This document shows, in pieces, positions 1-64,000 of a DNA stretch of 64,000 bases; positions within the stretch are counted from its first letter, which is position 1, and each line of letters starts with the position of its first letter. The stretch is from Balneolaceae bacterium (GTDB lineage Bacteria; Bacteroidota; Rhodothermia; Balneolales; Balneolaceae). Where the stretch lies: the NCBI GenBank assembly GCA_006969905.1, contig CP030887.1, positions 806,001 to 870,000 of the forward strand. Reading direction: 5' to 3'. Position numbers and translations under genes: made by a program. The notes below the pieces were generated by a model. That model was not told the origin of the DNA. It was given only the letters and a program-made list of their open reading frames with translations, and did not search any database.

Positions 1-1223
1 AAGGTTCACACTTATCTGTTTTTAAGCAGTTTGGTACTGCGCAGGTCAAAATTAATGATCTCGCTTTGGAATTTGTTGGCGCCCGGAAAGAGAGCTATCG
101 CAAAAACTCCAGAAAACCTTTAGTTGAAGACGGAAGCCTTGAGGATGATCAGTTTAGAAGAGACCTTACCATTAATGCCCTTTCCTGGTCATTAAATAAA
201 CACGACTTTGGTACCCTTCTTGATCCTTTTGGCGGCATTAGAGATTTGCAAAGCCAATTGGTGAGAACTCCGATTGATCCGTTACAAACTTTTGATGATG
301 ACCCGCTAAGAATGATGCGGGCTATCCGGTTTGCCAATCAACTTGAATTTGATATTGAGGATAAAACCTATCGGGCCATTTGTAACATGGCTCCAAGGCT
401 TGAAATTATTTCCAAAGAGCGGATCATAGAAGAACTCAACAAAATAATCATGACCGCTAAACCCTCTATCGGGTTTAAATACTTATTTAAGACAGGGCTT
501 CTAAAACAGTTCTTCCCTGAAATGCACCAGCTTCATGGTGTGCAGGAAGTAAATGGGCACCGTCATAAAGATAATTTTTGGCATACTCTCCAGGTATTGG
601 ATAATGTGGTAAATCTTGGCGGTGATTTGTGGTTAAGATGGGCAGCGATTATGCACGATATTGCAAAGCCCCCTACCCAGAAGTACCAGGAAGAAATTGG
701 CTGGACATTTCACGGGCATGATGCGCTAGGCGCCAAATGGACCAAAGGAATTTTCAGAAGGCTTGGTCTGCCGCTTGATGAACGAATGCGGTATGTAAGA
801 AAACTGGTCCGGTTGCATCTGCGGCCCATTGCGTTGGCTTCTGATGAAGTAAGTGATAGCGCTGTACGGCGTTTGATTTTTGAAGCAGGAGATCATATCG
901 ATGATTTGATGTTGCTTTGCCGGGCTGATATAACAAGTAAGAACGAACTTAAAGTTGAGCGCTTCCAGAAAAACTTTAACCGGGTAGAGGCCAAAATCAA
1001 AGAGGTCGAAAAAAAGGATCGTATCCGAAACTGGAAAAATCCTGTTTCAGGTGATGAGATTATGCAAACTCTTGGCATAGGCCCCGGCAGGGTTATCGGA
1101 GATATCAAAGAAGCAATAAAAGAAGCTATACTTAATGGAGATATACCCAATAATCATACTGCTGCTTTTGAGTATATGATTAAGAACAAAGATCAATTCC
1201 TGAATAAAAAAGAAACTACCTGA
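1..1223 (+). CDS. cca: CCA tRNA nucleotidyltransferase with HD domain (5' truncated by window edge)
   Basis: The reading frame is open from codon position 3 at the window edge, so the start codon and the catalytic GS...D nucleotidyltransferase motif lie upstream. The visible part begins after the first metal-binding region. It shows the RRDLTINAL motif of class II CCA-adding/poly(A) polymerases about 53 codons in, then the RNA-binding head (DPLRMMRAIRFANQL), then an HD phosphohydrolase domain with MHDIAKP about 217 codons in. The family adds or repairs the 3' CCA end of tRNAs; the HD domain is linked to 2',3'-cyclic phosphatase/phosphodiesterase activity in some members. The TGA stop lies 3 nt before ispE, so the two are probably co-transcribed. 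Poly(A) polymerase is the alternative, since the families cannot be separated by eye. The in-frame TTG at 66 is internal, because homology-like sequence continues upstream of it. Confidence 0.88.
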   Translation, partial: GSHLSVFKQFGTAQVKINDLALEFVGARKESYRKNSRKPLVEDGSLEDDQFRRDLTINALSWSLNKHDFGTLLDPFGGIRDLQSQLVRTPIDPLQTFDDDPLRMMRAIRFANQLEFDIEDKTYRAICNMAPRLEIISKERIIEELNKIIMTAKPSIGFKYLFKTGLLKQFFPEMHQLHGVQEVNGHRHKDNFWHTLQVLDNVVNLGGDLWLRWAAIMHDIAKPPTQKYQEEIGWTFHGHDALGAKWTKGIFRRLGLPLDERMRYVRKLVRLHLRPIALASDEVSDSAVRRLIFEAGDHIDDLMLLCRADITSKNELKVERFQKNFNRVEAKIKEVEKKDRIRNWKNPVSGDEIMQTLGIGPGRVIGDIKEAIKEAILNGDIPNNHTAAFEYMIKNKDQFLNKKETT

Positions 1224-1226
1224 AAC

Positions 1227-2105
1227 GTGAGTAAAGAACTTTGGATTTCCAATTCCTATGCAAAGATTAACCTCGGGCTTAATGTGCTGGAACGCCTTGA
1301 TAATGGCTATCATACCATAGAAACAGGTTTTTGCTTTTTGGAATGGGCAGATCGATTTGAGCTTACCCCTTCGGGCGGAAATAACTTGAGCATGACTGAC
1401 CCTTCTATCCCAGTGGATGATTCAAATCTCATTGTTAAAGCAGTAACCCTGTTAGAAAAAGAAGCAGGCTTAAAAGATAAGTTCAGCATAAAGGTAGAAA
1501 AGAAAATTCCTGCCGGAGCAGGATTAGGCGGGGGCAGCAGTAATGCAGCTACTACCCTTCGAATGATAAACAAGATTGCCAATCTTGGACTTACCGCTTC
1601 TGACCTCATGGAGCTTGGGAAAAAACTGGGAGCGGATGTTCCCTTTTTTGTGAAAGGGGTACCTGGTTTTGCAACAGGCCTCGGAACAGAAATCGAAGAA
1701 TTAGACATTCAACCTGATGGATGGATTGTGACTATTTTTCCGGGCATACCTAGCAGTACCCCGGAAGCGTATCAATGTGCCGAACCAAATCCTGAACCGG
1801 AATTTTCTTTGAAAAAAGTACTGTTAGAAGAAGAGATTGAAGAGTGGCAGTACCTGCTTCAGAACGAGTTGGAACCGGCCGTTTTCCCTCGTTTAGAATT
1901 AGTGGGTAATATCAAAGATCAATGCTATGAATTCGGGGCCAGTTACGCTTCTATGAGCGGAAGCGGTTCCAGCGTTTTTGGTATTTTTAAGCAGGATTTT
2001 GTTGCTATTCATGCCTACGAGTCGTTTCATAGTTTAGGTTTTTCAGCGAACCTGACAAGACCTCTATTTAAACCAGACTTAGGTATTTATAAAAAGACTG
2101 AATAA
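1227..2105 (+). CDS. ispE: 4-diphosphocytidyl-2-C-methyl-D-erythritol kinase
   Basis: This GHMP-family kinase phosphorylates CDP-ME in the non-mevalonate (MEP) isoprenoid pathway in the cytoplasm. The 292-residue length is normal for IspE. Diagnostic motifs are the N-terminal AKINLGLNVL with the YH substrate region, the ATP-binding glycine-rich loop PAGAGLGGGSSNAA at about residues 94-107, the LGADVPFF motif, and the C-terminal MSGSGSSVFG motif 3. The start is GTG, 3 nt after the upstream stop, which fits translational coupling with the CCA enzyme. No better ATG precedes the conserved AKINL motif. Confidence 0.95.
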   Translation: MSKELWISNSYAKINLGLNVLERLDNGYHTIETGFCFLEWADRFELTPSGGNNLSMTDPSIPVDDSNLIVKAVTLLEKEAGLKDKFSIKVEKKIPAGAGLGGGSSNAATTLRMINKIANLGLTASDLMELGKKLGADVPFFVKGVPGFATGLGTEIEELDIQPDGWIVTIFPGIPSSTPEAYQCAEPNPEPEFSLKKVLLEEEIEEWQYLLQNELEPAVFPRLELVGNIKDQCYEFGASYASMSGSGSSVFGIFKQDFVAIHAYESFHSLGFSANLTRPLFKPDLGIYKKTE

Positions 2106-2127
2106 GTCAAATTTTGAACAAAAAGAG

Positions 2128-2140
2128 CGCTATTTTAGCG
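2128..2140. repeat. Small inverted repeat upstream of glgP
   Basis: CGCTA (2128-2132), a 3-nt TTT loop and TAGCG (2136-2140) form a perfect 5-bp inverted repeat in the 60-nt gap between ispE and glgP, 25 nt before the glgP start. It could be an operator half or a weak hairpin. No T-run follows, so it is not a convincing terminator. Confidence 0.3.
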
Positions 2141-2165
2141 ACTTACTATTAAAGAAAACATCAAG

Positions 2166-4649
2166 ATGGCTAAGAAGACAGCTACCAACGGAGTGAGAAT
2201 AAGATCGGGAATGGACCGCGATTCTCTCCGTGAAGACATTACATTACACTTGCGCCATACGCTGGCAAAAGACGAATTTTCAAAAACCAACTGGGACAAT
2301 TACCGAACGGTTGTGCTTTCCTTATTGGATCGCCTCCATGATAAATGGTTAAATACCCAGCAGCATTATTATAAAGTGGATGCCAAACGGGTTTATTATT
2401 TGTCGATGGAATACCTGATTGGCCGATTGTTGGATAACATGATTGTAAACCTGAATATCCAGCAAGAAGTAGCAGATGCTCTTGAAGATGTAGGCCTCGA
2501 TTACGAGAAGATCAGAGATGCAGAATGGGATGCCGGGCTTGGAAATGGAGGCCTGGGCCGGTTAGCTGCCTGCTTCCTCGATTCTATGGCAACCCTGGGC
2601 ATTCCTGCAATGGGATATGGCCTGCGTTACGATTATGGGATTTTCTACCAAACCCTGGAAAACGGTTTCCAGATTGAGAAGCCGGATCTATGGCTCCGAT
2701 ATGGAAATCCCTGGGATATCGTGCGCCCTAAAATTCAATATCCTGTTGAGTTTTACGGGCATCAAAGCATGTATAATGCTCCGAATAACGGCCATATAAA
2801 ATATGAATGGAAAGACACCCGAAAAGTACAGGCTGTTGCATACGATACTCCTATACCTGGTTATGATAATGGTATAGTAAATAATTTGCGACTCTGGAAA
2901 GCTGAATCGGATGTAGCACTAGACCTTAAAAGCTTTAACCAGGGACAATACATTGAAGCTGTTAAAGAAAATCAGCTGGAGCAAAATATTACCCGGGTAT
3001 TATATCCAAATGACAAAGTTTTTGTAGGGCAAGAGCTTAGATTAAAGCAGGAGTACTTCCTGGTTTCTGCCTCCATGCAGGATATCATCAGGCGCTTTAA
3101 GCGTTCTAATGACGACTGGACAAAATTTCCGGAAAAAGTAGCCATTCAGTGCAACGATACGCATCCTAATTTGGCTATTCCAGAATTAATGCGGGTACTT
3201 CTTGATGATGTAGATATGACATGGGATAAAGCATGGGATATCACTAAAAACTCGATTGCCTATACTAACCATACCCTACTACCCGAAGCGCTGGAAAAAT
3301 GGCCCGTTTCTTTGGTTAGAAACCTGCTGCCCCGTCACCTCAATATTATCTATGAAATCAATCGTCGTTTTATGGATACCATAAGAGCTTCTTATGGTAA
3401 TGATACTGGTAAAATGGCCCGGTTATCAATTATAGGAGAAGGAGAAAACCCGGTTGTCCACATGGCACACCTGGGAATTGTGGGCGCCAAAAAAGTAAAT
3501 GGCGTAGCCGCTCTTCATTCAAGATTGCTGAAGGAAACCATGTTCCGTGAATTTCATGAAATGTTTCCTGATTTATTTACCAATAAGACAAATGGTATTA
3601 CCCCCCGGAGATGGCTAAAACAATGTAATCCTGATTTATCAAACCTGATTACCAAACACATTGGGGATAAATGGGTCACTAACCTGGATGAACTAAAAAA
3701 GCTTGAACCTTTAGCTGAAGACAAAGCTTTTCAAAAAGAATTTGCTAAGATCAAACTGGATAACAAAAAGAAGCTGGCTTCCTACATCAAAAAAACCACA
3801 GATGTTGATGTAGACCCGAAGTCAATGTTTGATATCCAGATCAAGAGGATCCATGAGTATAAAAGACAGTTAATGGCTGCTCTTCATGTGGCTGTGCTGT
3901 ATAACCGACTCAAAAAGAATCCGGATTTAGATATTGTTCCGAGAACCGTGATTTTCGGGGGTAAAGCGGCACCGGGTTACACTATGGCAAAGCTGCACAT
4001 CAAACTGATTAACAGTATTGGTGACCTGGTTAATAACGATCCCCAGGTGAATAAAAAACTAAAATGCCTGTTCCTTGAGAATTATCGCGTTACTTTGGCT
4101 GAAATGATGATCCCCGCAGCAAACCTTTCTGAGCAAATATCTACAGCAGGGATGGAAGCCTCAGGAACGGGTAATATGAAGTTTGCCTTAAACGGTGCCT
4201 TGACCATCGGTACTTTAGACGGGGCAAATGTAGAGATTAAAGAAGAAGTAGGTGATGAAAACATCTTCATATTCGGGTTAACTGTTGAAGAAGTGGAAGA
4301 GCTTCGCAGACAAGGATACAACCCATGGGATTATTATAATGCCAGTGCCGAATTGAAAATGGTTCTTGATCAGGTTCGGGCCGGTTTTTTCAGCCCTGAA
4401 GACCCTAAGCTTTTCCAGCCCATCATTGATGCACTTCTACACAAGGGCGACTACTTCATGGTTCTCGCTGATTTCGATGCTTACATCAAAGAGCAGAAAT
4501 TGGTGGAAAAAGCATATCGTAAAACTTCTGATTGGAACCGAAAGGCTATATTAAATGTGGCTAGAATAGGTAAATTCTCAAGCGATCGAACCATTCAGGA
4601 TTATGCCGATGAAATTTGGGAAGCACCTGCTGTAAAGCTTAAAAAATAA
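2166..4649 (+). CDS. glgP: Glycogen/alpha-glucan phosphorylase
   Basis: This PLP enzyme releases glucose 1-phosphate from glycogen or maltodextrins. At 827 residues it has the typical length of the GT35 family. Conserved stretches include YYLSMEYLIGR near residue 80, LGNGGLGRLAACFLDS near 120-135, the NDTHP and TNHTLLPEALEKWP motifs in the middle, and the PLP-lysine region EASGTGNMKF at about residue 670, followed by TIGTLDGANVEI. The ATG start gives a short unconserved head before the RxDI-type N-terminus. The preceding gap of 60 nt makes it either the third gene of the cca-ispE operon or a separately promoted unit. No glycogen synthase or branching enzyme is in view. Confidence 0.96.
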   Translation: MAKKTATNGVRIRSGMDRDSLREDITLHLRHTLAKDEFSKTNWDNYRTVVLSLLDRLHDKWLNTQQHYYKVDAKRVYYLSMEYLIGRLLDNMIVNLNIQQEVADALEDVGLDYEKIRDAEWDAGLGNGGLGRLAACFLDSMATLGIPAMGYGLRYDYGIFYQTLENGFQIEKPDLWLRYGNPWDIVRPKIQYPVEFYGHQSMYNAPNNGHIKYEWKDTRKVQAVAYDTPIPGYDNGIVNNLRLWKAESDVALDLKSFNQGQYIEAVKENQLEQNITRVLYPNDKVFVGQELRLKQEYFLVSASMQDIIRRFKRSNDDWTKFPEKVAIQCNDTHPNLAIPELMRVLLDDVDMTWDKAWDITKNSIAYTNHTLLPEALEKWPVSLVRNLLPRHLNIIYEINRRFMDTIRASYGNDTGKMARLSIIGEGENPVVHMAHLGIVGAKKVNGVAALHSRLLKETMFREFHEMFPDLFTNKTNGITPRRWLKQCNPDLSNLITKHIGDKWVTNLDELKKLEPLAEDKAFQKEFAKIKLDNKKKLASYIKKTTDVDVDPKSMFDIQIKRIHEYKRQLMAALHVAVLYNRLKKNPDLDIVPRTVIFGGKAAPGYTMAKLHIKLINSIGDLVNNDPQVNKKLKCLFLENYRVTLAEMMIPAANLSEQISTAGMEASGTGNMKFALNGALTIGTLDGANVEIKEEVGDENIFIFGLTVEEVEELRRQGYNPWDYYNASAELKMVLDQVRAGFFSPEDPKLFQPIIDALLHKGDYFMVLADFDAYIKEQKLVEKAYRKTSDWNRKAILNVARIGKFSSDRTIQDYADEIWEAPAVKLKK

Positions 4650-4677
4650 TCTTTTTCTGGCGCAAGTTTTTGTTAAA

Positions 4678-4717
4678 CTGCTCGTCCAAAGGCTAAAAGG
4701 CTATTTTGGACGAGCAG
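4678..4717 (+). promoter_or_regulatory. 13-bp perfect hairpin enclosing RBS and TTG start of ECF sigma gene
   Basis: The arms CTGCTCGTCCAAA (4678-4690) and TTTGGACGAGCAG (4705-4717) are perfect reverse complements with a 14-nt loop. The TTG start (4706-4708) lies in the 3' arm and the only SD-like run (AAAAGG, 4695-4700) lies in the loop. Folding of the mRNA would hide the start codon. No U-tract follows, so a terminator for glgP is less likely. Confidence 0.55.
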
Positions 4718-5287
4718 CAATTCATAGAACAACTTCGAAATGGGGATCGGGTTGCTTTCAATCGATTGGTTGAAGAGCACAAGGATGCCATTTTGAATGT
4801 ATGCTATGGATTTGTTAAAAATGCTGATGAGGCTGAAGACCTGACCCAGGAGGTTTTTGTAGAAGTATATAAAACCATTGCCAAATTCCGGGAGCACTCC
4901 TCTTTATTTACCTGGATGTATCGTATAGCTGTTTCGAGATCTCTTGATGCGCTTAAAAGAAAAAAAAGCGTAAAGAGGACTGCTTTTTTTGAGAAAAGAG
5001 TCCGCTCGGACTCTGCAGATTTGGAAATGGAACAAAAGGCAGCAGACATACCAGATCCAGAAGCTGCCCTTGAACAAAAACAGCAACGAGTGTTTATCAA
5101 TCATTGCCTTGATCAGTTAGCCGAAAACCAGCGCATTGCTTTTGTATTGAGCCAGCAAAATGGCATAAGCTATAAGGAAATTTCGGAAATAATGGACAAA
5201 AGCCTCTCATCGGTCGAATCGTTAGTACATAGATCTAAAACAAATCTTAGAAAAATTATGGAGGAGTCGTATCGCGATTATTTTTAA
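4706..5287 (+). CDS. RNA polymerase ECF sigma-70 family factor
   Basis: 193 residues, a normal length for ECF sigma factors. Region 2 covers about residues 10-75 (FNRLVEEHKDAILNV, then EDLTQEVFVEVYK and FTWMYRIAVSRSLD). Region 4 covers about 130-185 (LAENQRIAFVLSQQNGISYK, EISEIMDKSLSSVESLVHRS), the helix-turn-helix that reads the -35 element. The start is TTG: an in-frame stop lies at 4694-4696, no ATG occurs before the conserved DEQQFIEQLRNGD start of region 2, and an AAAAGG lies 5 nt upstream. The start sits inside a strong hairpin. Downstream lie a small single-TM protein and a Spy-like periplasmic protein, which suggests an envelope-stress response, possibly to metal or misfolding. Confidence 0.92.
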   Translation: MDEQQFIEQLRNGDRVAFNRLVEEHKDAILNVCYGFVKNADEAEDLTQEVFVEVYKTIAKFREHSSLFTWMYRIAVSRSLDALKRKKSVKRTAFFEKRVRSDSADLEMEQKAADIPDPEAALEQKQQRVFINHCLDQLAENQRIAFVLSQQNGISYKEISEIMDKSLSSVESLVHRSKTNLRKIMEESYRDYF

Positions 5288-5338
5288 TCCGAAAGTTTCT
5301 GATATTTTTTTCGCCTAATATCGCAACGGGTAAACAGT

Positions 5339-5662
5339 ATGAAAAAACAACCATACATATCAAAAGAAATCAACAAACTAATGGAGGAAGCCGGGTCTCC
5401 CGCCGGGTTAAAAACCAGTGATTCTTTCGTTAGTAATTTGAACCAGAGGCTGGATGAAACAGGTCGTAAGAAGGTAAATGCTCCTGTATTTTCGCTTCAA
5501 AGCTTGGTTAAATATGCTGCTGTATTAGTTATTATGGCGTTAAATATCGCTGTTTTGATTACTGCCTCTTCCTCCAATGAAACCGAAAGCACCTCTTTAG
5601 AAACTCTTTCTGATGTAACAGATACGTACTTTCCGGATTATACCTACAGCGAATTGGAGTAA
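5339..5662 (+). CDS. Small single-pass membrane protein, possible anti-sigma factor
   Basis: 107 residues that I do not recognise as a named family. About 50 polar N-terminal residues are followed by one hydrophobic helix (about residues 59-80, VKYAAVLVIMALNIAVLITA) and a short acidic, Ser/Thr-rich tail. It starts with ATG 51 nt after the ECF sigma gene and ends 3 nt before the Spy-like gene. Position and topology (cytoplasmic N-domain, one TM, periplasmic tail) are what an anti-sigma factor would have, but no zinc anti-sigma HxxxCxxC motif is present, so the role is inferred from context only. Confidence 0.7.
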   Translation: MKKQPYISKEINKLMEEAGSPAGLKTSDSFVSNLNQRLDETGRKKVNAPVFSLQSLVKYAAVLVIMALNIAVLITASSSNETESTSLETLSDVTDTYFPDYTYSELE

Positions 5663-5665
5663 GCC

Positions 5666-6193
5666 ATGAATATCTTTGAAAAACATCGTTTCTCTGCTTT
5701 TGCCATCGGTTTATTGGTAATAATGAATCTGGCCCTGATTGCTTTCATTGCCTTTCCGTATGTCACTTCTACAGACAATCGGTTTAAAGAAAGGCTTGGA
5801 AAGGATTTTATTTCCAACAAGCTGAACTTCTCTGATGAGCAAAAATCTCAAATGTTCGAACTCCGCCAGTTACATCGTTCCGAAATACGAAATCTTCAGC
5901 GCGAGGTTAATCAAAAAAGGCAGGAACTGTTTAACCTTATGAGGGCTGATGATCACTCTGAAGAACAAATTCAGATAATTACTGATGAAATAGGAATGGC
6001 CGTGGCTGAAATTGAAAAATCAACCTTTAAACATTTCAGCAGTATTAGGGCATTATGTACCCCTGAACAGCTTGTTATTTTTGATGAGCTTCTTTTGGAA
6101 ATTGCAAAGAGAAAGGGATCCGGGCACAGAGAAATGAGACAACGAGGCCAGGGAAAAAGGAACCAGTCACTTCCTTCGCTACCGGATAACTAG
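5666..6193 (+). CDS. Spy/CpxP-like periplasmic protein (heavy-metal resistance family)
   Basis: 175 residues: a membrane anchor or uncleaved signal near residues 10-32 (FAIGLLVIMNLALIAFIAF) and then a mostly alpha-helical charged domain. It resembles the LTxxQ family of Spy/CpxP/ZraP and CnrX-type sensors (FSDEQKSQMFELRQLHRSEI, later CTPEQLVIFDELL). Such proteins act in the periplasm as chaperones or metal-sensing partners of ECF systems. The C-terminus is basic and Gly/Arg/Gln rich. It is the third gene of the sigma operon, 3 nt after the small membrane protein, so it is a plausible output or sensor of that system. A single Cys lies next to the second LTxxQ-like motif. Confidence 0.78.
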   Translation: MNIFEKHRFSAFAIGLLVIMNLALIAFIAFPYVTSTDNRFKERLGKDFISNKLNFSDEQKSQMFELRQLHRSEIRNLQREVNQKRQELFNLMRADDHSEEQIQIITDEIGMAVAEIEKSTFKHFSSIRALCTPEQLVIFDELLLEIAKRKGSGHREMRQRGQGKRNQSLPSLPDN

Positions 6194-6255
6194 AAGTTTT
6201 TACAACGGCTTTAATCTATTTTGCATTGATATCGGCAAAGTGTTAAAATCTTTGT

Positions 6256-7266
6256 ATGCAGTTATCACAAATTGATTCCGTTCAAAGTAAGGCTCAGCCC
6301 GATTCGGCTATCATTAGCACCGATTCAACATTTAATATTCCAAATCCAACAGACTATTCCATAACAGAGATTTTTATCTATATCGGGGATTTCCTCCAGG
6401 TAACCCTTTTTAAAATCCAGGATACCCCGGTTACTTTTCTGTCCATCATAATTTTTATTCTTTTTTTGGTGGGCTTTTCACTTCTGGCTTCTTTTGTAAA
6501 GCGTTTTTTGAACAAAAAAGTATTTCCCCGTTTTATTAAGGATAGCGGATTGAGATATACACTAGCCCGTATGTCTCAATATATCATTGTGATTATAGGG
6601 GTTTTTGTCTCTTTTCAATTTCTGGGTATTGATTTGACAGGGCTCGCCGTTATTTTCGGTTTTCTTTCAGTTGGTATTGGTTTTGGTTTGCAGAACATCA
6701 CCTCCAATTTCATATCGGGACTTATCGTTTTGTTTGAGCGTCCCATAAGCGTGGGTGACCGGGTAATGGTAAATGATATTGAAGGAGATATACAGGAAAT
6801 AAATATCCGCTCAACTAAAGTAAGAACCCTCAATAATATTTCCATTATTGTTCCAAATTCTGAATTTGTATCGAAAGACGTTGTGAACTACTCTCATGGA
6901 GACCCAACTTATCGTTTAGCCATTGATGTAGGCGTGTCTTATGGGTCAGACCTGGATAAAGTCATTAAAGCACTAAACGAAGTTGCTGAGGAGTCCGATT
7001 CCATTATGAAGGAACCAAAACATGATGTGCATCTTCGCTCATTCGGAGATTCTGCCTGGAATATGAAACTCCTGGTTTGGGTAAGTAATGTAAAAGAGCA
7101 CTATAACATCCTGAATGAACTGAACCAGGCTATAGTTCGAAAGTTCAGGGATTACGATATTGAAATTCCATTCCCCCAAAGAGATATCAATTTCAGGAAC
7201 GCCATGCCGGAAAGTGATAAAGAACAAGAAGCCAGACAGAACGAAAAGGAAAACGAGGATAATTAG
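6256..7266 (+). CDS. MscS-type small-conductance mechanosensitive channel
   Basis: 336 residues. A polar N-terminal leader of about 35 residues precedes three predicted TM helices (about 58-80, 102-120, 128-155). The third carries the Gly/Ala-rich pore pattern SVGIGFGLQNITSNFISGL and leads into the beta-domain motif ERPISVGDRV, the hallmark of MscS. The C-terminal cytoplasmic vestibule ends with IPFPQRDI, also family typical, and then an acidic Glu/Asn tail. It would release solutes from the inner membrane on hypo-osmotic shock. Transcription is probably separate from the sigma operon (62-nt gap). Confidence 0.93.
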   Translation: MQLSQIDSVQSKAQPDSAIISTDSTFNIPNPTDYSITEIFIYIGDFLQVTLFKIQDTPVTFLSIIIFILFLVGFSLLASFVKRFLNKKVFPRFIKDSGLRYTLARMSQYIIVIIGVFVSFQFLGIDLTGLAVIFGFLSVGIGFGLQNITSNFISGLIVLFERPISVGDRVMVNDIEGDIQEINIRSTKVRTLNNISIIVPNSEFVSKDVVNYSHGDPTYRLAIDVGVSYGSDLDKVIKALNEVAEESDSIMKEPKHDVHLRSFGDSAWNMKLLVWVSNVKEHYNILNELNQAIVRKFRDYDIEIPFPQRDINFRNAMPESDKEQEARQNEKENEDN

Positions 7267-7289
7267 TTTTAGCGCCATTGGTTAATCTA

Positions 7290-7297
7290 TAAATTTG
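7290..7297 (+). promoter_or_regulatory. Possible Bacteroidota-type -7 box upstream of cupredoxin operon
   Basis: TAAATTTG matches the TAnnTTTG -7 consensus used by Bacteroidota housekeeping sigma factor. It would give a leader of roughly 90 nt before the start at 7394. No clear TTG -33 box lies at the expected distance, so the call is tentative. Confidence 0.3.
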
Positions 7298-7393
7298 TTC
7301 CCAGGTACTTTGTATTAAAACAACTCTGAATAACACATAAAGAAATTGATGTTTTCGGCATTTATGGGTTAATTCGATAAAAAATTTCCGCAC

Positions 7394-8086
7394 ATGAAAT
7401 TACTATCAGGCATCCTGATTTTGATAGTTGCCCATTTTTACCCTCATTCAGATATCGAAGTTAAACATGTGAACTCAGTTCAACTGACTGGCTCTGTAAC
7501 AGGCAAAGTAGTACTGGCACAAAAAAACTCTACTATCCGTTCTGGTGGCAGGTTATATGGAAGGCCTTCTTCTTCAGGCTCCCGAAAGGCCGTCACAGAT
7601 TCTGTGCTAATCGTCATTACAGGCTCCATGCCAAACCCTGTCTCAAACAGTAAGTCCGATCAAATCCTAAATCAAAAGGATCAAAAATTTACCCCGGGCC
7701 TTTTGGCTATAAAGCAAAATGAATCTGTGAGAATTGTCAATTCAGACCCAGTGTATCACAATGTATTCAGCCTGTCTAATACCAAAAAATTCGATGTAGG
7801 CCGCCGCCCTAAAGGAGAGCATTATACCGTTACTTTTGACAAACCCGGGGTTGTTGATGTTTTTTGTGACATTCACTCCAACATGCACGCTGTTATCCAT
7901 GTACTCCCTCCTGATGCCGTCGCATGGATTAAAGTAAAATCCGGAGACCCATTTCACTTTGCAGAAATTCCTGCAGGTAGTTACCAGCTAACGGTGTATG
8001 CTTTGGGTTATCAGGAAGCTTCCGTAAATATTGATGTTTCTTCCGGAGATGAAAACCAGATCGGAACCATCACATTGAATTCTTAG
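7394..8086 (+). CDS. Exported cupredoxin-like (blue copper) protein with carboxypeptidase-regulatory-like tail
   Basis: 230 residues. A hydrophobic N-terminal stretch (LLSGILILIVAHF) looks like a signal peptide. Residues about 70-172 form a plastocyanin/azurin-like domain with a full type-1 copper ligand set: H122 in VYHNVF, then C158-x2-H161-x2-M164 in the FCDIHSNM loop. The last about 55 residues (FAEIPAGSYQLTVYALGY) resemble a CarboxypepD_reg-like beta-sandwich. Database entries for such proteins are often called methylamine utilization protein, a name that says little about function. It ends 3 nt before the cyclase gene and very probably forms an operon with it and the outer-membrane barrel. 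Role inferred: periplasmic copper or redox sensing, or electron transfer. Confidence 0.82.
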   Translation: MKLLSGILILIVAHFYPHSDIEVKHVNSVQLTGSVTGKVVLAQKNSTIRSGGRLYGRPSSSGSRKAVTDSVLIVITGSMPNPVSNSKSDQILNQKDQKFTPGLLAIKQNESVRIVNSDPVYHNVFSLSNTKKFDVGRRPKGEHYTVTFDKPGVVDVFCDIHSNMHAVIHVLPPDAVAWIKVKSGDPFHFAEIPAGSYQLTVYALGYQEASVNIDVSSGDENQIGTITLNS

Positions 8087-8089
8087 TGC

Positions 8090-9889
8090 ATGAGGTCTTC
8101 CTATTTCAGTTTACGGTGGAAATTACTTGCAGGCTTTGTGGGGCTTGTCTTGGTTATCGTATTGAGTATACTGTTAAGCCTGAGCCAGATTTTTGAAGCC
8201 CGTACAAAGCAGGACATCGATAATAACTTTGCAGAGGCCGGCAGAATTTTTGAGCGAATACAGGATATCCGGTTTCGTCAGTTACGACAAACGGCCATTC
8301 TTCTTGCTGATGTGCCTAGCCTGAGGGCAGCTATTTCAACAGGAGATACCGCTACTGTTACCCAAAAGATAAGAGATGAACTTCGTTTTTTACTCGACTT
8401 TGATCCTGTACTTCCTGATTCATTAATTCCCGAAGAATTTTACCTGGATCCGGATTCTGCCGGGCTGTTAATTGTAACAGATAACCAGGGAAAACCATTA
8501 GGACAGTTGGGAACACATGCTTTATCTCGCTTTTCCATTGCCGATCGTGCCGGAATACGAAATGCTTTACAAGGCGATATGCCTGCACAAACCTACATCT
8601 GGAAGGAAAAAGACCGCTATTTTAATGTAATTACCGTTCCTGTCTGGAGAGGCTTTAATCTTGCAGGAACCCTGTCTTATGGACTTCCGATCCGCCAACA
8701 GGAAGCTACTCAGCTTTCTCTTGATATAGGCCTGGAAGTCGTTTTTTATGTAGATGACCGATTGATCGCCCATACGTTTGAAGGTTTCTCGACAAGTGAT
8801 AAAGAACAACTAACACAGAATGTACATGAGGCAACATACCAGGCACTCAAAACCCAACAGGCGGCTTCATCAGGAATCAACCTTTCCGGTAATGACTGGC
8901 TTATTTACCTCGCACCCATGTTTGATACTTCCGATGAAGTTGAGGGCATACGCGGGTATTATGGTGTGGCTAAATCATTAACAGAAGCCCTTGTACCTCT
9001 TCAGAATTTATTATTTATCATTTTTGGGATTGGAGTTTTGGCTATTGCAGCTTCTATTGCAATTAGTGTCGTGCTTACAAACCGGATAACCCGCCCTATT
9101 GATTTGCTGGTTCAGGCGGTACACCGGGTAGAAAAAGAAGATTTCAGTAAAGAGGTGCCTGTTACCACAAAAGATGAAATAGGAACTCTTACCCAGGCTT
9201 TTAATCACCTCGTTGGTAGCTTGAGGGAACGGCTGTTAATGCTGAAATTTGTATCTGAAGCTACTTTAGATGCTATCAAGAAAGATCTTAGCCGTATTGA
9301 ACCCGGAGGGGAGCGCCGCAGCGTTACCGTATTCTTTTCAGATATCCGAGGTTTTACAAACTGGAGTGAGAAACATACCCCTGAAGAAGTCATCGATATG
9401 CTGAACAAACTATTGAGTTTTCAGGCAGAAGTAGTACAACAATATGGCGGTGACGTTGATAAATTTGTAGGTGACGAACTGGTTGCTGTTTTCCAGGGAA
9501 AGGATAAAGAACAACGAGCTGTAAATGCTGCTATTCATATTCAAAAACAGGTTTCATCAATGCTGACCGAAGGAGAAAAAGAACTCGCAGTAGGTATCGG
9601 AATCAACAGCGGAGAAGTAGTAATGGGTGCTATGGGTAGCGAAAACAGAATGGACTATACTGTACTGGGGAGTACTGTAAACCTGGGTGCCCGTCTTTGC
9701 TCTGCGGCCGATAAATACCAGATCCTTATATCAGAACCTGTTTACCTGAACCTGGAAAGAAGAATTCCGGCAAAAAGCTTGGAATCAATTCTGGCGAAGG
9801 GCATTGAGCAGCCGGTCCCGGTCTTCGAAGTAAACTGGAGCAATGAAACACAAGCTAACATTTCGGTTAAAGAACTAAACAATGAATAA
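8090..9889 (+). CDS. Membrane-bound class III adenylyl cyclase with periplasmic sensor and HAMP domain
   Basis: 599 residues. TM1 at about 12-32, a periplasmic sensor region of about 270 residues (dCache-like), TM2 at about 305-328, HAMP (NRITRPIDLLVQAVHRVEKEDF), then a class III nucleotidyl cyclase domain. Catalytic residues are all present: metal-binding D418 (FFSDIRGFT) and D462 (FVGDELV), purine-specifying K458 and D522 (MDYTVLG), and transition-state N531 and R535. The Lys/Asp pair predicts ATP rather than GTP as substrate. ATG follows the cupredoxin stop by 3 nt and the end overlaps the barrel gene by 8 nt. This suggests that an extracytoplasmic signal, possibly relayed by the cupredoxin, sets cAMP levels. 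Confidence 0.93.
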   Translation: MRSSYFSLRWKLLAGFVGLVLVIVLSILLSLSQIFEARTKQDIDNNFAEAGRIFERIQDIRFRQLRQTAILLADVPSLRAAISTGDTATVTQKIRDELRFLLDFDPVLPDSLIPEEFYLDPDSAGLLIVTDNQGKPLGQLGTHALSRFSIADRAGIRNALQGDMPAQTYIWKEKDRYFNVITVPVWRGFNLAGTLSYGLPIRQQEATQLSLDIGLEVVFYVDDRLIAHTFEGFSTSDKEQLTQNVHEATYQALKTQQAASSGINLSGNDWLIYLAPMFDTSDEVEGIRGYYGVAKSLTEALVPLQNLLFIIFGIGVLAIAASIAISVVLTNRITRPIDLLVQAVHRVEKEDFSKEVPVTTKDEIGTLTQAFNHLVGSLRERLLMLKFVSEATLDAIKKDLSRIEPGGERRSVTVFFSDIRGFTNWSEKHTPEEVIDMLNKLLSFQAEVVQQYGGDVDKFVGDELVAVFQGKDKEQRAVNAAIHIQKQVSSMLTEGEKELAVGIGINSGEVVMGAMGSENRMDYTVLGSTVNLGARLCSAADKYQILISEPVYLNLERRIPAKSLESILAKGIEQPVPVFEVNWSNETQANISVKELNNE

Positions 9890-11120
9890 ATATTTTCTTT
9901 TTGCCGCTTTTCTATTCTTTATAATGCTAAAAGGGGTTCTTGCGAATGCCCAGGTGAATATTGCTGCCCTTACCGATTTTGAAATCCGGATGGCGGGAAA
10001 AAATTCTTCTCCGTATATAAATCAAACTCCGGGAGATAATCTTTCAGCATATACTCCAAATATTCGTCTTTTTATGTCAGCCGGTGTTTCGGATCAATGG
10101 TTTGTTAACTCGGTATTACAGGCAGATCATTATGAAGGTGAAAAGTTAAGCACCCCTTTCTTTTCCCTTATGAATGTGAACTGGTCACCCAACATTAACT
10201 CTGATTTTATTGTAACCCTTGGAAGATTTGTAACCCCTTATGGTTCCTACTCTACCCGTTTTCTTTCCTCTGAAAATCCTTTTGTTCATCTACCTCTTTC
10301 TATTGCATCGGGCCTTCCGTTAAGTAAACGTTTAGGATTTTTAAGCGGGGCTAAAGAAAGCCCGGAAAGGATCGGAAAGGTGTATGGCAAAGATGAAAAA
10401 GGTCTTACCATGATTTACCAGCGAATGTACTCGCAGGGACTTAAGGCTGCCTATAGCTTTGGTGAATCTGATTGGGCGAGCTTTGATATTGCCTATACAC
10501 TGGCCCCTGCTTCTTCAAATTTAGATTACGGACAACAAGACACCCCGGCCTTAACCGGTAGAGTGATTTTAAAACCTGCTGTCTGGGCCGAAATTGGGTT
10601 TTCTTACAGTAGTGGTACTTTTCTTACCGAAGATACTGCTAATGATACTTTACTCATCTATGACTTATCCTCTTATAAGCAAAACCTTCATGGAGCCGAC
10701 CTGTCTTTAAATTACCGCTATTACAAACTTAACCTGGCATATAATTACAGTCACTGGAAGGCTCCGTATTATGACCAGAATACCTCCACTTCAGATAGCC
10801 GGAGAACCGGAAAAGCTTCTGTAAGTCATCTATCTGCTGAACTAATTATGGATTTCCCGTTTTTGGTGGGTGGATATTTTGCTGCCCGTTATGAAAAAAT
10901 GATTTCAGGAGATATTGAACTATACAGAAGGGATAGTTCTGGTCAGAAAACAGACCAGACATTTACGATCTGGACTTACGACAGGGAGAGGATTGAGTTA
11001 GTTGCAGGTTATAAACTTCACCAGAATATTATTTTTAAGGCCTCCTATCTTTATTCAGATGATACGGGTCCCCAACTGGACGATGATGTTTTTGCGCTAC
11101 AACTTAGCGTATTGTTTTAG
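9882..11120 (+). CDS. Outer-membrane beta-barrel (porin-like) protein
   Basis: 412 residues with a signal peptide (FLFAAFLFFIMLKGVLANAQ) cut near residue 24, then many alternating amphipathic beta-strands rich in aromatic residues. It ends ALQLSVLF, with the terminal Phe typical of BAM-inserted barrels. No plug domain, so a porin or channel rather than a TonB-dependent receptor. It overlaps the cyclase end by 8 nt (ATGAATAA), which fixes its start and makes it the third gene of the cupredoxin-cyclase operon. Substrate unknown. Confidence 0.82.
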   Translation: MNKYFLFAAFLFFIMLKGVLANAQVNIAALTDFEIRMAGKNSSPYINQTPGDNLSAYTPNIRLFMSAGVSDQWFVNSVLQADHYEGEKLSTPFFSLMNVNWSPNINSDFIVTLGRFVTPYGSYSTRFLSSENPFVHLPLSIASGLPLSKRLGFLSGAKESPERIGKVYGKDEKGLTMIYQRMYSQGLKAAYSFGESDWASFDIAYTLAPASSNLDYGQQDTPALTGRVILKPAVWAEIGFSYSSGTFLTEDTANDTLLIYDLSSYKQNLHGADLSLNYRYYKLNLAYNYSHWKAPYYDQNTSTSDSRRTGKASVSHLSAELIMDFPFLVGGYFAARYEKMISGDIELYRRDSSGQKTDQTFTIWTYDRERIELVAGYKLHQNIIFKASYLYSDDTGPQLDDDVFALQLSVLF

Positions 11121-11227
11121 CTTTATCATGATTGGTGTTCAATTAAAATTCATTTAATTAATACGTTTATAAGAAATATTAGAATTTACTATACTTATTC
11201 AATTAATTTTAGTCATCTAAATTTATT

Positions 11228-11668
11228 ATGAATAAAAAAATTAGTAAAGAACCAACTATTAATGAAGAAGAGTATGATGTTCTTTTTAATTGGTATAGTG
11301 AATGGGTTCGTATTTGTAAATTACTAACTACTTTTTCATTCGGTGCAATTGGTTTTACCATGCTTATTTTAGATGCAAATAATGGGCAAATGGTTCCTCT
11401 GGAACAAATAGATAAAGTTAAAACTAGTTGGCTTTTTTTAGGTTTAGGGGGTCTTTTATCTGGAGTTAGTATTGCTTTTGCTTATATGTGGCTGGATTCA
11501 TTTTCTCGTGCCCGGATGCCCTCACTAGTAGGTAAAATTGTATTTTCAAAGCCGTTCAAAAGTATCTTAAAATTGGGCCTAGGTGGCTGGATTGTTTCGC
11601 TTTTAGCCGCAATAAGTATTTTGATAGGTCTATACTTCTTTATTAATGCAGTATGGGTTTCACTTTAA
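11228..11668 (+). CDS. Small membrane protein, AT-rich, unrecognised
   Basis: 146 residues, not recognised. About 30 polar residues precede three hydrophobic helices at about 35-55 (FSFGAIGFTMLIL), 70-92 (WLFLGLGGLLSGVSIAFAYM) and 116-142. The preceding 107 nt and the gene itself are visibly more AT-rich than the neighbouring operons, and many codons end in A/T. It is followed after 19 nt by a CPBP-type membrane protease gene, so the two probably work together. Function unknown; roles as a partner or substrate of the protease, or as a bacteriocin-immunity type pair, are guesses. Confidence 0.68.
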   Translation: MNKKISKEPTINEEEYDVLFNWYSEWVRICKLLTTFSFGAIGFTMLILDANNGQMVPLEQIDKVKTSWLFLGLGGLLSGVSIAFAYMWLDSFSRARMPSLVGKIVFSKPFKSILKLGLGGWIVSLLAAISILIGLYFFINAVWVSL

Positions 11669-11687
11669 AAAATTTAGTCCATAACAA

Positions 11688-12209
11688 GTGAAAGATTTTT
11701 TTCTGCAAAATATTGTTGCTGGAATTTCGCACCCCCCTACTTTTTGGAAGCTTAAGGTTTTTGTTCCATTTATTCTTTTTGCATCATTCTCATTTTCTTA
11801 TGGCTTATTAGTGGAACTATTCCAATTTGGTTTATTGGAATCAAATCTCATTTTTATTCTCCCTTTGACTTTGTTTATTTTCCCATCATTGCTTGAAGAA
11901 CTTTTTTTTAGAGGTCTATTTATTCCTTATGATTTAGACAAAAAAAGCAATGTGCAGAAAGTTTTCTGGATATCAATTAGTACCTTTTTGTTCGTTCTAT
12001 GGCACCCAATAAATGCCTTAACAATTAATAAAGGGGCTCAAAGCCTTTTTTTAAATCCACACTTTCTTTTGATTGTTACACTTTTAGGCATAACATGTAG
12101 CTATACGTATATGCGGTCTAAATCTCTTTGGGTCCCCATCCTTATTCATTGGATTACTATTGTTGTTTGGGTTTTCGTACTTGGGGGAAGAAATCTTATT
12201 CTGCAATAG
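11688..12209 (+). CDS. CPBP-family intramembrane metalloprotease
   Basis: 173 residues with about five TM helices. It carries two of the family's catalytic motifs: EELFFRG (EExxxR, about residue 65) and FVLWHPIN (FxxxH, about residue 105). The third motif is weak: a His in LIHWITIVVW without the usual Asn three to four residues on. This class (Rce1-like/Abi) cleaves within membranes; bacterial members serve in bacteriocin self-immunity, protein sorting or lipidation-independent processing. The start is GTG, because no in-frame ATG precedes the first TM. AT-rich like its upstream partner and shorter than most members, so it may be a recent acquisition. Confidence 0.78.
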   Translation: MKDFFLQNIVAGISHPPTFWKLKVFVPFILFASFSFSYGLLVELFQFGLLESNLIFILPLTLFIFPSLLEELFFRGLFIPYDLDKKSNVQKVFWISISTFLFVLWHPINALTINKGAQSLFLNPHFLLIVTLLGITCSYTYMRSKSLWVPILIHWITIVVWVFVLGGRNLILQ

Positions 12210-12235
12210 ATATATTAAAACACAGATAGTAATGT

Positions 12236-15200
12236 TTAATTCTCTATCGGCACCACCGGGTTTTCAATCTCTTCAAGTATTTCATCGTAGGCTCCATCCC
12301 AAATAGCTTGCAACTTTTGGAATTGTACATCTACTTTTGCTGCTAAATCTTCGAACACAGCATACTGTTGTGCTGTTGGCCTTCCGTAACCTGTAGCAAC
12401 CGTACTCTTTAGCGCCGCCAATTTATTATTCAGCTTGATGGGAAAATTAAGAACATCCTGGGTAGCCTCTGCCTTGGTTTGCACCAGTGCATTCTCTATT
12501 TCTGAGATAGCTTTCATCATAGCCTTAGCTTTCTCCTGGATCTCCTTATTGTTTTTTATCTCAGCCAGAGTTTCATTTAACTCATTCCGGACTTCCCTGA
12601 TACGATTAATCGTTTTGTGAGTGCTGTCAAGTTTGGCATTAATGGTTTGTACCAATTCAAATTGTGCAACCAAGTCCTCCTGCGAGATCATCGTTAGCCT
12701 TGGGTCTTTAAGTACTTCAAATTCCCGCTCTGCTATTATTTCTTCTCCAATAGTCAACCTAACTGTATATGTTCCCGGTACTGCATTTGGACCTGAAGTA
12801 TTTCCTGCCCACAGAATCTGTCTGCCTTCCAGGTTTGTAACTCCCGGATACTGCAAGTTCCATACAAACTTATTGAGTCCGGCTTTGCTGTTTACAACAC
12901 TTGGGCGGACTTCCTCTTCGTCCTCATAAAAAGATTTGCTTGGCTGAACAGAGCGGCCCCGGCTATCTTTTTTGCTTGAATAGCTTTGGATCAGTTCGCC
13001 ATCAGACTCCAAAAATTCCAGCTTTATTTCTTCTTCCACATTTTCTTTTAGGTTATAAAACACCACTACTCCCCTGGGCGGGTTTTCTCCTGTCGTGGAA
13101 CCGGGAGTAGAAAAACCTCCTCTTCCAAATAAGTACGTATGCTCAGGCTGGAAAAGATGGTTTTCAGATTTAGCGACCTGATCACTCATTTGATGAAGAA
13201 CTGTGAGATCATCCAGTATCCAAAAAGAGCGGCCCTGCGTAGCTACCACCAAATCCTTTTCCCGTTTATGTACTGCCAGGTCGGTTATAGGCACAGCCGG
13301 AAGATTAAGCTGTAAATCCTGCCAGTTTTCTCCGGCATCAAAAGAAACATACATCCCGGTTTCGGTTCCTGCATAAAGTAGCCCTGCTTTGTTGGGGTCT
13401 TCCCGGATCACCCTGGTAAAGTCCATTTCGGGAATTCCCTTTGTAATCTTTTTCCAGCTTCCTCCATAGTTGGTTGTTTTGTAAAGCATCGGCTCAAAAT
13501 CGTTGAACTTGTACCGTGTGGCAGCAAAGTAAGCGGTTCCTGCGTCATGATTAGAAGCATCCAGTATGCTGATCATAGCTTCAGGCAAGCCTTTCGGCGT
13601 TACATTTGTCCATGTCTTTCCATTATCCCTGCTGATGTGAATCAAGCCGTCATCTGCACCCGCCCAAAGTAAACCCGGCTCAATGGGAGATTCCACAAAA
13701 GTAAAAATAGTATTATAGTATTCTACTGAGGTATCATCTTTGGTGATAGGGCCGCCCGACTCATCTTGCTTGGTACTGTCGTTTCTCGTCAGGTCAGGGC
13801 TAATGGTTTCCCAGCTCATTCCTTCATCCGTTGAGCGGTGTACATGCTGGGAAGTAGCATATAATACATCCGGATTATGGGGCGAAATAATGATCGGGAA
13901 GGTCCATTGAAAACGATATTTCAATTCTTTGGCTCCGGCTCCCATGGGATTATCCGGCCACACATCAATCCGGTCGCTTAATCCCAACTCTGAATCATAA
14001 CGATTCAGGTAACCTCCATAACTTCCACCATAAGTAACATTAGGGTTCTCGGGGTCGGGAGCGATATATCCGCTTTCTCCCCCGGCAACCGGCCACCAAT
14101 CTCTTTCAGTAATACCAAAACCGCCTGTACGGTTTCGAATAGCAAAGGTACTGTTATCCTGTTGGGCACCATAAATCATATAAGGAAATTGGTTATCCGT
14201 AGTAACCTGGTAAATCTGTGCCGTGGCAGAAGTATAGTATGATGACCAGCTTTCGCCACCATTAAATGTCACTTGGCCTCCTCCATCATCTGCAACAATC
14301 ATCCGGGTGGGATCCGAAGGCGCAATCCATAAATCATGATGATCGACATGGGGAGTCCTGATCCTTCTGAAAGATACCCCCGCATCGGTGGATTTGTGGA
14401 AACCTACATTAAGTACGTAAACTTCGTCCTGGTTTTTAGGCCCAGCAATAACTTTAGAATAGTACCAGGCACGCTGCCTTAAATTCCGGTCTTTATTTAC
14501 CCGCCTCCAGGTATCTCCCCCATCATTCGACAGGTACAAGCCGCCATTAATATTCTCAATAATAGCATAAACCCGGTTTGAATTTGCCGGAGAAACAGAT
14601 ACGCCGATTTTCCCTAATAAGCCTTTAGGCATTCCGGGGTTTTTAGAGATTTCTTCCCAGGTTTCCCCCCCGTCTTTACTTCTGAAGATCCCGCTTCCCG
14701 GGCCTCCGCTGCTCATTTCCCATGGGCTGCGATACGCTTCCCAAAGGGTAGCAAATAAAATTCTTGGGTTATTGGGATCAACTGCTATATCGACCGCACC
14801 GGTTTTTTCATTTCTGTAAAGCACATTGCGCCAGGTTTTTCCTCCGTCTGTGGATTTATACACTCCCCGGGTTTCATTTCCTTCTGTCCCAAAAATCTGG
14901 CCCATAGCTGCTACCCAAAGTACTTCCTCATTGTGCGGATGGACTTCTATATCCCCGATAAACTGACTTTCTCCTAATCCCAAATATGTCCAGGTTTTTC
15001 CCTCATCTGTAGACTTATACATTCCGTCGCCCGCACTCATATTGCCACGGATGTCTGTTTCACCCATTCCCACATAAATCACGTTTGGGTCAGATGGCGC
15101 TACACTTATAGCTCCCACAGAGCCCGTTTTAAAATATTCATCACTGATGTTGATCCAGCTGTTTCCTCCGTCCATGGTTTTATAGACACCACCCCCAGTA

Positions 15201-15433
15201 AATCCTGTATAGTACGTGTAGGGTTGGGAATCATGCCCCGAAACCGCCACAGAGCGACCTGCCCGGAATGGGCCGATGTTGCGGTATTTCAGATCTTTAA
15301 ATAAACTCTTTTCATAAGTGGATGTGGCGGTTTCTGATCCATGCCCAAAGGTTTGGGCAATAGTGCTGCCCGTAAATGAAAATGCAAACACTATTACTGC
15401 GATAGTGAGCGCTGACTTTTTCCATGCCTTCAT
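12236..15433 (-). CDS. Large secreted BNR/sortilin-type beta-propeller protein
   Basis: 1065 residues with a signal peptide (ALTIAVIVFAFSFTGSTIAQ). The first about 750 residues hold many Asp-box/BNR repeats of the form S-x-D-x-G-x-T-W (STDEGKTW, STDGGKTW, SKDGGETW, SNDGGDTW, SRDNGKTW), which build one or two VPS10/sortilin-like propellers. A beta-sandwich region (GTYTVRLTIGEE) and a C-terminal coiled-coil segment (about 920-1010) follow. This type is common in Bacteroidota and annotated as glycosyl hydrolase or sortilin-like, but I see no catalytic residues that prove hydrolysis. It is transcribed alone toward the CPBP gene. Confidence 0.88.
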   Translation of the reverse strand: MKAWKKSALTIAVIVFAFSFTGSTIAQTFGHGSETATSTYEKSLFKDLKYRNIGPFRAGRSVAVSGHDSQPYTYYTGFTGGGVYKTMDGGNSWINISDEYFKTGSVGAISVAPSDPNVIYVGMGETDIRGNMSAGDGMYKSTDEGKTWTYLGLGESQFIGDIEVHPHNEEVLWVAAMGQIFGTEGNETRGVYKSTDGGKTWRNVLYRNEKTGAVDIAVDPNNPRILFATLWEAYRSPWEMSSGGPGSGIFRSKDGGETWEEISKNPGMPKGLLGKIGVSVSPANSNRVYAIIENINGGLYLSNDGGDTWRRVNKDRNLRQRAWYYSKVIAGPKNQDEVYVLNVGFHKSTDAGVSFRRIRTPHVDHHDLWIAPSDPTRMIVADDGGGQVTFNGGESWSSYYTSATAQIYQVTTDNQFPYMIYGAQQDNSTFAIRNRTGGFGITERDWWPVAGGESGYIAPDPENPNVTYGGSYGGYLNRYDSELGLSDRIDVWPDNPMGAGAKELKYRFQWTFPIIISPHNPDVLYATSQHVHRSTDEGMSWETISPDLTRNDSTKQDESGGPITKDDTSVEYYNTIFTFVESPIEPGLLWAGADDGLIHISRDNGKTWTNVTPKGLPEAMISILDASNHDAGTAYFAATRYKFNDFEPMLYKTTNYGGSWKKITKGIPEMDFTRVIREDPNKAGLLYAGTETGMYVSFDAGENWQDLQLNLPAVPITDLAVHKREKDLVVATQGRSFWILDDLTVLHQMSDQVAKSENHLFQPEHTYLFGRGGFSTPGSTTGENPPRGVVVFYNLKENVEEEIKLEFLESDGELIQSYSSKKDSRGRSVQPSKSFYEDEEEVRPSVVNSKAGLNKFVWNLQYPGVTNLEGRQILWAGNTSGPNAVPGTYTVRLTIGEEIIAEREFEVLKDPRLTMISQEDLVAQFELVQTINAKLDSTHKTINRIREVRNELNETLAEIKNNKEIQEKAKAMMKAISEIENALVQTKAEATQDVLNFPIKLNNKLAALKSTVATGYGRPTAQQYAVFEDLAAKVDVQFQKLQAIWDGAYDEILEEIENPVVPIEN

Positions 15434-15558
15434 AGTAATCCCGGAGTTGTTAGTTAGTTTTGAGGGGAAATGAACAACCGAATGTACCTAATGACAGGCA
15501 AGAAGTGAGTAAAAAGTTGTGAAGCAACTTCAAATTTTGAATAAACACGACAATTAGC

Positions 15559-15588
15559 TTTATTAGTTAATAACAACAAACTAATAAA
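15559..15588. promoter_or_regulatory. 10-bp inverted repeat just before the unknown gene at 15596
   Basis: TTTATTAGTT (15559-15568) and AACTAATAAA (15579-15588) are perfect reverse complements separated by 10 nt, ending 7 nt before the ATG. It could be an operator for a dimeric repressor or an RNA hairpin shielding the ribosome-binding region. AT-rich and unique in the window as far as I can see. Confidence 0.4.
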
Positions 15589-15595
15589 CAATACT

Positions 15596-16423
15596 ATGGC
15601 CGAACTTCAACCACAAAGGGAACCTGAGCGCTTTAATATGGAAAAACCTGTTCTTCTTACAATTAAATATGAAGGTGAAGTTTTTACTGCTGATGAAGTA
15701 GCAAATTTACTCAAAGCTTACACGGATCAGTATTCAAGATATATTGATGATGAGTTACTGATAATTAATGATATTAAAAAAGGGTCTTTAGAAATCTCAC
15801 TTCAAGAGATATTGAATTACATTGGTGCTGCTGCACCAATTATTGCAGAAAATGGTATTTATAAATTATATCAAGACTTAAAAACTGCATTTGATCTATT
15901 TAGAGAACGGTTACCCACTAAAGAGGAAGCCATAAATAATAATATTACTCAACAAAAATGTAACAACGTTGCTAACATACTTCAACCTGTTTCAAAGGAT
16001 AATTCTAACCAGCTAAATTTATCTGTAGTAAATGATAATAGTATCCACGTGCATTTAAATGTTAATGGTAATCAGGCAAGTACAATGATTAACCGAGTAA
16101 AAGAAATGAAGAAGATTCTAGCAGAAAAAACATCATTTACTCTTCAAAATGAACCGTTTAGATATCATCAAATTAGAAAATCTATAAAAACAGGTACTGG
16201 AGATAGAATTTTTGTGGAAAGTATTTCAAACAAACCACTAAAAGTTAAGTATGATAACGTCTCAATTAAGGAAGACATTGTAGAATCAAATGAAAACACA
16301 TTCAATTTTATCTTTTTTGCTAACATGACAGTCCAGCTAAAAGAAGATCTTCCTGATACAATAATTATTAATGAGTTAAGTGATCAAATGACCATTAATG
16401 AATTCACCCAAACACAAACCTGA
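15596..16423 (+). CDS. Unrecognised soluble protein, AT-rich
   Basis: 275 residues, no signal peptide, no convincing TM helix. The N-terminal third contains I-x-DI-x-KGSLEISL followed by a mildly hydrophobic helix (ILNYIGAAAPIIAENGI). The middle is Asn-rich (SVVNDNSIHVHLNVNGN) and the C-terminal third looks like a beta-rich domain (KPLKVKYDNVSIKED). I cannot name the family, although the GSLEI block looks like a conserved element of a widespread hypothetical family. The gene is more AT-rich than its surroundings, and its last 20 nt overlap the 3' end of tonB on the other strand. It stands alone, with an inverted repeat 7 nt before its start. Possibly acquired; function unknown. Confidence 0.72.
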   Translation: MAELQPQREPERFNMEKPVLLTIKYEGEVFTADEVANLLKAYTDQYSRYIDDELLIINDIKKGSLEISLQEILNYIGAAAPIIAENGIYKLYQDLKTAFDLFRERLPTKEEAINNNITQQKCNNVANILQPVSKDNSNQLNLSVVNDNSIHVHLNVNGNQASTMINRVKEMKKILAEKTSFTLQNEPFRYHQIRKSIKTGTGDRIFVESISNKPLKVKYDNVSIKEDIVESNENTFNFIFFANMTVQLKEDLPDTIIINELSDQMTINEFTQTQT

Positions 16424-17225
16424 ATGTAATAGTACCCCATTGAGCCTGCTGGGGAGCGCCGCTGGGCAGGCGTGAAAATTTCCAGTTGCGCAGGGTTCTT
16501 TGTACTTCCTGCTCCAATTCGGGATTCATTTTTTTGAGTGGGATGATTCGACCTACTGAGCCGTCCGGACGAACTTCAAACCGTACAGAAATTACTGCTT
16601 CTGTATTGGAGGTATTTGTAGGCAAAGGTTGTACCATAGGGGCACGTTCCAAATCACCTTCCCATCTAAGTTCATAAGGAGCGGTTTTGTCGTCATCCGT
16701 TCCGGTTCCGGCATCTACATTTGTCTCTCCTGTATTCCCTTTTACATCACCGCTTTCCTCTGCACCTTCTTCGGTTTCCAGGTCTTCCTTAGCTTTGGGC
16801 GGTACTTCCACTACTTCTTCAGCTTCTTCTGCCTGCTGCTGGGTAGGATTTACCACTTCAGTATCGGGCGTTTTAACGGGTTCTTCCACCACATCTTCTA
16901 CCTGGTCCGGTAAATCAACAGGTTTGGTGTTTTCTTCTGTAGGGTTTTGCGGAGCTTCTTCCGGTTCAGGAACTTCTTCCTTTGGGTTTTCAGGTTCTAC
17001 TTCTGATGGATTCGGACGGCGATTGACTTCTTCTTCTTTCACTTCTGAAAAATCAGCCAATGTACCTGTTTGAAATTCCCCAAATTCCACTTCAATAAAA
17101 GACGGACGGAAGGACTGGTTCATGTCCAACGTAAACCAAAGCGAAAACAACAGTAGTACCACCGTCATACTTAGCGTGACCGTAAGTGCCAAACCATCAT
17201 CTTTATTAAACCGGGAGTTTGCCAT
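16404..17225 (-). CDS. tonB: TonB-family energy transducer
   Basis: 273 residues. One N-terminal TM helix (about 12-31, LALTVTLSMTVVLLLFSLWF) anchors it in the inner membrane. A long Pro/Glu/Val-rich linker (about 50-165) spans the periplasm, and a C-terminal TonB domain (about 205-273) has the VRPDGSVGRI-type motif and ends WGTITFRFVFG. It passes proton-motive force from ExbB/ExbD to outer-membrane proteins. It is the last gene of a six-gene minus-strand operon, 6 nt after exbD, and its 3' end overlaps the convergent unknown gene by 20 nt. The conserved SVG...P signature supports TonB over TolA. Confidence 0.92.
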   Translation of the reverse strand: MANSRFNKDDGLALTVTLSMTVVLLLFSLWFTLDMNQSFRPSFIEVEFGEFQTGTLADFSEVKEEEVNRRPNPSEVEPENPKEEVPEPEEAPQNPTEENTKPVDLPDQVEDVVEEPVKTPDTEVVNPTQQQAEEAEEVVEVPPKAKEDLETEEGAEESGDVKGNTGETNVDAGTGTDDDKTAPYELRWEGDLERAPMVQPLPTNTSNTEAVISVRFEVRPDGSVGRIIPLKKMNPELEQEVQRTLRNWKFSRLPSGAPQQAQWGTITFRFVFG

Positions 17226-17231
17226 AATATA

Positions 17232-17648
17232 TTATAATGAGCTTTGCTCGGTTGCCATCACCAGTTTCAGATTCAGTGCTTTGCCTATATTCATTACTCG
17301 AACGGCATCGTCTACCTTTGCATCCTTATCTGCACGTAATACTATCGTTCTATTTACCGTATTATTGCGTGCCTCACGAATTGCAGTAGCCAAAGAACCT
17401 CGTGCAGTCAGATCTCCGTTCACATAAAACTGGCCGTCTTTTGTAATGGCTACTGATATCATCTGCTGCTGGGTAGTTGCCCCTGATTCTGCTTTCGGGA
17501 TATTAACTTTAATCCCAAAATTGGTGACAAAAGAGGAGGTTAAGAGAAAGAAAATGAGCAACAGAAGTACAATATCCGTCAATGACGACTGTGAGAACAG
17601 CGACAATGGTGTTAACCGTTTATCTCCTCTTCTAAAATCTCGTGACAT
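17232..17648 (-). CDS. exbD: ExbD/TolR-family biopolymer transport protein
   Basis: 138 residues. One TM helix (about 22-43) with the essential Asp at its start (TDIVLLLLIFFLLTSSFV), then a periplasmic domain (VNIPKAESG, ISVAITKDGQFYVNG, LRADKDAKV) typical of ExbD. It forms the stator/rotor complex with ExbB and couples the proton gradient to TonB. The start lies 2 nt after the exbB stop and the end lies 6 nt before tonB, so all three are one unit. TolR is the alternative name, but the neighbouring TonB makes ExbD more fitting. Confidence 0.92.
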   Translation of the reverse strand: MSRDFRRGDKRLTPLSLFSQSSLTDIVLLLLIFFLLTSSFVTNFGIKVNIPKAESGATTQQQMISVAITKDGQFYVNGDLTARGSLATAIREARNNTVNRTIVLRADKDAKVDDAVRVMNIGKALNLKLVMATEQSSL

Positions 17649-17650
17649 GT

Positions 17651-18361
17651 TTATGCCTGTTTTTTAGGTGCCGGGGATTGAAGTAAATCAATAAAATCTG
17701 CCGATGCGTTTTCCAATTCAAAAATGGAGCGGTTGATCTTGCCCAGCAAAAAGTTATAGAAACCAAATGCGATCAACCCAACAATCAAGCCGGCTGCAGT
17801 GGTAATTAATGCTTCCCAAATTCCTCCTGCTAGTTCACTGGGATTTACATTCCCCTGCAAAGACTGTATATCCATAAAGGCTTCGATCATGCCGGTAACC
17901 GTTCCTGTAAAACCTAAAAGCGGCGCCACACCTGCAATAGTGGCCAGCCAGTTCATGCGCTTTTCCAGGAAAAAAATCTCTTTCTTACCTGCGTTATCGA
18001 TTGCATCTTCAATATCACGAATAGGCCTTCCCAAACGCCTAATGCCTGCCTTGATGATCCTCGCAAGAGGTTTGTCAAAATCGTCACAGTGAGCGATGGC
18101 ATCTGCCTGTTTACCTGATTTCAGCATACCTTCAATCGAAGCTAGAAACCGTTCTGTGTCTGTATGTGACCTGCTTAATGCTCTCCAGCGTTCCGTTATT
18201 ACGTAAATGGAAATCATAAAAAGTATGAAGATAGGGATCATTAAAATCCCGCCTTCAAGCATTAAATCAAAAAGGGTAATAGTTTCTCCTTCCAGCATTT
18301 GAGAAAGCGAGTCGGCAACAGCAGTAGTATCAGACTGTAACCATAGCAATAATGTGTTCAT
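17651..18361 (-). CDS. exbB: MotA/TolQ/ExbB proton channel family protein
   Basis: 236 residues with three TM helices: about 32-53 (GGILMIPIFILFMISIYVIT), about 140-162 (LATIAGVAPLLGFTGTVTGMI) and about 185-208 (ALITTAAGLIVGLIAFGFYN). The LLGFTGTVTGMIEAF and EALITTAAGLIVGL motifs are hallmarks of ExbB/TolQ. It supplies the proton channel for the ExbD/TonB encoded next. It starts 15 nt after the HU/SPOR gene, which links that gene to the same transcript. Confidence 0.93.
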   Translation of the reverse strand: MNTLLLWLQSDTTAVADSLSQMLEGETITLFDLMLEGGILMIPIFILFMISIYVITERWRALSRSHTDTERFLASIEGMLKSGKQADAIAHCDDFDKPLARIIKAGIRRLGRPIRDIEDAIDNAGKKEIFFLEKRMNWLATIAGVAPLLGFTGTVTGMIEAFMDIQSLQGNVNPSELAGGIWEALITTAAGLIVGLIAFGFYNFLLGKINRSIFELENASADFIDLLQSPAPKKQA

Positions 18362-18376
18362 GTAGATGATATTCTT

Positions 18377-20110
18377 TTATTGAATTTTTTTGATGAAGTA
18401 ACCGCCTTTAAAAAAGTCTTTGTTTTCCTCTACCGTTGCAGCAGCAGATACCAAACTTTCGAACTGCCCCACACTAACGCGATACAGCACCCCATATTGG
18501 CTTGAGGGTACTTCTGCAACCATAGTCCTGAAACCCTGGTTCCGCAATCGGGTTAATTGCTCATCTGCACCTGCTTTCCTGCTCAATGAGTATAGTACAA
18601 TTGTATAACCTGAGTTCCCGGCTTGGCTTAAGCTGCCCATTAAACCGTATGTATCAGGATTATCCTCCGCAGGCGAAACAGGATTCTGATCAGGCACAAC
18701 TTCTCGTGGTTGAGGGGTATCCGGGGTTGTTGTTTCCGTTTCGCTCTGAGAGTTTTCAGCAGGAGGTACCTGAGTTTGAGGAACAGGTTGCTGAACCGGT
18801 GGGACGTTTTGTGCAACCTGTGGCTGAGGTTTATATTTTGGTGGAGTAATTCCGTCAATATTCACTACGCCAAAATAGGCGAGCAAATATCCTCCGCCAG
18901 CAATAACAACCACGAATAAAAGTACATATAAGAGTGCCGGAGAGCCTTCTTTCTTCTTTTTTGTTTTCTTTTCCTTTTTCGGCTTTTTGTCTTTTTGCTT
19001 AGACTTCTCTTCTTCTTTCTCCCCTGCCTTATCCTTTGAAACATTGGTTACTATGGGCACAAAATCGTCATTTAGTGCGGTTTCCGGCTCATCATCTTCA
19101 AGCTGGGCAAAGGGATCGTCAAAATCTTCATCCTCCTCGGAAAGGGGTTTGTCTTCCAAAGCAGAAAAATCTATTTCCTCTTCATCCGGTACTTCATCAC
19201 TTGTAGTTTCCTCTTCTGGTTCTGCATCACCAAGATCTCCGAGTAAACCACCAAAAGCATTTTCCTGGCCCTCTTCTTTGTGAGCTTCTATACCCCATTC
19301 TTTAGGGCCGGGGCTGGCTACAACCTCTTCTTCCTCAGAAGTTAACTCTTCCAGTTCAGCGGTCTCTTCTTCAGGTTCAAAAGATTCCGAAACCAGTTCC
19401 TCTTCTACGGTTTCTTCATCTGCACCAAACACTTCATCTCCTAACAAGTCCTCATCTGAAGACAGGGTGTCCACCCCTTCCTCTGTTTCATCACCTTCAT
19501 CAAATAATGAGGAAAGGTCGTCTTCGAGTGCTTCATCATCATCTTGAAGTTCACTTTCCAGGGCTGCGGTGATATCACTTTCAAGGCTTTCTTCTTCCAG
19601 AGGTGTTTCTGTTTCTGACTCATCTTCTTCTTCAAAAGCAAAGGGGTCTTCGTTTTGTTCATTCTCTGAGTCTATAACTTCCTCAACAGCCTCTTCCACT
19701 TCTTCAATTTCTTCCTGGCTTTCTTCATCGTCATCATCTAGGTTTAATAACTCAGCAAATGGGTCTTCATTGACCTCGTCTCCCGTTGCATCCATAATTC
19801 CCGCAATTGGATTGTCATCCATAGTTTGAGGTTCATCTTCTTTTTCTTCAGCACCTCCGGGAATTTCAATGGGTTCCATCCCCACATACTTATAGTTAAT
19901 CTCTGTTTCTAATCCCTCAGAAGGAATAAACATCACATTATTTCCCAGCTTACTGAAAATACCAAAGCCCTCTATTTCATAAGCTTCATCTTCAGCCAAA
20001 GCTGATTTAATGTCGTTGATAAGCTCTGCAAGCTGTTTTTCTACTTTTTCACGATCCTGCCCCGAGTTTTCTACAAGCAGGTCTACAAATTTTGGATGAT
20101 CCAGGTGCAT
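18377..20110 (-). CDS. HU-like domain / acidic linker / TM / SPOR domain protein
   Basis: 577 residues from ATG at 20110, chosen because it lies 1 nt after the stop of the preceding short HU gene; the open frame extends further upstream but only through that gene. Residues 1-70 form an HU/CCDC81-like DNA-binding-type fold (LAELINDIKSAL, EIEGFGIFSK). About 95-345 is extremely Glu/Asp rich and about 355-387 is Lys rich. About 389-413 is a TM helix (LLYVLLFVVVIAGGGYLLA), then a Pro/Gln-rich periplasmic stretch, and about 500-577 is a SPOR domain. The positive-inside rule puts the HU domain in the cytoplasm and SPOR in the periplasm, where SPOR domains bind denuded septal peptidoglycan. Third gene of the operon ending in tonB. 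Confidence 0.88.
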   Translation of the reverse strand: MHLDHPKFVDLLVENSGQDREKVEKQLAELINDIKSALAEDEAYEIEGFGIFSKLGNNVMFIPSEGLETEINYKYVGMEPIEIPGGAEEKEDEPQTMDDNPIAGIMDATGDEVNEDPFAELLNLDDDDEESQEEIEEVEEAVEEVIDSENEQNEDPFAFEEEDESETETPLEEESLESDITAALESELQDDDEALEDDLSSLFDEGDETEEGVDTLSSDEDLLGDEVFGADEETVEEELVSESFEPEEETAELEELTSEEEEVVASPGPKEWGIEAHKEEGQENAFGGLLGDLGDAEPEEETTSDEVPDEEEIDFSALEDKPLSEEDEDFDDPFAQLEDDEPETALNDDFVPIVTNVSKDKAGEKEEEKSKQKDKKPKKEKKTKKKKEGSPALLYVLLFVVVIAGGGYLLAYFGVVNIDGITPPKYKPQPQVAQNVPPVQQPVPQTQVPPAENSQSETETTTPDTPQPREVVPDQNPVSPAEDNPDTYGLMGSLSQAGNSGYTIVLYSLSRKAGADEQLTRLRNQGFRTMVAEVPSSQYGVLYRVSVGQFESLVSAAATVEENKDFFKGGYFIKKIQ

Positions 20111-20111
20111 A

Positions 20112-20309
20112 TCAATCCTCCAAAGCTGATTTAAACTCAATAGAGTCTTTAGGGGGTAACATGATATAAACGCCGTCCGCTCGCTTTTCCTGGCGCTGAC
20201 TGGTATGCTCTGCCTTAAAAACCCCCAAACCATCTATTTCCATAGAGTTCTTCATGATGATCTGATCCCTGATTGTAATCCCGAATGCTTTAAGAAAATC
20301 TTTCGTCAT
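20112..20309 (-). CDS. Short HU/IHF-like DNA-binding protein
   Basis: 65 residues, against about 90 for standard HU. It has the core of the fold: a helical N-terminus (FLKAFGITIRDQI), the IDGLGVFKAEH beta turn, and YIMLPPKDSIEFK, which matches the end of the HU saddle (normally a proline-rich IPA...PxF). Most of the DNA-intercalating arm is reduced. The frame sits 3 nt after the outer-membrane barrel gene and 1 nt before the HU/SPOR gene, so it is a real operon member. It may pair with the HU-like domain of its neighbour. Confidence 0.75.
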   Translation of the reverse strand: MTKDFLKAFGITIRDQIIMKNSMEIDGLGVFKAEHTSQRQEKRADGVYIMLPPKDSIEFKSALED

Positions 20310-20312
20310 AGC

Positions 20313-22025
20313 TTAGATCTTTAGTTTTATACCTCCAAAGACTTGAAAAGGACGTTCCTGGTAGCCTTCCCAAACCTGATACTTTTCCCCCAGAATATTC
20401 AACACTTTAATATAAAGGCCAAATGTATTGTTAATTTCGTAATCGACACCCGCATTTACCAATAAAAATCCGCTTAATGTCTGATTGGTTGCCGGTGCTG
20501 TTCGTTCACCGGTATATTGCATCCACGACTTAATACTTAGAGCTTTTAACGGCTTAAAAGTTACAACACCATTAAAACCAACCTTCTCCTGAAAAGGCAC
20601 ATCGTCCCCATTCGATAGCTTTGGGCTTTGGGCATATAAAACCGCATCAAACCAAAGTTTATCAGAAACCAGTTGTTGTGTGGCCCCGATATCAAAGTAG
20701 ATTTTATTCCCGTTTTCAAAGTTGATTCCATAAAAGGTAAGCTCATTGTTTACTCCAAACGTTTGCTGCGAACGAGTGTAATAAGCAAGGTTATCAATGT
20801 ATTCGTAGGAGACGTTTGCAAAGGCACTCAATCCTTTTAGAGGTTGTATCCTTAGCCCGCTTTTAATACCTGCGCGATACTCCTGCCCCAACACCGATCC
20901 CGCTCCTAAAAATCGGTTTTGCTGATGATGCTCCCACATAGTTTTAAGCTCGGGCCGGGCAAAAATGCTCCCCTCAATTCTCACATTTTCATTTACCGTA
21001 TGAGCGAAACCAAGATCAGTAACAAAACGGATTCTGCTTTCCTGCCCATCATTTATGTAAGCTAAACCGCCTTCAAGATTAAGCTGGGTATTAAAGTTCA
21101 GCAGTTTTTGATAGGCAAAACGCACATCACCGCCTGCCCATTGGGTATTGCTGATTTGTTGAGAGGAATAATTGCCAGCATCGAGGCTGAATTTTAACGC
21201 ATAGGTTTCATAAAGTTCTTTCCCGGCCCATTTTTTCTCGAAACCTGTTTTTAAACTCTGCTCATCAATATCTCCTTCAAGGGCTGCATTGGGGGCATCC
21301 AAACCAATCCCTACCAAAGATGTATTTATATAGTATTCCCATCCTTCAAGGGCATTTTTGTTGCCTTGCAATATTGCTCCTATATGTACTCCCTGGTAAC
21401 TCTTTTGGGAGGTTCCAGAATTGTCGTTGGGTACATTCCCCGATAGCTCAAACAAGTGGTTAAAATCATTAAAAACCCCTGCAGATACTGAGGCTTTGGT
21501 GCTTTTTTTGAGCTTTGTACTATACACCCCATTAAAATCAAAGAAGCGAAAACCAGCATCCTGGTTATTTAAATGCCCATCAGATGATTCGAAATTCAGA
21601 TCCCCGGAAATAATTGCTTTTTCATTTAATCGCCTGAATGCATACGCTTGTAATTCAGGACTGATATAACTTCCAACCCCTCCCCTGATAAACGCAGTAG
21701 TGCGATTCGGCTGTCTCAAAATGGTTCGGGCAGGGGGTTCAGGCCTGTCTAACTGGGTAAGTGAAATGCTTGCTACCGCCTGTTCTGGTGTTTCCATAAA
21801 AGGCATGCGATTAGGATCTATTCTGAAAACCCTCGGCTTGGGATTAAATCCTAAAATAGGTTGGCGGCGAAGGCCGGGAAACCGGGCTTTAAACTCGCTT
21901 CGTATTTCAATGTCCTGGGGGTCAATTTCCGGTAAGAGAGAGTTTTGGCCTCCTGATTGTGCCAGGCTAATCTCTCCAGTCATCATTGTTAATAAAAAAA
22001 CGGCAAATAGGCTTCGCTTCATCAT
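20313..22025 (-). CDS. Outer-membrane beta-barrel protein (TonB-receptor-like barrel without plug)
   Basis: 570 residues with a signal peptide (SLFAVFLLTMMTGEISLAQ). About 100 residues rich in Pro/Arg (DPQDIEIRSEFKARFPGLRRQP) precede a barrel of many beta-strands. The C-terminus (NTFGLYIKVLNILGEKYQVWEG ... QVFGGIKLKI) looks like the last strands of TonB-dependent receptors, but I see no plug domain and no clear TonB box. First gene of the barrel-HU-HU/SPOR-ExbB-ExbD-TonB run; its stop lies 3 nt before the short HU gene. It may be the outer-membrane partner of this dedicated TonB system, or a structural barrel. Confidence 0.82.
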   Translation of the reverse strand: MMKRSLFAVFLLTMMTGEISLAQSGGQNSLLPEIDPQDIEIRSEFKARFPGLRRQPILGFNPKPRVFRIDPNRMPFMETPEQAVASISLTQLDRPEPPARTILRQPNRTTAFIRGGVGSYISPELQAYAFRRLNEKAIISGDLNFESSDGHLNNQDAGFRFFDFNGVYSTKLKKSTKASVSAGVFNDFNHLFELSGNVPNDNSGTSQKSYQGVHIGAILQGNKNALEGWEYYINTSLVGIGLDAPNAALEGDIDEQSLKTGFEKKWAGKELYETYALKFSLDAGNYSSQQISNTQWAGGDVRFAYQKLLNFNTQLNLEGGLAYINDGQESRIRFVTDLGFAHTVNENVRIEGSIFARPELKTMWEHHQQNRFLGAGSVLGQEYRAGIKSGLRIQPLKGLSAFANVSYEYIDNLAYYTRSQQTFGVNNELTFYGINFENGNKIYFDIGATQQLVSDKLWFDAVLYAQSPKLSNGDDVPFQEKVGFNGVVTFKPLKALSIKSWMQYTGERTAPATNQTLSGFLLVNAGVDYEINNTFGLYIKVLNILGEKYQVWEGYQERPFQVFGGIKLKI

Positions 22026-22111
22026 CAGCTTTAAACGTTTGGGGAATGTACTAAAATTTGAACCAAGGTTTTAACCATGCTCAACGAAAAAGATGTACCC
22101 CTGGTACCTCC

Positions 22112-23137
22112 TCAGGTTCCCTGTTTACCAGCTTTTTCCTTCAGCACTATAAATTTATCTGCAGCCAGTAAAGCAGGAGTTATTATTATGATTACCAATA
22201 ATGTAGTTGCATGGGCTATTGTTGCATAGGCCAGCCCGGTTGCTTCGGGTACTGTATAGAGCAGAAATAAACTTTTTGTAATGAACAGATGATAGGTACC
22301 AACTCCGCCCGGCGTTGGTATAATGATGCCTACTGCTGAAACCATCGTGAGAACCAATGCATCAGCATAAGTGAGCCCAAAAACTTCCTGCATATCGAAC
22401 ATCCAAAAAGGAACATAAGTCATGGAAATATAGCATCCCCAAATAAGTACCGTGTATAATACAAAGAGGGGCCAGTTTTTAAGTTCTTTTACTGCCAACA
22501 CTCCATCAATAAAGGTTCTTGCTATGCCTCTTAATTTCAGAAAAAACTTTTCGATTGTTTGTACTCTTTTGCTTAGCGCATTAAGCACGAAGAAAGCAAT
22601 TGCCAAACCAATAGCCCCTATACCTGCCAGTTTAACGAGTGACCAAACAAAAGACAGCAGCACTTCAGAATCGGTAATGTCTACGCCAAACAGATTTTGT
22701 AGTATTTCAGGGTCTGAAACCATAAACACCACTACAAATGCCATTAAAACAGCAAGAGTCAGGGTATCAATAATGCGTTCAAGAACAATGGTACCGATGA
22801 GCTTGCTGTTACTTTCTCCTACCTGGCGGGCTACATAAACAGGCCGAGTCACTTCCCCCAGCCTTGCAAAAGGGATATTGGCCAGGTAGCCAAACATTAC
22901 CCCCGTAAAAAGTGTAAAGCGATGCGGCTTTTTGTTGTCTCCGGTAAATAGTAATCTCCAACGCTCTGCCCTGAAGAAGTGAGCGGAAAGAGTTAGCACA
23001 ACAAAAGGAATAAGCCAAAGAAATGACATCCCTTTTGAGGCTTCCACGATTTTTTCAAATTCTACCTCCTTAAAAGCCAGCCATAAAAAAACACCTGCCA
23101 GTAATACCCCAACCAGAACTTTGAGTGCGGTTTTCAA
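22112..23137 (-). CDS. Flippase-like/lysylphosphatidylglycerol-synthase TM-domain protein
   Basis: 341 residues, about eight TM helices, matching the UPF0104/TIGR00374 family related to the membrane half of MprF. Family signatures include HFFRAERWRLLF near residue 55, FARLGEVTRPVYVARQ near 95, and a late PTPGGVGTYHLF motif. Members are thought to move lipids or lipid-linked sugars across the inner membrane, but substrates are mostly unknown. The start is 1 nt from the lolA stop, so it is co-transcribed with ftsK-lolA. An 86-nt gap separates its end from the barrel operon downstream. Confidence 0.87.
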   Translation of the reverse strand: MKTALKVLVGVLLAGVFLWLAFKEVEFEKIVEASKGMSFLWLIPFVVLTLSAHFFRAERWRLLFTGDNKKPHRFTLFTGVMFGYLANIPFARLGEVTRPVYVARQVGESNSKLIGTIVLERIIDTLTLAVLMAFVVVFMVSDPEILQNLFGVDITDSEVLLSFVWSLVKLAGIGAIGLAIAFFVLNALSKRVQTIEKFFLKLRGIARTFIDGVLAVKELKNWPLFVLYTVLIWGCYISMTYVPFWMFDMQEVFGLTYADALVLTMVSAVGIIIPTPGGVGTYHLFITKSLFLLYTVPEATGLAYATIAHATTLLVIIIITPALLAADKFIVLKEKAGKQGT

Positions 23138-23138
23138 A

Positions 23139-23756
23139 TCAATACCTGGTATCTACAATTTCTGAATCTTCCGGGTAGTTTAGCACAAAAAGATTGTCTG
23201 AAGGATTTACAAAAGTACCTTTAGAAAAGCTTGTAATAATTTTGTTTTCTGCAAAATCAACTGCCTGAATAGTAACCGGTTTTCCATTTCGATCAACGGT
23301 AATCACCACTTCCATATACAGGGCAAAATCATCATCTGTCTGCATAGTGATGGAGGTAGTTCCATCCTGGTTCTTTTTTTCAACTACTGTATAGGTGGAA
23401 TCCACACCCTTAAGCATTTTCGATGGGGCAAACTCATCGTCCTCTTCCACATAATCACTGATAATTACCCTGTTCCTGTATTCATCATATACCTGGGAAG
23501 TAACCCCGTCTACAATCAAAACCTGGCCATCGCTTTCAAGTTTATAGGCTTTTTCCGCTATCCAAATTTGACCTTCGCTTGTAATGCGCTCATTGGTATA
23601 AGAGTCTTCATATACATGTGAATAAGAAGCTTTAAAAACCCGGCCTTCGTTAAAAATGGTTTTAAGCTGATTAAATACGGGCGTTTGTGCTTTTACCGGA
23701 ACGGCTACTGCGATAAGTATGACCAGCAGTAGGCTTTTTCTGAATTTATAAACCAT
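23139..23756 (-). CDS. lolA: LolA-like outer-membrane lipoprotein carrier
   Basis: 205 residues from the ATG at 23756. That start is chosen because a signal peptide follows directly (YKFRKSLLLVILIAVAVPVKAQ); the frame stays open further upstream only inside ftsK. The start overlaps the ftsK 3' end by 11 nt. The mature protein has the LolA-type beta pattern (FKASYSHVY, SEGQIWIAEKAYKLESDGQ, VIISDY, GKPVTIQAVDFAENKIITSF). LolA carries lipoproteins through the periplasm from LolCDE to the outer membrane. The ftsK-lolA order is common in Bacteroidota and also occurs in Proteobacteria. Confidence 0.88.
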   Translation of the reverse strand: MVYKFRKSLLLVILIAVAVPVKAQTPVFNQLKTIFNEGRVFKASYSHVYEDSYTNERITSEGQIWIAEKAYKLESDGQVLIVDGVTSQVYDEYRNRVIISDYVEEDDEFAPSKMLKGVDSTYTVVEKKNQDGTTSITMQTDDDFALYMEVVITVDRNGKPVTIQAVDFAENKIITSFSKGTFVNPSDNLFVLNYPEDSEIVDTRY

Positions 23757-26301
23757 CAAGTCCATCCAAGATTTCCTGTAATTCTTCTTCGGTAGAGATA
23801 AGAACTTCCCTGGCGGTACTTCCCTGGTATGGCCCAACAATTCCTGCATTAAATAATTGATCTATGATTCTTCCTGCACGATTGTATCCGATCTTAAGCT
23901 TTCTCTGTAGTAATGACACGGAGCCTTGCTGGTGAAGCATTACTACTTTAGCAGCCGATTCGAACATATCGTCTATGTCATCTAACGGATCAGGTATGCC
24001 TGCATTGTCTTCCTGGATAATAGGCAGGTGGAAAGGCTCTTTGTACCCGGCTTGTTGGCCAATAAATGCATTAATGCGCTCTACTTCTTCTGTTGAAACA
24101 AAAGCGTTTTGGATACGGGTCATCCCCGCACCATTGGTGAAAAGCATATCACCCTGGCCAACCAGTTGATCTGCGCCTCCTACATCCAGGATAGTTCTTG
24201 AATCTACTTTGGAAGCAACCTGGTAAGCGATACGAGCCGGAAAATTAGCCTTAATGGTTCCTGTAATTACGTTTACAGATGGCCTTTGTGTAGCTACCAC
24301 CAAATGAATACCAATAGCCCGTGCCAACTGTGCCAATCGTGCAATGGGTTCTTCAATTTGCTTGCCGGCCGTCATCATTAAATCAGCAAGTTCATCAATT
24401 ACCACTACGATATAAGGTAAATGACGATGGCCTAACTCTTCATCCAGTTCCCCGGTTTTAAACTTAGCGTTATACGCTTTTATATCTCTTACCAATGCCA
24501 TTTTAAGCAGATCGTAGCGTTCATCCATTTCTTTACACACACTATTTAAGGTGTCTAATGCTTTGGATGTGTCCGTGACAATAGGCTCTTCTGCATTGGG
24601 CAGCATAGCCAGAAAATGATTCTGGATATTCCGGTAGAGTGCCAGTTCAATCTTCTTCGGGTCAATCATCACAAATTTCAGGTTTTCAGGGTCGCACTTA
24701 TACAACAGGCAGGTAATAATTGTATTTACCCCTACTGACTTACCTGAACCGGTTGCCCCTGCCATTAGCAGATGAGGCATTTTGGTGAGATCGAGCATAA
24801 ACACTTCGTTCTCAATGGTCTTTCCAAATGCCACAGGAAGTGTCATATCTGTTTCAACAAACTTCTTGGTATTTATAACCTGCTTTATGTATACCGTTTC
24901 CCTGGTACTGTTTGGCACTTCTATCCCCACTGCGGATTTGCCTGGAATCGGGGTAAGCATTCGCAAACCTTTGGAGGCCGTTGCCATTTTAAGATCGTTG
25001 GAGTAGCTCTCAATTTTGCTGATTTTAACGTCCGGTGCCGGCTCAAGTTCATACAATGTTACCGTTGGACCTACAATAGCATTAATGCCTACTATTTCAA
25101 TTTTGTGACGCTTCAGTTTGTCCAGGATAATCCGTTTGTTTTCCCTGATTTCTTCAAGATCTACCTCGTTCCTGTTTTCGGGAGGGGTATCCAGTAAGTC
25201 AATGGTTGGGAATTTATACCTAATAACCGGTACTTCTTTTGCCTTTTCCCGGTTTATTTTGTCCAGGTCACGCTCATCTGCCTGTTCATCGCCCTCTCCT
25301 TTAAATACTGCCACCTCAATATCATCCTCTTCTTCGCCATCGGTATCTTTATCTTCTTCAACCTTTTCTTTTTCAAAAGCGGCTCGTTGGCGGGTATCAA
25401 GGGTCTGAACAGCAGCTTTTTCCTTTTCCAATCGCTCCCTGTCTTCTTCTTCCGATTTTTCGACTATATCCTCAATGCTGGGTACAGGAGTTTTTTCTTC
25501 AGGGGGCTTAACTACAGGTTTTGGATCAGGTTTCTTCTTTTGCTCTTCTTTTGCGTTCTGCTCTGCTTGTTTTTCTTCCTTCTTTGCTTCCCTTTCAGCT
25601 CGTTTTTCTGCCAGTCGTTCTTCACGCTCCTGGGCTTTTATTTCTTTACGTTCAGCCCTGGCTATCCTGGCATCTTCCATTTTATGGCGGATATTTTCCA
25701 TCCACAGCTTAAAGTTGTCAATAGTTTTCTGGAGATCCCTGTCCCAAAGTAAGAGGGTGGTTATTATCGCCAAAACCCCCAAGATAAAAATAGAGCCTAA
25801 CCCGGTAATGTTTTGTAGAATTCTCGAAATCGCAATTCCCCCGGCCCCTCCCCAAATAGAATCTTCAGGAAAAGCTGCATTCGTATTTAACCATCCTATA
25901 ATGCTGGATAGCAAAATCATACTCCAGATACTCAGAATTGAGATCCACCCTAGCTCCTTATAGTCCCTGTGGCGGAATATATGCCAGCCTTGGTACGCCA
26001 ATAATATTGAAATAATAAAGCTGGTATAGCCAAATAAGCTATACACAACAAAGTGCGATATGTATGCTCCCACAGGCCCCAGCCAGTTTTGGATAAGCCT
26101 TTGCGTGGCATCAGGATTAAACAAATCCATAAAGGAAATGTTTTTTGCGTACTGGTAATCTGCCGGTGTGTAGGAAAGGATGCTTAACCCAAGCAGAACG
26201 GATATGGCAATAATGATTACACCAATTATCTCAACTTTGCGCTTGGCGTTTATTCCGTTAGCTGCAGATTTTGTTGAAGTATTTAGCTTCTTTTTAGCCA
26301 T
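23746..26301 (-). CDS. ftsK: DNA translocase FtsK/SpoIIIE
   Basis: 851 residues. Four TM helices lie in the first about 190 residues. A charged Lys/Glu/Arg linker (about 200-370) is followed by the alpha/beta/RecA motor with Walker A GATGSGKSVGVN near residue 512, Walker B IVVVIDELADLMM and the ATQRPSVNVITG motif. The C-terminus is a gamma winged-helix domain (SVSLLQRKLKIGYNRAGRIIDQL) that reads KOPS-type polar sequences. It pumps chromosome DNA at the septum and activates XerCD at dif. The start overlaps comB by 8 nt and its end overlaps lolA by 11 nt. Confidence 0.97.
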   Translation of the reverse strand: MAKKKLNTSTKSAANGINAKRKVEIIGVIIIAISVLLGLSILSYTPADYQYAKNISFMDLFNPDATQRLIQNWLGPVGAYISHFVVYSLFGYTSFIISILLAYQGWHIFRHRDYKELGWISILSIWSMILLSSIIGWLNTNAAFPEDSIWGGAGGIAISRILQNITGLGSIFILGVLAIITTLLLWDRDLQKTIDNFKLWMENIRHKMEDARIARAERKEIKAQEREERLAEKRAEREAKKEEKQAEQNAKEEQKKKPDPKPVVKPPEEKTPVPSIEDIVEKSEEEDRERLEKEKAAVQTLDTRQRAAFEKEKVEEDKDTDGEEEDDIEVAVFKGEGDEQADERDLDKINREKAKEVPVIRYKFPTIDLLDTPPENRNEVDLEEIRENKRIILDKLKRHKIEIVGINAIVGPTVTLYELEPAPDVKISKIESYSNDLKMATASKGLRMLTPIPGKSAVGIEVPNSTRETVYIKQVINTKKFVETDMTLPVAFGKTIENEVFMLDLTKMPHLLMAGATGSGKSVGVNTIITCLLYKCDPENLKFVMIDPKKIELALYRNIQNHFLAMLPNAEEPIVTDTSKALDTLNSVCKEMDERYDLLKMALVRDIKAYNAKFKTGELDEELGHRHLPYIVVVIDELADLMMTAGKQIEEPIARLAQLARAIGIHLVVATQRPSVNVITGTIKANFPARIAYQVASKVDSRTILDVGGADQLVGQGDMLFTNGAGMTRIQNAFVSTEEVERINAFIGQQAGYKEPFHLPIIQEDNAGIPDPLDDIDDMFESAAKVVMLHQQGSVSLLQRKLKIGYNRAGRIIDQLFNAGIVGPYQGSTAREVLISTEEELQEILDGLDGL

Positions 26302-27031
26302 TTAAATTGGTTAGTATACCGTCTTTCATTCCGGGCAGCACATCAAATTTATCTACCTGGCTTGCAAAAGGAATATCGTCTTCGGGTACAAGTTCTTTAA
26401 GACGTTTAGCGTGGTCGCTGCTTCCAATCGCCCTCTCTAAATCATCCCCAAATTTTTCGAAAAGACCAAATGCTACTTTCACACCATCCTTGGTGTTTTC
26501 GGGGAGTGTACCCCCACACATTTTTGAAATAAGAGAACCTGCAAAAAGAGTATCCTCCAAAGACAACCTTCCCTGCCAACCCGAGCAGATCAAAACAACT
26601 GCATCGTCATGTTCTTCAAGTGCTTTTAAAATACTTTTTTGGTTCAGGAAGCATCCCACATAAATCCGGTTTGCGAGATTTGCTTTCTTAATTGCCTTAG
26701 TGCCATTAGTAGTATTAAGAATGATTGTTTTATCCTCAACTGTTTCCTGTTCATATTCAAGGGGAGAGTTCCCTAAATGATAACCTTCAATTTTTTGCCC
26801 GTTCTTTTCTCCGCATAACAAATAATCATCCTGGTCCATGCTACGGGCCAGGCGCATAGCACCGTCCATATCTTCCACAGGGATAATTTTTTTTGCTCCA
26901 TTATTCAGGGCTGTAACAATGGTTGATGAAGCCCGGAGTACATCTATAATAACCGCAGACTTTCCCCTCAACTCTTCCTCCTGGAAAGATTGAACTGAGA
27001 AAAATACATCCAGGTAATCTATTCTGGCCAT
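26294..27031 (-). CDS. comB: 2-phosphosulfolactate phosphatase family protein
   Basis: 245 residues. The ComB fold is marked by an N-terminal DVFFSVQSFQEEEL block, AVIIDVLRASSTIVTALNNGAK near residue 30, NSPLEYEQ, LNTTNGTKAI near 108, and VVLICSGWQGRLSLEDTLFAG near 147. In methanogens ComB removes phosphate from 2-phosphosulfolactate during coenzyme M synthesis. Many bacteria carry the gene without that pathway, and the physiological substrate there is unclear. The gene lies between gcvT (25-nt gap) and ftsK (8-nt overlap). It is unrelated to competence ComB proteins. Confidence 0.88.
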   Translation of the reverse strand: MARIDYLDVFFSVQSFQEEELRGKSAVIIDVLRASSTIVTALNNGAKKIIPVEDMDGAMRLARSMDQDDYLLCGEKNGQKIEGYHLGNSPLEYEQETVEDKTIILNTTNGTKAIKKANLANRIYVGCFLNQKSILKALEEHDDAVVLICSGWQGRLSLEDTLFAGSLISKMCGGTLPENTKDGVKVAFGLFEKFGDDLERAIGSSDHAKRLKELVPEDDIPFASQVDKFDVLPGMKDGILTNLNG

Positions 27032-27056
27032 TTAACTATTCCTTTTTTATCTCTCT

Positions 27057-28157
27057 TTATTTTTTGATGAATGGAGGGCGGGTAACTATAGCCCCTCCTG
27101 TTTTCTTTCGGATAGTAATCTGAATATTTGTTCCTTCTGCTGCATATTCTTTTTCAACATAACCCATTCCTAATCCTTTACCTAAAGAAATGGACATTGT
27201 TCCACTGGTAACTTCGCCAATTCTATCCCCGTTTTCATTTAGAATTTCATAACCGTGGCGAGGGATGTTTCGATCATCACTCATTACAAAACCAACCAGT
27301 TGCCGGGTATTGCCTTCTTCCTTCTTTTTGAGAAGCACATTGCGACCCACGAATTCACCTTTATCCAGCTTTGTAATCCAGCCCAATCGCGCTTCCAGCG
27401 GATGGGTGTCTTTAGTAATGTCATTTCCATACAGAGCAAATCCCATTTCCAGTCTCAGTGTATCCCGTGCTCCCAAACCACAGGGTTCAATACCGAACTC
27501 TTCACCTGCTTTCATAATCGCATTCCAAACCGATTCGGGATCAACTGTGGTTTTATCGAAATACAGCTCGAAGCCCTTTTCACCAGTATAACCGGTTGCA
27601 GAAAAAATAATGTTTTCAAAACCTGCAAGCGATCCCGTCTTATAGCTGTAAAACTCAATCGAAGAAAGGTCTAAATCTGTAAGCTTTTGAAGTGTTGCTA
27701 CTGATTTTGGGCCCTGAACTGCTAACAAGCATGTATTCTCCGAATTATCATGGATTTCACAGTCAAAGGTATTCTGGCTTTTAATCCACTCCAGGTCTTT
27801 TTCAATATTGGACGCATTTACCACCAGGATATAGCCATTATTGTCATAGAGCTTGTAAACAATCAGGTCATCGACAATGCCGCCATCTTCATAGCACATA
27901 CATGAATATTGGGCTTTTCCATCCACCAGTTTTGAGGCATCATTCACGGTTACTTTTTGAACCAGTTCCAATGCTTCGGGGCCGTGAACAAAAAATTCAC
28001 CCATATGGGAAACATCAAAAATACCTGCCGCTTCACGGACTGCAGCATGTTCAACTTTTATTCCCTTGTACTGTACCGGCATATAATACCCGGCAAAGTC
28101 TACAAGCTTGGCACCTTCTTTTTGATGTATTTCGTAAAACGGGGTTTGTTTTGGCAT
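27057..28157 (-). CDS. gcvT: Glycine cleavage system T protein (aminomethyltransferase)
   Basis: 366 residues, the normal length. It transfers the methylene group from the H-protein aminomethyl-lipoyl arm to tetrahydrofolate. Motifs include [40 protein letters not shown], a central [29 protein letters not shown], and the C-terminal GEVTSGTMS. It leads the gcvT-comB-ftsK-lolA-flippase run; gcvH and gcvP are not in the window. I looked for a glycine riboswitch in the 242-nt divergent upstream region and did not find one by eye. Confidence 0.96.
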
Positions 28158-28209
28158 CCTGTTAAATCTTTATCTTTGTTGTACCCGGTGTTCTAAATAA
28201 TTATGAGTG

Positions 28210-28217
28210 CAAATTTA
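28210..28217 (-). promoter_or_regulatory. Possible -7 box for gcvT operon
   Basis: On the minus strand this reads TAAATTTG, matching TAnnTTTG, about 53 nt before the gcvT ATG. A TTTGACA lies upstream, but only 12 nt separate its TTG from the -7 box, shorter than the usual 19-21 nt spacing of Bacteroidota promoters, so the pairing is uncertain. Confidence 0.35.
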
Positions 28218-28399
28218 ATCATTTATTGTCAAAGAAGATGGAATCCTTCTGTGCATTTTAATAAGGAATTAATTTAAGGGCTATTTCGTGATCAATTAAA
28301 GGCATTTCTAAACGGTCAAAGGAAATCCTTTCCACTTTTTCCTTGTTACAATCTCCGTATCTTAGTCCAAAATTGTTCATCAAAACCCGCTTATAATTT

Positions 28400-29515
28400 A
28401 TGGCTATCCAAAAAGAGCAAATTCTGACAGCCTTAGCTCATGTTCTTCATCCACAGGAAAAAAAGGATCTCATTGCACTGGATATGATCCAGGATGTAAT
28501 CGTACAGGATAAATACATCAGTTTTACACTGGAGATGCCTGAAAAAGATGATGCACTTGCCGGTCAATTGCAGAAAAAATGCGAGGGAGCTATTCACAAG
28601 TTTATTGATGGTGAAGCTATAGTAGATATCCAGGTAGGCATTAATGTTTCCAGGAGTAGAAAAGAAGAGGATCAGCCCCAGCAAGGACAGCAGCAGGAAG
28701 TACTGCCCGGTGTAAAGAATATCATTGCGGTTGCTTCCGGTAAAGGCGGGGTAGGTAAATCTACGGTAGCAGTAAACCTGGCAGCAGCGTTAGCAAGAAC
28801 AGGAGCCAAAGTCGGCTTGATGGATACGGATATTTACGGTCCCAGCATCCCAACGATGTTCAATTTATTTGACCGCCCGAACATAACCACCCAAAAGAAA
28901 TTGGTTCCGCTTGAGAAGCACGGCATCAAAATGGTTTCTATGGGGTTTCTGGTAGATGTTAACCAGGCGATGGTTTGGCGCGGACCTATGGCAACCAGTG
29001 CTATTAAACAATTTATGACCGAGGTGGATTGGGGTGAACTGGATTATATGGTGCTTGATATGCCTCCCGGAACAGGAGATATCCAGCTTACCATCGTACA
29101 AACCGTGCCTTTAAGTGGTGCTGTAATTGTTTCTACCCCTCAAATTGTGGCTTTGGATGATGTTCGTAAAGGGGTGGCTATGTTTAACAAGGTAAATGTA
29201 CCTGTACTGGGTGTGATTGAAAACATGGCCTACTTCATTCCACCCGATATGCCCGAAAAGAAATACCATATTTTTGGCGAAGGCGGCGCCAAACGATTAG
29301 CACAGGAACTTAACGTACCTGTGTTGGGAGAAATCCCTTTAGAGCAACCCGTACGTGAAGCAGGGGATAACGGAACCCCGATTGTTATTGCGGATGAAAA
29401 TGCACCGGCAGCTACTAAACTGATAGAAGCCACTGCCAATATGCAACAGCAGCTTTCACTCCGGGCGGCAGAAATTGCCAATACCCAGAAGGTAGAGATT
29501 AAGTTCAGACCGTAG
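28400..29515 (+). CDS. mrp: Mrp/NBP35-family ATP-binding protein (Fe-S carrier type) lacking the CxxC motif
   Basis: 371 residues. An N-terminal MIP18/DUF59 domain (about 1-85) precedes a ParA-like P-loop NTPase with the deviant Walker A GKGGVGKST at about 114-122, DTDIYGPSIPTM, MVLDMPPGTGDIQL and STPQIVALDDVRKG. The family assembles or carries Fe-S clusters. In canonical members the ENMxxF segment is followed by a CPxC pair that binds a bridging cluster at the dimer interface. Here it reads ENMAYFIPPDMPEKKY, and the whole protein has only one Cys (residue 60). It may therefore not hold a cluster in the canonical way. Transcribed divergently from gcvT. Confidence 0.93.
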   Translation: MAIQKEQILTALAHVLHPQEKKDLIALDMIQDVIVQDKYISFTLEMPEKDDALAGQLQKKCEGAIHKFIDGEAIVDIQVGINVSRSRKEEDQPQQGQQQEVLPGVKNIIAVASGKGGVGKSTVAVNLAAALARTGAKVGLMDTDIYGPSIPTMFNLFDRPNITTQKKLVPLEKHGIKMVSMGFLVDVNQAMVWRGPMATSAIKQFMTEVDWGELDYMVLDMPPGTGDIQLTIVQTVPLSGAVIVSTPQIVALDDVRKGVAMFNKVNVPVLGVIENMAYFIPPDMPEKKYHIFGEGGAKRLAQELNVPVLGEIPLEQPVREAGDNGTPIVIADENAPAATKLIEATANMQQQLSLRAAEIANTQKVEIKFRP

Positions 29516-29639
29516 GTTCCTAAATTTTTTCTAGATCAAAAAAGCCAGGGATCATTCAAAACATGATTATTGTCAGGTAGACTTGATTCAGGATTACAGA
29601 AGTCAGGTAACAAATCATATACTTCAATCAATTAAAGAC

Positions 29640-29666
29640 GTCATGCTGAATTCATTTCAGCATCTT
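29640..29666 (+). repeat. REP-like palindromic element, copy 1
   Basis: The element contains ATGCTGAA, a 5-nt loop and TTCAGCAT, an 8-bp perfect stem, flanked by GTC on the left and CTT on the right. It matches copy 2 in opposite orientation, with differences in both stem arms that keep pairing. Right-flank ATGAATCAGC could also pair with GCTGAATTCAT, giving an alternative fold. This resembles degenerate intergenic palindromes scattered through Bacteroidota genomes. Confidence 0.6.
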
Positions 29667-29719
29667 ATGAATCAGCTTTTATTTATTTGATGATCAAAGC
29701 TTAACTTATAAATCCCACT

Positions 29720-29746
29720 AAGATCCTGAAACAAGTTCAGGATGAC
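29720..29746 (-). repeat. REP-like palindromic element, copy 2 (inverted)
   Basis: Read on the minus strand, it has ATCCTGAA, a 5-nt loop and TTCAGGAT, again an 8-bp stem, with GTC and CTT flanks identical to copy 1. Compared with copy 1 the third base pair of the stem is changed from G-C to C-G, a compensatory change. The two copies face each other 53 nt apart, like a BIME pair. Confidence 0.6.
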
Positions 29747-29917
29747 TCAGTACTGAAATACCCTGTCCACATTCTAGCTGGTAAATTATTAGTCTCAACA
29801 AATAACTTAGTGCTTCTTAATGGTCATTAAATAGCTAGCCTGTCATAAAGGATATGCGTCAGACAGAATTTGGTTTTTCCAAAAATGCAAATTCATAATC
29901 CCTTCATATTTTTTGGG

Positions 29918-29940
29918 TAGTTTTGCCTCAAAACTTGAGG
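29918..29940 (+). promoter_or_regulatory. Possible promoter -7 box plus 6-3-6 inverted repeat before doxX-like gene
   Basis: TAGTTTTG (29918-29925) matches TAnnTTTG. It is directly followed by CCTCAA-AAC-TTGAGG (29926-29940), a perfect inverted repeat at the expected transcription start, 11 nt before the ATG at 29951. A regulator bound there, or a hairpin at the mRNA 5' end, could control the gene. Confidence 0.4.
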
Positions 29941-29950
29941 GTCTGTTTCC

Positions 29951-30418
29951 ATGTTTGAAAAATATTTCGATCGGTATGACTACGAAATCACGAAGTGGAT
30001 GGCGCGGTATGGTTTGTCGACCTTACGCATTGGGTTAGGTATGATTTTTTTATGGTTTGGGGCACTCAAATATTTCCCCGGTTTAAGTCCTGCAGAAGAC
30101 TTGGTTCGAAATACCATCTACTTTGTTAATCCTGATTTATTTATTCCTGTCTTGGCAACCTGGGAGGTTTTGATTGGCTTGGGATTAATAGTTGGTAGAT
30201 GGATGCGTGTAACTTTACTGCTACTCTTCCTGCAAATGCCTGGAACCATTATGCCTGTTTTTATTCTTCCGGAGGTAGTCTGGACCTCTTTCCCCTTCGG
30301 GTTAACATTGGAGGGACAGTATATTGTTAAAAACCTGGTATTGGTGAGCGCCGGGTTGGTTCTGGGGGCTACAGTAAGAGGTGGCAGACTTGTGAACGAG
30401 CCGGATTCTAATTCCTAA
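29951..30418 (+). CDS. DoxX-like four-helix membrane protein
   Basis: 155 residues with four TM helices (about 23-40, 62-85, 87-107, 125-145). Signatures of the DoxX/DUF417 group are [20 protein letters not shown] in the first helix and [17 protein letters not shown] near the middle. Family members sit in the inner membrane and have been tied to thiosulfate, redox or organic-acid handling, but no single function is established. The gene is monocistronic, with a promoter-like box and inverted repeat directly upstream. Confidence 0.82.
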
Positions 30419-30428
30419 TCCTCATAAA

Positions 30429-30526
30429 TCCTAAACTGCCATGATATTTTGATTCGGCAGACTCCGGTTTTAGGACCCGAATACTGAGATCACTTCGCTC
30501 CGCTCGTGAATGGTTGCCCGGTATTC
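30429..30526. repeat. Nested inverted repeats in convergent intergenic region
   Basis: TCCTAAACTGCC (30429-30440) pairs with GGCAG (30456-30460) and TTTAGGA (30469-30475), a two-part stem with an 8-nt bulge. Next to it GAATAC (30479-30484) pairs with GTATTC (30521-30526) around a GC-rich core (CACTTCGCTCCGCTCGTG). It lies between convergent doxX-like and putP genes and may serve as a two-way terminator or be another repetitive palindrome. No U-tract is visible. Confidence 0.35.
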
Positions 30527-30573
30527 ATATCTTAAGCTGTCATCGAATTCCCTGACTTCTACAAGATGGCCCC

Positions 30574-32025
30574 TCATTTTTGAGTCAATTTACTTACCAA
30601 AATAGTTATCAACCCGCTGGCAAAGAAAGCCGGGATCAATTCATAAAGATTGTCATTCAGTACCGGGGTCAGTTCCCAGATAATAGTAACTACTGTTCCG
30701 GTCAGTATTCCGGCAATCACTCCTTTTTTGGTAGTACCTTTCCAATATAGTGCCAAGATAGATGTAGGCCCCAGCGATGCCCCCAACCCTGCCCACGCAA
30801 AAAGTACCAGCCAGTACACCAGTTCTTCGGCAAACCATCCAAAAACCAGGGCAATACCTACCAATACAACTACAACAATCCGGCTATACAGTACAAGCTG
30901 TTTTTGGGGAATTTCTTCGTCTTTCTTAACCAGTTTATCATATACATCCCTTACCACACTTGAAGCGGCTACCAACAACTGAGAATCAGCTGTTGACATA
31001 ATTGCTGCAAATATGGAAGCAATAACAAACCCGAACATCACAGGGCTTAAATGAAGCTGTGCCAAAAACGGGTATAGATTTTCTTCATCTGCGGAAGGGA
31101 GCATTCCAACTTCAGGGAAGTAGGCCCGTCCCACCAGGCCAATAAGGACAGCACCTATCGCCATTACTACATTCCAAAAAGTACCTACTGCCGCTGCAAA
31201 CCGTAATTGCTTAGGATCATCAATGGCCATGTAGCGGGTTAGAATATGAGGATTACCGGGTGACCCTAAACCAATACCCACAAAACCAATAAATACCCCA
31301 GCGCTCAACGCCAGTGGATCAAGAAAGGTTACATCCTGTACATCCAGTTGCTGAACCAATACAGACCACCCGCCTAAATCATAAATAGCAATGATTGGCA
31401 AAAAAACCAGTGCAAAAATCATGAAGAAAGCCTGGATCGTATCGGTTAAACTCACCGCCAAAAATCCACCTAATACCGTGTAGACTAAAATAATTATAGC
31501 TGAAAGCGCTATACCTGTATCCTGATCTATACCAAAACTGGAAGAAAATGCTTTACCTCCTGCTACAAACTGAGCGGAAACATAGCTTACCATAAATATC
31601 AAAAAAGTGGCTACCAGGATAACCCGAAGGGTGCCGTTCTTATCATCAAATCGTTCGGCAAAAAAATCCGGGACTGTTATGCAATCATATTGCTCCGAAA
31701 ATTCCCTAAGACGTTTTGCATAGGTAAGAAACAACACCAGTTCAACAGAGATATATCCAACTAATGCCCAAATGGCTGACATCCCCCGCATATATACCAA
31801 CCCGGTAACCCCTAGTAATAACCATGCGCTTCTTCCCGAAACCACCGCAGAAAGGGCGATTACGAGCTTGTTCATTTTCCTGCCGCCTATAAAAAACTCG
31901 CTTATTCCTGAAGATGAGAAGCGGGCCGAATAAATACCAATACCAATCAAAAGCGCCAGGTAACCCAAAAAAGCATATACCGCGTATTGGTCTACAACGA
32001 TATCAATGGCCTGGGCTTCATGCAT
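30574..32025 (-). CDS. putP: Sodium/proline symporter
   Basis: 483 residues and 12-13 TM helices of the SSS (solute:sodium symporter) family. The N-terminal FFIGGRKMNKLVIALSAVVSGRSAW block with the Ser/Gly-rich TM2, the MSTADSQLLVAASSVVRD motif around residue 345-362 and the WLVLFAWAGLGASLGP block are PutP signatures. It imports proline with Na+. It lies 12 nt after the glutamate dehydrogenase gene on the same strand, which supports a role in using proline/glutamate as carbon and nitrogen source; proline dehydrogenase is encoded 24 kb away in the same window. Confidence 0.93.
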   Translation of the reverse strand: MHEAQAIDIVVDQYAVYAFLGYLALLIGIGIYSARFSSSGISEFFIGGRKMNKLVIALSAVVSGRSAWLLLGVTGLVYMRGMSAIWALVGYISVELVLFLTYAKRLREFSEQYDCITVPDFFAERFDDKNGTLRVILVATFLIFMVSYVSAQFVAGGKAFSSSFGIDQDTGIALSAIIILVYTVLGGFLAVSLTDTIQAFFMIFALVFLPIIAIYDLGGWSVLVQQLDVQDVTFLDPLALSAGVFIGFVGIGLGSPGNPHILTRYMAIDDPKQLRFAAAVGTFWNVVMAIGAVLIGLVGRAYFPEVGMLPSADEENLYPFLAQLHLSPVMFGFVIASIFAAIMSTADSQLLVAASSVVRDVYDKLVKKDEEIPQKQLVLYSRIVVVVLVGIALVFGWFAEELVYWLVLFAWAGLGASLGPTSILALYWKGTTKKGVIAGILTGTVVTIIWELTPVLNDNLYELIPAFFASGLITILVSKLTQK

Positions 32026-32037
32026 ATTACTATCAGA

Positions 32038-33444
32038 TTATGGGAAAATACCCATCTGTTCGTACATGATTCCGATCTTATTGATAGCATTTATGAAGGC
32101 TGCGGTTCTGAGGTCGTTGAGCCCATGCTCATTTCGGATTTCAGAAATTTGCTGATACGCATTTATCATAGTTTCTTCCAGCCCTGAGTCTACCAGGTCA
32201 TATTCTTCAGCCCCGTGAGAAAGATTCTCCATTTCTTTTTCCGTGAACTTTTTACCAGATACATTTTCGATTTCCTTAAGGATTTTTTTGAGGCTGCTTT
32301 CATCAAAGCGTTTGTTTATCCGGCCATATCGAACATGTTGTATATTTTTTAACCACTCAAAATAGGAAACCACCACACCCCCGGCATTTAAATAACTATC
32401 CGGCAGAATTAAAGCACCACGGTCTTTTAGTATGTCATGTGCATCAGCAGTGGTTGGCCCATTTGCCGCCTCTGCAATAATCTTAGCTTTTATGTTGGCA
32501 GCATTGTCTCCGGTAATCTGGCTTTCAAGCGCTGCCGGTATCAAAATATCACAATCCAACTCCAGTGCATCTTTATTAGAGGCAAGCTCTTTGGTGTTCC
32601 CAAAGCCAATGATGCTTCCTGTCTCTTTTCTGTATTCCACAATACCCTTTAAATCTATTCCCTCAGGGTCGTAAATGCCTCCTTCTATTTCTGCAATTCC
32701 TACCAGTTTTGCACCCGCTTCAATCATATATAAAGAAGCGTGGTAGCCTACATTTCCCAGTCCCTGAACTACAAAGGTCTTTCCTTCAACTCCAACATCC
32801 AGTCCAAGCTCATCCATATCTTCTTTTACTGCACAGGCCTCCCGTATCCCGAAATAAACACCCCTTCCCGTTGCTTCTGTCCGCCCCCGAATTCCACCTT
32901 GCTGAATGGGCTTACCGGTTACAGAAGCTTCCGCATTTAAATCATCATGCATTTGCCGATAGGTATCCAGTATCCACCCCATTTCACGAGCCCCGGTACC
33001 ATAATCGGGTGCAGGTACATCAACACCCGGGCCAATAAAACCTTTTTTGATCAATTCATAAGTATATCGCCGGGTAATTCTTTCTATTTCTGTTTCAGAA
33101 TACTGTCGCGTACTGATTTTTACCCCACCTTTTGCTCCTCCAAAGGGAACATCCACAATAGCACATTTATAACTCATCAGGGCTGCCAACGCCATTGTCT
33201 CATCTTCATCTACTTTATGGCTGTAACGAATACCTCCCTTTGTGGGCGTTTTGTGATGACTGTGTTCTACTCTCCAGCCTTCTATTACCTCAATCCTACC
33301 ATCATCTCTTCTTATCGGGAATGTAACATGGTAAATGGTATTACATACTTTTATTTGGTTTAATAGACCCTGATCAAATCGGGTATACTTGGCAGCTTTG
33401 TCAAAATTCTTGTTTACCTGCTCATAAAATTTATATTCGGCCAT
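32038..33444 (-). CDS. gdhA: Glutamate dehydrogenase (Glu/Leu/Phe/Val family)
   Basis: 468 residues from the ATG at 33444; the frame extends to 33525 only by overlapping the upstream gene. The N-terminal catalytic domain has KGGIRYSHKVDEDE, the substrate-lysine block FGGAKGGVKIS near residue 100 and GPGVDVPAPDYGTGAREMGWI. The Rossmann domain has GLGNVGYHASLY near residue 225. It interconverts glutamate and 2-oxoglutarate plus ammonia with NAD(P). The length exceeds the about 420 of many NAD-GDHs through a longer C-terminal helical part. It probably shares a transcript with putP downstream. Confidence 0.93.
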   Translation of the reverse strand: MAEYKFYEQVNKNFDKAAKYTRFDQGLLNQIKVCNTIYHVTFPIRRDDGRIEVIEGWRVEHSHHKTPTKGGIRYSHKVDEDETMALAALMSYKCAIVDVPFGGAKGGVKISTRQYSETEIERITRRYTYELIKKGFIGPGVDVPAPDYGTGAREMGWILDTYRQMHDDLNAEASVTGKPIQQGGIRGRTEATGRGVYFGIREACAVKEDMDELGLDVGVEGKTFVVQGLGNVGYHASLYMIEAGAKLVGIAEIEGGIYDPEGIDLKGIVEYRKETGSIIGFGNTKELASNKDALELDCDILIPAALESQITGDNAANIKAKIIAEAANGPTTADAHDILKDRGALILPDSYLNAGGVVVSYFEWLKNIQHVRYGRINKRFDESSLKKILKEIENVSGKKFTEKEMENLSHGAEEYDLVDSGLEETMINAYQQISEIRNEHGLNDLRTAAFINAINKIGIMYEQMGIFP

Positions 33445-33521
33445 GAAAATAGGATATGATTTTTGAGAAGTTTGATGGTCGGAATATTCTAACTCAGAAA
33501 CAAGAAAAAAGCCCTTTCCTG

Positions 33522-34271
33522 TCAATCATTTACTGGCAAAGCAATATGCAGATGATCGGCTGTTCCTACATGCCGAATAGTTTGGAGGCCCATAAATCTA
33601 AGCGATTGTTCAAGTGCGCGGTTTCTTAGTTCGGAATGGCCTTTGGTTCTCAAGTCAATGGCATGTACATACCCGGTAGACTGCTCAAAATGGAGAGAAC
33701 TTTCGTTAAGTGGAAGCCCCATTCGGGCGTAGTCTTCCGGTGTTCTTTTTATATCGGTAATCACCAGTTCGCCCTCAGCCAGAGTTGTGGTGGCTACGGC
33801 TACCCTCAGAATGGGATGCAATGACCTATACACTTCACGAATTTCATCCGACTTTGCATTTACACTGGAAAGATACATGAGGCCGTAAATGCAAAATCCC
33901 CCTACCAGCATCCCAATTCCTCCAAAACTAAATTTCATCATTAGTTTTTTGTTTTGAACCTTTCTGAACAGGAAAAGTATATAAACCAGTAGTAACCCTA
34001 TAGTCGCGATCGCACCTCCGCCAAGCGCAAGCCACCCATTAAATCCCTGTTCAAGGTTTAAATAAACTGAGGTTCGGATTAGCAAAAAGAATGGGAGAAT
34101 GCCCATGGCTATAATCAGTGTAATCCATAAAAAAACCTGGGAGGCTCTCTTTTTCTTACCCAGCTTCTTTGCCTGCTCTTCCCTGGGAAGGTCTGTAAAT
34201 GAGAAACTCTCGTTGGGCTTTAAAAGCCAGTCGATATCTTTTTGGGTGATTTTTTCCACAGGGGAGTACAC
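33522..34271 (-). CDS. Three-TM membrane protein with possible M15-like peptidase tail
   Basis: 249 residues, family not recognised. About 45 cytoplasmic residues precede TM helices at about 46-66, 78-101 and 113-134, which puts the C-terminal 110 residues in the periplasm. That tail contains SLHFEQSTG-YVHAIDL (H194, H203, D206) and DHLHIAL (H240, H242). The order His...Asp...His is like the zinc site of M15/DUF5715-type D-Ala-D-Ala carboxypeptidases (SxHxxGxAxD ... H), though spacing differs from the classic motif. Peptidoglycan trimming is an inference. Its end overlaps the long form of the glutamate dehydrogenase frame, not the preferred start. Confidence 0.72.
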   Translation of the reverse strand: MYSPVEKITQKDIDWLLKPNESFSFTDLPREEQAKKLGKKKRASQVFLWITLIIAMGILPFFLLIRTSVYLNLEQGFNGWLALGGGAIATIGLLLVYILFLFRKVQNKKLMMKFSFGGIGMLVGGFCIYGLMYLSSVNAKSDEIREVYRSLHPILRVAVATTTLAEGELVITDIKRTPEDYARMGLPLNESSLHFEQSTGYVHAIDLRTKGHSELRNRALEQSLRFMGLQTIRHVGTADHLHIALPVND

Positions 34272-34289
34272 GATTTAACCTGGCTCATG

Positions 34290-34685
34290 TTACATGCCCC
34301 TGTTGGTCTTTCTCATCAAAAAAGGAAAGCTTTGAAACAGGATGATTAAAATGATTGCCATAAAAATAGCCTCCGGAGGATTTGAGTAAATCACCCTGCC
34401 CATATTATTTAGAGTAAATGCAATAAGAAGACCGGATGCAAATATGGCAAACCCGGTTGACCATGAAACGCGAAGCCACATTGCAAATCCGGTCAGAGTT
34501 GATACAAGCCCAATTAATAATTGAGTGATGTATCTGAAAGCTGGAATATTCTGATGCTCGAATTGAAATAATGAATCACTTCCGCTTACTGTAATATTCC
34601 ATAAAGATTGTATGCCCATGTACAAGCCAATTATCAAAAATGAGATGCTTAAAAAGAGTGCTATTCTACGGTCATTACTATTCAT
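34290..34685 (-). CDS. Small four-TM membrane protein
   Basis: 131 residues, almost entirely hydrophobic, with helices at about 8-28, 46-67, 72-92 and 100-120. No motif identifies a family with confidence; DoxX-like or DUF4345-like small membrane proteins look similar. Its stop lies 18 nt before the start of the M15-like membrane protein gene, so the two are probably co-transcribed. It is divergent from the dipeptidase gene. Confidence 0.68.
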   Translation of the reverse strand: MNSNDRRIALFLSISFLIIGLYMGIQSLWNITVSGSDSLFQFEHQNIPAFRYITQLLIGLVSTLTGFAMWLRVSWSTGFAIFASGLLIAFTLNNMGRVIYSNPPEAIFMAIILIILFQSFPFLMRKTNRGM

Positions 34686-34817
34686 GCGGAATCAGGATTT
34701 CATTATCTAAAGGTATTGATGCTTATACCTTTCCTGCCTTATTTGTTCCCTGGGTTACTATCAATTCCTTTTTACAACTCAGTTCAATCTGTTTATCTAT
34801 TTTGAAACACAATCATC

Positions 34818-34852
34818 AAAAAAACTCTTCGAATCCATGAAAAAACTCTTCG
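34818..34852 (+). repeat. Direct repeat duplicating the first codons of the dipeptidase gene
   Basis: Copies A7-CTCTTCG (34818-34831) and A6-CTCTTCG (34840-34852) lie 21 nt apart, exactly seven codons, so the upstream copy is in frame and would read KKLF just before the real MKKLF. It looks like a small tandem duplication in which only the second copy keeps an ATG. Confidence 0.5.
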
Positions 34853-36123
34853 CTCTTCCATTACTGCTTGCTTTTCTTTTAAACTGCTCGGATCAGGCTC
34901 TTGTAAAAAAAGCGAAAGGCATTCATGACCGGGTTATTACGATAGATACCCATGCCGATATCAATACCCAAAACTTCACTACTGACCGTAATTATACTAT
35001 GGATTTGCCTACCCAGGTCACACTTCCAAAAATGGAAGAAGGCGGGTTAGATGTAGCGTTCTTTATTGTTTATACCCGGCAGGATACGCTTACTGAAGAA
35101 GGTTTTGACGCTGCCTACGAAAATGCCATTGATAAATTTGAAGCCATTCATCGCCTTACCGAAGAAATTGCACCAGACAGAATTGAACTTGCTTTAACAT
35201 CGAACGATGTTCGCCGCATACAGAGTGAAGGTAAGCTGGTAGCGATGATTGGTGTTGAGAACGGCTACCCCATTGGTATGGAGATTGATCGCGTAAAAGA
35301 GTTTTATGACAGGGGTGCCCGCTACATATCGTTGTCGCATAACGGGCACAGCCAACTAAGCGACTCTAATACCGGGGAGCGGGATGGTGTATGGCTGCAT
35401 AATGGGTTAAGTGAATTTGGGAAGGAAGTAATCAAGGAGATGAACAAATGGGGAATTATGATTGATATATCTCACCCTTCTAAAGAAGCTAATATGCAAA
35501 CCATGAGACTTTCAAAAGCACCTGTTATTGCTTCTCATTCTTCAGCAAGATCCTTAGACCCTGGTGTGAGCCGAAACCTTGATGACGAAGAATTGTTGAT
35601 GTTAAAAGAGAATGGCGGAGTTGTACAAACCGTAGCTTTTCGCAGTTATCTTGATTCGGAAAAGGCCCGTGCCTTCCGTGAAGCAGCAAACAAAGTGTAT
35701 GAAGAAATGGCTGCCAGTATGAACTTCGAGATACTAAGCAGATCAGAAGTTCGGGCACTGTCTGCTGAAGAACGGGAAGCTTATTTTGAGACTTACCGCC
35801 TGGTACGTGAGCATTCTGCTCCCCGTATTGCCAGCGAAGTAGCTAAAGAAACTCCGCCTGTAGATGTAGCCGACTTTGTAGATCATATTGATTATATGGT
35901 AAACCTGATTGGAATTGACCATGTCGGAATCAGTTCTGATTTTGACGGTGGCGGTGGAGTTGAAGGCTGGAGCGATGCTTCTGAAACCTTTAATGTAACT
36001 CTGGAACTGGTTAAACGGGGGTACACGGAAGAAGAAATTGAAAAGCTTTGGAGCGGTAACCTGCTTCGTGTTTTAGATGAAGTGCAGAAAATAGCCGGGG
36101 AAATTCAGGCCGAAGAAATTTAG
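34837..36123 (+). CDS. Membrane dipeptidase (peptidase M19), lipoprotein
   Basis: 428 residues. A lipoprotein signal (LFALPLLLAFLLNCSDQ) has its lipobox Cys near residue 17. The M19 fold shows DTHADIN (HxD zinc ligands, about residues 45-51), MIGVENGYPI, RYISLSHNGHSQLSDS, IDISHPSKEA with a zinc His, ASHSSARSLDPGVSRNLDDEEL, and late GIDHVGISSDFDGGGG. Renal-dipeptidase homologues cleave dipeptides, including D-amino-acid forms. A long helical insert near 270-330 is present. A 13-nt direct repeat spans the start codon (see the repeat entry). Monocistronic. Confidence 0.93.
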   Translation: MKKLFALPLLLAFLLNCSDQALVKKAKGIHDRVITIDTHADINTQNFTTDRNYTMDLPTQVTLPKMEEGGLDVAFFIVYTRQDTLTEEGFDAAYENAIDKFEAIHRLTEEIAPDRIELALTSNDVRRIQSEGKLVAMIGVENGYPIGMEIDRVKEFYDRGARYISLSHNGHSQLSDSNTGERDGVWLHNGLSEFGKEVIKEMNKWGIMIDISHPSKEANMQTMRLSKAPVIASHSSARSLDPGVSRNLDDEELLMLKENGGVVQTVAFRSYLDSEKARAFREAANKVYEEMAASMNFEILSRSEVRALSAEEREAYFETYRLVREHSAPRIASEVAKETPPVDVADFVDHIDYMVNLIGIDHVGISSDFDGGGGVEGWSDASETFNVTLELVKRGYTEEEIEKLWSGNLLRVLDEVQKIAGEIQAEEI

Positions 36124-36177
36124 GAGTAAAGTTTTTCGCTCAAGCGACCGCCTATTTTTCAATTTCTGTTACCCATA

Positions 36178-36200
36178 ATTATATGTATTATACATATAAT
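36178..36200. promoter_or_regulatory. Perfect 10-3-10 palindrome over the dinB start codon
   Basis: ATTATATGTA (36178-36187), spacer TTA, TACATATAAT (36191-36200) are exact reverse complements. The right arm covers the first two bases of the ATG (36199) and contains TATAAT. It is a strong candidate operator, possibly for the SOS repressor, since dinB genes are commonly LexA-controlled. The box does not match the E. coli or Bacillus LexA consensus. Confidence 0.5.
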
Positions 36201-37284
36201 GAATTTCGAGCAGGAAATACGGAAGATCATTCATATTGACATGGATGCATTCTTCGCTGCAGTTGAGCAGCGGGATAATCCTGAACTGCGCGGTAAACCT
36301 GTAATTGTTGGTGGTTCTCCCAACGGGCGGGGTGTGGTTTCTACAGCGAGCTACGAGGCTCGAAAATATGGCGTTCATTCTGCCATGCCCTGCTCTCAGG
36401 CAGCCCGCCTTTGCCCGCATGGTATTTTTGTAAAGTCTAATTTCAAAGCCTATAAAGAAGCCTCTGAAATAGTTCGTGAAATTTTCTATGAATATACTGA
36501 CTTGGTAGAGCCTCTTTCTCTGGATGAAGCCTACCTGGATGTGACAGAAAACTTTAAAGGTGTCCCATCTGCAACTTTAGTTGCTAAAGAAATCCTTCAA
36601 AAAATTACTGAGCGCACCCAGCTAACCGCTTCAGCCGGGGTTTCTTATTGTAAGTTTCTTGCCAAAGTAGCCTCTGATTATCAAAAGCCAAATGGCTTAA
36701 CTCTTATTCCTCCTGAAAAAGCTGAGGCGTTTTTGGAAGAACTACCCATCAAAAAGTTTTTTGGGGTTGGGAAAGCCACTCAAAAGAAAATGCATGCATT
36801 GGGAATTAAAACCGGGGCCGATCTAAAAGAATGGTCAGAAATCGATTTAGTTAAAGCCTTTGGTAAATCGGGACGTTACTACTACCGCATTGTGAGGGGT
36901 GTAGATAACAGGGAGGTAAAGCCACATCGCATTCGTAAATCGTATGGTAAAGAGCGTACTTTTTCGGAGGATATGGGAGACCTGGACTGGATACATAATT
37001 ACTTTGATGAGCTTTCTCAATCTATTTCTGAAGGGATGAAAAAGATTAATGCCGCAGGAAAAACCATTACTATAAAAGTTCGATATAAAAATTTTGATAC
37101 AGTAACACGAAGCCTCTCGCTGTCTCATCATACCAATGATGCAAATGAAATAGCCAACATTTCAAAACAATTACTGGAACAAACTGATGCCGGAAACAGG
37201 GAGGTTCGATTACTGGGGATATCCCTTTCGAACCTTAATTTGAATGAGAATCATTTTTATGAACAACTTGAATTGAGGCTTTAA
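36199..37284 (+). CDS. dinB: DNA polymerase IV (Y family)
   Basis: 361 residues, typical for DinB. Palm residues are visible: HIDMDAFFAAVEQRDNPEL (first acidic residues at about 14-18), SLDEAYLDVT at about 105-114 (catalytic Asp/Glu), ASAGVSYCKFLAKVASD near 145-160 and the helix-hairpin-helix PIKKFFGVGKATQKKM near 180. It copies past lesions with low fidelity. I see no C-terminal beta-clamp QxxLF-type box beyond FYEQLELRL, which may serve. No Shine-Dalgarno is present; the start overlaps the palindrome. Confidence 0.96.
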   Translation: MNFEQEIRKIIHIDMDAFFAAVEQRDNPELRGKPVIVGGSPNGRGVVSTASYEARKYGVHSAMPCSQAARLCPHGIFVKSNFKAYKEASEIVREIFYEYTDLVEPLSLDEAYLDVTENFKGVPSATLVAKEILQKITERTQLTASAGVSYCKFLAKVASDYQKPNGLTLIPPEKAEAFLEELPIKKFFGVGKATQKKMHALGIKTGADLKEWSEIDLVKAFGKSGRYYYRIVRGVDNREVKPHRIRKSYGKERTFSEDMGDLDWIHNYFDELSQSISEGMKKINAAGKTITIKVRYKNFDTVTRSLSLSHHTNDANEIANISKQLLEQTDAGNREVRLLGISLSNLNLNENHFYEQLELRL

Positions 37285-37320
37285 CGGAAAAGCGAAAGGT
37301 GATGTAGTGAAAATCTTTGG

Positions 37321-37334
37321 CAAAATTAATTTTG
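37321..37334. repeat. 14-bp perfect AT-rich palindrome after the S23-like gene
   Basis: CAAAATTAATTTTG is its own reverse complement and lies directly between the dinB and four-helix-bundle gene ends (convergent). It may act as a weak two-way terminator, but there is no GC-rich stem. Confidence 0.3.
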
Positions 37335-37336
37335 TG

Positions 37337-37735
37337 CTATCCTTTCTTTCTTCTGTCAGTAATCATTTTATTTAATAGCTTAATAATTGAAGTAAGGATC
37401 TTTAGCCTGGAAAGATAGACTTCCTGCCCTAAAATATGCCTACTTTTGAAATACCAATCTCTTGCTTCACGAGCTGAACCAAGCGAAATTTCATAGAATC
37501 TCGCCTTTTCCTTATTTGAAATTCTTGAATAGCCTTCAATAATATTTGCGCTTATTGATCCAACTGATCGGTATAATTGGTCAGCTAGTGAGAAAACTCT
37601 TTTTTCAAGTATCACTGTGGTGTCTACCCAGCATAGGTCTGACAAAAATAAGCTCAACCTGTACACTTCCATTCTCCATGCCGGGTCATCTTTAAGTTCA
37701 TTTTGAACCTTTTTTAACCAATCGTCAATATTCAT
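37337..37735 (-). CDS. Four-helix-bundle protein (S23/IVP, Avd-like family)
   Basis: 132 residues, nearly all alpha-helix. The central motif RSVGSISANIIEGYSR followed by KARFYEISLGSAREARDWY is the hallmark of the S23-type proteins first seen in 23S rRNA intervening sequences; the same fold serves as the accessory protein Avd of diversity-generating retroelements. Here it is a free-standing chromosomal gene, as in many Bacteroidota, with no rRNA and no reverse transcriptase nearby. An N-terminal extension (about 20 residues, NIDDWLKKVQNELKDD) precedes the usual start of the fold. Function unknown; nucleic-acid binding is likely from the family. Confidence 0.85.
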   Translation of the reverse strand: MNIDDWLKKVQNELKDDPAWRMEVYRLSLFLSDLCWVDTTVILEKRVFSLADQLYRSVGSISANIIEGYSRISNKEKARFYEISLGSAREARDWYFKSRHILGQEVYLSRLKILTSIIKLLNKMITDRRKKG

Positions 37736-37792
37736 GTTTTTTTACAGTAAGACCAACACAAACATTCTTCCTTACAGCTATATGTTAAAAGC

Positions 37793-37800
37793 TAACTTTG
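37793..37800 (+). promoter_or_regulatory. Possible -7 box upstream of second ECF sigma operon
   Basis: TAACTTTG fits TAnnTTTG and lies 116 nt before the sigma start at 37916 in a region with no other gene on this strand. No clear -33 TTG box at the usual distance. Confidence 0.28.
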
Positions 37801-37915
37801 GATTTTTTCTTCACTTCATCACCTTTCACTTTTTTTTCTTAATAAAACTATCTTTCCGCAACTCTCGTCATATAGCCGAACCTAACTTCGGGAATTGTAT
37901 TTGCAAGACGATAAA

Positions 37916-38485
37916 ATGGAAGATGCACAGTTAGTAAATGATTTTTTGGGAGGCAATCACCAGGCATTTAATAAACTGGTGGGCCGGTGGCAGGATCGTA
38001 TCCACCACTTCGCTTACCGTTATTTTGCCAGCAGTGATGACGCCGCTGAAATAACTCAGAAAACATTTATTAAAGCATATCAAAAGCTTGATAGCCTTGA
38101 TGATGCTCAAAAGTTCGGTTCCTGGTTATATCGTATTGCAAACAATCTCTGCCTGGACGAGTTAAAGCGGGCGGGGCGCAAAAGAGGAACTTCGCTGGAA
38201 GCACTCAAAACTGCACCCCAGGCACCCGCCGTTTCAGGGGCAGATTCAAAGCTGGTTCGCAATGAGGCAATCGTTCTTTTGCACAGGGCCTTGCTTCAGT
38301 TACCTAATGAACAACGCATGGTTGTAATAATGAAAGAATATGAGGGAATGACCTTCCCAGAAATAGCAGAAATACTGGATGAACCACTTAATACTGTGAA
38401 ATCCAGATTGTATTACGGACTCAAAGCACTTAAAAAAACCTTTGATTCGTGGAATATCAACAAAGAGGTTTTTAATTATGAATAA
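37916..38485 (+). CDS. RNA polymerase ECF sigma-70 family factor
   Basis: 189 residues from the ATG at 37916, directly before EDAQLVNDFLGGNHQAFNKLV, the usual ECF N-terminus; an upstream in-frame TTG at 37895 would add seven unconserved residues. Region 2 holds DDAAEITQKTFIKAYQKL and FGSWLYRIANNLCLDELKR. Region 4 holds LPNEQRMVVIMKEYEGMTF and EIAEILDEPLNTVKSRLYYG. The end overlaps the anti-sigma gene by 8 nt (ATGAATAA), so the two products are translationally coupled. Confidence 0.95.
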   Translation: MEDAQLVNDFLGGNHQAFNKLVGRWQDRIHHFAYRYFASSDDAAEITQKTFIKAYQKLDSLDDAQKFGSWLYRIANNLCLDELKRAGRKRGTSLEALKTAPQAPAVSGADSKLVRNEAIVLLHRALLQLPNEQRMVVIMKEYEGMTFPEIAEILDEPLNTVKSRLYYGLKALKKTFDSWNINKEVFNYE

Positions 38486-39155
38486 GGAAGAAGCACGATT
38501 ACTCTTTATGGATTATATGTATGGTGAACTGGATCAAGACCAGGAACAGGAACTCCTGTCTTATATCCGCCAACATGATGATCTGCGACAAGAACTGGAA
38601 GAACTTACCGAAGCAAAATCACTTTTACAGCATTTACCTGTTGAAAGCCCAAAAGAACAGTTGGTGATTATGGAGCCGGAAATCAAAGCCACTACCCATT
38701 GGTGGAAAGGACTTTTTTCCTCTTTAATTCCCACTTCAACTTTTGCAAGAACCAGCTTTGGCCTGGTAGCCTCTGTTTTTCTTTTTGTGATTTTAGCCGC
38801 CTCAACTGACTTGAATATGTCTTTAAATGATAATGGCTTCAATCTTACTTTTGGCGAACAGCCGCCCGTTCAACAAGGCTTTACCCCTGAACAAGTTCAG
38901 CTTATTGTTGACCAGGTTCAGCGGCAAAATGCCCAAATGGTAAACCGGATAGTAACCGATGCGCAGGTTCAACAGAACCTTTTACTCGATGAAACACTGT
39001 CAAGTTTTGCCAGCTACCTGGAGGATCAACGAAACTATGACCTTCAACAAATTGCACAAGGTATTACCAGCCTTGAACAAACCACTTTTAACCGCTTTCT
39101 GCAAACGGACCAGGTGTTAGGCGAAATCATACAAACCGTTAGCTATGAAAATTAA
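38478..39155 (+). CDS. Anti-sigma factor, single-pass membrane type without zinc motif
   Basis: 225 residues from ATG 38478, chosen because it overlaps the sigma stop and begins directly before the anti-sigma-like helix (EARLLFMDYMYGELDQDQEQEL). The usual zinc-binding HxxxCxxC is absent. A TM helix lies at about 103-121 (FGLVASVFLFVILAAS). The periplasmic part (about 140-225) is strongly helical and Gln-rich (EQVQLIVDQVQRQNAQMV), likely a coiled coil that senses the signal or a partner. It would hold the preceding sigma factor at the membrane. Confidence 0.85.
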   Translation: MNKEEARLLFMDYMYGELDQDQEQELLSYIRQHDDLRQELEELTEAKSLLQHLPVESPKEQLVIMEPEIKATTHWWKGLFSSLIPTSTFARTSFGLVASVFLFVILAASTDLNMSLNDNGFNLTFGEQPPVQQGFTPEQVQLIVDQVQRQNAQMVNRIVTDAQVQQNLLLDETLSSFASYLEDQRNYDLQQIAQGITSLEQTTFNRFLQTDQVLGEIIQTVSYEN

Positions 39156-40320
39156 AACAAAAACTATTCCCATGAATAAATTAAAACAGCTTTTACTCAC
39201 TATGTTGTTGGTTGTGCTTTCAGCCAGCCTAAGTTTTGCTCAAAGTTTTGATGCCGATCGCATGAACCGTGATATCACTATTATGGAAAATGTGCTTGGC
39301 GAGATGTTCAAAATTGATTACCTAAACACCTCTTCAAATCGAGTGTTTTTTTCTGGCTCATCCTCCTCCGTAAAAGGAGCCTACTTACCTGAATATGGGG
39401 TGATTTTTTTAGTCCCTTCCTTCCAGGTCATCAAAGTTTCTACAAATAGTAATGAACAACCTATTGCTACTTTTTACTATGGCGATGAAGATGAGAGTGA
39501 GGTGAATGAAGAAAACATAATCAAGCGCTCGAAGGAGTTTATAAGAGATTATGGCTCAACTATTGGCCAACTTAAACCTTCCGAAAAAGTAATGATCATT
39601 TACGGGGCAACCTCATCCCGGTACAGAACCAATGTATTAACCTTTTCTTTTGATAATAGAAGATCAAATGAAACAGAGCCTTCCCCTATTATATCTATGG
39701 TTGCAAATACAAAGGACATTAATGACTACAAGGCTGGGAAAATAAATGAACAAGCATTCAACAATAAAATTTCAGTAGCCAAAAACACAAGAAAAGAGCT
39801 TCTTGATCTAAAAGTACTGGGTAATATTTTTGAAACCGCTTTGGATGAAGGAGATAATTATGAATTCCATTTAGTGAACTCTAATTCTATCGGTTATCTG
39901 TATCTTGAAAATTTTGGCGCTATTTATACTATGAATATGCACAGAGGACATAAGTTTAGGGCAACTTCAGTTGAATTAAGAGACCGGGTTGCTCAACTTG
40001 GGTATACTTTAAAAGGGGACGCTCTTTCTGAGCATACTGACAAAATTAAGGAAAGCGAGGCAGAAATGAATAAGACCCTGAAAGAGGAGTACTCAAAGCT
40101 CGTTTCCCGTATGAAAGAATATATCGTTGATTATGGAAGAACGTTACGTTCAATTAAAGATGACCAATATCTTTTGGTTACGGTAAACCTCAATGAACGT
40201 TTAGAAGAAATTCCTGACAGGGTTGATTTCCAGATCAAAAAATCGACATTAAATCAAATTGACAGGGGCTCTCTGAACAGGGACGCTGCAATGAATCAGA
40301 TTATAGTAACTGAATATTAG
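39145..40320 (+). CDS. Exported protein of unknown function in ECF operon
   Basis: 391 residues (382 if the second ATG at 39172 is used, which places a normal signal peptide LKQLLLTMLLVVLSASLSFAQ at the very start). The mature protein is mixed alpha/beta with RMNRDITIMENVLGEMF, GVIFLVPSF, KEFIRDYGSTIGQLKPSEKVMIIYG and a long charged helix near 310-340. No known catalytic motif is visible and I do not recognise the family. It overlaps the anti-sigma gene by 11 nt (or follows it by 16 nt), so it is part of the sigma/anti-sigma operon and is a candidate sensor or effector. A rho-independent terminator follows. Confidence 0.8.
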   Translation: MKIKTKTIPMNKLKQLLLTMLLVVLSASLSFAQSFDADRMNRDITIMENVLGEMFKIDYLNTSSNRVFFSGSSSSVKGAYLPEYGVIFLVPSFQVIKVSTNSNEQPIATFYYGDEDESEVNEENIIKRSKEFIRDYGSTIGQLKPSEKVMIIYGATSSRYRTNVLTFSFDNRRSNETEPSPIISMVANTKDINDYKAGKINEQAFNNKISVAKNTRKELLDLKVLGNIFETALDEGDNYEFHLVNSNSIGYLYLENFGAIYTMNMHRGHKFRATSVELRDRVAQLGYTLKGDALSEHTDKIKESEAEMNKTLKEEYSKLVSRMKEYIVDYGRTLRSIKDDQYLLVTVNLNERLEEIPDRVDFQIKKSTLNQIDRGSLNRDAAMNQIIVTEY

Positions 40321-40343
40321 ATCAATAACATCATTCCGAACAG

Positions 40344-40377
40344 GCCACATTTGGTTAATTCCAGGTGTGGCTTTTTT
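40344..40377 (+). terminator. Rho-independent terminator of ECF operon
   Basis: GCCACA (40344-40349) pairs with TGTGGC (40366-40371), with an inner TGG/CCA pairing and TTAATT loop, followed by TTTTTT (40372-40377). It lies 23 nt after the stop at 40320. It ends the sigma-anti-sigma-exported protein operon. Confidence 0.8.
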
Positions 40378-40392
40378 GTTGGTTGGGTTGAT

Positions 40393-40983
40393 CTATTCCT
40401 CTAAAGTAAAAACGCATTCTTTTTTAAGGGCACTTGCCAAAAGCTTTTCATATTCCTCCTTACTAATTTCAACTGCCCCAAAGTTTCCTAAATGCTTTGT
40501 ATAAAACTGGGTATCCCAAAGTAAAAAGGCATTTTGTTGCAGAACCTTGTGGCAATAATACAAAGCTACCTTATCTGCTTCTGCAGCTTTTTTAAACATA
40601 CTCTCTCCAAAAAAAACCCCTTTTAAATGTACGCCATACAATCCGCCTACTAACTCATGTTGTTCATAAACCTCTACGCTGTGGGCATGCCCGGCCTGAT
40701 TCAACACCTCATATGAGTTTATAATCAAATCATTAATCCATGTTGTTTCCCGGTTGGCGCACTGCTTTACCACTTCCCGAAATGCGGAGTTGATCTTTAC
40801 CTGGTAACGACCTTGACGAACAATGCGCAGAACATTTTTGGAAATGTGAAACCCATCAAGGGGTATAATGCCTCTAACCGAGGCTGTGTACCATTCAAAA
40901 CCTTCGTCATGCCGTGAGTCTGCCATTGGGAAAATTCCCTGAGCATATCCCTCAAGCAGAACCTCAGGAGGAATGATCTTCAT
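40393..40983 (-). CDS. aat: Leucyl/phenylalanyl-tRNA-protein transferase
   Basis: 196 residues from ATG 40983, placed just before the conserved IIPPEVLLEGYAQGIFPMA; a start at 41037 would add 18 unconserved residues. Further signatures are HISKNVLRIVRQGRY, TWINDLIINSY, HSVEVYEQHELVGGLYGVHLKGVFFGESMF and the late LWDTQFYTKHLGNFGAVEI. It adds Leu or Phe to N-terminal Arg/Lys of proteins, making ClpS/ClpAP N-end-rule substrates. The gene points at the terminator of the convergent ECF operon. Confidence 0.95.
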   Translation of the reverse strand: MKIIPPEVLLEGYAQGIFPMADSRHDEGFEWYTASVRGIIPLDGFHISKNVLRIVRQGRYQVKINSAFREVVKQCANRETTWINDLIINSYEVLNQAGHAHSVEVYEQHELVGGLYGVHLKGVFFGESMFKKAAEADKVALYYCHKVLQQNAFLLWDTQFYTKHLGNFGAVEISKEEYEKLLASALKKECVFTLEE

Positions 40984-41045
40984 TACTAATACTGAGATTG
41001 GTTCATGCACCAAAAATTTAGATGAACTCGTAAACACATATTATT

Positions 41046-43460
41046 CTAAAACTCACAATATAACATAGGATCAGAACCTATTGGCGAGCCCGGAGGAGGT
41101 GATAACACATCAGGCATTTCAAAATCCTCGGGATCATTCAGGTACAAAGAAACCTGGTCATAAATATGAAGAGACATTTCATCTGTTCTTGCCTCAATCA
41201 TATCCTGCAACCTGTAAAGCTGCTCCAGTGCTATGGCCTTTGTAAGTGGATTGCTTTGTGATGAGGCATGAAGCCGGATCAGGTTTGCAGCTACTGCATG
41301 GTTTACCACCTTTTGTATAGAACCGTAATAAGTATCACTTTCTCTTTTCTGTACCGTTCTTCTGAATATCCTTAAAATAACATCCTCAAGTTTTGGGCTT
41401 TCTCCCCTTGCCCCAAACTCTACCAGCCGGTTTGCACGTTGGGGATGCAAAATCAAACTCAACGGTAATGATGCCGCTGTTTCAGCTATTCCCAGCGCAT
41501 CTAAAGAGGGCCCTGTATTTCCTTTGAACAATTCTCTTGTTGTTGAAATGCCTTGCGGGCGAGGTGGAATCAGGTTTAATATGTTTTCAGGAAGGGCTAA
41601 TACACTTGGTTCAATAGCATCCAGCATTTCATCAAGTGCCTTAAGTTGTGTTCCCATATCCACTACTTCGGGATTCGGTTGATTATCTCCCCGCAATTTA
41701 TAGGTATACTCAAAACCACCTATTAATTTTACTGTGCCTTCTAATTGATACCGGTGGAAGAGATAAATGGGAACCAGAACATCTTCAAGCTTACTCATAG
41801 GTGTACCCATTGGAATATTTGCTTCTCCGAAATTCTTAAGTGCAATTCGCCTTACTTCAAGAATATGGCCCAGTTGTGTTAACGGGTCATTACCATAGTC
41901 CCATAAATGAGCGTAAGGATGAGATCCCCCTTGTGGTCGGGCATCACTATCCGAGATATACTTTAATCCTGCATCATGTGCATCTTCCAGGATTTTATTT
42001 AGTGCTTCTTTTTCATCCACTCCATCAGGAAAGTCCTGATATCCATATGCTACAGTAACTTTATCCCATTCTCCCATTCCCACATCGTAAGCATCAGACA
42101 GATCCAGCCTTCCATTCTTTATGTCTACTTTGGGATGAGGGTAATCCATTACCGATTCCCTGCCATTCACACTCGCCGCAAAGTTGTGGTAAATACCCAG
42201 TGTATGACCAATTTCATGAGCAGAAAGTTGCCGGATGCGGGCAAGTGCCATTTCCAGCATCCTCGGGTCTTGCTCTGCTCCTTCTTTAAACGGTGCCAAT
42301 AATCCCTGGGCTATCATATAATCCTGGCGTACCCGTAACGAACCCAATAGGACATTTCCTTTAATAATTTCCCCGGTTCTGGGATCAGAGACGGAGCCTC
42401 CGTACGACCACCCTCTTGTGGATCGATGAACCCAGTTGATAACATTGTAGCGAATATCAAGTGGATGTGCATCATCCGGAAGTATCTCTACCTGAAACGC
42501 ATCTTTGTAACCAGCCGCCTCGAAAGCCTGGTTCCACCATCTTGCCCCATCCAGAAGCGCACTTCTAACGGGTTCAGGAGTGCCATTATCCAGGTAATAT
42601 ACTATGGGTTCTATTGCCTCACTTATTTCTGCTTCGGGGTCCTTTTTTTCTAATCGATGACGATTTATAAATCGTTTGACCATCGGTTCACCAATTGGAG
42701 AGGCATAATCCTGGTAAGAAGTTGCATAGAAACCAGCCCTGGGATCATATTCCCTTGGGGTGTAGTTATCGTCCGGTAATTCTACAAAAGAATGGTGTTG
42801 ACGAACAGTTATTGCGTTTGGATTGGGAACCACAGACCGAACCTGGCCTCCGGGATTTTTACCCGTAAAGGTTAGCATCGTTTCAAATTCCGAGTTTTTT
42901 GGAAAGTTAAAAGTCCCTTCCTTGTAAAGTGATGATCTGCTTTTATCAAGACTGTAATTCCCTTCCCCTCTGCTTTGCAATCTGCCTGTTACATTATGGG
43001 CATCCCGAATCAAAAACGGGGTCAGGTCAATTAAAAAAGCCCCGTTTTCTTCTGCTTCTATCTTAAAGCCATATAAAACTGAGGACGCAAAGGCTTCCCT
43101 GACTGACTTTTTTTCCAGCTCGTTATCAGATTTTGCCACATACCGGAGATTAGGCTGAATCATCATTAATTTCGGGCCCCGGCGTTCAAAGTATACAATT
43201 CGCTGCCCACCCTGCTGGCTCCGGTCTAATCCAATATCGTTCGAGCCTACTCCTGCTGCCAGGTAATTGGCATATAAGAACTCAAAATCCAGCTTATCTA
43301 CCTTAAGCCAGATTTTGTCATTGGCTTCATCAAACCAGTAATCAAAAAAACCTTCTGTTATCGCAAGGTCCTTAGTTTTTTCAGAAATGGTTGGGAGCTG
43401 TGCAAATGCAGTAAGTGAGAAAAAAAGACATATCATTAAAGAAAAAGAGCGCTTCATCAA
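41046..43460 (-). CDS. Large secreted zinc metalloprotease (DUF5117/DUF4953 type)
   Basis: 804 residues with a signal peptide (MMKRSFSLMICLFFSLTAFAQ). A central catalytic block reads AHEIGHTLGIYHNFAAS, the HExxHxxGxxH zinc motif of metzincins, about 390 residues in. The N-terminal about 200 residues match the DUF5117-like region (FDYWFDEANDKIWLKVDKLDFEFLY, ANYLAAGVGSNDIGLDRSQQG), and a helical C-terminal half follows. The layout is common in Bacteroidota outer-membrane or secreted proteases of unknown substrate. I see no C-terminal type IX sorting domain. The gene is likely transcribed alone, 112 nt downstream of the alanine symporter. Confidence 0.9.
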   Translation of the reverse strand: MMKRSFSLMICLFFSLTAFAQLPTISEKTKDLAITEGFFDYWFDEANDKIWLKVDKLDFEFLYANYLAAGVGSNDIGLDRSQQGGQRIVYFERRGPKLMMIQPNLRYVAKSDNELEKKSVREAFASSVLYGFKIEAEENGAFLIDLTPFLIRDAHNVTGRLQSRGEGNYSLDKSRSSLYKEGTFNFPKNSEFETMLTFTGKNPGGQVRSVVPNPNAITVRQHHSFVELPDDNYTPREYDPRAGFYATSYQDYASPIGEPMVKRFINRHRLEKKDPEAEISEAIEPIVYYLDNGTPEPVRSALLDGARWWNQAFEAAGYKDAFQVEILPDDAHPLDIRYNVINWVHRSTRGWSYGGSVSDPRTGEIIKGNVLLGSLRVRQDYMIAQGLLAPFKEGAEQDPRMLEMALARIRQLSAHEIGHTLGIYHNFAASVNGRESVMDYPHPKVDIKNGRLDLSDAYDVGMGEWDKVTVAYGYQDFPDGVDEKEALNKILEDAHDAGLKYISDSDARPQGGSHPYAHLWDYGNDPLTQLGHILEVRRIALKNFGEANIPMGTPMSKLEDVLVPIYLFHRYQLEGTVKLIGGFEYTYKLRGDNQPNPEVVDMGTQLKALDEMLDAIEPSVLALPENILNLIPPRPQGISTTRELFKGNTGPSLDALGIAETAASLPLSLILHPQRANRLVEFGARGESPKLEDVILRIFRRTVQKRESDTYYGSIQKVVNHAVAANLIRLHASSQSNPLTKAIALEQLYRLQDMIEARTDEMSLHIYDQVSLYLNDPEDFEMPDVLSPPPGSPIGSDPMLYCEF

Positions 43461-43506
43461 GAATCCAGTTAGTTACAAATGAACGCTCTAAGAAAACAGT
43501 TTTTGG

Positions 43507-43521
43507 GGGCATTTGAAATGC
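43507..43521. repeat. Short hairpin between alanine symporter and metalloprotease
   Basis: GGCATTT-G-AAATGCC gives a 7-bp stem in the 112-nt gap, flanked by G- and C-runs. No U-tract follows it in the minus-strand direction of the neighbouring genes, so terminator activity is doubtful; attenuation is possible. Confidence 0.3.
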
Positions 43522-43572
43522 CTGAAATCCCTTTTTACATCCGGCTTTTTTAATAGCACTGTATATGCTGGT

Positions 43573-44952
43573 CTAGAGAATCTCTTTTCTCTCCATTCTT
43601 GCAAAATAGTCTTTAGCAGCTTCCATTACTTTCGGAGACAGAAGAAGAGCTACTGTCATAGTTGGGATTGCCATTACCGCATACATTCCATCAATAAGGT
43701 TAATAATGGCAGAAATGCTGGCTGTAGCTCCAAGCAAAATGGAAGCTACATAAAACAGGTTGTACCATTTCTTGCGCTTCACACCTGCCAAAAACCCAAG
43801 ACATTTTGTGCCGTAATAGGAATATGTAAACAGTGAGCTTGCTGCAAATATGGTTACACTTACCATCAATAAATGAACGCCAATCGGGCCAAGGGCTTCT
43901 TCAAATGCAGAGGCAGTTAATGTAATTCCATTTTGGTCTCCGGTTTTCCAAACATCGGTAACCAAAATTGCCAGTGCGGTCATAGTACAGATCACAATGG
44001 TATCAATAAATGGCCCCATCATTGCCACCAGACCTTCACGAACCGGTTCTTTTGTTTTTGCAGCACCGTGCGCCAGTGTTGCTGTACCAATACCTGCTTC
44101 ATTAGAAAATGCTGCTCTTCGTACACCTGTAATTATTATAGTACCAACTGCACCACCTAAAGCAGCCTGTGCAGTAAAAGCATCTTCTACTATTAACCAT
44201 AAATATGTGCCAAGTACATCAAAGTGAACCCCTAGTATTACCAATACACACGACACATAAAGCACTACCATAGCAGGCACCATTTTACTGGCAACCTTAC
44301 CAATTCTTTTAATCCCTCCAAAAATAACCGCACCTACTACCACAAGAATTACCAAGCCTGTCATTAAGTCTGACCAAAAATGATTGCCTGCTTCAGTCAA
44401 TCCATTTGGAATAAGAATAATATCCCGGACAGCCTGTGTTAATTGGTTTGCCTGGAAAACAGGTAATGCACCAAACATTCCTGCAACTGCAAATAGTACT
44501 GCCAGCGGTTTCCATTTTTTTCCCAGCCCTTCTGTGATCATATACATGGTTCCGCCCTGTATATCCCCATTACTGTCTTTGCTCCTGTACATAATGGCAA
44601 GCGTACAGGTAAAAAATTTAGTGGCTATGCCAACAAATGCACTTACCCACATCCAAAATACCGCCCCGGGCCCTCCCGTTGCTATAGCTACTGCCACACC
44701 ACTTATATTTCCAAAGCCAATGGTTGCGGCAAGCGCACTCGAAAGCGCCTCAAAATGATTAATGTCACCAGGATCATTCGGGTCATCATACTTTCCTCTA
44801 AGAATATTTATAGCATGAAAAAAATAACGGTATGGTGTCATCCTGGAATACACCATAAAATAAATCCCGCCACCCACTAACAGAACCACTAGTGGCGTAC
44901 CCCACATAAATGAGGAAAATTCAGAAAAAATTACTTCGAGAGTAGAAAGCAT
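43573..44952 (-). CDS. Sodium:alanine symporter (AGCS family)
   Basis: 459 residues, about 10-11 TM helices. AGCS signatures: ALAATIGFGNISGVAVAIATGGPGAVFWMW near residues 70-100, GGTMYMITEGLG, AAFSNEAGIGTATLAHGAAKT near 285 (the Gly/Asn ion-binding region) and SSLFTYSYYGTKCLGFL near 375. It imports alanine or glycine with Na+ (or H+). Single gene, flanked by marC on one side and the protease on the other. Confidence 0.94.
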   Translation of the reverse strand: MLSTLEVIFSEFSSFMWGTPLVVLLVGGGIYFMVYSRMTPYRYFFHAINILRGKYDDPNDPGDINHFEALSSALAATIGFGNISGVAVAIATGGPGAVFWMWVSAFVGIATKFFTCTLAIMYRSKDSNGDIQGGTMYMITEGLGKKWKPLAVLFAVAGMFGALPVFQANQLTQAVRDIILIPNGLTEAGNHFWSDLMTGLVILVVVGAVIFGGIKRIGKVASKMVPAMVVLYVSCVLVILGVHFDVLGTYLWLIVEDAFTAQAALGGAVGTIIITGVRRAAFSNEAGIGTATLAHGAAKTKEPVREGLVAMMGPFIDTIVICTMTALAILVTDVWKTGDQNGITLTASAFEEALGPIGVHLLMVSVTIFAASSLFTYSYYGTKCLGFLAGVKRKKWYNLFYVASILLGATASISAIINLIDGMYAVMAIPTMTVALLLSPKVMEAAKDYFARMERKEIL

Positions 44953-45082
44953 AGCGTTATTTGTAAGTCACATTGTAAAGCCCAAAAGAACGGGAGAGTG
45001 AACGCTAATAACAAACTTCTTTTGAAATCATTCTGCGTGGGGTTTAAAAAAATGTAATCGTTAGCCGATTAAGAACGGTGAT

Positions 45083-45757
45083 TTACCCGATACCGTAAAA
45101 CTTTGCGATACCATTTATAATAAACTGTACCCCAATACAAAGAGCAATAAAACCCATCATTCTGGTCATTACCGTCATCCCGGACTTACCAATATATTTT
45201 ACGAGCCAGGGAGAAACTCTTAAAATCCCAAAAGCTATAAATGCTGTCATGAAAACAGCTACTGCACTTATTACATAATCAACCGGACCCTGCGCCTGGG
45301 AGCCGAAACCAATTACCACCGCTATACTGCCTGGGCCGGAAAGAAGGGGCATTGCAAGCGGACTGAATGATACATCTTCTTTTTCCATGGCGGCATCTTT
45401 ATCCTCCTGAGACAGTTTCTTTCCTGATTTTTCAGGGTTAAGCATAGAATAACCTGCTCTTAGGATGACAAGTCCACCGGCAATCCTCATTCCAGACAAG
45501 CTTATCCCAAAAAAGCTGAGGATATACGTGCCCATCAATAGAAATATTACCAGAACCAAAAACATATATATAGATGCTTTCCTCGCCGTTCTGTTTCTTT
45601 CCGTTTCTGTATTCTCTTCTGTTAGTGATAAAAAAACAGGCATTGCAGCTAATGGATTCACTACAGAAAACAAAGAGGTAAAGCTGGCCACCAGCAGTGC
45701 CCCAACACCCATTACAGAACTTGAAAGAGGTATGATATCTTTAAAAAATTCTTCCAT
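45083..45757 (-). CDS. marC: MarC-family integral membrane protein
   Basis: 224 residues, six TM helices, UPF0056/MarC. Family motifs: FSVVNPLAAMPVFLSLT near residue 30, FGISLSGMRIAGGLVILRAGYSML near 70-95, PLAMPLLSGPGSIAVVIGF near 133-150 and RMMGFIALCIGVQFIINGI at the end. Despite the name it is not proven to affect multiple antibiotic resistance; a small-molecule transport role is assumed. Divergent from msrC with 117 nt between them. Confidence 0.9.
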   Translation of the reverse strand: MEEFFKDIIPLSSSVMGVGALLVASFTSLFSVVNPLAAMPVFLSLTEENTETERNRTARKASIYMFLVLVIFLLMGTYILSFFGISLSGMRIAGGLVILRAGYSMLNPEKSGKKLSQEDKDAAMEKEDVSFSPLAMPLLSGPGSIAVVIGFGSQAQGPVDYVISAVAVFMTAFIAFGILRVSPWLVKYIGKSGMTVMTRMMGFIALCIGVQFIINGIAKFYGIG

Positions 45758-45874
45758 AACTTTGCAAAGATACGCACCTTTTGACGAAATAAAATGTTAT
45801 TACAGTAGCTTTTATCAAAGCATATTACTATTTACTCAATCAACATATTTTGTGCTAATCGAATCAAATTAATT

Positions 45875-46351
45875 ATGAGCACTACTGAAGTTTTATCCCT
45901 TAGAGAACGACTTATTCCCTCTGTTGAAGTTATTTTGGGCAGAGATGTAACTCTTCATGAAAAATTATTTGCTATCTGCGAATTATTGGAAGATGATGTA
46001 GAAAATTTTGACTGGGTAGGTTTTTATATGGTTGACCCAACTGGCAAACCGGAGCTTGTATTGGGGCCTTTTGTGGGAGAGGCTACCGATCATACCCGCA
46101 TACCTTTTGGAACGGGAATTTGTGGGCAGGTTGCTATTTCTCATCAAACGTATGTTTCTCAGGATGTGCATGCTGAAGAAAACTACCTGGCTTGCAGCGT
46201 TGATGTTCAGTCTGAAATTGTTGTTCCTATTTTGAAAGGCGATGATTTTATAGCTCAACTGGATATAGATTCCAATCAAAAAAATGCCATTACTACTGAA
46301 AAGCGAGAGCTTGTTGAAGAAATTTGCGCTCTTTTAAGCAGTGAATTTTAA
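45875..46351 (+). CDS. msrC: Free methionine-(R)-sulfoxide reductase, GAF domain
   Basis: 158 residues, a single GAF domain of the fRMsr (YebR) type. FDWVGFYMVD, FGTGICGQVAISHQTYVSQDVHA and YLACSVDVQSEIVVPIL are family signatures. C83 and C107 match two of the redox cysteines of the E. coli enzyme (positions near 84 and 118); the third, near 94, is not present. It reduces free methionine-R-sulfoxide with thioredoxin. The next gene (TerB-like) starts 11 nt later, so both form an operon. Confidence 0.92.
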   Translation: MSTTEVLSLRERLIPSVEVILGRDVTLHEKLFAICELLEDDVENFDWVGFYMVDPTGKPELVLGPFVGEATDHTRIPFGTGICGQVAISHQTYVSQDVHAEENYLACSVDVQSEIVVPILKGDDFIAQLDIDSNQKNAITTEKRELVEEICALLSSEF

Positions 46352-46362
46352 AACGGAAACCT

Positions 46363-46713
46363 ATGAGTTATTCACTTACAGACGAGACTTCCATTGACAC
46401 TCTTATTTTCTGGATTCAGGGATCAGATGGCAGTATTTCTTATGCCGAGCAAAAAGCTGTAAAACGTGTGTTGGACAACATGAAATATGATATGAGTACT
46501 TATCAATCTACTTTAGCCCACATTGGGGCTATGAGCACTGCAAATGTAGAGGAAATGGTAGGTGAGGCAATCTCTCACATAAAAAGGTCTTTTTCTGATG
46601 ATGGAAAGAAAATGACTTACCAGCTTTTGGAAAACATTGCCCAGTGTGATGGAAGATTAAGCCAGACTGAAAAGAAAAAGCTTACTTCTCTTCATAGTGA
46701 ATTCGGGCTTTAG
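46363..46713 (+). CDS. TerB-like helical protein
   Basis: 116 residues, all helical. The repeated pattern of acidic pairs (WIQGSDGSISYAEQKAVKRVL and NIAQCDGRLSQTEKKKLTSL) is that of TerB/DjlA-N domains, which can bind metal in the acidic D-G turns. It lies 11 nt after msrC. Tellurite resistance is only the name-giving role; here no other ter genes are nearby. The stop codon overlaps the convergent DUF6174 gene by 4 nt. Confidence 0.75.
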   Translation: MSYSLTDETSIDTLIFWIQGSDGSISYAEQKAVKRVLDNMKYDMSTYQSTLAHIGAMSTANVEEMVGEAISHIKRSFSDDGKKMTYQLLENIAQCDGRLSQTEKKKLTSLHSEFGL

Positions 46714-47201
46714 TTTTTCTTATATCCTGATATAGTATAGCCTACTTCATCGTCTATTGCCCTTTTATCGTAATCAATTTCGATCTCCAGGGGATATCCC
46801 AGGTTATCGTCATACGATGTCGATAGCTTATCTGCTTTTCCTTTTCTTGCTTCATCAATAACAGAAAAAAGATCATCTATTGTGTTGTAAAAAGAGGGAT
46901 ACACATCTAAAACATTTTCCAAGGAATCGCTCTGGGACCAATATACTTTAAAAGGCTCTCTTGTTTCGGGATTAAGAACTGCATAGATAGTGTCTGCCTT
47001 TACCTGAATAATAGCCGGAGATAAACCCCCGGGACAAAAGCAGCCTTTTTGATATAGAAATTCGTAATTATCAGGCTTATTTTGCTCCCACCTTTTAAGG
47101 GCTTCATTAAACCCATCATCATCTGTATTGAAAACCGAACAAGAAGTTAAGGTAATTAGTATCAGTGTTGATAGTAGCAGTGATTTCATTAATCCCTTCA
47201 A
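46710..47201 (-). CDS. DUF6174-like lipoprotein
   Basis: 163 residues. Lipoprotein signal with lipobox LTSC (Cys about residue 21). The mature part has W-x-x-NKPDNYEFLYQKGCFCPGG, then a beta-strand set and a C-terminal GYTISGYKKN, matching DUF6174: a small domain with a C-x-C motif. Function is not known. Ends face to face with the TerB-like gene (4-nt overlap); upstream on the same strand lies the frameshifted lipoprotein gene. Confidence 0.8.
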   Translation of the reverse strand: MKGLMKSLLLSTLILITLTSCSVFNTDDDGFNEALKRWEQNKPDNYEFLYQKGCFCPGGLSPAIIQVKADTIYAVLNPETREPFKVYWSQSDSLENVLDVYPSFYNTIDDLFSVIDEARKGKADKLSTSYDDNLGYPLEIEIDYDKRAIDDEVGYTISGYKKN

Positions 47202-47263
47202 ATTTTTTGTAAAGAAACGACTATTTCATCCCCTTAAGCAACTCGCATAAAAATGCTACTTCT

Positions 47264-47886
47264 TTATCCGGCACAATTACCTGTGCTTATCGGATCAATC
47301 CTGCCCACATCCTTTACCGTAAATATTTTACTGAAGTTTTCCTCTCCTGATGATGTGTGCCAATTCTGATTTAATACCCCAATAGCTTCAACAAGAAAAA
47401 ATGTACTGTCCGATTTTTCAATACGAATGCTCATTCCCTTGTTTTGCATTACTTCTTCCAGGTCTCCATCAAATAACCACTCCTCATTATTTCCACACGG
47501 TTTAAAAACTGAATTTCTCTTTCCAGTAGTAACTCCTCTAAATGTTCTAAGCTCTGTACTGGGTTCATAACTGGCAGTTATTTGTTGTAGTGTAGTGGCA
47601 ACCGCAAAAGCAATTCCCCTGTTTTTCAACTCACGATAGTTTTCGGGATTTCTATGGCTATATGTTCTGAAATACCTGTTTCCTAATTTCAATTGCACCT
47701 CCATAACCCAAACATTTTCTTCAGGAAGATCCTCAACTTCTATTTCTTCAGTTCTTTTGGATATGCACCTGAATATGAAAACGTTGATTTCTCCAAGTCA
47801 ACATGGTTGAGTTCACTCAATTTGTGAGGAGATTTGCATCCGGCTAAACAAAGTATAAGGCCTAAAAAGAGTGAGCGTATTTTCAA
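47264..47886 (-). pseudogene. Lipoprotein gene split by a one-base frameshift
   Basis: On the minus strand a TTG at 47886 opens a frame with a lipoprotein signal (IRSLFLGLILCLAGCKSPH, lipobox LAGC). It stops at 47740 after 48 codons. A second open frame runs from upstream of its first ATG (47704) to 47264, 146 residues from that ATG (ENVWVMEVQLKLGNRYFRTY onward). The two frames differ by one base. Adding one A to the AAAA run (47755-47758) joins them smoothly (SGAYP-KRTEEIEVEDLPEENVW). So this is one lipoprotein of about 205 residues that is either truly broken or misread in sequencing. It starts 9 nt after the 47896 gene, as an operon member would. Family not recognised. Confidence 0.75.
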
Positions 47887-47895
47887 AGATGGTTT

Positions 47896-48582
47896 TTATA
47901 AGTTAGTTAGCTTAAGGCTGGAAATATGCAGGTTTATATTGTGATTTACTCGTAGCCCGTAAATACCACTGGTTTGTATACCTTCTGTAGAAATAGAGGT
48001 AAGTTCATCACCATTCAAGCTAAATATGATCTTATCTCCTGCTACGTTGAGTTGAAAATCATTTTTCGCAGACGACTCCGGATCTCCTTCAAACTTTACC
48101 ATTGCATCTGTAGCTGTCCAACCTTGTACCGTTTCGGTCTCAACACCCATTCTTTTTTTTACCAAAAATTCACCTGTATTTCTAAGAAGAAAATAGATGT
48201 ATTCCTGATCTTCTCCGTCCAGATCAGAGCCCCCGATAAAAAGGCCAAATGCCTCCCTGTTCCGTCCTTTTGTGTCAAAAAGATAGATGGTTGATTCGAG
48301 CTTGAAATTTCCTTCTGCTATATTGTCTTTATGATAAAAAATAGCTCTTGGCCCTGTTGTAATGTGCCAACCGGGGGTCATATTTACAAAATAGGTATCT
48401 CCTGAATCCGGCTTAGATGAAAGAACAAAATCTTCTTTGGGCTGATCTAACCGGACTGTCCACCCTTCAGGTATAGCCAGGTTTTCTCCTTGCGGCTTAG
48501 TACCATCCGGCCCGCCTTGTGCCAAAGCTACACCGGAAAAAACCAAAATTACGACCAAAAGATTAGTAACTGCCCGCATCAT
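47896..48582 (-). CDS. Exported concanavalin-like/DUF1080-like domain protein
   Basis: 228 residues with a signal peptide (TNLLVVILVFSGVALAQ). The mature chain is a beta-sandwich: VLSSKPDSGDTYFVNMTPGWHITTGPRAIFYH, NFKLESTIYLF, AFGLFIGGSDLDGE, IYFLLRNTGEFLVKKR, FQLNVAGDKIIFSLNGDEL, SGIYGLRVNHNI. This is the pattern of LamG/3-keto-disaccharide-hydrolase-type lectin-like folds. No catalytic residue can be named with confidence; carbohydrate binding is inferred. It precedes the frameshifted lipoprotein by 9 nt on the same strand. Confidence 0.75.
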   Translation of the reverse strand: MMRAVTNLLVVILVFSGVALAQGGPDGTKPQGENLAIPEGWTVRLDQPKEDFVLSSKPDSGDTYFVNMTPGWHITTGPRAIFYHKDNIAEGNFKLESTIYLFDTKGRNREAFGLFIGGSDLDGEDQEYIYFLLRNTGEFLVKKRMGVETETVQGWTATDAMVKFEGDPESSAKNDFQLNVAGDKIIFSLNGDELTSISTEGIQTSGIYGLRVNHNINLHISSLKLTNL

Positions 48583-48649
48583 AACTCCATTAGTTTAATT
48601 AATGAAGAATTATAAAGGATTTTAGCCAACTCTGGAAATTAATAATGGG

Positions 48650-49408
48650 CTACAGCCAGTCAACGATATCGTCTTTACCTTCTACTTCCACGTATTTGTT
48701 GAATATTTCGTGGAGGCTGGCATTCTCTTCGAGTGTTTCCCTGCTTACCGAATCCAGGTAAGCTATGATTTGGCCTTTATGCAGAATGGCAATATCATCG
48801 CAAAGGTTTTCTACAACTTCCAGTATATGGCTGGTTACAATCATGGTTATCCCTTTCTTCTTGAGCTTCCGGAGAATAGTTTTCATCCGGTCAATCGAAA
48901 TTACATCCACAGCTTCAAAGGGCTCATCCAGTAGTAAAACCTTGGGTTCTGTTAGAACTGCTGTTACAAAAGCCAGCTTTTTACGGCTCCCGGAAGAAAG
49001 TTTGGTCACTTTAATTTTGGCAAAATCCTTGATCTCAAAATATTCCATTAACGAATATGCTCTTTCGATAAGGCCGCTTGTATCTACCCCATAAATCTCG
49101 CATACATATTCAATGAACTCTAAACTGGTGAACTGCTCAAAAAGAAGCGGCGGCTGTAGTACAGAAGCTACCTGGGTTTTAATGGCTGTTTCATTGTCAT
49201 CGTTAAAATGTAATCCTGCAATATGGATATATCCATCATCATAACTAAGAAGCCCTGTTAGTACTCCAATTAACGTGCTTTTTCCGGCACCATTCGGGCC
49301 GATTAAACCAAAGATGGAACCTTCAGGAACGCTCAAATCTAATTCTTTTAAAACTACTTCTTCATCGTAGCTTTTTATCAACCCTGAGATCTTAATTGCT
49401 TCAGACAT
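48650..49408 (-). CDS. ABC transporter ATP-binding protein
   Basis: 252 residues with Walker A GPNGAGKST near residue 37, Q-loop, signature LSSGSRKKLAF near 137 (a variant of LSGGQ), Walker B VLLLDEP near 160 and the H-loop in VTSHILEVVE. The split-permease style and the Na+/ABC-2 type partner (50298-51845, same strand) suggest an exporter of lipids, peptides or drugs. It overlaps the lgt 3' end by 8 nt, so all three genes share one transcript with lgt in between. Confidence 0.9.
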   Translation of the reverse strand: MSEAIKISGLIKSYDEEVVLKELDLSVPEGSIFGLIGPNGAGKSTLIGVLTGLLSYDDGYIHIAGLHFNDDNETAIKTQVASVLQPPLLFEQFTSLEFIEYVCEIYGVDTSGLIERAYSLMEYFEIKDFAKIKVTKLSSGSRKKLAFVTAVLTEPKVLLLDEPFEAVDVISIDRMKTILRKLKKKGITMIVTSHILEVVENLCDDIAILHKGQIIAYLDSVSRETLEENASLHEIFNKYVEVEGKDDIVDWL

Positions 49409-50276
49409 GCGCTGCCTTCTTATTTTTTAAAATAAAATACCTGATCGCATAAACGATAGTAAAAACACCGTACAGCAAAAGAACAATTTGCAAGTTAGTC
49501 ATATTAAACATAGAAACACCTTCTTTATCCGCCCGGATAAACTCCAAAGCAAAACGCAGTAAGGCATATCCTCCTGTATGTATGAAAAAGATAAGCGGAG
49601 AGGTATGGTCTTTTTCAAAAAATTTATTGAATATCCAAAGAATGGCTGCCAAAATTAACAGGTCACCGAACATTTCGTATAGCTGGGTGGGGTGTAAATA
49701 GGCACTCAGGTTTGAGTTTTGTTCCACCAATCCCTGTTCATAAGAATACTGCCATGCAGGGCTCGAAAGCCGGTATTCAGTTTCAAATGCCGGGATAGTA
49801 GTTCCATACCTGGGAAATTGCATTCCCAGAAAAGAACTGGTTGCTGTGCCGTAGGCATCTCCATTTAAAAAACAACCAATTCGGCCAACTGCCTGCCCCA
49901 ATAAAATGCCCGGAGAAAGCAGGGAAAAATACTCCCAGTAATTCATCTTGTTTCTTCTCACAAAAAGAAGCCCCCCTAACATACCGCCCATCAAACCGCC
50001 CGTGATGCTATTACCGGCACCGGTAAGGCTCAATATAATAGCAGGATTTTGAAGAAAAGCATCCGATTGCCAAAACAGGTAATGAGACAGGCGTGCACCA
50101 ATTAACGCACCCACAATGGACCAAACAATCAACCCTTCAAACTTGTCCATTCGTCCACCATACTTTTGCACACGTTTGTATGCCCAGAGCGTACCTAATA
50201 CTATTGAGATGAGAAAATAAATTCCTTCGTAAAAATAGATCTGGTTAAAGCCTAAATCAAGATGTATTGGTAGCAT
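49401..50276 (-). CDS. lgt: Prolipoprotein diacylglyceryl transferase
   Basis: 291 residues with seven TM helices. The Lgt signature GRIGCFLNGDAYG lies near residue 140 with the catalytic region GARLSHYLFW near 57, and the HPTQLYEMFGDLLIL motif near 200. It attaches diacylglycerol from phosphatidylglycerol to the lipobox Cys of prolipoproteins, the first step of lipoprotein maturation. It lies inside an ABC transporter pair: 21 nt after the permease gene and overlapping the ATPase by 8 nt, an unusual setting. Several lipoproteins in this window would be its substrates. Confidence 0.95.
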   Translation of the reverse strand: MLPIHLDLGFNQIYFYEGIYFLISIVLGTLWAYKRVQKYGGRMDKFEGLIVWSIVGALIGARLSHYLFWQSDAFLQNPAIILSLTGAGNSITGGLMGGMLGGLLFVRRNKMNYWEYFSLLSPGILLGQAVGRIGCFLNGDAYGTATSSFLGMQFPRYGTTIPAFETEYRLSSPAWQYSYEQGLVEQNSNLSAYLHPTQLYEMFGDLLILAAILWIFNKFFEKDHTSPLIFFIHTGGYALLRFALEFIRADKEGVSMFNMTNLQIVLLLYGVFTIVYAIRYFILKNKKAAHV

Positions 50277-50297
50277 TCGTTTTTATAGATATTTTTT

Positions 50298-51845
50298 TTA
50301 TTCCATCCAAAGCCTTTTCAAAACCTGTTTTTTGAAAAGGCTCACCAAAAGGTCCATGTGCCTCCAAAGGTAAATGCCCATTACCACAATAACCACGCTC
50401 ATTATGGTAATCCGGTACCATTCCAAGCCCTCTAAAGGAACGAATACAAGGTAGCCGATAGTAAAAATGGAGAAAGAAATCACGAAGGTAACTTTTTGAG
50501 GGATAATGGGGTGCTTATAGCTAAACGAGTTATATGTTGCCTTTTGATATTGATAATAGGAACTCCAGATAAAAATGAGCATGAAGCAAAGAAAGAAAAA
50601 AGTATTGGCAACGAATATTTTTAAAACATCCCCAATTTCAGGAATCACCAGTAATTCAAAAAACGTAATAAGATAAAAAACCACCAATGGCAGGAGTATT
50701 ACCCCTAAAAAACGCTCTTTTAATTGTTGTTCCAGATGAATGGGAAATTGCAGGTGCATCAACAACTCCCGGTTCTCATATCCATACATGTTTGCCATAC
50801 CCATTGCTAAAAGAGCGACCGGAATACCCGCCAGAATAGTGGGTATCAACACCGTTTGAGCTAACGGAAAATCAACCTGAAGCAAAATAGGCACATATAC
50901 AATCGGGATTACTGTAAGGGTGAGCAACTGAAGCTTGTTGTATGGGTGGATCATTACGTAGTAATAGTATTTACCTGCATTTTTACCCAGCACCCGCCTC
51001 AGAAATCCCCACAGCTTACTGGTTTGTTCTTCTATTTTTTTAATGGCCGGATTGTGCAAACCTTCACAGGTTTTATTGAAATGATCCATTATGATCAACC
51101 CAATAAGAACCAAAAGAAAACCCAGAATAATGATCCCATTAAGCCATCCATAGTCGGTACGAACGGTTTGTACAAGCATCCCTCCCGGGCTCCAGGAAAG
51201 GAAGTAATTAATTGTTTCGACCTGGGGGATAATTTTTATAAAAATCTCTTTAGAGTTCTCGGCAAATAAGGATACTGCCTGGAAAAGCCCAAAAATAAAG
51301 AACAAAAAACCTACTACCACAGCTATGAACCTGCGTTCCACAATCCGGAGAAACCGGTGCTTTATAGAATAAATAAGTACATAGTTAAAAATAACCGCTG
51401 CCACGCCTACCAGTACCTGGTAAAAATGAGAAACCTGGATCATCAAAAATACCATCCAGGTGAAGTTGTAGATAATATTTACCGGGTGAAAAAACCCGAT
51501 TATCATCAGATAACGAGACAGGCGTTTTAACGGAAAACCAAACCCCAGTAATTTCCGGTTTTCATCAATATTGAGCAGCCGCAAATTGGTGAATGAAAAG
51601 TGCATAATCCAGTAAGTATTTGCAAAAACCAATAATAAGAACATATAAATGTCTGGTGTAAGCCATGGGATCTGCATTTTCATCCAGGGGCGGGTATCTA
51701 AAAGTATCACCAGTATAGCCGTTCCCACAAGGTTCACCATCATGATTGCCAAAAACATGATGTACCCAATCAACAACAATAATTGGAACTTGTTGAGATT
51801 AGAAACAAAAATCTTCCAGTTCAAAAACAGAAGCCTGGAGAACAT
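50298..51845 (-). CDS. ABC-type transporter permease, large
   Basis: 515 residues with about 12 TM helices, probably two six-helix halves as in ABC-2-type or heterodimer-like exporter permeases. Loops contain conserved-looking PWMKMQIPWLTPDIYMF and AGKYYYYVMIHPYNKLQ. Sequence alone does not give a substrate. The ATPase partner is encoded two genes on (48650-49408), with lgt between. The start follows the outer-membrane barrel gene by 42 nt. Confidence 0.75.
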   Translation of the reverse strand: MFSRLLFLNWKIFVSNLNKFQLLLLIGYIMFLAIMMVNLVGTAILVILLDTRPWMKMQIPWLTPDIYMFLLLVFANTYWIMHFSFTNLRLLNIDENRKLLGFGFPLKRLSRYLMIIGFFHPVNIIYNFTWMVFLMIQVSHFYQVLVGVAAVIFNYVLIYSIKHRFLRIVERRFIAVVVGFLFFIFGLFQAVSLFAENSKEIFIKIIPQVETINYFLSWSPGGMLVQTVRTDYGWLNGIIILGFLLVLIGLIIMDHFNKTCEGLHNPAIKKIEEQTSKLWGFLRRVLGKNAGKYYYYVMIHPYNKLQLLTLTVIPIVYVPILLQVDFPLAQTVLIPTILAGIPVALLAMGMANMYGYENRELLMHLQFPIHLEQQLKERFLGVILLPLVVFYLITFFELLVIPEIGDVLKIFVANTFFFLCFMLIFIWSSYYQYQKATYNSFSYKHPIIPQKVTFVISFSIFTIGYLVFVPLEGLEWYRITIMSVVIVVMGIYLWRHMDLLVSLFKKQVLKRLWME

Positions 51846-51887
51846 AGATGTTGTTTTGCCTTGTGAGTTTATTGCTGCGATAACTAA

Positions 51888-52592
51888 TCAAAAATAAAAA
51901 TTGAAGCCAATTAGAATGCTTAAATATTCAGTCTTTGCATTTTCGACCAGCTTCAAGAGTACGTTGTTTTCATCTAATTGCAAATTTTCTATAGATTCTT
52001 CGAAAACCTGCCCTATAGACGATGTATACTTGGTTTCCAGGGTAATAATTACAGGTTCTGTATTAATCTCAACGCCCCCCGCCATCACCAGCCCAAAAAC
52101 TGCTTTGTTAGTATACGGCCTAGAATCTACACCTAAAAAACCTTCAGTAAAAACCGGGTTTTCTGGTTCTATCAAAACTTCTATTTCTGAGTGAGTCCTG
52201 AAATCAATGCCCGGACCTATCATAAAATTTGGATTAAATCGGGATTCGGGGAATAAATCCAGCCGAGGCATAATGGATAACCCAATATATTCATGCTCAT
52301 AGTTTATTGTTGAACCTGAAAGAAAAAGCGGGCTGTTGGTACTTGCGCCTATTGTTTTGTAATCCAATTCTGCCTGAATTGAAAACGCTTCTCTTATCTT
52401 TCTATTAAAAAAGATGCCCGTTGTATAGGATGAATATCCTTCCCAGTCAAAATCTAAATTCCCCAGGCTCTGCTCCTGCTGCGAGAATCCAGAAAAAACT
52501 GCCCCCGTTTTTATCCCAAAACGATACGACTGGCCCACGCCCCATGTAGAAGTTATCCCGACTATTAATGCTATTGCTAACCCAAATTTCAC
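51888..52592 (-). CDS. Outer-membrane beta-barrel protein (PF13568-like)
   Basis: 234 residues with a signal peptide (GLAIALIVGITSTWGVGQ). GIKTGAVFSGFS near the N-terminus and repeated amphipathic strands ending SILIGFNFYF are typical of the small eight-strand Bacteroidota barrels (porin family, outer membrane beta-barrel). Lies between uvrA (27-nt gap upstream) and the permease gene (42 nt downstream), all on the minus strand. Function unknown. Confidence 0.85.
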   Translation of the reverse strand: MKFGLAIALIVGITSTWGVGQSYRFGIKTGAVFSGFSQQEQSLGNLDFDWEGYSSYTTGIFFNRKIREAFSIQAELDYKTIGASTNSPLFLSGSTINYEHEYIGLSIMPRLDLFPESRFNPNFMIGPGIDFRTHSEIEVLIEPENPVFTEGFLGVDSRPYTNKAVFGLVMAGGVEINTEPVIITLETKYTSSIGQVFEESIENLQLDENNVLLKLVENAKTEYLSILIGFNFYF

Positions 52593-52618
52593 GGTATAAA
52601 GGTCAGGTTCGTTACACC

Positions 52619-55429
52619 TTATTGCAAATACTCTTTTAAGTATTTGGCGGTATAGCTTTCTTTTACTTTTGCTATGTCTTCCGGGGTACCCTCTGCTACT
52701 ATTTGCCCCCCGCCAAAACCACCTTCAGGCCCGACATCAATGATCCAGTCTGCACATTTTATAACATCCAGGTTATGCTCTATAATGATTACGGAATGGC
52801 CTGCTTCTACCAATTCATTGAATGCGTCAAGAAGTTTTGCAACGTCTTCAAAATGGAGCCCGGTTGTTGGCTCATCAAAGAAATAAACCGTGTGCTCAGT
52901 ATTTTGTTTGGTTAAAAAGCGAGCAAGTTTAACCCTTTGAGCCTCTCCACCAGAAAGGGTTGTGGCACTTTGTCCAAGATTCAAATAACCCAAACCCACA
53001 TCTTCGAGCGGCTGAAGTTTGTTGGTAATGGATGTCTCATCTACAAAGAACTCTATTGCCTCTGATACCGGCATCTCCAACACATCGTGAATGCTTTTGC
53101 CCCTGTACTTAACATTTAGGACATCTTTTCGGAATCGAGCCCCATTACACACCTCACAGGTAAGCTCAATATCCGCCATGAACTGCATTTCAATTTTCTG
53201 AACCCCTTCTCCCTGGCAGGTTTCACACCGTCCTCCCGGCACATTGAATGAAAAATGTCCCGGAGTATATCCCATAATCTTAGCCTGGCGGGTATTGGCA
53301 AAAGCATCACGGATTCCATCAAAAGCTTTTGTGTAAGTGGCGGGATTTGAGCGTGAAGACCTGCCTATCGGACTTTGGTCCACCATTTCAACACTATGAA
53401 TTGTGCTCATGCCTGAAAGATCTTTGAAACGCCCAACCTTCTGGTTATAGCTGCCTATATGTTTTTGAATGCCGGCATAAAGTGTATCATGTACCAGTGT
53501 CGATTTACCGGAACCCGAAACCCCTGTTACCACAACCAACTTTCCCAAGGGGAATTCAACATCTATGTTCTTAAGGTTATGTTCACTTGCTCCTGTTACT
53601 TTCACCGACCTGCCATTTCCTTTTCGGCGTTTTTTGGGCAACTCAATTTGTTTTCGATTGCTCAAAAACTTTCCTGTCAGGGTATCCGATTTTAGTAACT
53701 TATTAAACGGGCCATGAAAAACAATCTCTCCTCCATGAACACCCGCAAACGGCCCTATATCAATTACATTATCTGCCGCCTTCATCATCTCCGGGTCATG
53801 TTCTACCACCAGAACTGTATTGCCGATATTTCTAAGCGATTCCAGAATACTGATCAAACGGTCATTATCTCTGGGGTGTAATCCAATGGTAGGTTCATCT
53901 AACACGTACATACTCCCTATCAAAGAACTGCCTAACGCATTAGCGAGGCTTATTCTCTGAGACTCTCCACCACTTAGTGTGTTTGCCAACCTATCAAGTG
54001 TCAGATAGTCTAAGCCTACTTCATCCAGGTATTTGAGTCTTTTTCGTATCTCGTAAAGTATCTGTCCTGCAACCTCTTTTTCGTACTCAGTAAGCTCCAA
54101 CTCATCAAAATATTCCCTGGCATGGCCTATCGTTAGCTCAGAAACTTCTCCGGCGTGCATATTTCCCACTTTCACGTACAGCGCATCTTTTCGCATTCGG
54201 TAGCCTTCACAATCCGGGCAACGGCTGTATCCTCTGTATCGGGAGTACAACACCCTCATGTGAACTTTATACGCCTGGCTTTTTACTTCATCAAAGAAGT
54301 TCCATAATCCAATATATCCATCCTTCCCTTTCCAGATAATATCTTTAACCGATTTGGGCAGCTCTATGTATGGGGTATCGATGGAAATTTTTTCCTGAAT
54401 GGCTACTTTGATTAAATCTTTCAGGTGCATGCTGAACTTTTGGGAAGTAAATGGAGCTAATGCACCTTCACGAATCGTTTTTTCCGGGTCGGGAATTACT
54501 AAATCTTCGTCAATTCCCGCAACTCTCCCAAAGCCTTCACACCTGTTACATGCCCCAAATGGATTGTTGAAAGAAAACATTTGAGGAGTTGGTTCAGTAA
54601 ACTCTATTCCATCCAATTCAAAGCGCTCGCTAAACAGTAATTCTTCTCCATCTTTCATTTTAACAGAACAACGACCCGCGCCTTCCTGGAAAGCTGTCTC
54701 CAGGGAACCGGCAATCCTTGTAATAGTTGCTTCATCATCCTTTACCGCCAAACGATCCACTAATACCCGGTATTGATCCGGCTTTATTTTCGCCTGATTT
54801 GCAATCTCTTCTGTGAGTTCTAAAATGTTTTCATCTTTAATATTCAACAGCCGGGTAAAGCCCTTTTCTTTGAGAACTTTGAGCTCCTCTTTCAGTTTCT
54901 TTTTACCATGATGGGGTATAGGAAACAGAATGTAAAACCTGTCTCCTTCTTTCTGTGAATCAAATAATTCTTTAATTGTTGTTTTGGGGGAGTCTTTTTT
55001 AACCTGATTTCCGGAAATTGGTGAAACTGTTCTCCCCACACGGGCAAAAAGCAATCTTAAGTAATCGTATATTTCGGTAGTAGTCCCAACTGTGGACCTG
55101 GGGTTGTTCGATGTTGTCTTTTGTTGAATCGCCATAGCCGGTGAAATACCCTGCATAAAGTCGACATCGGGCTTGTCCATACGCTCCAGAAACTGACGGG
55201 CATAACTGGAAAGGCTTTCTACGTACCGTCTCTGGCCCTCAGCATAAATAGTATCGAATGCTAAACTTGATTTTCCCGAACCGGACACCCCTGTAATTAC
55301 AGTCAGTTTATTTCTGGGTATCTCAACGTCAATGTTTTTGAGGTTATGCGTTCGGGCACCCTTTATAATGATGGGCCGTTCTTCAACATTTTTTTTGGTC
55401 GCTATAGTTGCTATATCGTTTTTGCTCAT
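52619..55429 (-). CDS. uvrA: Excinuclease ABC subunit A
   Basis: 936 residues, full length. Two ABC ATPase modules: Walker [15 protein letters not shown] near residue 45 and [14 protein letters not shown] near 640, ABC signatures [13 protein letters not shown] near 490 and [13 protein letters not shown] near 830. Zinc modules CNRCEGFG ... CPDCEGYR and CETCQGEG ... CEVCNGAR are intact. It finds bulky DNA lesions in nucleotide excision repair with UvrB. No visible LexA-like box precedes it, unlike dinB. Confidence 0.97.
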
Positions 55430-55526
55430 TCCTGAATTTTATCCGAATCCTGAATATACAATTTTGAGCAGTCTGTTTGATGATGATTTCAAACAAAACT
55501 TTTAATCCTTGGGTTTTCGGAAACAA

Positions 55527-55557
55527 AAAAGGTGAAAGCTATCAACTCTCACCTTTT
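55527..55557 (-). terminator. Rho-independent terminator of DUF4097 gene
   Basis: AAAAGGTGA and TCACCTTTT pair perfectly (9 bp) around a 13-nt loop. Read on the minus strand the stem is followed by a T-run (CACCTTTTTTGTTT). It lies 28 nt downstream of the DUF4097 stop and before uvrA, so uvrA needs its own promoter. Confidence 0.8.
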
Positions 55558-55584
55558 ACATAACTAACAATATGGAGTGTATAC

Positions 55585-56532
55585 TTATAAATACTTTAAC
55601 CGAACACTTCCTCCACTGGTTCTGGCTTTAAGACGAGTGCCACCGCCATTTAGTGTTCCCTGAATTTCATCTTTTTCATATTCACCCCTAAAATTTTGTA
55701 AATCGGCCCGCACCCGGTTTCCGTCAAGATCTAAATCATACCCGCTATCCCTGGGAACGGTTATGGTAATACTTCCCCCTGAAGTTCTCAGGTCGATTAC
55801 ATCTTTCGGAGAGATTACTTCAGCATTAATTGAACCGCCACTGGTTTTAGCTATCACATCACCTTCAATTCCTTCCAGCGATATTCGCCCACCTGAAGTT
55901 CGTACATCCAGATCCCCGACAATTGAGTTAGCAGAAATACTGCCTCCGCTTGTTCCTGCCTTTACATTTCCTTCAATATCGGTAAGTGTTATTCTCCCAC
56001 CAGATGTCTTCAGATCAATTTCACCCTGCAAGCCTTCTGCCCTGATACTACCCCCACTCGTCTTGGCCTCCTGATCCCCCGACAAGTTTTCAAGGCTAAT
56101 GCTTCCACCAGAAGTTTTTAGTTTTGAGGCTGCATCGGTTGGTGTATAAACTACAAACCCAATGGAGTAATTATTACGGTTATTCCAGCCCCAATCTCCT
56201 TCTCTTTTAGCGTGTGCCGTTACTGTATTCCCGCTTTTCGTGATCTCTATTTCCCATTCGTCCAAATCTGCTTTTCCTTCTGATACGTAATCCCCTTTTC
56301 GACGTACATACATTTCCACAGTAACTTCATCTGTATTTTTGCCAATTACCTTAATCGGGCCTCCTGAAGTGCGGACATCTACAGCAACCCCATCATTTAC
56401 GGGAAAGCGTTCTATGCGATATGCGTCTTCACTGGATTGTGCAACAGCCTGGCTTAATGACAAAACCAACAAGGCAAAAAAGAGAACCGGCACACCACCA
56501 ACCCAAACTTTTGAAAAACTTTTATTATTCAT
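55585..56532 (-). CDS. DUF4097 family beta-repeat protein, exported
   Basis: 315 residues from the ATG at 56532, chosen because a GGAG Shine-Dalgarno (56541-56544 on the minus strand) lies 8 nt upstream and a signal peptide follows (VLFFALLVLSLSQAVAQ). The frame is open further upstream but without support. After about 100 residues, a repeat of about 18 residues with TSGGSI or TSGGRI at each start recurs at least eight times, giving a parallel beta-helix like DUF4097/adhesin-type proteins. Likely a cell-surface or periplasmic adhesive or structural protein. A terminator follows. Confidence 0.88.
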   Translation of the reverse strand: MNNKSFSKVWVGGVPVLFFALLVLSLSQAVAQSSEDAYRIERFPVNDGVAVDVRTSGGPIKVIGKNTDEVTVEMYVRRKGDYVSEGKADLDEWEIEITKSGNTVTAHAKREGDWGWNNRNNYSIGFVVYTPTDAASKLKTSGGSISLENLSGDQEAKTSGGSIRAEGLQGEIDLKTSGGRITLTDIEGNVKAGTSGGSISANSIVGDLDVRTSGGRISLEGIEGDVIAKTSGGSINAEVISPKDVIDLRTSGGSITITVPRDSGYDLDLDGNRVRADLQNFRGEYEKDEIQGTLNGGGTRLKARTSGGSVRLKYL

Positions 56533-56701
56533 TTTATAATCTCCATTTCTTCGTTTTAACCGGCAAAGCCTTACGGCTTTATTCCGGTGATGTTTCATGT
56601 GGGTATGAGACGTATTCTTTTCTTAATCGTTACTGTTTTATTTACTGGTTTGATTTTTTTTGATAATGTGTATTTTCGTCTCGCCAATTAATTTAAAAAT
56701 C

Positions 56702-57553
56702 ATGAAGCTACCCTTTGTTCTTGCAAAGAGATTTGTTGCCGGGGAATCCTTTGAGGAAGCGGCTCCAAAAGTTCAGTACCTGAACGATCAAAACCTAAAA
56801 CTTACCCTTGACCTACTGGGTGAAAATGTAAAAGACAAAGAAACGGTAGACCGAACAGTAACGGCATACATTGATTTATTAAATGGGATAAAGAAGCAGG
56901 GGCTCCTTAGCAGTATATCCATCAAGCTTACCATGCTAGGGCTTGATATAGATATTGATTACTGCCGGGATAATCTTTATCAGTTATTAGATGTGGCTAA
57001 AAAGCAGGATCAATTTGTACGTATTGACATGGAAGGCTCCCCATACACACAGCTAACTATAGATATGTTTAAAGATGCTTTTGCCAAATACGGAAGGCAT
57101 GTAGGCACTGTTTTGCAGTCTATGCTACATCGTACCCTGGATGATACCCGTGACCTGGCTGAGCTTGGAGCAGATATACGATTAGTAAAAGGGGCTTATA
57201 AAGAACCTTCTGATATAGCGCTACAGAATATGCCCGCTATTCGGGAAGCCTATAAAGAATGTGCAAAGATTTTACTGGACAAGACACCATTCCCCCGCTT
57301 CGGAACTCATGACGATGAACTAATAAACTGGGTTAAAGATTACACTGTCGAAAAAAACATAGCTAAAGACCGGTTTGAGCTGCAAATGCTATACGGTTTG
57401 CGTGAAGATACCATGATTGAACTTACTAAAGATGGTTACAAAACCCGGGTTTATGTGCCCTTTGGCACTGACTGGTTCCCTTATTTTACCCGGCGATTGA
57501 TGGAGCGAAAAGAAAATATCTGGTTTGTGTTCAGCACTATGTTTAAAAAATAG
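56702..57553 (+). CDS. Proline dehydrogenase (monofunctional)
   Basis: 283 residues from ATG 56702, directly before KLPFVLAKRFVAGE, the usual N-terminus; the frame is open to 56660 without support. The TIM-barrel FAD domain shows FVRIDMEGSPYTQLT, LADIRLVKGAYKEP near 170-185 and the C-terminal YVPFGTDWFPYFTRRLMERKENI with the RRxxE-type substrate-binding arginines. It oxidises proline to P5C at the membrane. The P5C dehydrogenase is not in view. Works with PutP (30574) and GDH (32038) at distant sites. Confidence 0.93.
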   Translation: MKLPFVLAKRFVAGESFEEAAPKVQYLNDQNLKLTLDLLGENVKDKETVDRTVTAYIDLLNGIKKQGLLSSISIKLTMLGLDIDIDYCRDNLYQLLDVAKKQDQFVRIDMEGSPYTQLTIDMFKDAFAKYGRHVGTVLQSMLHRTLDDTRDLAELGADIRLVKGAYKEPSDIALQNMPAIREAYKECAKILLDKTPFPRFGTHDDELINWVKDYTVEKNIAKDRFELQMLYGLREDTMIELTKDGYKTRVYVPFGTDWFPYFTRRLMERKENIWFVFSTMFKK

Positions 57554-57621
57554 CTCTTGACGATGGTACAGCTAACCCATTAAGTTCTGTTAGCCAACAA
57601 CAGCTCATTAATCCCGGCAAA

Positions 57622-59736
57622 TTGTCCAGAACCTACTTATTACTTTTGCTTCCCGTTCTTGCAGGGCTTTTGCTATTACCTGTTCCGCTATTAAGAGACT
57701 TCCATTTCGAATCGGCAATGATTGTGGCTGTAATTGGAGCCTATTGGTCGGCCATTAGCGGAGCTAGAGCCCATGCAAAAAATGATTTTTTTGAAGCTCT
57801 CAAGATTCTTGGATATGGATATCTTTTGGGTTTACCTGTATTCATCTTTTCTGCTTTTTCGGGATGCCTTTCCATACATGGCATTGGTTTTTGGATTTTT
57901 ATTCCCTTTCCTTCCATTTTTTTGGGACGGGCTATTGGCCGGTTGATAAGAGAATTCTCTTTACCTCTCTCTAAAACCCTGGCCATTATTGTAATATCAA
58001 TGATTGCCTTGGGTATTTGGCTGGTTGAGTTCTTCACCCTTCCCCAGGTTTATTTCTTTAATCATATTTGGGGTACATGGCCCGGGCCTATTTATGATGA
58101 AACCGTCCAGCTAACCGGGGCTTTTGTTTTCTTCCGCTGGATTACCTTGCTTTGGATTATACTATTATGGATGCTTCCTGACTGGAATTCTTCCATTCAG
58201 AATAAACTAATTACTGCTTTTGCAATCTTTGCCCTGATGTTCAGCTACCTCAATATGAGCGAAATGGGAATCATCACACCAAGAGATGCCCTAAAAGAGC
58301 AGCTATCAATGCATAAGCATACCCAACACTTTAACCTTTACTTTGATAATGAACACTTTACCAGCGAAGAAGCAGATTACTGGGCATTACGGCACGAATT
58401 CCATTTCAAACAAATTGTTGAACTCCTTGAAATAGACTGGCCGGAAAATCAAAAAATTGAAAGTTATTTGTATGCAAATGCCTGGCAGAAAAAAAGATTA
58501 GTTGGAGCAAAATTTACCAGCTACGTCCCAATATGGCTAGAACAAGACCAGCTCCACATTGCCAAACAACAACTGGATGGTGTGCTAAAGCATGAAATGG
58601 TACATGCCATTTCCAAGCAATTTGGTAACTGGTTATTTAATGGAAGCTGGAGTATAGGAATGATTGAAGGTTTAGCGGAGGCTATCGCTGCTGATGCTTC
58701 CTCCCAATCTACCCTTCAGCAAATAATGGCTGCCGATACTCCTTACCCATCAACTCAGCAAATGCAAAAGGCGTTTTCAAATACTGGTTTTTATGGTGAT
58801 GCCGCTGCTATAAGCTATACTACTGCAGGGGCTTTTGTTCAGTTCCTACTGGAAAATTACCCGGTTGAGTCTTTTAAAAAAGCTTATCCAAATAATGACT
58901 TTCGCCAAGCTTATGAAGTTCCGTTTGATGCGCTCGTTTCTAAATGGATACAAACTTTGCCACCTGTAAAAATTGACTCCTTAGACCGGCAAATCTCCGA
59001 ATTCATTTTTAGCCAACAATCACTTTTTCAGCGCTCATGCCCTCACCTTTTATCTCCTTCGCTTCACCTTTGGGATGAATTTCAATATTTCAATACTATT
59101 GATGACAGCACTTCTGCTTTGGCTGCCATTTCATCTCTTTTTGAAATGGATACTACAAATCTTTTGGTAAAACGGGACTGGGCATCTTCGCTGCTTCATA
59201 ATGGCCTTTATCAGCCTGTTTTTCAAAAAATATCCGATCAGGATTCGGCATTAACTCTGCAGCTTCTAAAAGCAGATGCCCTGTTTCTTTCGGGTAACAT
59301 AAGTGAGGCACAAGAACTTCTGCAAATACTAAAGCCCAGGCTCGACAAAACTACAGCCAGGAACTTTCTTTACTCATACTCTCTGCGGGAAGATGTAAAC
59401 CAGTGGAATGCTCATGTCAGCCGTCGCTATAAAAACCAGCTCCCTTCTCTCCCCGATTTTGAAACTTTGAATGAAGCTAACCAGGTTCTATCTGCCGCAA
59501 TAGCCCTTGAGCTTTATGAGGATTCTTTATTGAGAAACTATTCAGGCAGCCTTATCGAAAGCCAACTCAACCCGGATTGGTTTGATATTTACGAGTCTAT
59601 CATTGACCGACTGATTTTTATTGAACAATTCGACCTGGCAGAACAATGGATAACAAAACTTTCCGAGATTAACCTTCGGGATCGATACAGAGAGCGACTC
59701 AATGAATTAGCGGAATGGAAAGCTTTTTTGGATTAA
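57622..59736 (+). CDS. Membrane protein with gluzincin-type metallopeptidase motif and helical repeats
   Basis: 704 residues, family not recognised. The first about 215 residues carry six or so TM helices. The middle has H324-E325-M-V-H328 followed by E349 in MIEGLAEAIAA, the HExxH...E layout of gluzincin (peptidase MA-like) zinc proteases. About residues 420-700 form helical, TPR-like repeats (LLVKRDWASSLLHNGLYQPVFQKI, LTLQLLKADALFLSGNISEAQ). The TTG start is used because no ATG occurs before the first TM (SRTYLLLLLPVLAGLL). It lies 68 nt after the proline dehydrogenase gene. Peptide cleavage at the outer face of the inner membrane is inferred. Confidence 0.78.
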   Translation: MSRTYLLLLLPVLAGLLLLPVPLLRDFHFESAMIVAVIGAYWSAISGARAHAKNDFFEALKILGYGYLLGLPVFIFSAFSGCLSIHGIGFWIFIPFPSIFLGRAIGRLIREFSLPLSKTLAIIVISMIALGIWLVEFFTLPQVYFFNHIWGTWPGPIYDETVQLTGAFVFFRWITLLWIILLWMLPDWNSSIQNKLITAFAIFALMFSYLNMSEMGIITPRDALKEQLSMHKHTQHFNLYFDNEHFTSEEADYWALRHEFHFKQIVELLEIDWPENQKIESYLYANAWQKKRLVGAKFTSYVPIWLEQDQLHIAKQQLDGVLKHEMVHAISKQFGNWLFNGSWSIGMIEGLAEAIAADASSQSTLQQIMAADTPYPSTQQMQKAFSNTGFYGDAAAISYTTAGAFVQFLLENYPVESFKKAYPNNDFRQAYEVPFDALVSKWIQTLPPVKIDSLDRQISEFIFSQQSLFQRSCPHLLSPSLHLWDEFQYFNTIDDSTSALAAISSLFEMDTTNLLVKRDWASSLLHNGLYQPVFQKISDQDSALTLQLLKADALFLSGNISEAQELLQILKPRLDKTTARNFLYSYSLREDVNQWNAHVSRRYKNQLPSLPDFETLNEANQVLSAAIALELYEDSLLRNYSGSLIESQLNPDWFDIYESIIDRLIFIEQFDLAEQWITKLSEINLRDRYRERLNELAEWKAFLD

Positions 59737-59770
59737 AGCTTATTCCCTCTATAAATTACACATCAATTAA

Positions 59771-59785
59771 AGGAGATTTATTTTG
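59771..59785 (+). promoter_or_regulatory. Strong Shine-Dalgarno deciding a TTG start
   Basis: AGGAG (59771-59775) lies 7 nt before TTG at 59783-59785. This is one of the few strong ribosome-binding sites in the window and supports the TTG, since no ATG occurs before the signal peptide of the YCII-like gene. Confidence 0.7.
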
Positions 59786-60205
59786 AAGCCATTTGCTATC
59801 GTTACTTTTTTACTATTGTTTTGTTTTCCTGTTTTAGCCCAGGACACTACTAAAACACCCGTCCCTGAGACTTTTGAGCATGTTTGGGAAGGCCAGGCAT
59901 TTACCATGCAGAAATATTTCATCGTTTTTCTAAAAAGCGGACCTGACCGGTCTCAGGATGAAGAAAATGCTGCTGAAATTCAGGCGGCTCACCTTGCCTA
60001 CCTCGGAGATCTTTACAAAAAAGGAATTATCAATCTTAACGGGCCAACAGGTGGAGAAGGAAATATACGGGGCTTTTCAGTTTATAATGTGGCCACTATA
60101 GAAGAGGCTGTAAAATATGCCGAAAATGATCCTGCGGTTAAGTCTGGACGGCTTGTTGTAGAAGTTCACCCTTGGTGGCTGGCAAAAGGGTCTGGGGTTA
60201 AGTAA
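59783..60205 (+). CDS. Exported YCII-like domain protein
   Basis: 140 residues with a signal peptide (PFAIVTFLLLFCFPVLAQ), then a YCII/ferredoxin-like alpha-beta domain (KYFIVFLKSGPDRSQDEENAAEIQAAHLAYL, NGPTGGEGNIRGFSVYNV, AVKYAENDPAVKSGRLVVEVHPWW). YCII domains are usually cytoplasmic, so the exported form is noteworthy, though Bacteroidota have others. The catalytic-type His-Asp pair of the family is only partly visible (His in QAAHLAYL). Start TTG with a good Shine-Dalgarno. Function unknown. Confidence 0.85.
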   Translation: MKPFAIVTFLLLFCFPVLAQDTTKTPVPETFEHVWEGQAFTMQKYFIVFLKSGPDRSQDEENAAEIQAAHLAYLGDLYKKGIINLNGPTGGEGNIRGFSVYNVATIEEAVKYAENDPAVKSGRLVVEVHPWWLAKGSGVK

Positions 60206-60283
60206 CCTACTTAAATTTTTATTAGATTATTTGAGGCCATAAAGTACGTGGCCTTTCTTGTTTGTATAAACGAATCTGATCTT

Positions 60284-60952
60284 ATGGATAGCCCAAAATT
60301 TGTACCGCTTACTTCCTTCAAAGAGTACCCCCAGGATGAAATGATCAAACGTGCTGAGTCATTTTATAAAGACCTGGCCAGAAGAAGAACGGTTCGAGAG
60401 TTTTCTGACCGACCCGTTCCCCGGGAAGTAATTGGAAAATGCATTCTTGCTGCAGGAACAGCTCCGAACGGGGCAAACAAGCAACCCTGGCATTTTGCAG
60501 TAGTCAGCAATCCGGCAATCAAGAAAAAAATAAGAGAAGCCGCGGAGAAAGAAGAATACGCTTTCTATAATCACCGTGCTCCGCAGGATTGGCTCAACGA
60601 TCTTGAAAAGTTCGGGACCAATGAACACAAACCCTTTTTAGAAAAGGCACCTTACTTAATCGGGATCTTCTCTCAAAGCTACGGCACTGCTGAGGATGGA
60701 AGTAAAGACAAGAATTACTATGTAAAAGAATCCGTGGGCATTGCTACAGGTATGCTTATTACCGCACTTCACAACGCGGGGCTTGCAACCCTTACCCATA
60801 CTCCCAGCCCTATGGGATTTATGAATGAAGTCATGAATCGTCCGGCCAATGAAAAAGCTTTCCTGCTGCTTGTGGTTGGATATCCTGATAAGGGTGCAGA
60901 GATTCCCGTTATCACCAAAAAATCCCTGGATGAGGTAGCTTCTTTCCTTTAG
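60284..60952 (+). CDS. Nitroreductase family protein
   Basis: 222 residues from ATG 60284, which lies just before [10 protein letters not shown]; a GTG at 60248 is in frame but adds 12 unconserved residues. FMN-binding signatures are [14 protein letters not shown] near residue 37, [15 protein letters not shown] near 62-77, and [28 protein letters not shown] near 150-175. The family (NfsB/iodotyrosine deiodinase-like) reduces nitro compounds or quinones with NAD(P)H. The HTPSP motif and the length suggest the iodotyrosine-dehalogenase-like subgroup, but the true substrate is unknown. Monocistronic. Confidence 0.93.
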
Positions 60953-61093
60953 CCACGCGTAAAGGTGTAATTTTCAGGGAACCAATTTCTCTAATAAGAG
61001 TATTAAAATTCGATTACGTTAGAACAGATTAACCACATTTCTTTGACGTTTAGCACATATTTCCTGCAATCAAGAGCATAAAGAATCCATCCT

Positions 61094-62551
61094 ATGAAAA
61101 AGCTATTCTCTCTGCTAATACTTTGTGTGACTACCTCCTTCGTATTTGCACAAACCCAAAACAACAAAACCTGGGTTTCTTTATCTATTGCTCATCATGA
61201 GTATGACGGTGATCTTGGCAATGAAATGCTTTCTTTCGGTATACCCAATGATTTTGGAATGCAGTTGGGAATCCATCGTTTTATTAACCGGTCTTTTTCT
61301 TCTGATCTCTCTGTTCTTTACGGCTCACTTGATACAGACTCTGCCCCTTTCTTTAAAAAGTCTTTTGTAAATACACAGCTAAAATTACGGTATAACTTTG
61401 CTAATGGATATGTGTTTAATGAGCAAGCTTTACTTCAGCCCTTTCTTTCTGCCGGTGTAGGCCTGGGGTCCTTTTTTGGAGAAGATGAAGATATTGATGA
61501 TCAATTCGTTGTTAATGCACCAATCGGTGGGGGGATTAGCATCCGATTAACAGAGGGAGCCTCTATCCTCCTCCAATCTGTTTACAGTTATAATTTTTCG
61601 GATGAGATTGATGGGGCAACGGGTATTGATCAAAATGACAGGGACAATATGCTCGTTCACTCTGTTGGTTTAAAGTTTCGTTTAGGCGGCTCTAAAGACA
61701 AAGACGGTGATGGAATAACTGATCAAAAAGATTCCTGCCCCAATGAACCCGGTACTGATAAAACCAATGGTTGCCCAGATGATGACGGTGATACCATTAT
61801 AAATGCCAATGACCTTTGCCCATTGGAGCCCGGAGACGCAATATTCAGGGGTTGTCCCGATTCAGATAATGACAAAATCCCTGATTTTGAAGATGCCTGT
61901 CCCACGATTCCCGGCACTTCAGCATTTAATGGCTGTGCAGATACCGATGGAGACAAGATAGCCGACCCAAAAGATGACTGCCCGAATGTTGCAGGAGAAG
62001 AAGCCACTAATGGTTGTCCTGATGACGATGGAGACGGATTTAAAAACTCTGTAGACGAATGTGTTTCGCTGGCAGGTATTGAGAAGTTTAATGGCTGCCC
62101 CGATTCAGATGACGATGGAATTATTGATCCGCAGGATGCATGTCCACTTCTTTTCGGATACCGGCCCAATAAAGGCTGCCCGGAAATTGACCCTACAGTA
62201 AGGCGGGCCCTTGATGTCATTTTTGAAAACCTGATCTTTGCCTCAAACAGTGCCAATATTGATGCAACATCCCTTGATGACCTCGACCTTCTTGTTACGA
62301 TTATGAAAGAAGACCCCTATCTTAAGTTAAGTATTGAAGGGCATACTGATAACAGGGGAGACAGCCAATACAACCTGGAACTTTCCAGGTTGCGAGCTGA
62401 AGCTGTAAAACAACACCTTATTGATGGCGGTATTTCTGTAGATAGAATTCGCGCGATTGGATATGGCCAAACCCGGCCTATTGATACAAATGAAACTGTA
62501 AAAGGACGTTTGAAAAATCGCCGTGTTGAGCTAAAAATCTCCTATAACTAA
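61094..62551 (+). CDS. OmpA-family outer-membrane protein with TSP3 repeats
   Basis: 485 residues. Signal peptide (LFSLLILCVTTSFVFAQ), an N-terminal beta-barrel of about 180 residues, then five thrombospondin type-3 Ca-binding repeats of DxDxDxIxD-x-DxCP type (DKDGDGITDQKDSCP ... DSDDDGIIDPQDACP), and a C-terminal OmpA domain (residues about 375-485; IEGHTDNRGDSQYNLELS, RIRAIGYGQTRPIDTN, NRRVELKI) that binds peptidoglycan. It ties the outer membrane to the cell wall. Monocistronic. Confidence 0.95.
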   Translation: MKKLFSLLILCVTTSFVFAQTQNNKTWVSLSIAHHEYDGDLGNEMLSFGIPNDFGMQLGIHRFINRSFSSDLSVLYGSLDTDSAPFFKKSFVNTQLKLRYNFANGYVFNEQALLQPFLSAGVGLGSFFGEDEDIDDQFVVNAPIGGGISIRLTEGASILLQSVYSYNFSDEIDGATGIDQNDRDNMLVHSVGLKFRLGGSKDKDGDGITDQKDSCPNEPGTDKTNGCPDDDGDTIINANDLCPLEPGDAIFRGCPDSDNDKIPDFEDACPTIPGTSAFNGCADTDGDKIADPKDDCPNVAGEEATNGCPDDDGDGFKNSVDECVSLAGIEKFNGCPDSDDDGIIDPQDACPLLFGYRPNKGCPEIDPTVRRALDVIFENLIFASNSANIDATSLDDLDLLVTIMKEDPYLKLSIEGHTDNRGDSQYNLELSRLRAEAVKQHLIDGGISVDRIRAIGYGQTRPIDTNETVKGRLKNRRVELKISYN

Positions 62552-62614
62552 GTAAGATTTCATCTAACTTGGAGTACTGGCACTTTTACTAAACTGAAAG
62601 CGTTGCGGTACTCT

Positions 62615-63211
62615 ATGGAGGAAAAGAAACCTAAAAAGAAAAAAACGTTACGAAGGGAGCTTTTGGAGTGGGGTATAATGCTAGGCATAGCGGGCACCCT
62701 ATATTTAACAGGCTTACATACAGAAGTAATAGGAAACCTTCAGCGTGTTCTGCTGTGGACTGGGTTAATGACTCCCGATATTGAAATGAATCCGGGTGAG
62801 ATTAAGACTGCCCGATATAATATGCCCATGATTTCATTAGATGGTGAATCTTATTCATTGGCAGATTTCAAAGGCAAAACTATTTTCTTAAACTTTTGGG
62901 CAACCTGGTGTCCTCCCTGTATCGCAGAAATGCCCAATATCCAGGCTTTATATGAAGATGTGGCATCAGACAGTATCGCTTTTGTAATGGTTTCACTAGA
63001 TGAAGAACCTGAAAAAGCCCGCGCATATATGGCTCGAAAAGAATATACCATGCCGGTATATTTTCTTGCCGGGCCTAAGCCCGGAGTTTTTAATAGTACC
63101 GTTGTTCCTACAACCTATGTAATTTCACCTGACGGTCAGATTGTTAGCGAGCGCCGGGGTATGGCAAACTATAACACTGATGAATTTCGCACATTCCTTC
63201 GGGGATTATAA
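62615..63211 (+). CDS. Membrane-anchored TlpA/ResA-like thioredoxin
   Basis: 198 residues from ATG 62615, which is preceded by a short open frame with a TTG at 62603. A basic N-terminus (EKKPKKKKTLRR), one TM helix (about 22-38, WGIMLGIAGTLYLTGL) and a periplasmic thioredoxin fold with WATWCPPCIAEMP (active-site Cys pair near residues 103 and 106) and the cis-Pro FNSTVVPTTYVI. Such proteins reduce or isomerise disulfides, for example in cytochrome c maturation. The next gene (VOC protein) starts 27 nt later. Confidence 0.92.
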   Translation: MEEKKPKKKKTLRRELLEWGIMLGIAGTLYLTGLHTEVIGNLQRVLLWTGLMTPDIEMNPGEIKTARYNMPMISLDGESYSLADFKGKTIFLNFWATWCPPCIAEMPNIQALYEDVASDSIAFVMVSLDEEPEKARAYMARKEYTMPVYFLAGPKPGVFNSTVVPTTYVISPDGQIVSERRGMANYNTDEFRTFLRGL

Positions 63212-63237
63212 AAAATACTAAAACCGACTTTAGAAAG

Positions 63238-64000
63238 ATGGAAAAAGTAATTGCAGGTATTCAGCAAATAGGCATTGGTAACCCAAACGTTCATGAGGCT
63301 ACTGATTGGTACCGAAGAAATTTCGGAATGGACATCAAGGTATTTGAAGATTCTGCAACCGCAGATCTTATGTTACCTTATACTGGAGGGAAACCACATG
63401 ACCGGACAGCCATTCTTACCCTTAGTATGAGGGGTGGGGGCGGATTTGAGATATGGCAATACACAAGCCGTACCCCCATAGCACCCGATTTTGATGTACA
63501 ACTGGGAGACCTCGGAATTAACGCCTGTAAGATCAAGTCCATTGATGTGAAAAAAACCTATGAGCAATTCAATATGGCAGGATTGAAGGTTTTAACCCCA
63601 TTAATTGAAAACCCGGCAGGTGACCTTTCCTTCTTTTTGGAAGATTTAAATGGCAACCTATTCCAGGTGGTTAAGGGATTGGGCTGGTTTAAAAAGAACG
63701 AGAATAAAACCACGGGGGGCGTTGCCGGGGCAGTGATTGGTTCTTCGAATATTGATGCCTCAAGAACACTTTATACTGATATTTTGGGCTACGATGAGGT
63801 AGTTTATGATGAAACAGACACTTTTGGTGATTTAGCCGGTGCACCGGGCGGAGATGTTAAACACCGCAGGGTTTTGCTTCGTCACAGCAAACCCCGACAA
63901 GGTGGGTTCAGCCAGCTTTTTGGGCCTACCGAAATTGAATTAATTGAAGTACAAGACAAGCGGCGCAAACCCAAAAAGATTTTTGAAAACAGGTATTGGG
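63238..64000 (+). CDS. VOC-family (glyoxalase/dioxygenase fold) protein, 3' truncated by window edge
   Basis: 254 codons are visible from ATG 63238 with no stop before the window end. The first about 130 residues read as one VOC module (QQIGIGNPNVHEATDWYRRNFGMDIKV, FEIWQYTSR, LSFFLEDLNGNLFQVVKG). A second module begins near residue 160 (GAVIGSSNIDASRTLYTDILGYDEVVYD). The typical N-terminal metal His is replaced in the first module (IGIGNP), so the activity is uncertain; extradiol dioxygenase, glyoxalase or isomerase folds fit. It probably forms an operon with the TlpA-like gene 27 nt upstream. Confidence 0.85.
   Translation, partial: MEKVIAGIQQIGIGNPNVHEATDWYRRNFGMDIKVFEDSATADLMLPYTGGKPHDRTAILTLSMRGGGGFEIWQYTSRTPIAPDFDVQLGDLGINACKIKSIDVKKTYEQFNMAGLKVLTPLIENPAGDLSFFLEDLNGNLFQVVKGLGWFKKNENKTTGGVAGAVIGSSNIDASRTLYTDILGYDEVVYDETDTFGDLAGAPGGDVKHRRVLLRHSKPRQGGFSQLFGPTEIELIEVQDKRRKPKKIFENRYW

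Follow-up and report, generated by a model that had tools for sequence, protein, structure and literature searches.

Gene Organization and Conservation

The window (the whole 64,000 nt stretch of DNA that was analyzed) carries six genes in one row, all on the minus strand at 16404-22025, as seen from ORF coordinates and a domain search (Table 1). The genome belongs to a relative of Balneola. From the barrel gene to that of the TonB-like protein, the intergenic gaps are 3, 1, 15, 2 and 6 nt. An earlier inspection of the letters and open reading frames (the sequence-only reading) had described a six-gene operon with these gaps, and coordinates, domains and gaps all agree with it. Its order is also conserved, with gene order and strand identical in all 66 of the Balneolales loci in which all six genes were detected, so the arrangement is not a matter of chance. 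The other 14 of the 80 loci were left uncounted, having at least one gene undetected, partly owing to contig ends. The six genes had been correctly recognized, but a seventh partner, a large TPR protein that is unlinked to the operon in this genome, had been overlooked. No description of the operon was found in the literature searched, in which subscription journals and preprints were thinly covered and one result list was seen in part.

Table 1. Genes of the operon, of the block upstream and of the TPR partner. Positions are those of the window, except where a contig (C1) is given.
Gene product	Position	Strand	Remarks
Outer-membrane barrel, 570 aa	20313..22025	-	Signal peptide; near-invariant N-terminal segment 31-78; plug-free barrel of 22 long strands over 110-569
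Short HU-like protein, 65 aa	20112..20309	-	Probable counterpart of the first HU-CCDC81 domain; by alignment, begins past helix 1 of HU
HU-TM-SPOR protein, 577 aa	18377..20110	-	HU at 1-72, then an acidic stretch modelled with low confidence; TM helix at 392-413; SPOR at about 499-577
ExbB/TolQ-type motor subunit, 236 aa	17651..18361	-	
ExbD/TolR-type motor subunit, 138 aa	17232..17648	-	TM Asp present
TonB/TolA-like transducer, 273 aa	16404..17225	-	TM without the histidine of most homologues
LPG_synthase_TM	22112-23137	-	Upstream of operon
LolA-like	23139-23849	-	Upstream of operon
FtsK (name presumed)	23746-26301	-	Upstream of operon
TPR protein, ~1000 aa	C1:1496403-1499360		Unlinked to operon

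The LPG_synthase_TM-LolA-FtsK block (22112..26301) is kept upstream in many Balneolales loci. Among the loci of other families that were read, relatives of LPG_synthase_TM and FtsK were found near only one (L100, in genome G014), and for this reason the three were dropped as parts of the machine; they are probably neighbors lying outside it.

Wider comparisons used a phylum sample of 148 genomes. Alignment A6 holds 71 of 75 homologues (L149, L156, L165 and L178 were left out), and the profiles from alignment A2 were built without the last four of its 35 rows, these being genes upstream of ExbB.

HU Domains and the SPOR Protein

The start of the SPOR protein was placed at the ATG at 20110; the longer ORF, of 618 aa, overlaps the short HU gene. 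Its SPOR domain is above the Pfam cut-off (SPOR, 1.8e-8), and the fold matches the SPOR domains of RlpA with denuded glycan (Z 8.3, rmsd 3.1, 76 aligned) and of DedD (Z 7.6). At the other end of the protein, the HU domain scored just under the cut-off for Bac_DNA_binding (2e-4, 22.0 bits, cut-off 22.4) and below that for HU-CCDC81_bac_2 (PF18175; 2e-4, 21.5 bits, cut-off 35), and its model gave a HU fold match with a Z of 10.2 and an rmsd of 1.5 over 70 residues. Compared with full HU chains it falls some 20 residues short: the alignment covers 71 of 91 residues in 5lvt_A and 72 of 89 in 3rhi_B, and the part left over is the arm region. Its net charge is -10, with a mean of -8.3 over 72 sequences. 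Since the domain is acidic and lacks the DNA arm, the proposed link to the nucleoid is unlikely.

The short HU-like protein is above the cut-off for Bac_DNA_binding (7.9e-5, 23.3 bits), has no counterpart to HU helix 1 in the alignment and carries almost no net charge (mean +0.2, 78 rows). In a profile comparison it matched the fused HU1 domain (96.5%, 9.5e-10), and PF18174 itself gave no match. HU1 and HU2 are fused in all four proteins tested from other families, with SPOR matched in three of them. The two HU-like genes noted in the window are both present, but had not been recognized as the probable match of a single known tandem, HU-CCDC81. Across the phylum sample PF18175 was found in 103 of 148 genomes at 0.01, with 29 above cut-off, and is not a clean marker because matches also occur in 7 of 14 control genomes.

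Motor and TonB-Like Transducer

All three motor components are above their Pfam cut-offs (MotA_ExbB, 6.6e-30, 103.9 bits; ExbD, 2.8e-26, 92.5 bits; TonB_C, 4.5e-6). With NCBIfam models, the operon ExbB scored 84.8 bits for TolQ (cut-off 221) and 47.1 for ExbB, and ExbD reached 54.1 bits for TolR, below the cut-off of 127.3. The genome has a second ExbB, and in an ExbB-type tree of 37 rows the operon ExbB stands apart both from this and from the TolQ of family f16, with the unlinked motors of families f19, f22 and f14 placed among linked ones. TonB_C matches occur at eight places in the genome, and nutrient uptake need not depend on the operon TonB, since it is the lowest scoring of these (29.9 bits); PF13103 (TonB_2) had no match in this genome. 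The TM histidine is missing in 27 of 69 TonB-like rows, including the protein in the window, so that force transduction may be altered.

ExbB linkage was scored from the matches listed, in which 19 of the 108 barrel genomes (f21 among them) had no ExbB place, leaving 89 to be tested; ExbB is linked to the barrel in 64 of these. The motor does not lie beside the barrel in f19 (0/14) or f14 (0/6), and the single f21 locus read has SPOR and TonB-like genes after the barrel and no ExbB.

The Barrel and Its TPR Partner

The barrel model is of the TonB-receptor type, with two strands of 3 residues besides the long ones, and its fold matches are Fiu, Cir and BtuB; the absence of a structure from the fold searches carries no weight. 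In the predicted structure the first strand does not begin before residue 110, and over residues 1-110 the pLDDT block means are <=55. A plug domain is absent from the model and a Pfam search of the barrel was also without a match; NCBIfam returned only weak matches to TonB-receptor C-termini, and no sequence relative was found among solved structures. The near-invariant N-terminal segment is predicted to be disordered and holds 20 of the 26 invariant columns of the barrel, providing a defined 48-residue target for mutation.

Barrel homologues were found in 108 of 148 genomes at E<=1e-24, a cut chosen after seeing a gap from 5e-25 to 6e-19, with G007 (5.0e-25) counted in. At an E of 1e-5 the number rises to 141, the extra matches being mostly short, C-terminal and generic. 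One counted match, in G005, has no TPR protein and leaves the N-terminal segment unaligned, and is probably false.

The TPR protein was detected in 107 of 148 genomes, all of which also have the barrel, and as a single match in 105 of them. The two genes are adjacent in 83 of the 107 and, outside Balneolales, in 83 of 84. Pfam TPR_Slam matches 12 of 17 members (56.2 bits against a cut-off of 35.2 in the member shown), but many other TPR models score higher on these proteins and such matches are therefore generic. The same is true of the repeats behind the score for TIGR02795 (286.4 bits summed over nine stretches, cut-off 90.1). The NCBIfam models for PorW/SprE (134.8 bits, cut-off 250), CpoB (89.5 of 383) and, on one member, PgaA (35.4 bits, cut-off 366.65) fell below their thresholds, and the solved structures matched are engineered or eukaryotic TPR proteins. 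PG1028 was considered as the P. gingivalis counterpart and ruled out by its OmpA-like domain (PMC4980022; on vesicles, PMC4335976).

Distribution of Pal, TolB and PorE

In the genome of the window, Pal does not reach its curated cut-off, the best of three matches scoring 92.9 of 125.35 bits, and the best Pal-like protein belongs to the YiaD family (243.3 bits, cut-off 175). Pal is above cut-off in 30 of the 148 genomes, all of them of the Chlorobiaceae-like family f16 and without barrel and TPR protein; in one locus of this family tolQ, tolR, tolB and a pair of pal genes all exceed their NCBIfam cut-offs. Whether operon genomes lack Tol-Pal had been put forward as a check, and across the 148 genomes barrel and Pal are mutually exclusive, with no barrel genome having Pal above the curated cut-off. 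As all 30 Pal genomes fall in one family, this contrast amounts to one lineage event rather than 30. Ten genomes lack barrel and Pal alike, and one of these, G014, has SPOR, ExbB and TonB-like genes together, with barrel and TPR protein not found. TolB_N had no match in the genome of the window, in a search that matched just 4 of the 30 Pal-bearing f16 genomes; its other matches were two f7 genomes carrying the operon and the control Bacteroides ihuae.

PorE is a proposed Bacteroidetes outer membrane-peptidoglycan tether replacing Tol-Pal functions (PMC12204202). At E<=1e-30 matches were found in 46 of 148 genomes, including one of the 37 of the window's class, in which the module itself is present, but not the window's own genome; none passed the model cut-off and none was in a control genome. 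PorE is also absent from the operon, and was ruled out as the same system.

Possible Functions of the Operon

A role like that of Tol-Pal, suggested by the sequence-only reading, gains likelihood from the conserved operon, a motor that is not the only one of its genome, a Pal below cut-off and the mutual exclusion of barrel and Pal, even though the six genes were an incomplete set and the ExbB link is absent in f19 and f14. We tentatively favor, at somewhat less than an even chance, a proton-powered, septum-anchored, trans-envelope machine that would work like Tol-Pal with partly different parts. In such a machine ExbB-ExbD would drive the TonB-like transducer by proton motive force, and the C-terminal domain of the transducer would cross the periplasm and grip the N-terminal tail of the open 22-strand barrel, and would in this way pull on the outer membrane or rearrange it. 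SPOR domains bind denuded septal glycan, and by doing so the HU-TM-SPOR protein in the inner membrane would bring the motor to the site of division. The cytoplasmic HU domain and the short HU protein, given their properties, would be a platform for binding proteins rather than DNA, and the TPR protein would act on the barrel in the periplasm, as a regulator or linker resembling CpoB. Tethering a membrane does not in itself need a wide barrel, which counts against this explanation, as do the single lineage behind the Pal contrast, the ten genomes without barrel and Pal, the arrangements in f19, f14 and f21 and the missing TM histidine.

Slightly more doubtful is the wider proposition that most Bacteroidota use, in place of Tol-Pal, ExbBD-TonB with a septal HU-HU-TM-SPOR protein, an open barrel gripped by its tail and the TPR protein for outer-membrane constriction or tethering. 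If true, most of the phylum would have an independent solution to the problem that Tol-Pal solves. The module is in any case widespread and often lies beside its own motor, and gives a short gene list for tractable Bacteroidota.

The main rival, which we hold to be somewhat less likely than the favored machine, is a TonB-energized outer-membrane channel, in which a surface lipoprotein, some other protein, a glycan or a lipid is handed as substrate by the TPR solenoid to the plug-free barrel, ExbBD-TonB gates or drives its passage and SPOR is a wall anchor alone. A plug-free barrel of the TonB-receptor type implies a wide pore in need of gating, and the known exporters Slam and PgaA combine TPR with a barrel, a plan that the TPR_Slam matches recall, generic as they are. 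SusD-type surface lipoproteins occur in 75 of 107 TPR genomes and in 4 of 41 others, but were not detected in 32 of the 107 module genomes and were found in all four f29 genomes without the module, and this tie was not decisive in either direction. No gene for a substrate or a synthase turned up among those of the operon, and a channel leaves the SPOR/HU protein and the Pal contrast unexplained.

Much less probable is a dedicated nutrient-uptake Ton system with a receptor that has lost its plug; ExbBD-TonB does adjoin a barrel of the right type, but there is no plug, the components occur in most of the phylum sample (107-108/148) and are linked to SPOR/HU and TPR proteins, and seven other TonB_C places are available. 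We give slightly less credence again to a chromosome-to-septum coupler with DNA-binding HU domains, for which the HU fold and the FtsK gene upstream in many Balneolales loci would speak; it was dropped as the main function given the armless, acidic HU domain, and the short HU protein is near neutral and without helix 1. Least probable of all is an accessory role in gliding or type IX secretion. The TPR protein occurs in each of the 34 genomes with GldM_4th and also has the PorW/SprE match below cut-off, but GldM_4th, which matched no control genome, was not found in the genome of the window or in 73 of the 107 TPR genomes, and the idea was rejected on the latter ground.

Comparison with Known Systems

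The favored machine resembles Tol-Pal in its motor pair superfamily, TonB/TolA-like transducer, TPR partner and peptidoglycan-binding member. It differs in lacking Pal at cut-off and a detected TolB (within the reach of the TolB_N search), in having an outer-membrane barrel where Tol-Pal has a lipoprotein, in peptidoglycan binding that would reside on a predicted inner-membrane HU-TM-SPOR protein and in a motor below the TolQ and TolR cut-offs. With the Ton system it shares the motor, the TonB_C domain and a barrel of the TonB-receptor type, but the barrel is plug-free, the operon is a fixed one with HU/SPOR genes and the TonB-like protein has no TM histidine. HU-CCDC81-SPOR proteins (PF18174/PF18175) have the same HU1-HU2-TM-SPOR plan, whereas in the window a gene of its own encodes HU1 and the SPOR protein belongs to an ExbBD-TonB-barrel operon. 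The division proteins FtsN and DedD likewise have a cytoplasmic N-terminus, a TM helix and a periplasmic SPOR domain, but the window protein adds a cytoplasmic HU domain and an operon with a motor. PorE, like the machine considered here, is proposed to replace Tol-Pal functions, but no motor is named for it in the part of PMC12204202 available. Judged on sequence, the conserved cluster joins a proton-driven motor to an open barrel and to a membrane protein that would bind the wall, probably at the septum, and it may replace Tol-Pal.

Organization and Conservation of the Operon

The six genes lie exactly where the sequence-only reading had placed them, all on the minus strand, and the intergenic gaps, when re-measured, were identical to those given there (3, 1, 15, 2 and 6 nt). 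The upstream neighbors are an LPG_synthase_TM gene, a LolA-like gene and ftsK. Among 80 named loci of relatives, which include Balneola, Gracilimonas, Fodinibius and Rhodohalobacter and so mark the window as DNA of a Balneola relative, all six genes are present in 66, with order and strand identical in every one; in the remaining 14 at least one gene went undetected, partly owing to contig ends. Median gaps over the named loci are 3, -4, 12.5, 2 and 5 nt, counted from the first possible start codons, so that some overlaps are artefacts of start choice. A convergent 275-aa ORF overlaps the final 20 nt of the TonB-like gene, and in some relatives is replaced by a gene of about 460 aa on the strand of the operon. 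Further downstream is a gene for a 1065-aa protein, presumably related to sortilin/VPS10 repeat proteins, which keeps its position in eight of the Balneolaceae loci that were read.

Coordinates of the operon genes, their neighbors and features at other loci (window positions unless a contig or locus is named)
Feature	Position	Strand	Remarks
Barrel	20313-22025	-	First in transcription order
Short HU-like	20112-20309	-	Second; HU assignment weak by sequence (Pfam)
HU-TM-SPOR	18377-20110	-	Third; SPOR above Pfam cut-off, HU weak by sequence, firm by fold
ExbB	17651-18361	-	Fourth; above Pfam cut-off
ExbD	17232-17648	-	Fifth; above Pfam cut-off
TonB-like	16404-17225	-	Sixth; TonB_C above Pfam cut-off
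275-aa ORF	15596-16423	+	Convergent
1065-aa protein	12236-15433	-	Downstream of operon
TPR protein	C1:1496403-1499360		Window's genome
Second ExbB locus (L031)	G000:C1:3439500-3459000		Window's genome
OmpA-domain protein	L072:8624-9778		f19
4HBT thioesterase	L183:4885-5394		f19, beside HU-HU-SPOR
4HBT thioesterase	L184:6915-7430		f19, beside HU-HU-SPOR
4HBT thioesterase	L188:6953-7471		f19, beside HU-HU-SPOR
4HBT thioesterase	L189:7168-7677		f19, beside HU-HU-SPOR

A TPR Protein Accompanies the Barrel

Outside Balneolales, most of the loci read have, immediately upstream of the barrel gene, a gene for a TPR protein (17/17 members) some 1000 aa long. Within Balneolaceae it gave a single match in 18 of 19 genomes and one frame in two pieces in the nineteenth; in the window's genome its gene adjoins aroA and is distant from the operon. 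Across the 148 sampled genomes of the phylum, the TPR protein was found in 107 (E<=1e-60; a single match in 105) and the barrel in 108 (E<=1e-24), including all 107 with the TPR protein; the sole barrel genome lacking it (G005) is probably a false hit. The two genes are neighbors in 83 of the 84 genomes that fall outside families f1 and f2, and in none of the 23 that belong to these families. The YbgF model matched the TPR protein at 286.4 bits (cut-off 90.1), which is weak evidence because the score sums nine repeats and the CpoB model reached only 89.5 of 383.

In one f32 genome (G128) the TPR, barrel, ExbB and ExbD genes are consecutive, the HU-SPOR gene being missing between barrel and ExbB (locus L045), and a second TPR-barrel set is present on contig C66. 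In one f19 genome, the gene immediately after the TPR-barrel pair encodes a protein with an OmpA (peptidoglycan-binding) domain.

Distribution Relative to Tol-Pal

Pal exceeded its curated cut-off in 30 of the 148 genomes, and these are all 30 members of family f16, which appears to be Chlorobiaceae-like; at one f16 locus, NCBIfam cut-offs are exceeded by TolQ, TolR, TolB and two Pal proteins, but not by a TolA-like protein also encoded there. Barrel and Pal never occur together: 108 genomes have the barrel only, 30 Pal only and ten neither. A Fisher value on this table ignores relatedness, and since the contrast sets one family against the rest, it amounts to roughly a single evolutionary event. 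That ten genomes have neither (four each in f10 and f29, one each in f13 and f18) indicates that other solutions may exist, and the f18 example (G014) keeps SPOR, ExbB and TonB-like genes together. Locus L099, in an f10 genome (G001) with no barrel and no Pal above cut-off, contains two ExbB-type genes separated by about 5 kb.

In 145 of 148 genomes the Pal model also gave weaker matches, to other proteins with an OmpA domain. The window's genome has three of them, of which the strongest belongs to a lipoprotein of the YiaD family (243.3 bits on that family's model, cut-off 175). The TolB_N search was positive in seven of 148 genomes, six of them over cut-off (four f16, two f7), as was the control genome, Bacteroides ihuae; it gave no match in the window's genome, the search being insensitive (four of the 30 f16 genomes over cut-off). 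The open frames matched in f7 span about 1040-1090 aa, and the operon is present in both of these genomes.

The HU-Like and SPOR Domains

An AlphaFold2 model of the HU-TM-SPOR protein (72 sequences; mean pLDDT 61.8, pTM 0.30) is confident only in about residues 1-70, the TM helix (392-413) and residues 488-577. For residues 3-72 the fold match is to HU (Z 10.2, rmsd 1.5 over 70 aligned residues), and for residues 501-577 it is to SPOR domains, among them those of RlpA bound to denuded glycan (Z 8.3, rmsd 3.1) and of DedD (Z 7.6, rmsd 3.8). The sequence just ahead of the TM helix is rich in lysine, which by the positive-inside rule would put the HU side in the cytoplasm. Compared with full-length HU, the arm of about 18-20 residues is unmatched (71/91 in 5lvt_A, 72/89 in 3rhi_B), and the net charge of the domain is -10 in the window (mean -8.3 in 72 sequences, positive in two). 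With the arm missing and a negative charge, DNA binding by this domain is unlikely, which argues against the link to the nucleoid that had been proposed.

In other families, all four proteins tested have HU-CCDC81_bac_1 fused to bac_2, and three of them also matched SPOR. By profile comparison (96.5%, E 9.5e-10), the window's short HU protein appears to be the counterpart of the first of these HU domains, although PF18174 itself gave no match to it. The simplest view of the two HU-like genes is thus that of a known tandem in split form; the HU-CCDC81 tandem was reportedly described by Burroughs and colleagues in 2017. In f19, a 4HBT thioesterase gene adjoins the fused HU-HU-SPOR gene in four of five loci tested (eight fetched), and the one run on NCBIfam was YciA-like, below cut-off. 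Tol-pal operons also include a thioesterase (YbgC).

The Barrel

Between residues 110 and 569, the AlphaFold2 model of the barrel (80 sequences, mean pLDDT 83.4) has 22 long strands plus two that are just 3 residues long; no plug domain is predicted. Its best Foldseek matches are the TonB-dependent receptors Fiu, Cir and BtuB (E ~1e-17, TM by query 0.57-0.62). Residues 16-70 and 72-78 have pLDDT below 50, and the model-disordered residues 31-78 are the most conserved part of the protein (mean top-residue frequency 0.86 vs 0.43 in 110-570), holding 20 of the 26 invariant columns. The segment is recognizable, less strictly, in a wider alignment of 30 sequences; the profile match extended as far as residue 40 or lower in all but 27 of the 108 genomes. 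By analogy with the TonB box, a near-invariant disordered segment near the mature N-terminus would be expected of a docking site, for which the C-terminal domain of TonB and the TPR protein are candidate partners.

Motor and Transducer

The ExbB gene starts within 6 kb of the barrel gene in 64 of the 89 barrel genomes (out of 108) with an ExbB place among the matches listed. Linkage is complete in Balneolales (23/23) and in the tested genomes of the class's other families (13/13, f8 excluded), and absent in f19 (0/14), f14 (0/6), f17 (0/2) and f22 (0/2). At the one f21 locus read (L090, genome G105), the TPR, barrel, SPOR and TonB-like genes are consecutive, and ExbB and ExbD were not found within the 14 kb read. 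In a tree of 37 ExbB-type rows, with 12 forks open and long-branch warnings, the unlinked motors of f19, f22 and f14 fall inside a supported group shared with linked ones, and the window genome's second ExbB and the f16 TolQ stand apart on long branches. That second ExbB gene precedes an ExbD-like gene, a 148-aa gene and thiL, with no TonB gene recognized beside it.

In the window's genome TonB_C was matched nine times, at eight places, that of the operon scoring lowest (29.9 bits) and five others at 65-85; other motors and transducers therefore exist for uptake. Of 69 rows of the TonB-like protein, 42 have a TM histidine, presumably that of the TonB/TolA motor box (named in PMC12204202), and 27, the window's among them, lack it, so that its loss follows lineages.

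Possible Function

The operon and the TPR protein are best read, tentatively, as a proton-driven machine that would be anchored at the septum and work on the outer membrane in a Tol-Pal-like manner, although we put the chances of this step from parts to function somewhat below even. The motor and transducer are assigned by sequence, SPOR by sequence and fold, and the distribution excludes Pal (one event); SPOR domains direct proteins to the septum. Such a machine would engage the outer membrane by way of the barrel's tail, and the TPR protein would serve as its CpoB-like partner. A TonB-energized export channel, the main alternative, is less probable; it explains the barrel better, since a plug-free barrel of 22 strands is a wide hole that requires a gate, and explains the SPOR/HU protein and the Pal contrast worse. 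TPR-plus-barrel is the architecture of some exporters, and Pfam TPR_Slam is above cut-off on the TPR member shown, although generic TPR models outscore it. SusD occurs in 75 of 107 genomes with the TPR-barrel module against 4 of 41 without, a pattern also compatible with the export channel, but was not found in 32 module genomes and is present without the module in all four f29 genomes.

A role in the T9SS is disfavored, GldM_4th not being found in the window's genome; it occurs in 34 of 148 genomes, every one of which has the TPR protein.

Comparison with PorE

The machine favored here may also be compared with PorE, the outer membrane-peptidoglycan tether of Bacteroidetes proposed in PMC12204202; the word SPOR is absent from the main text of that paper. 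PorE was not found in the window's genome at E<=1e-30, a threshold that may miss divergent ones, and at the same threshold PorE-type matches (none above cut-off) occur in 46 of 148 genomes, with 1 of 37 in the window's class. According to PMC12204202, PorE-like fusions also occur in Rhodothermaota.
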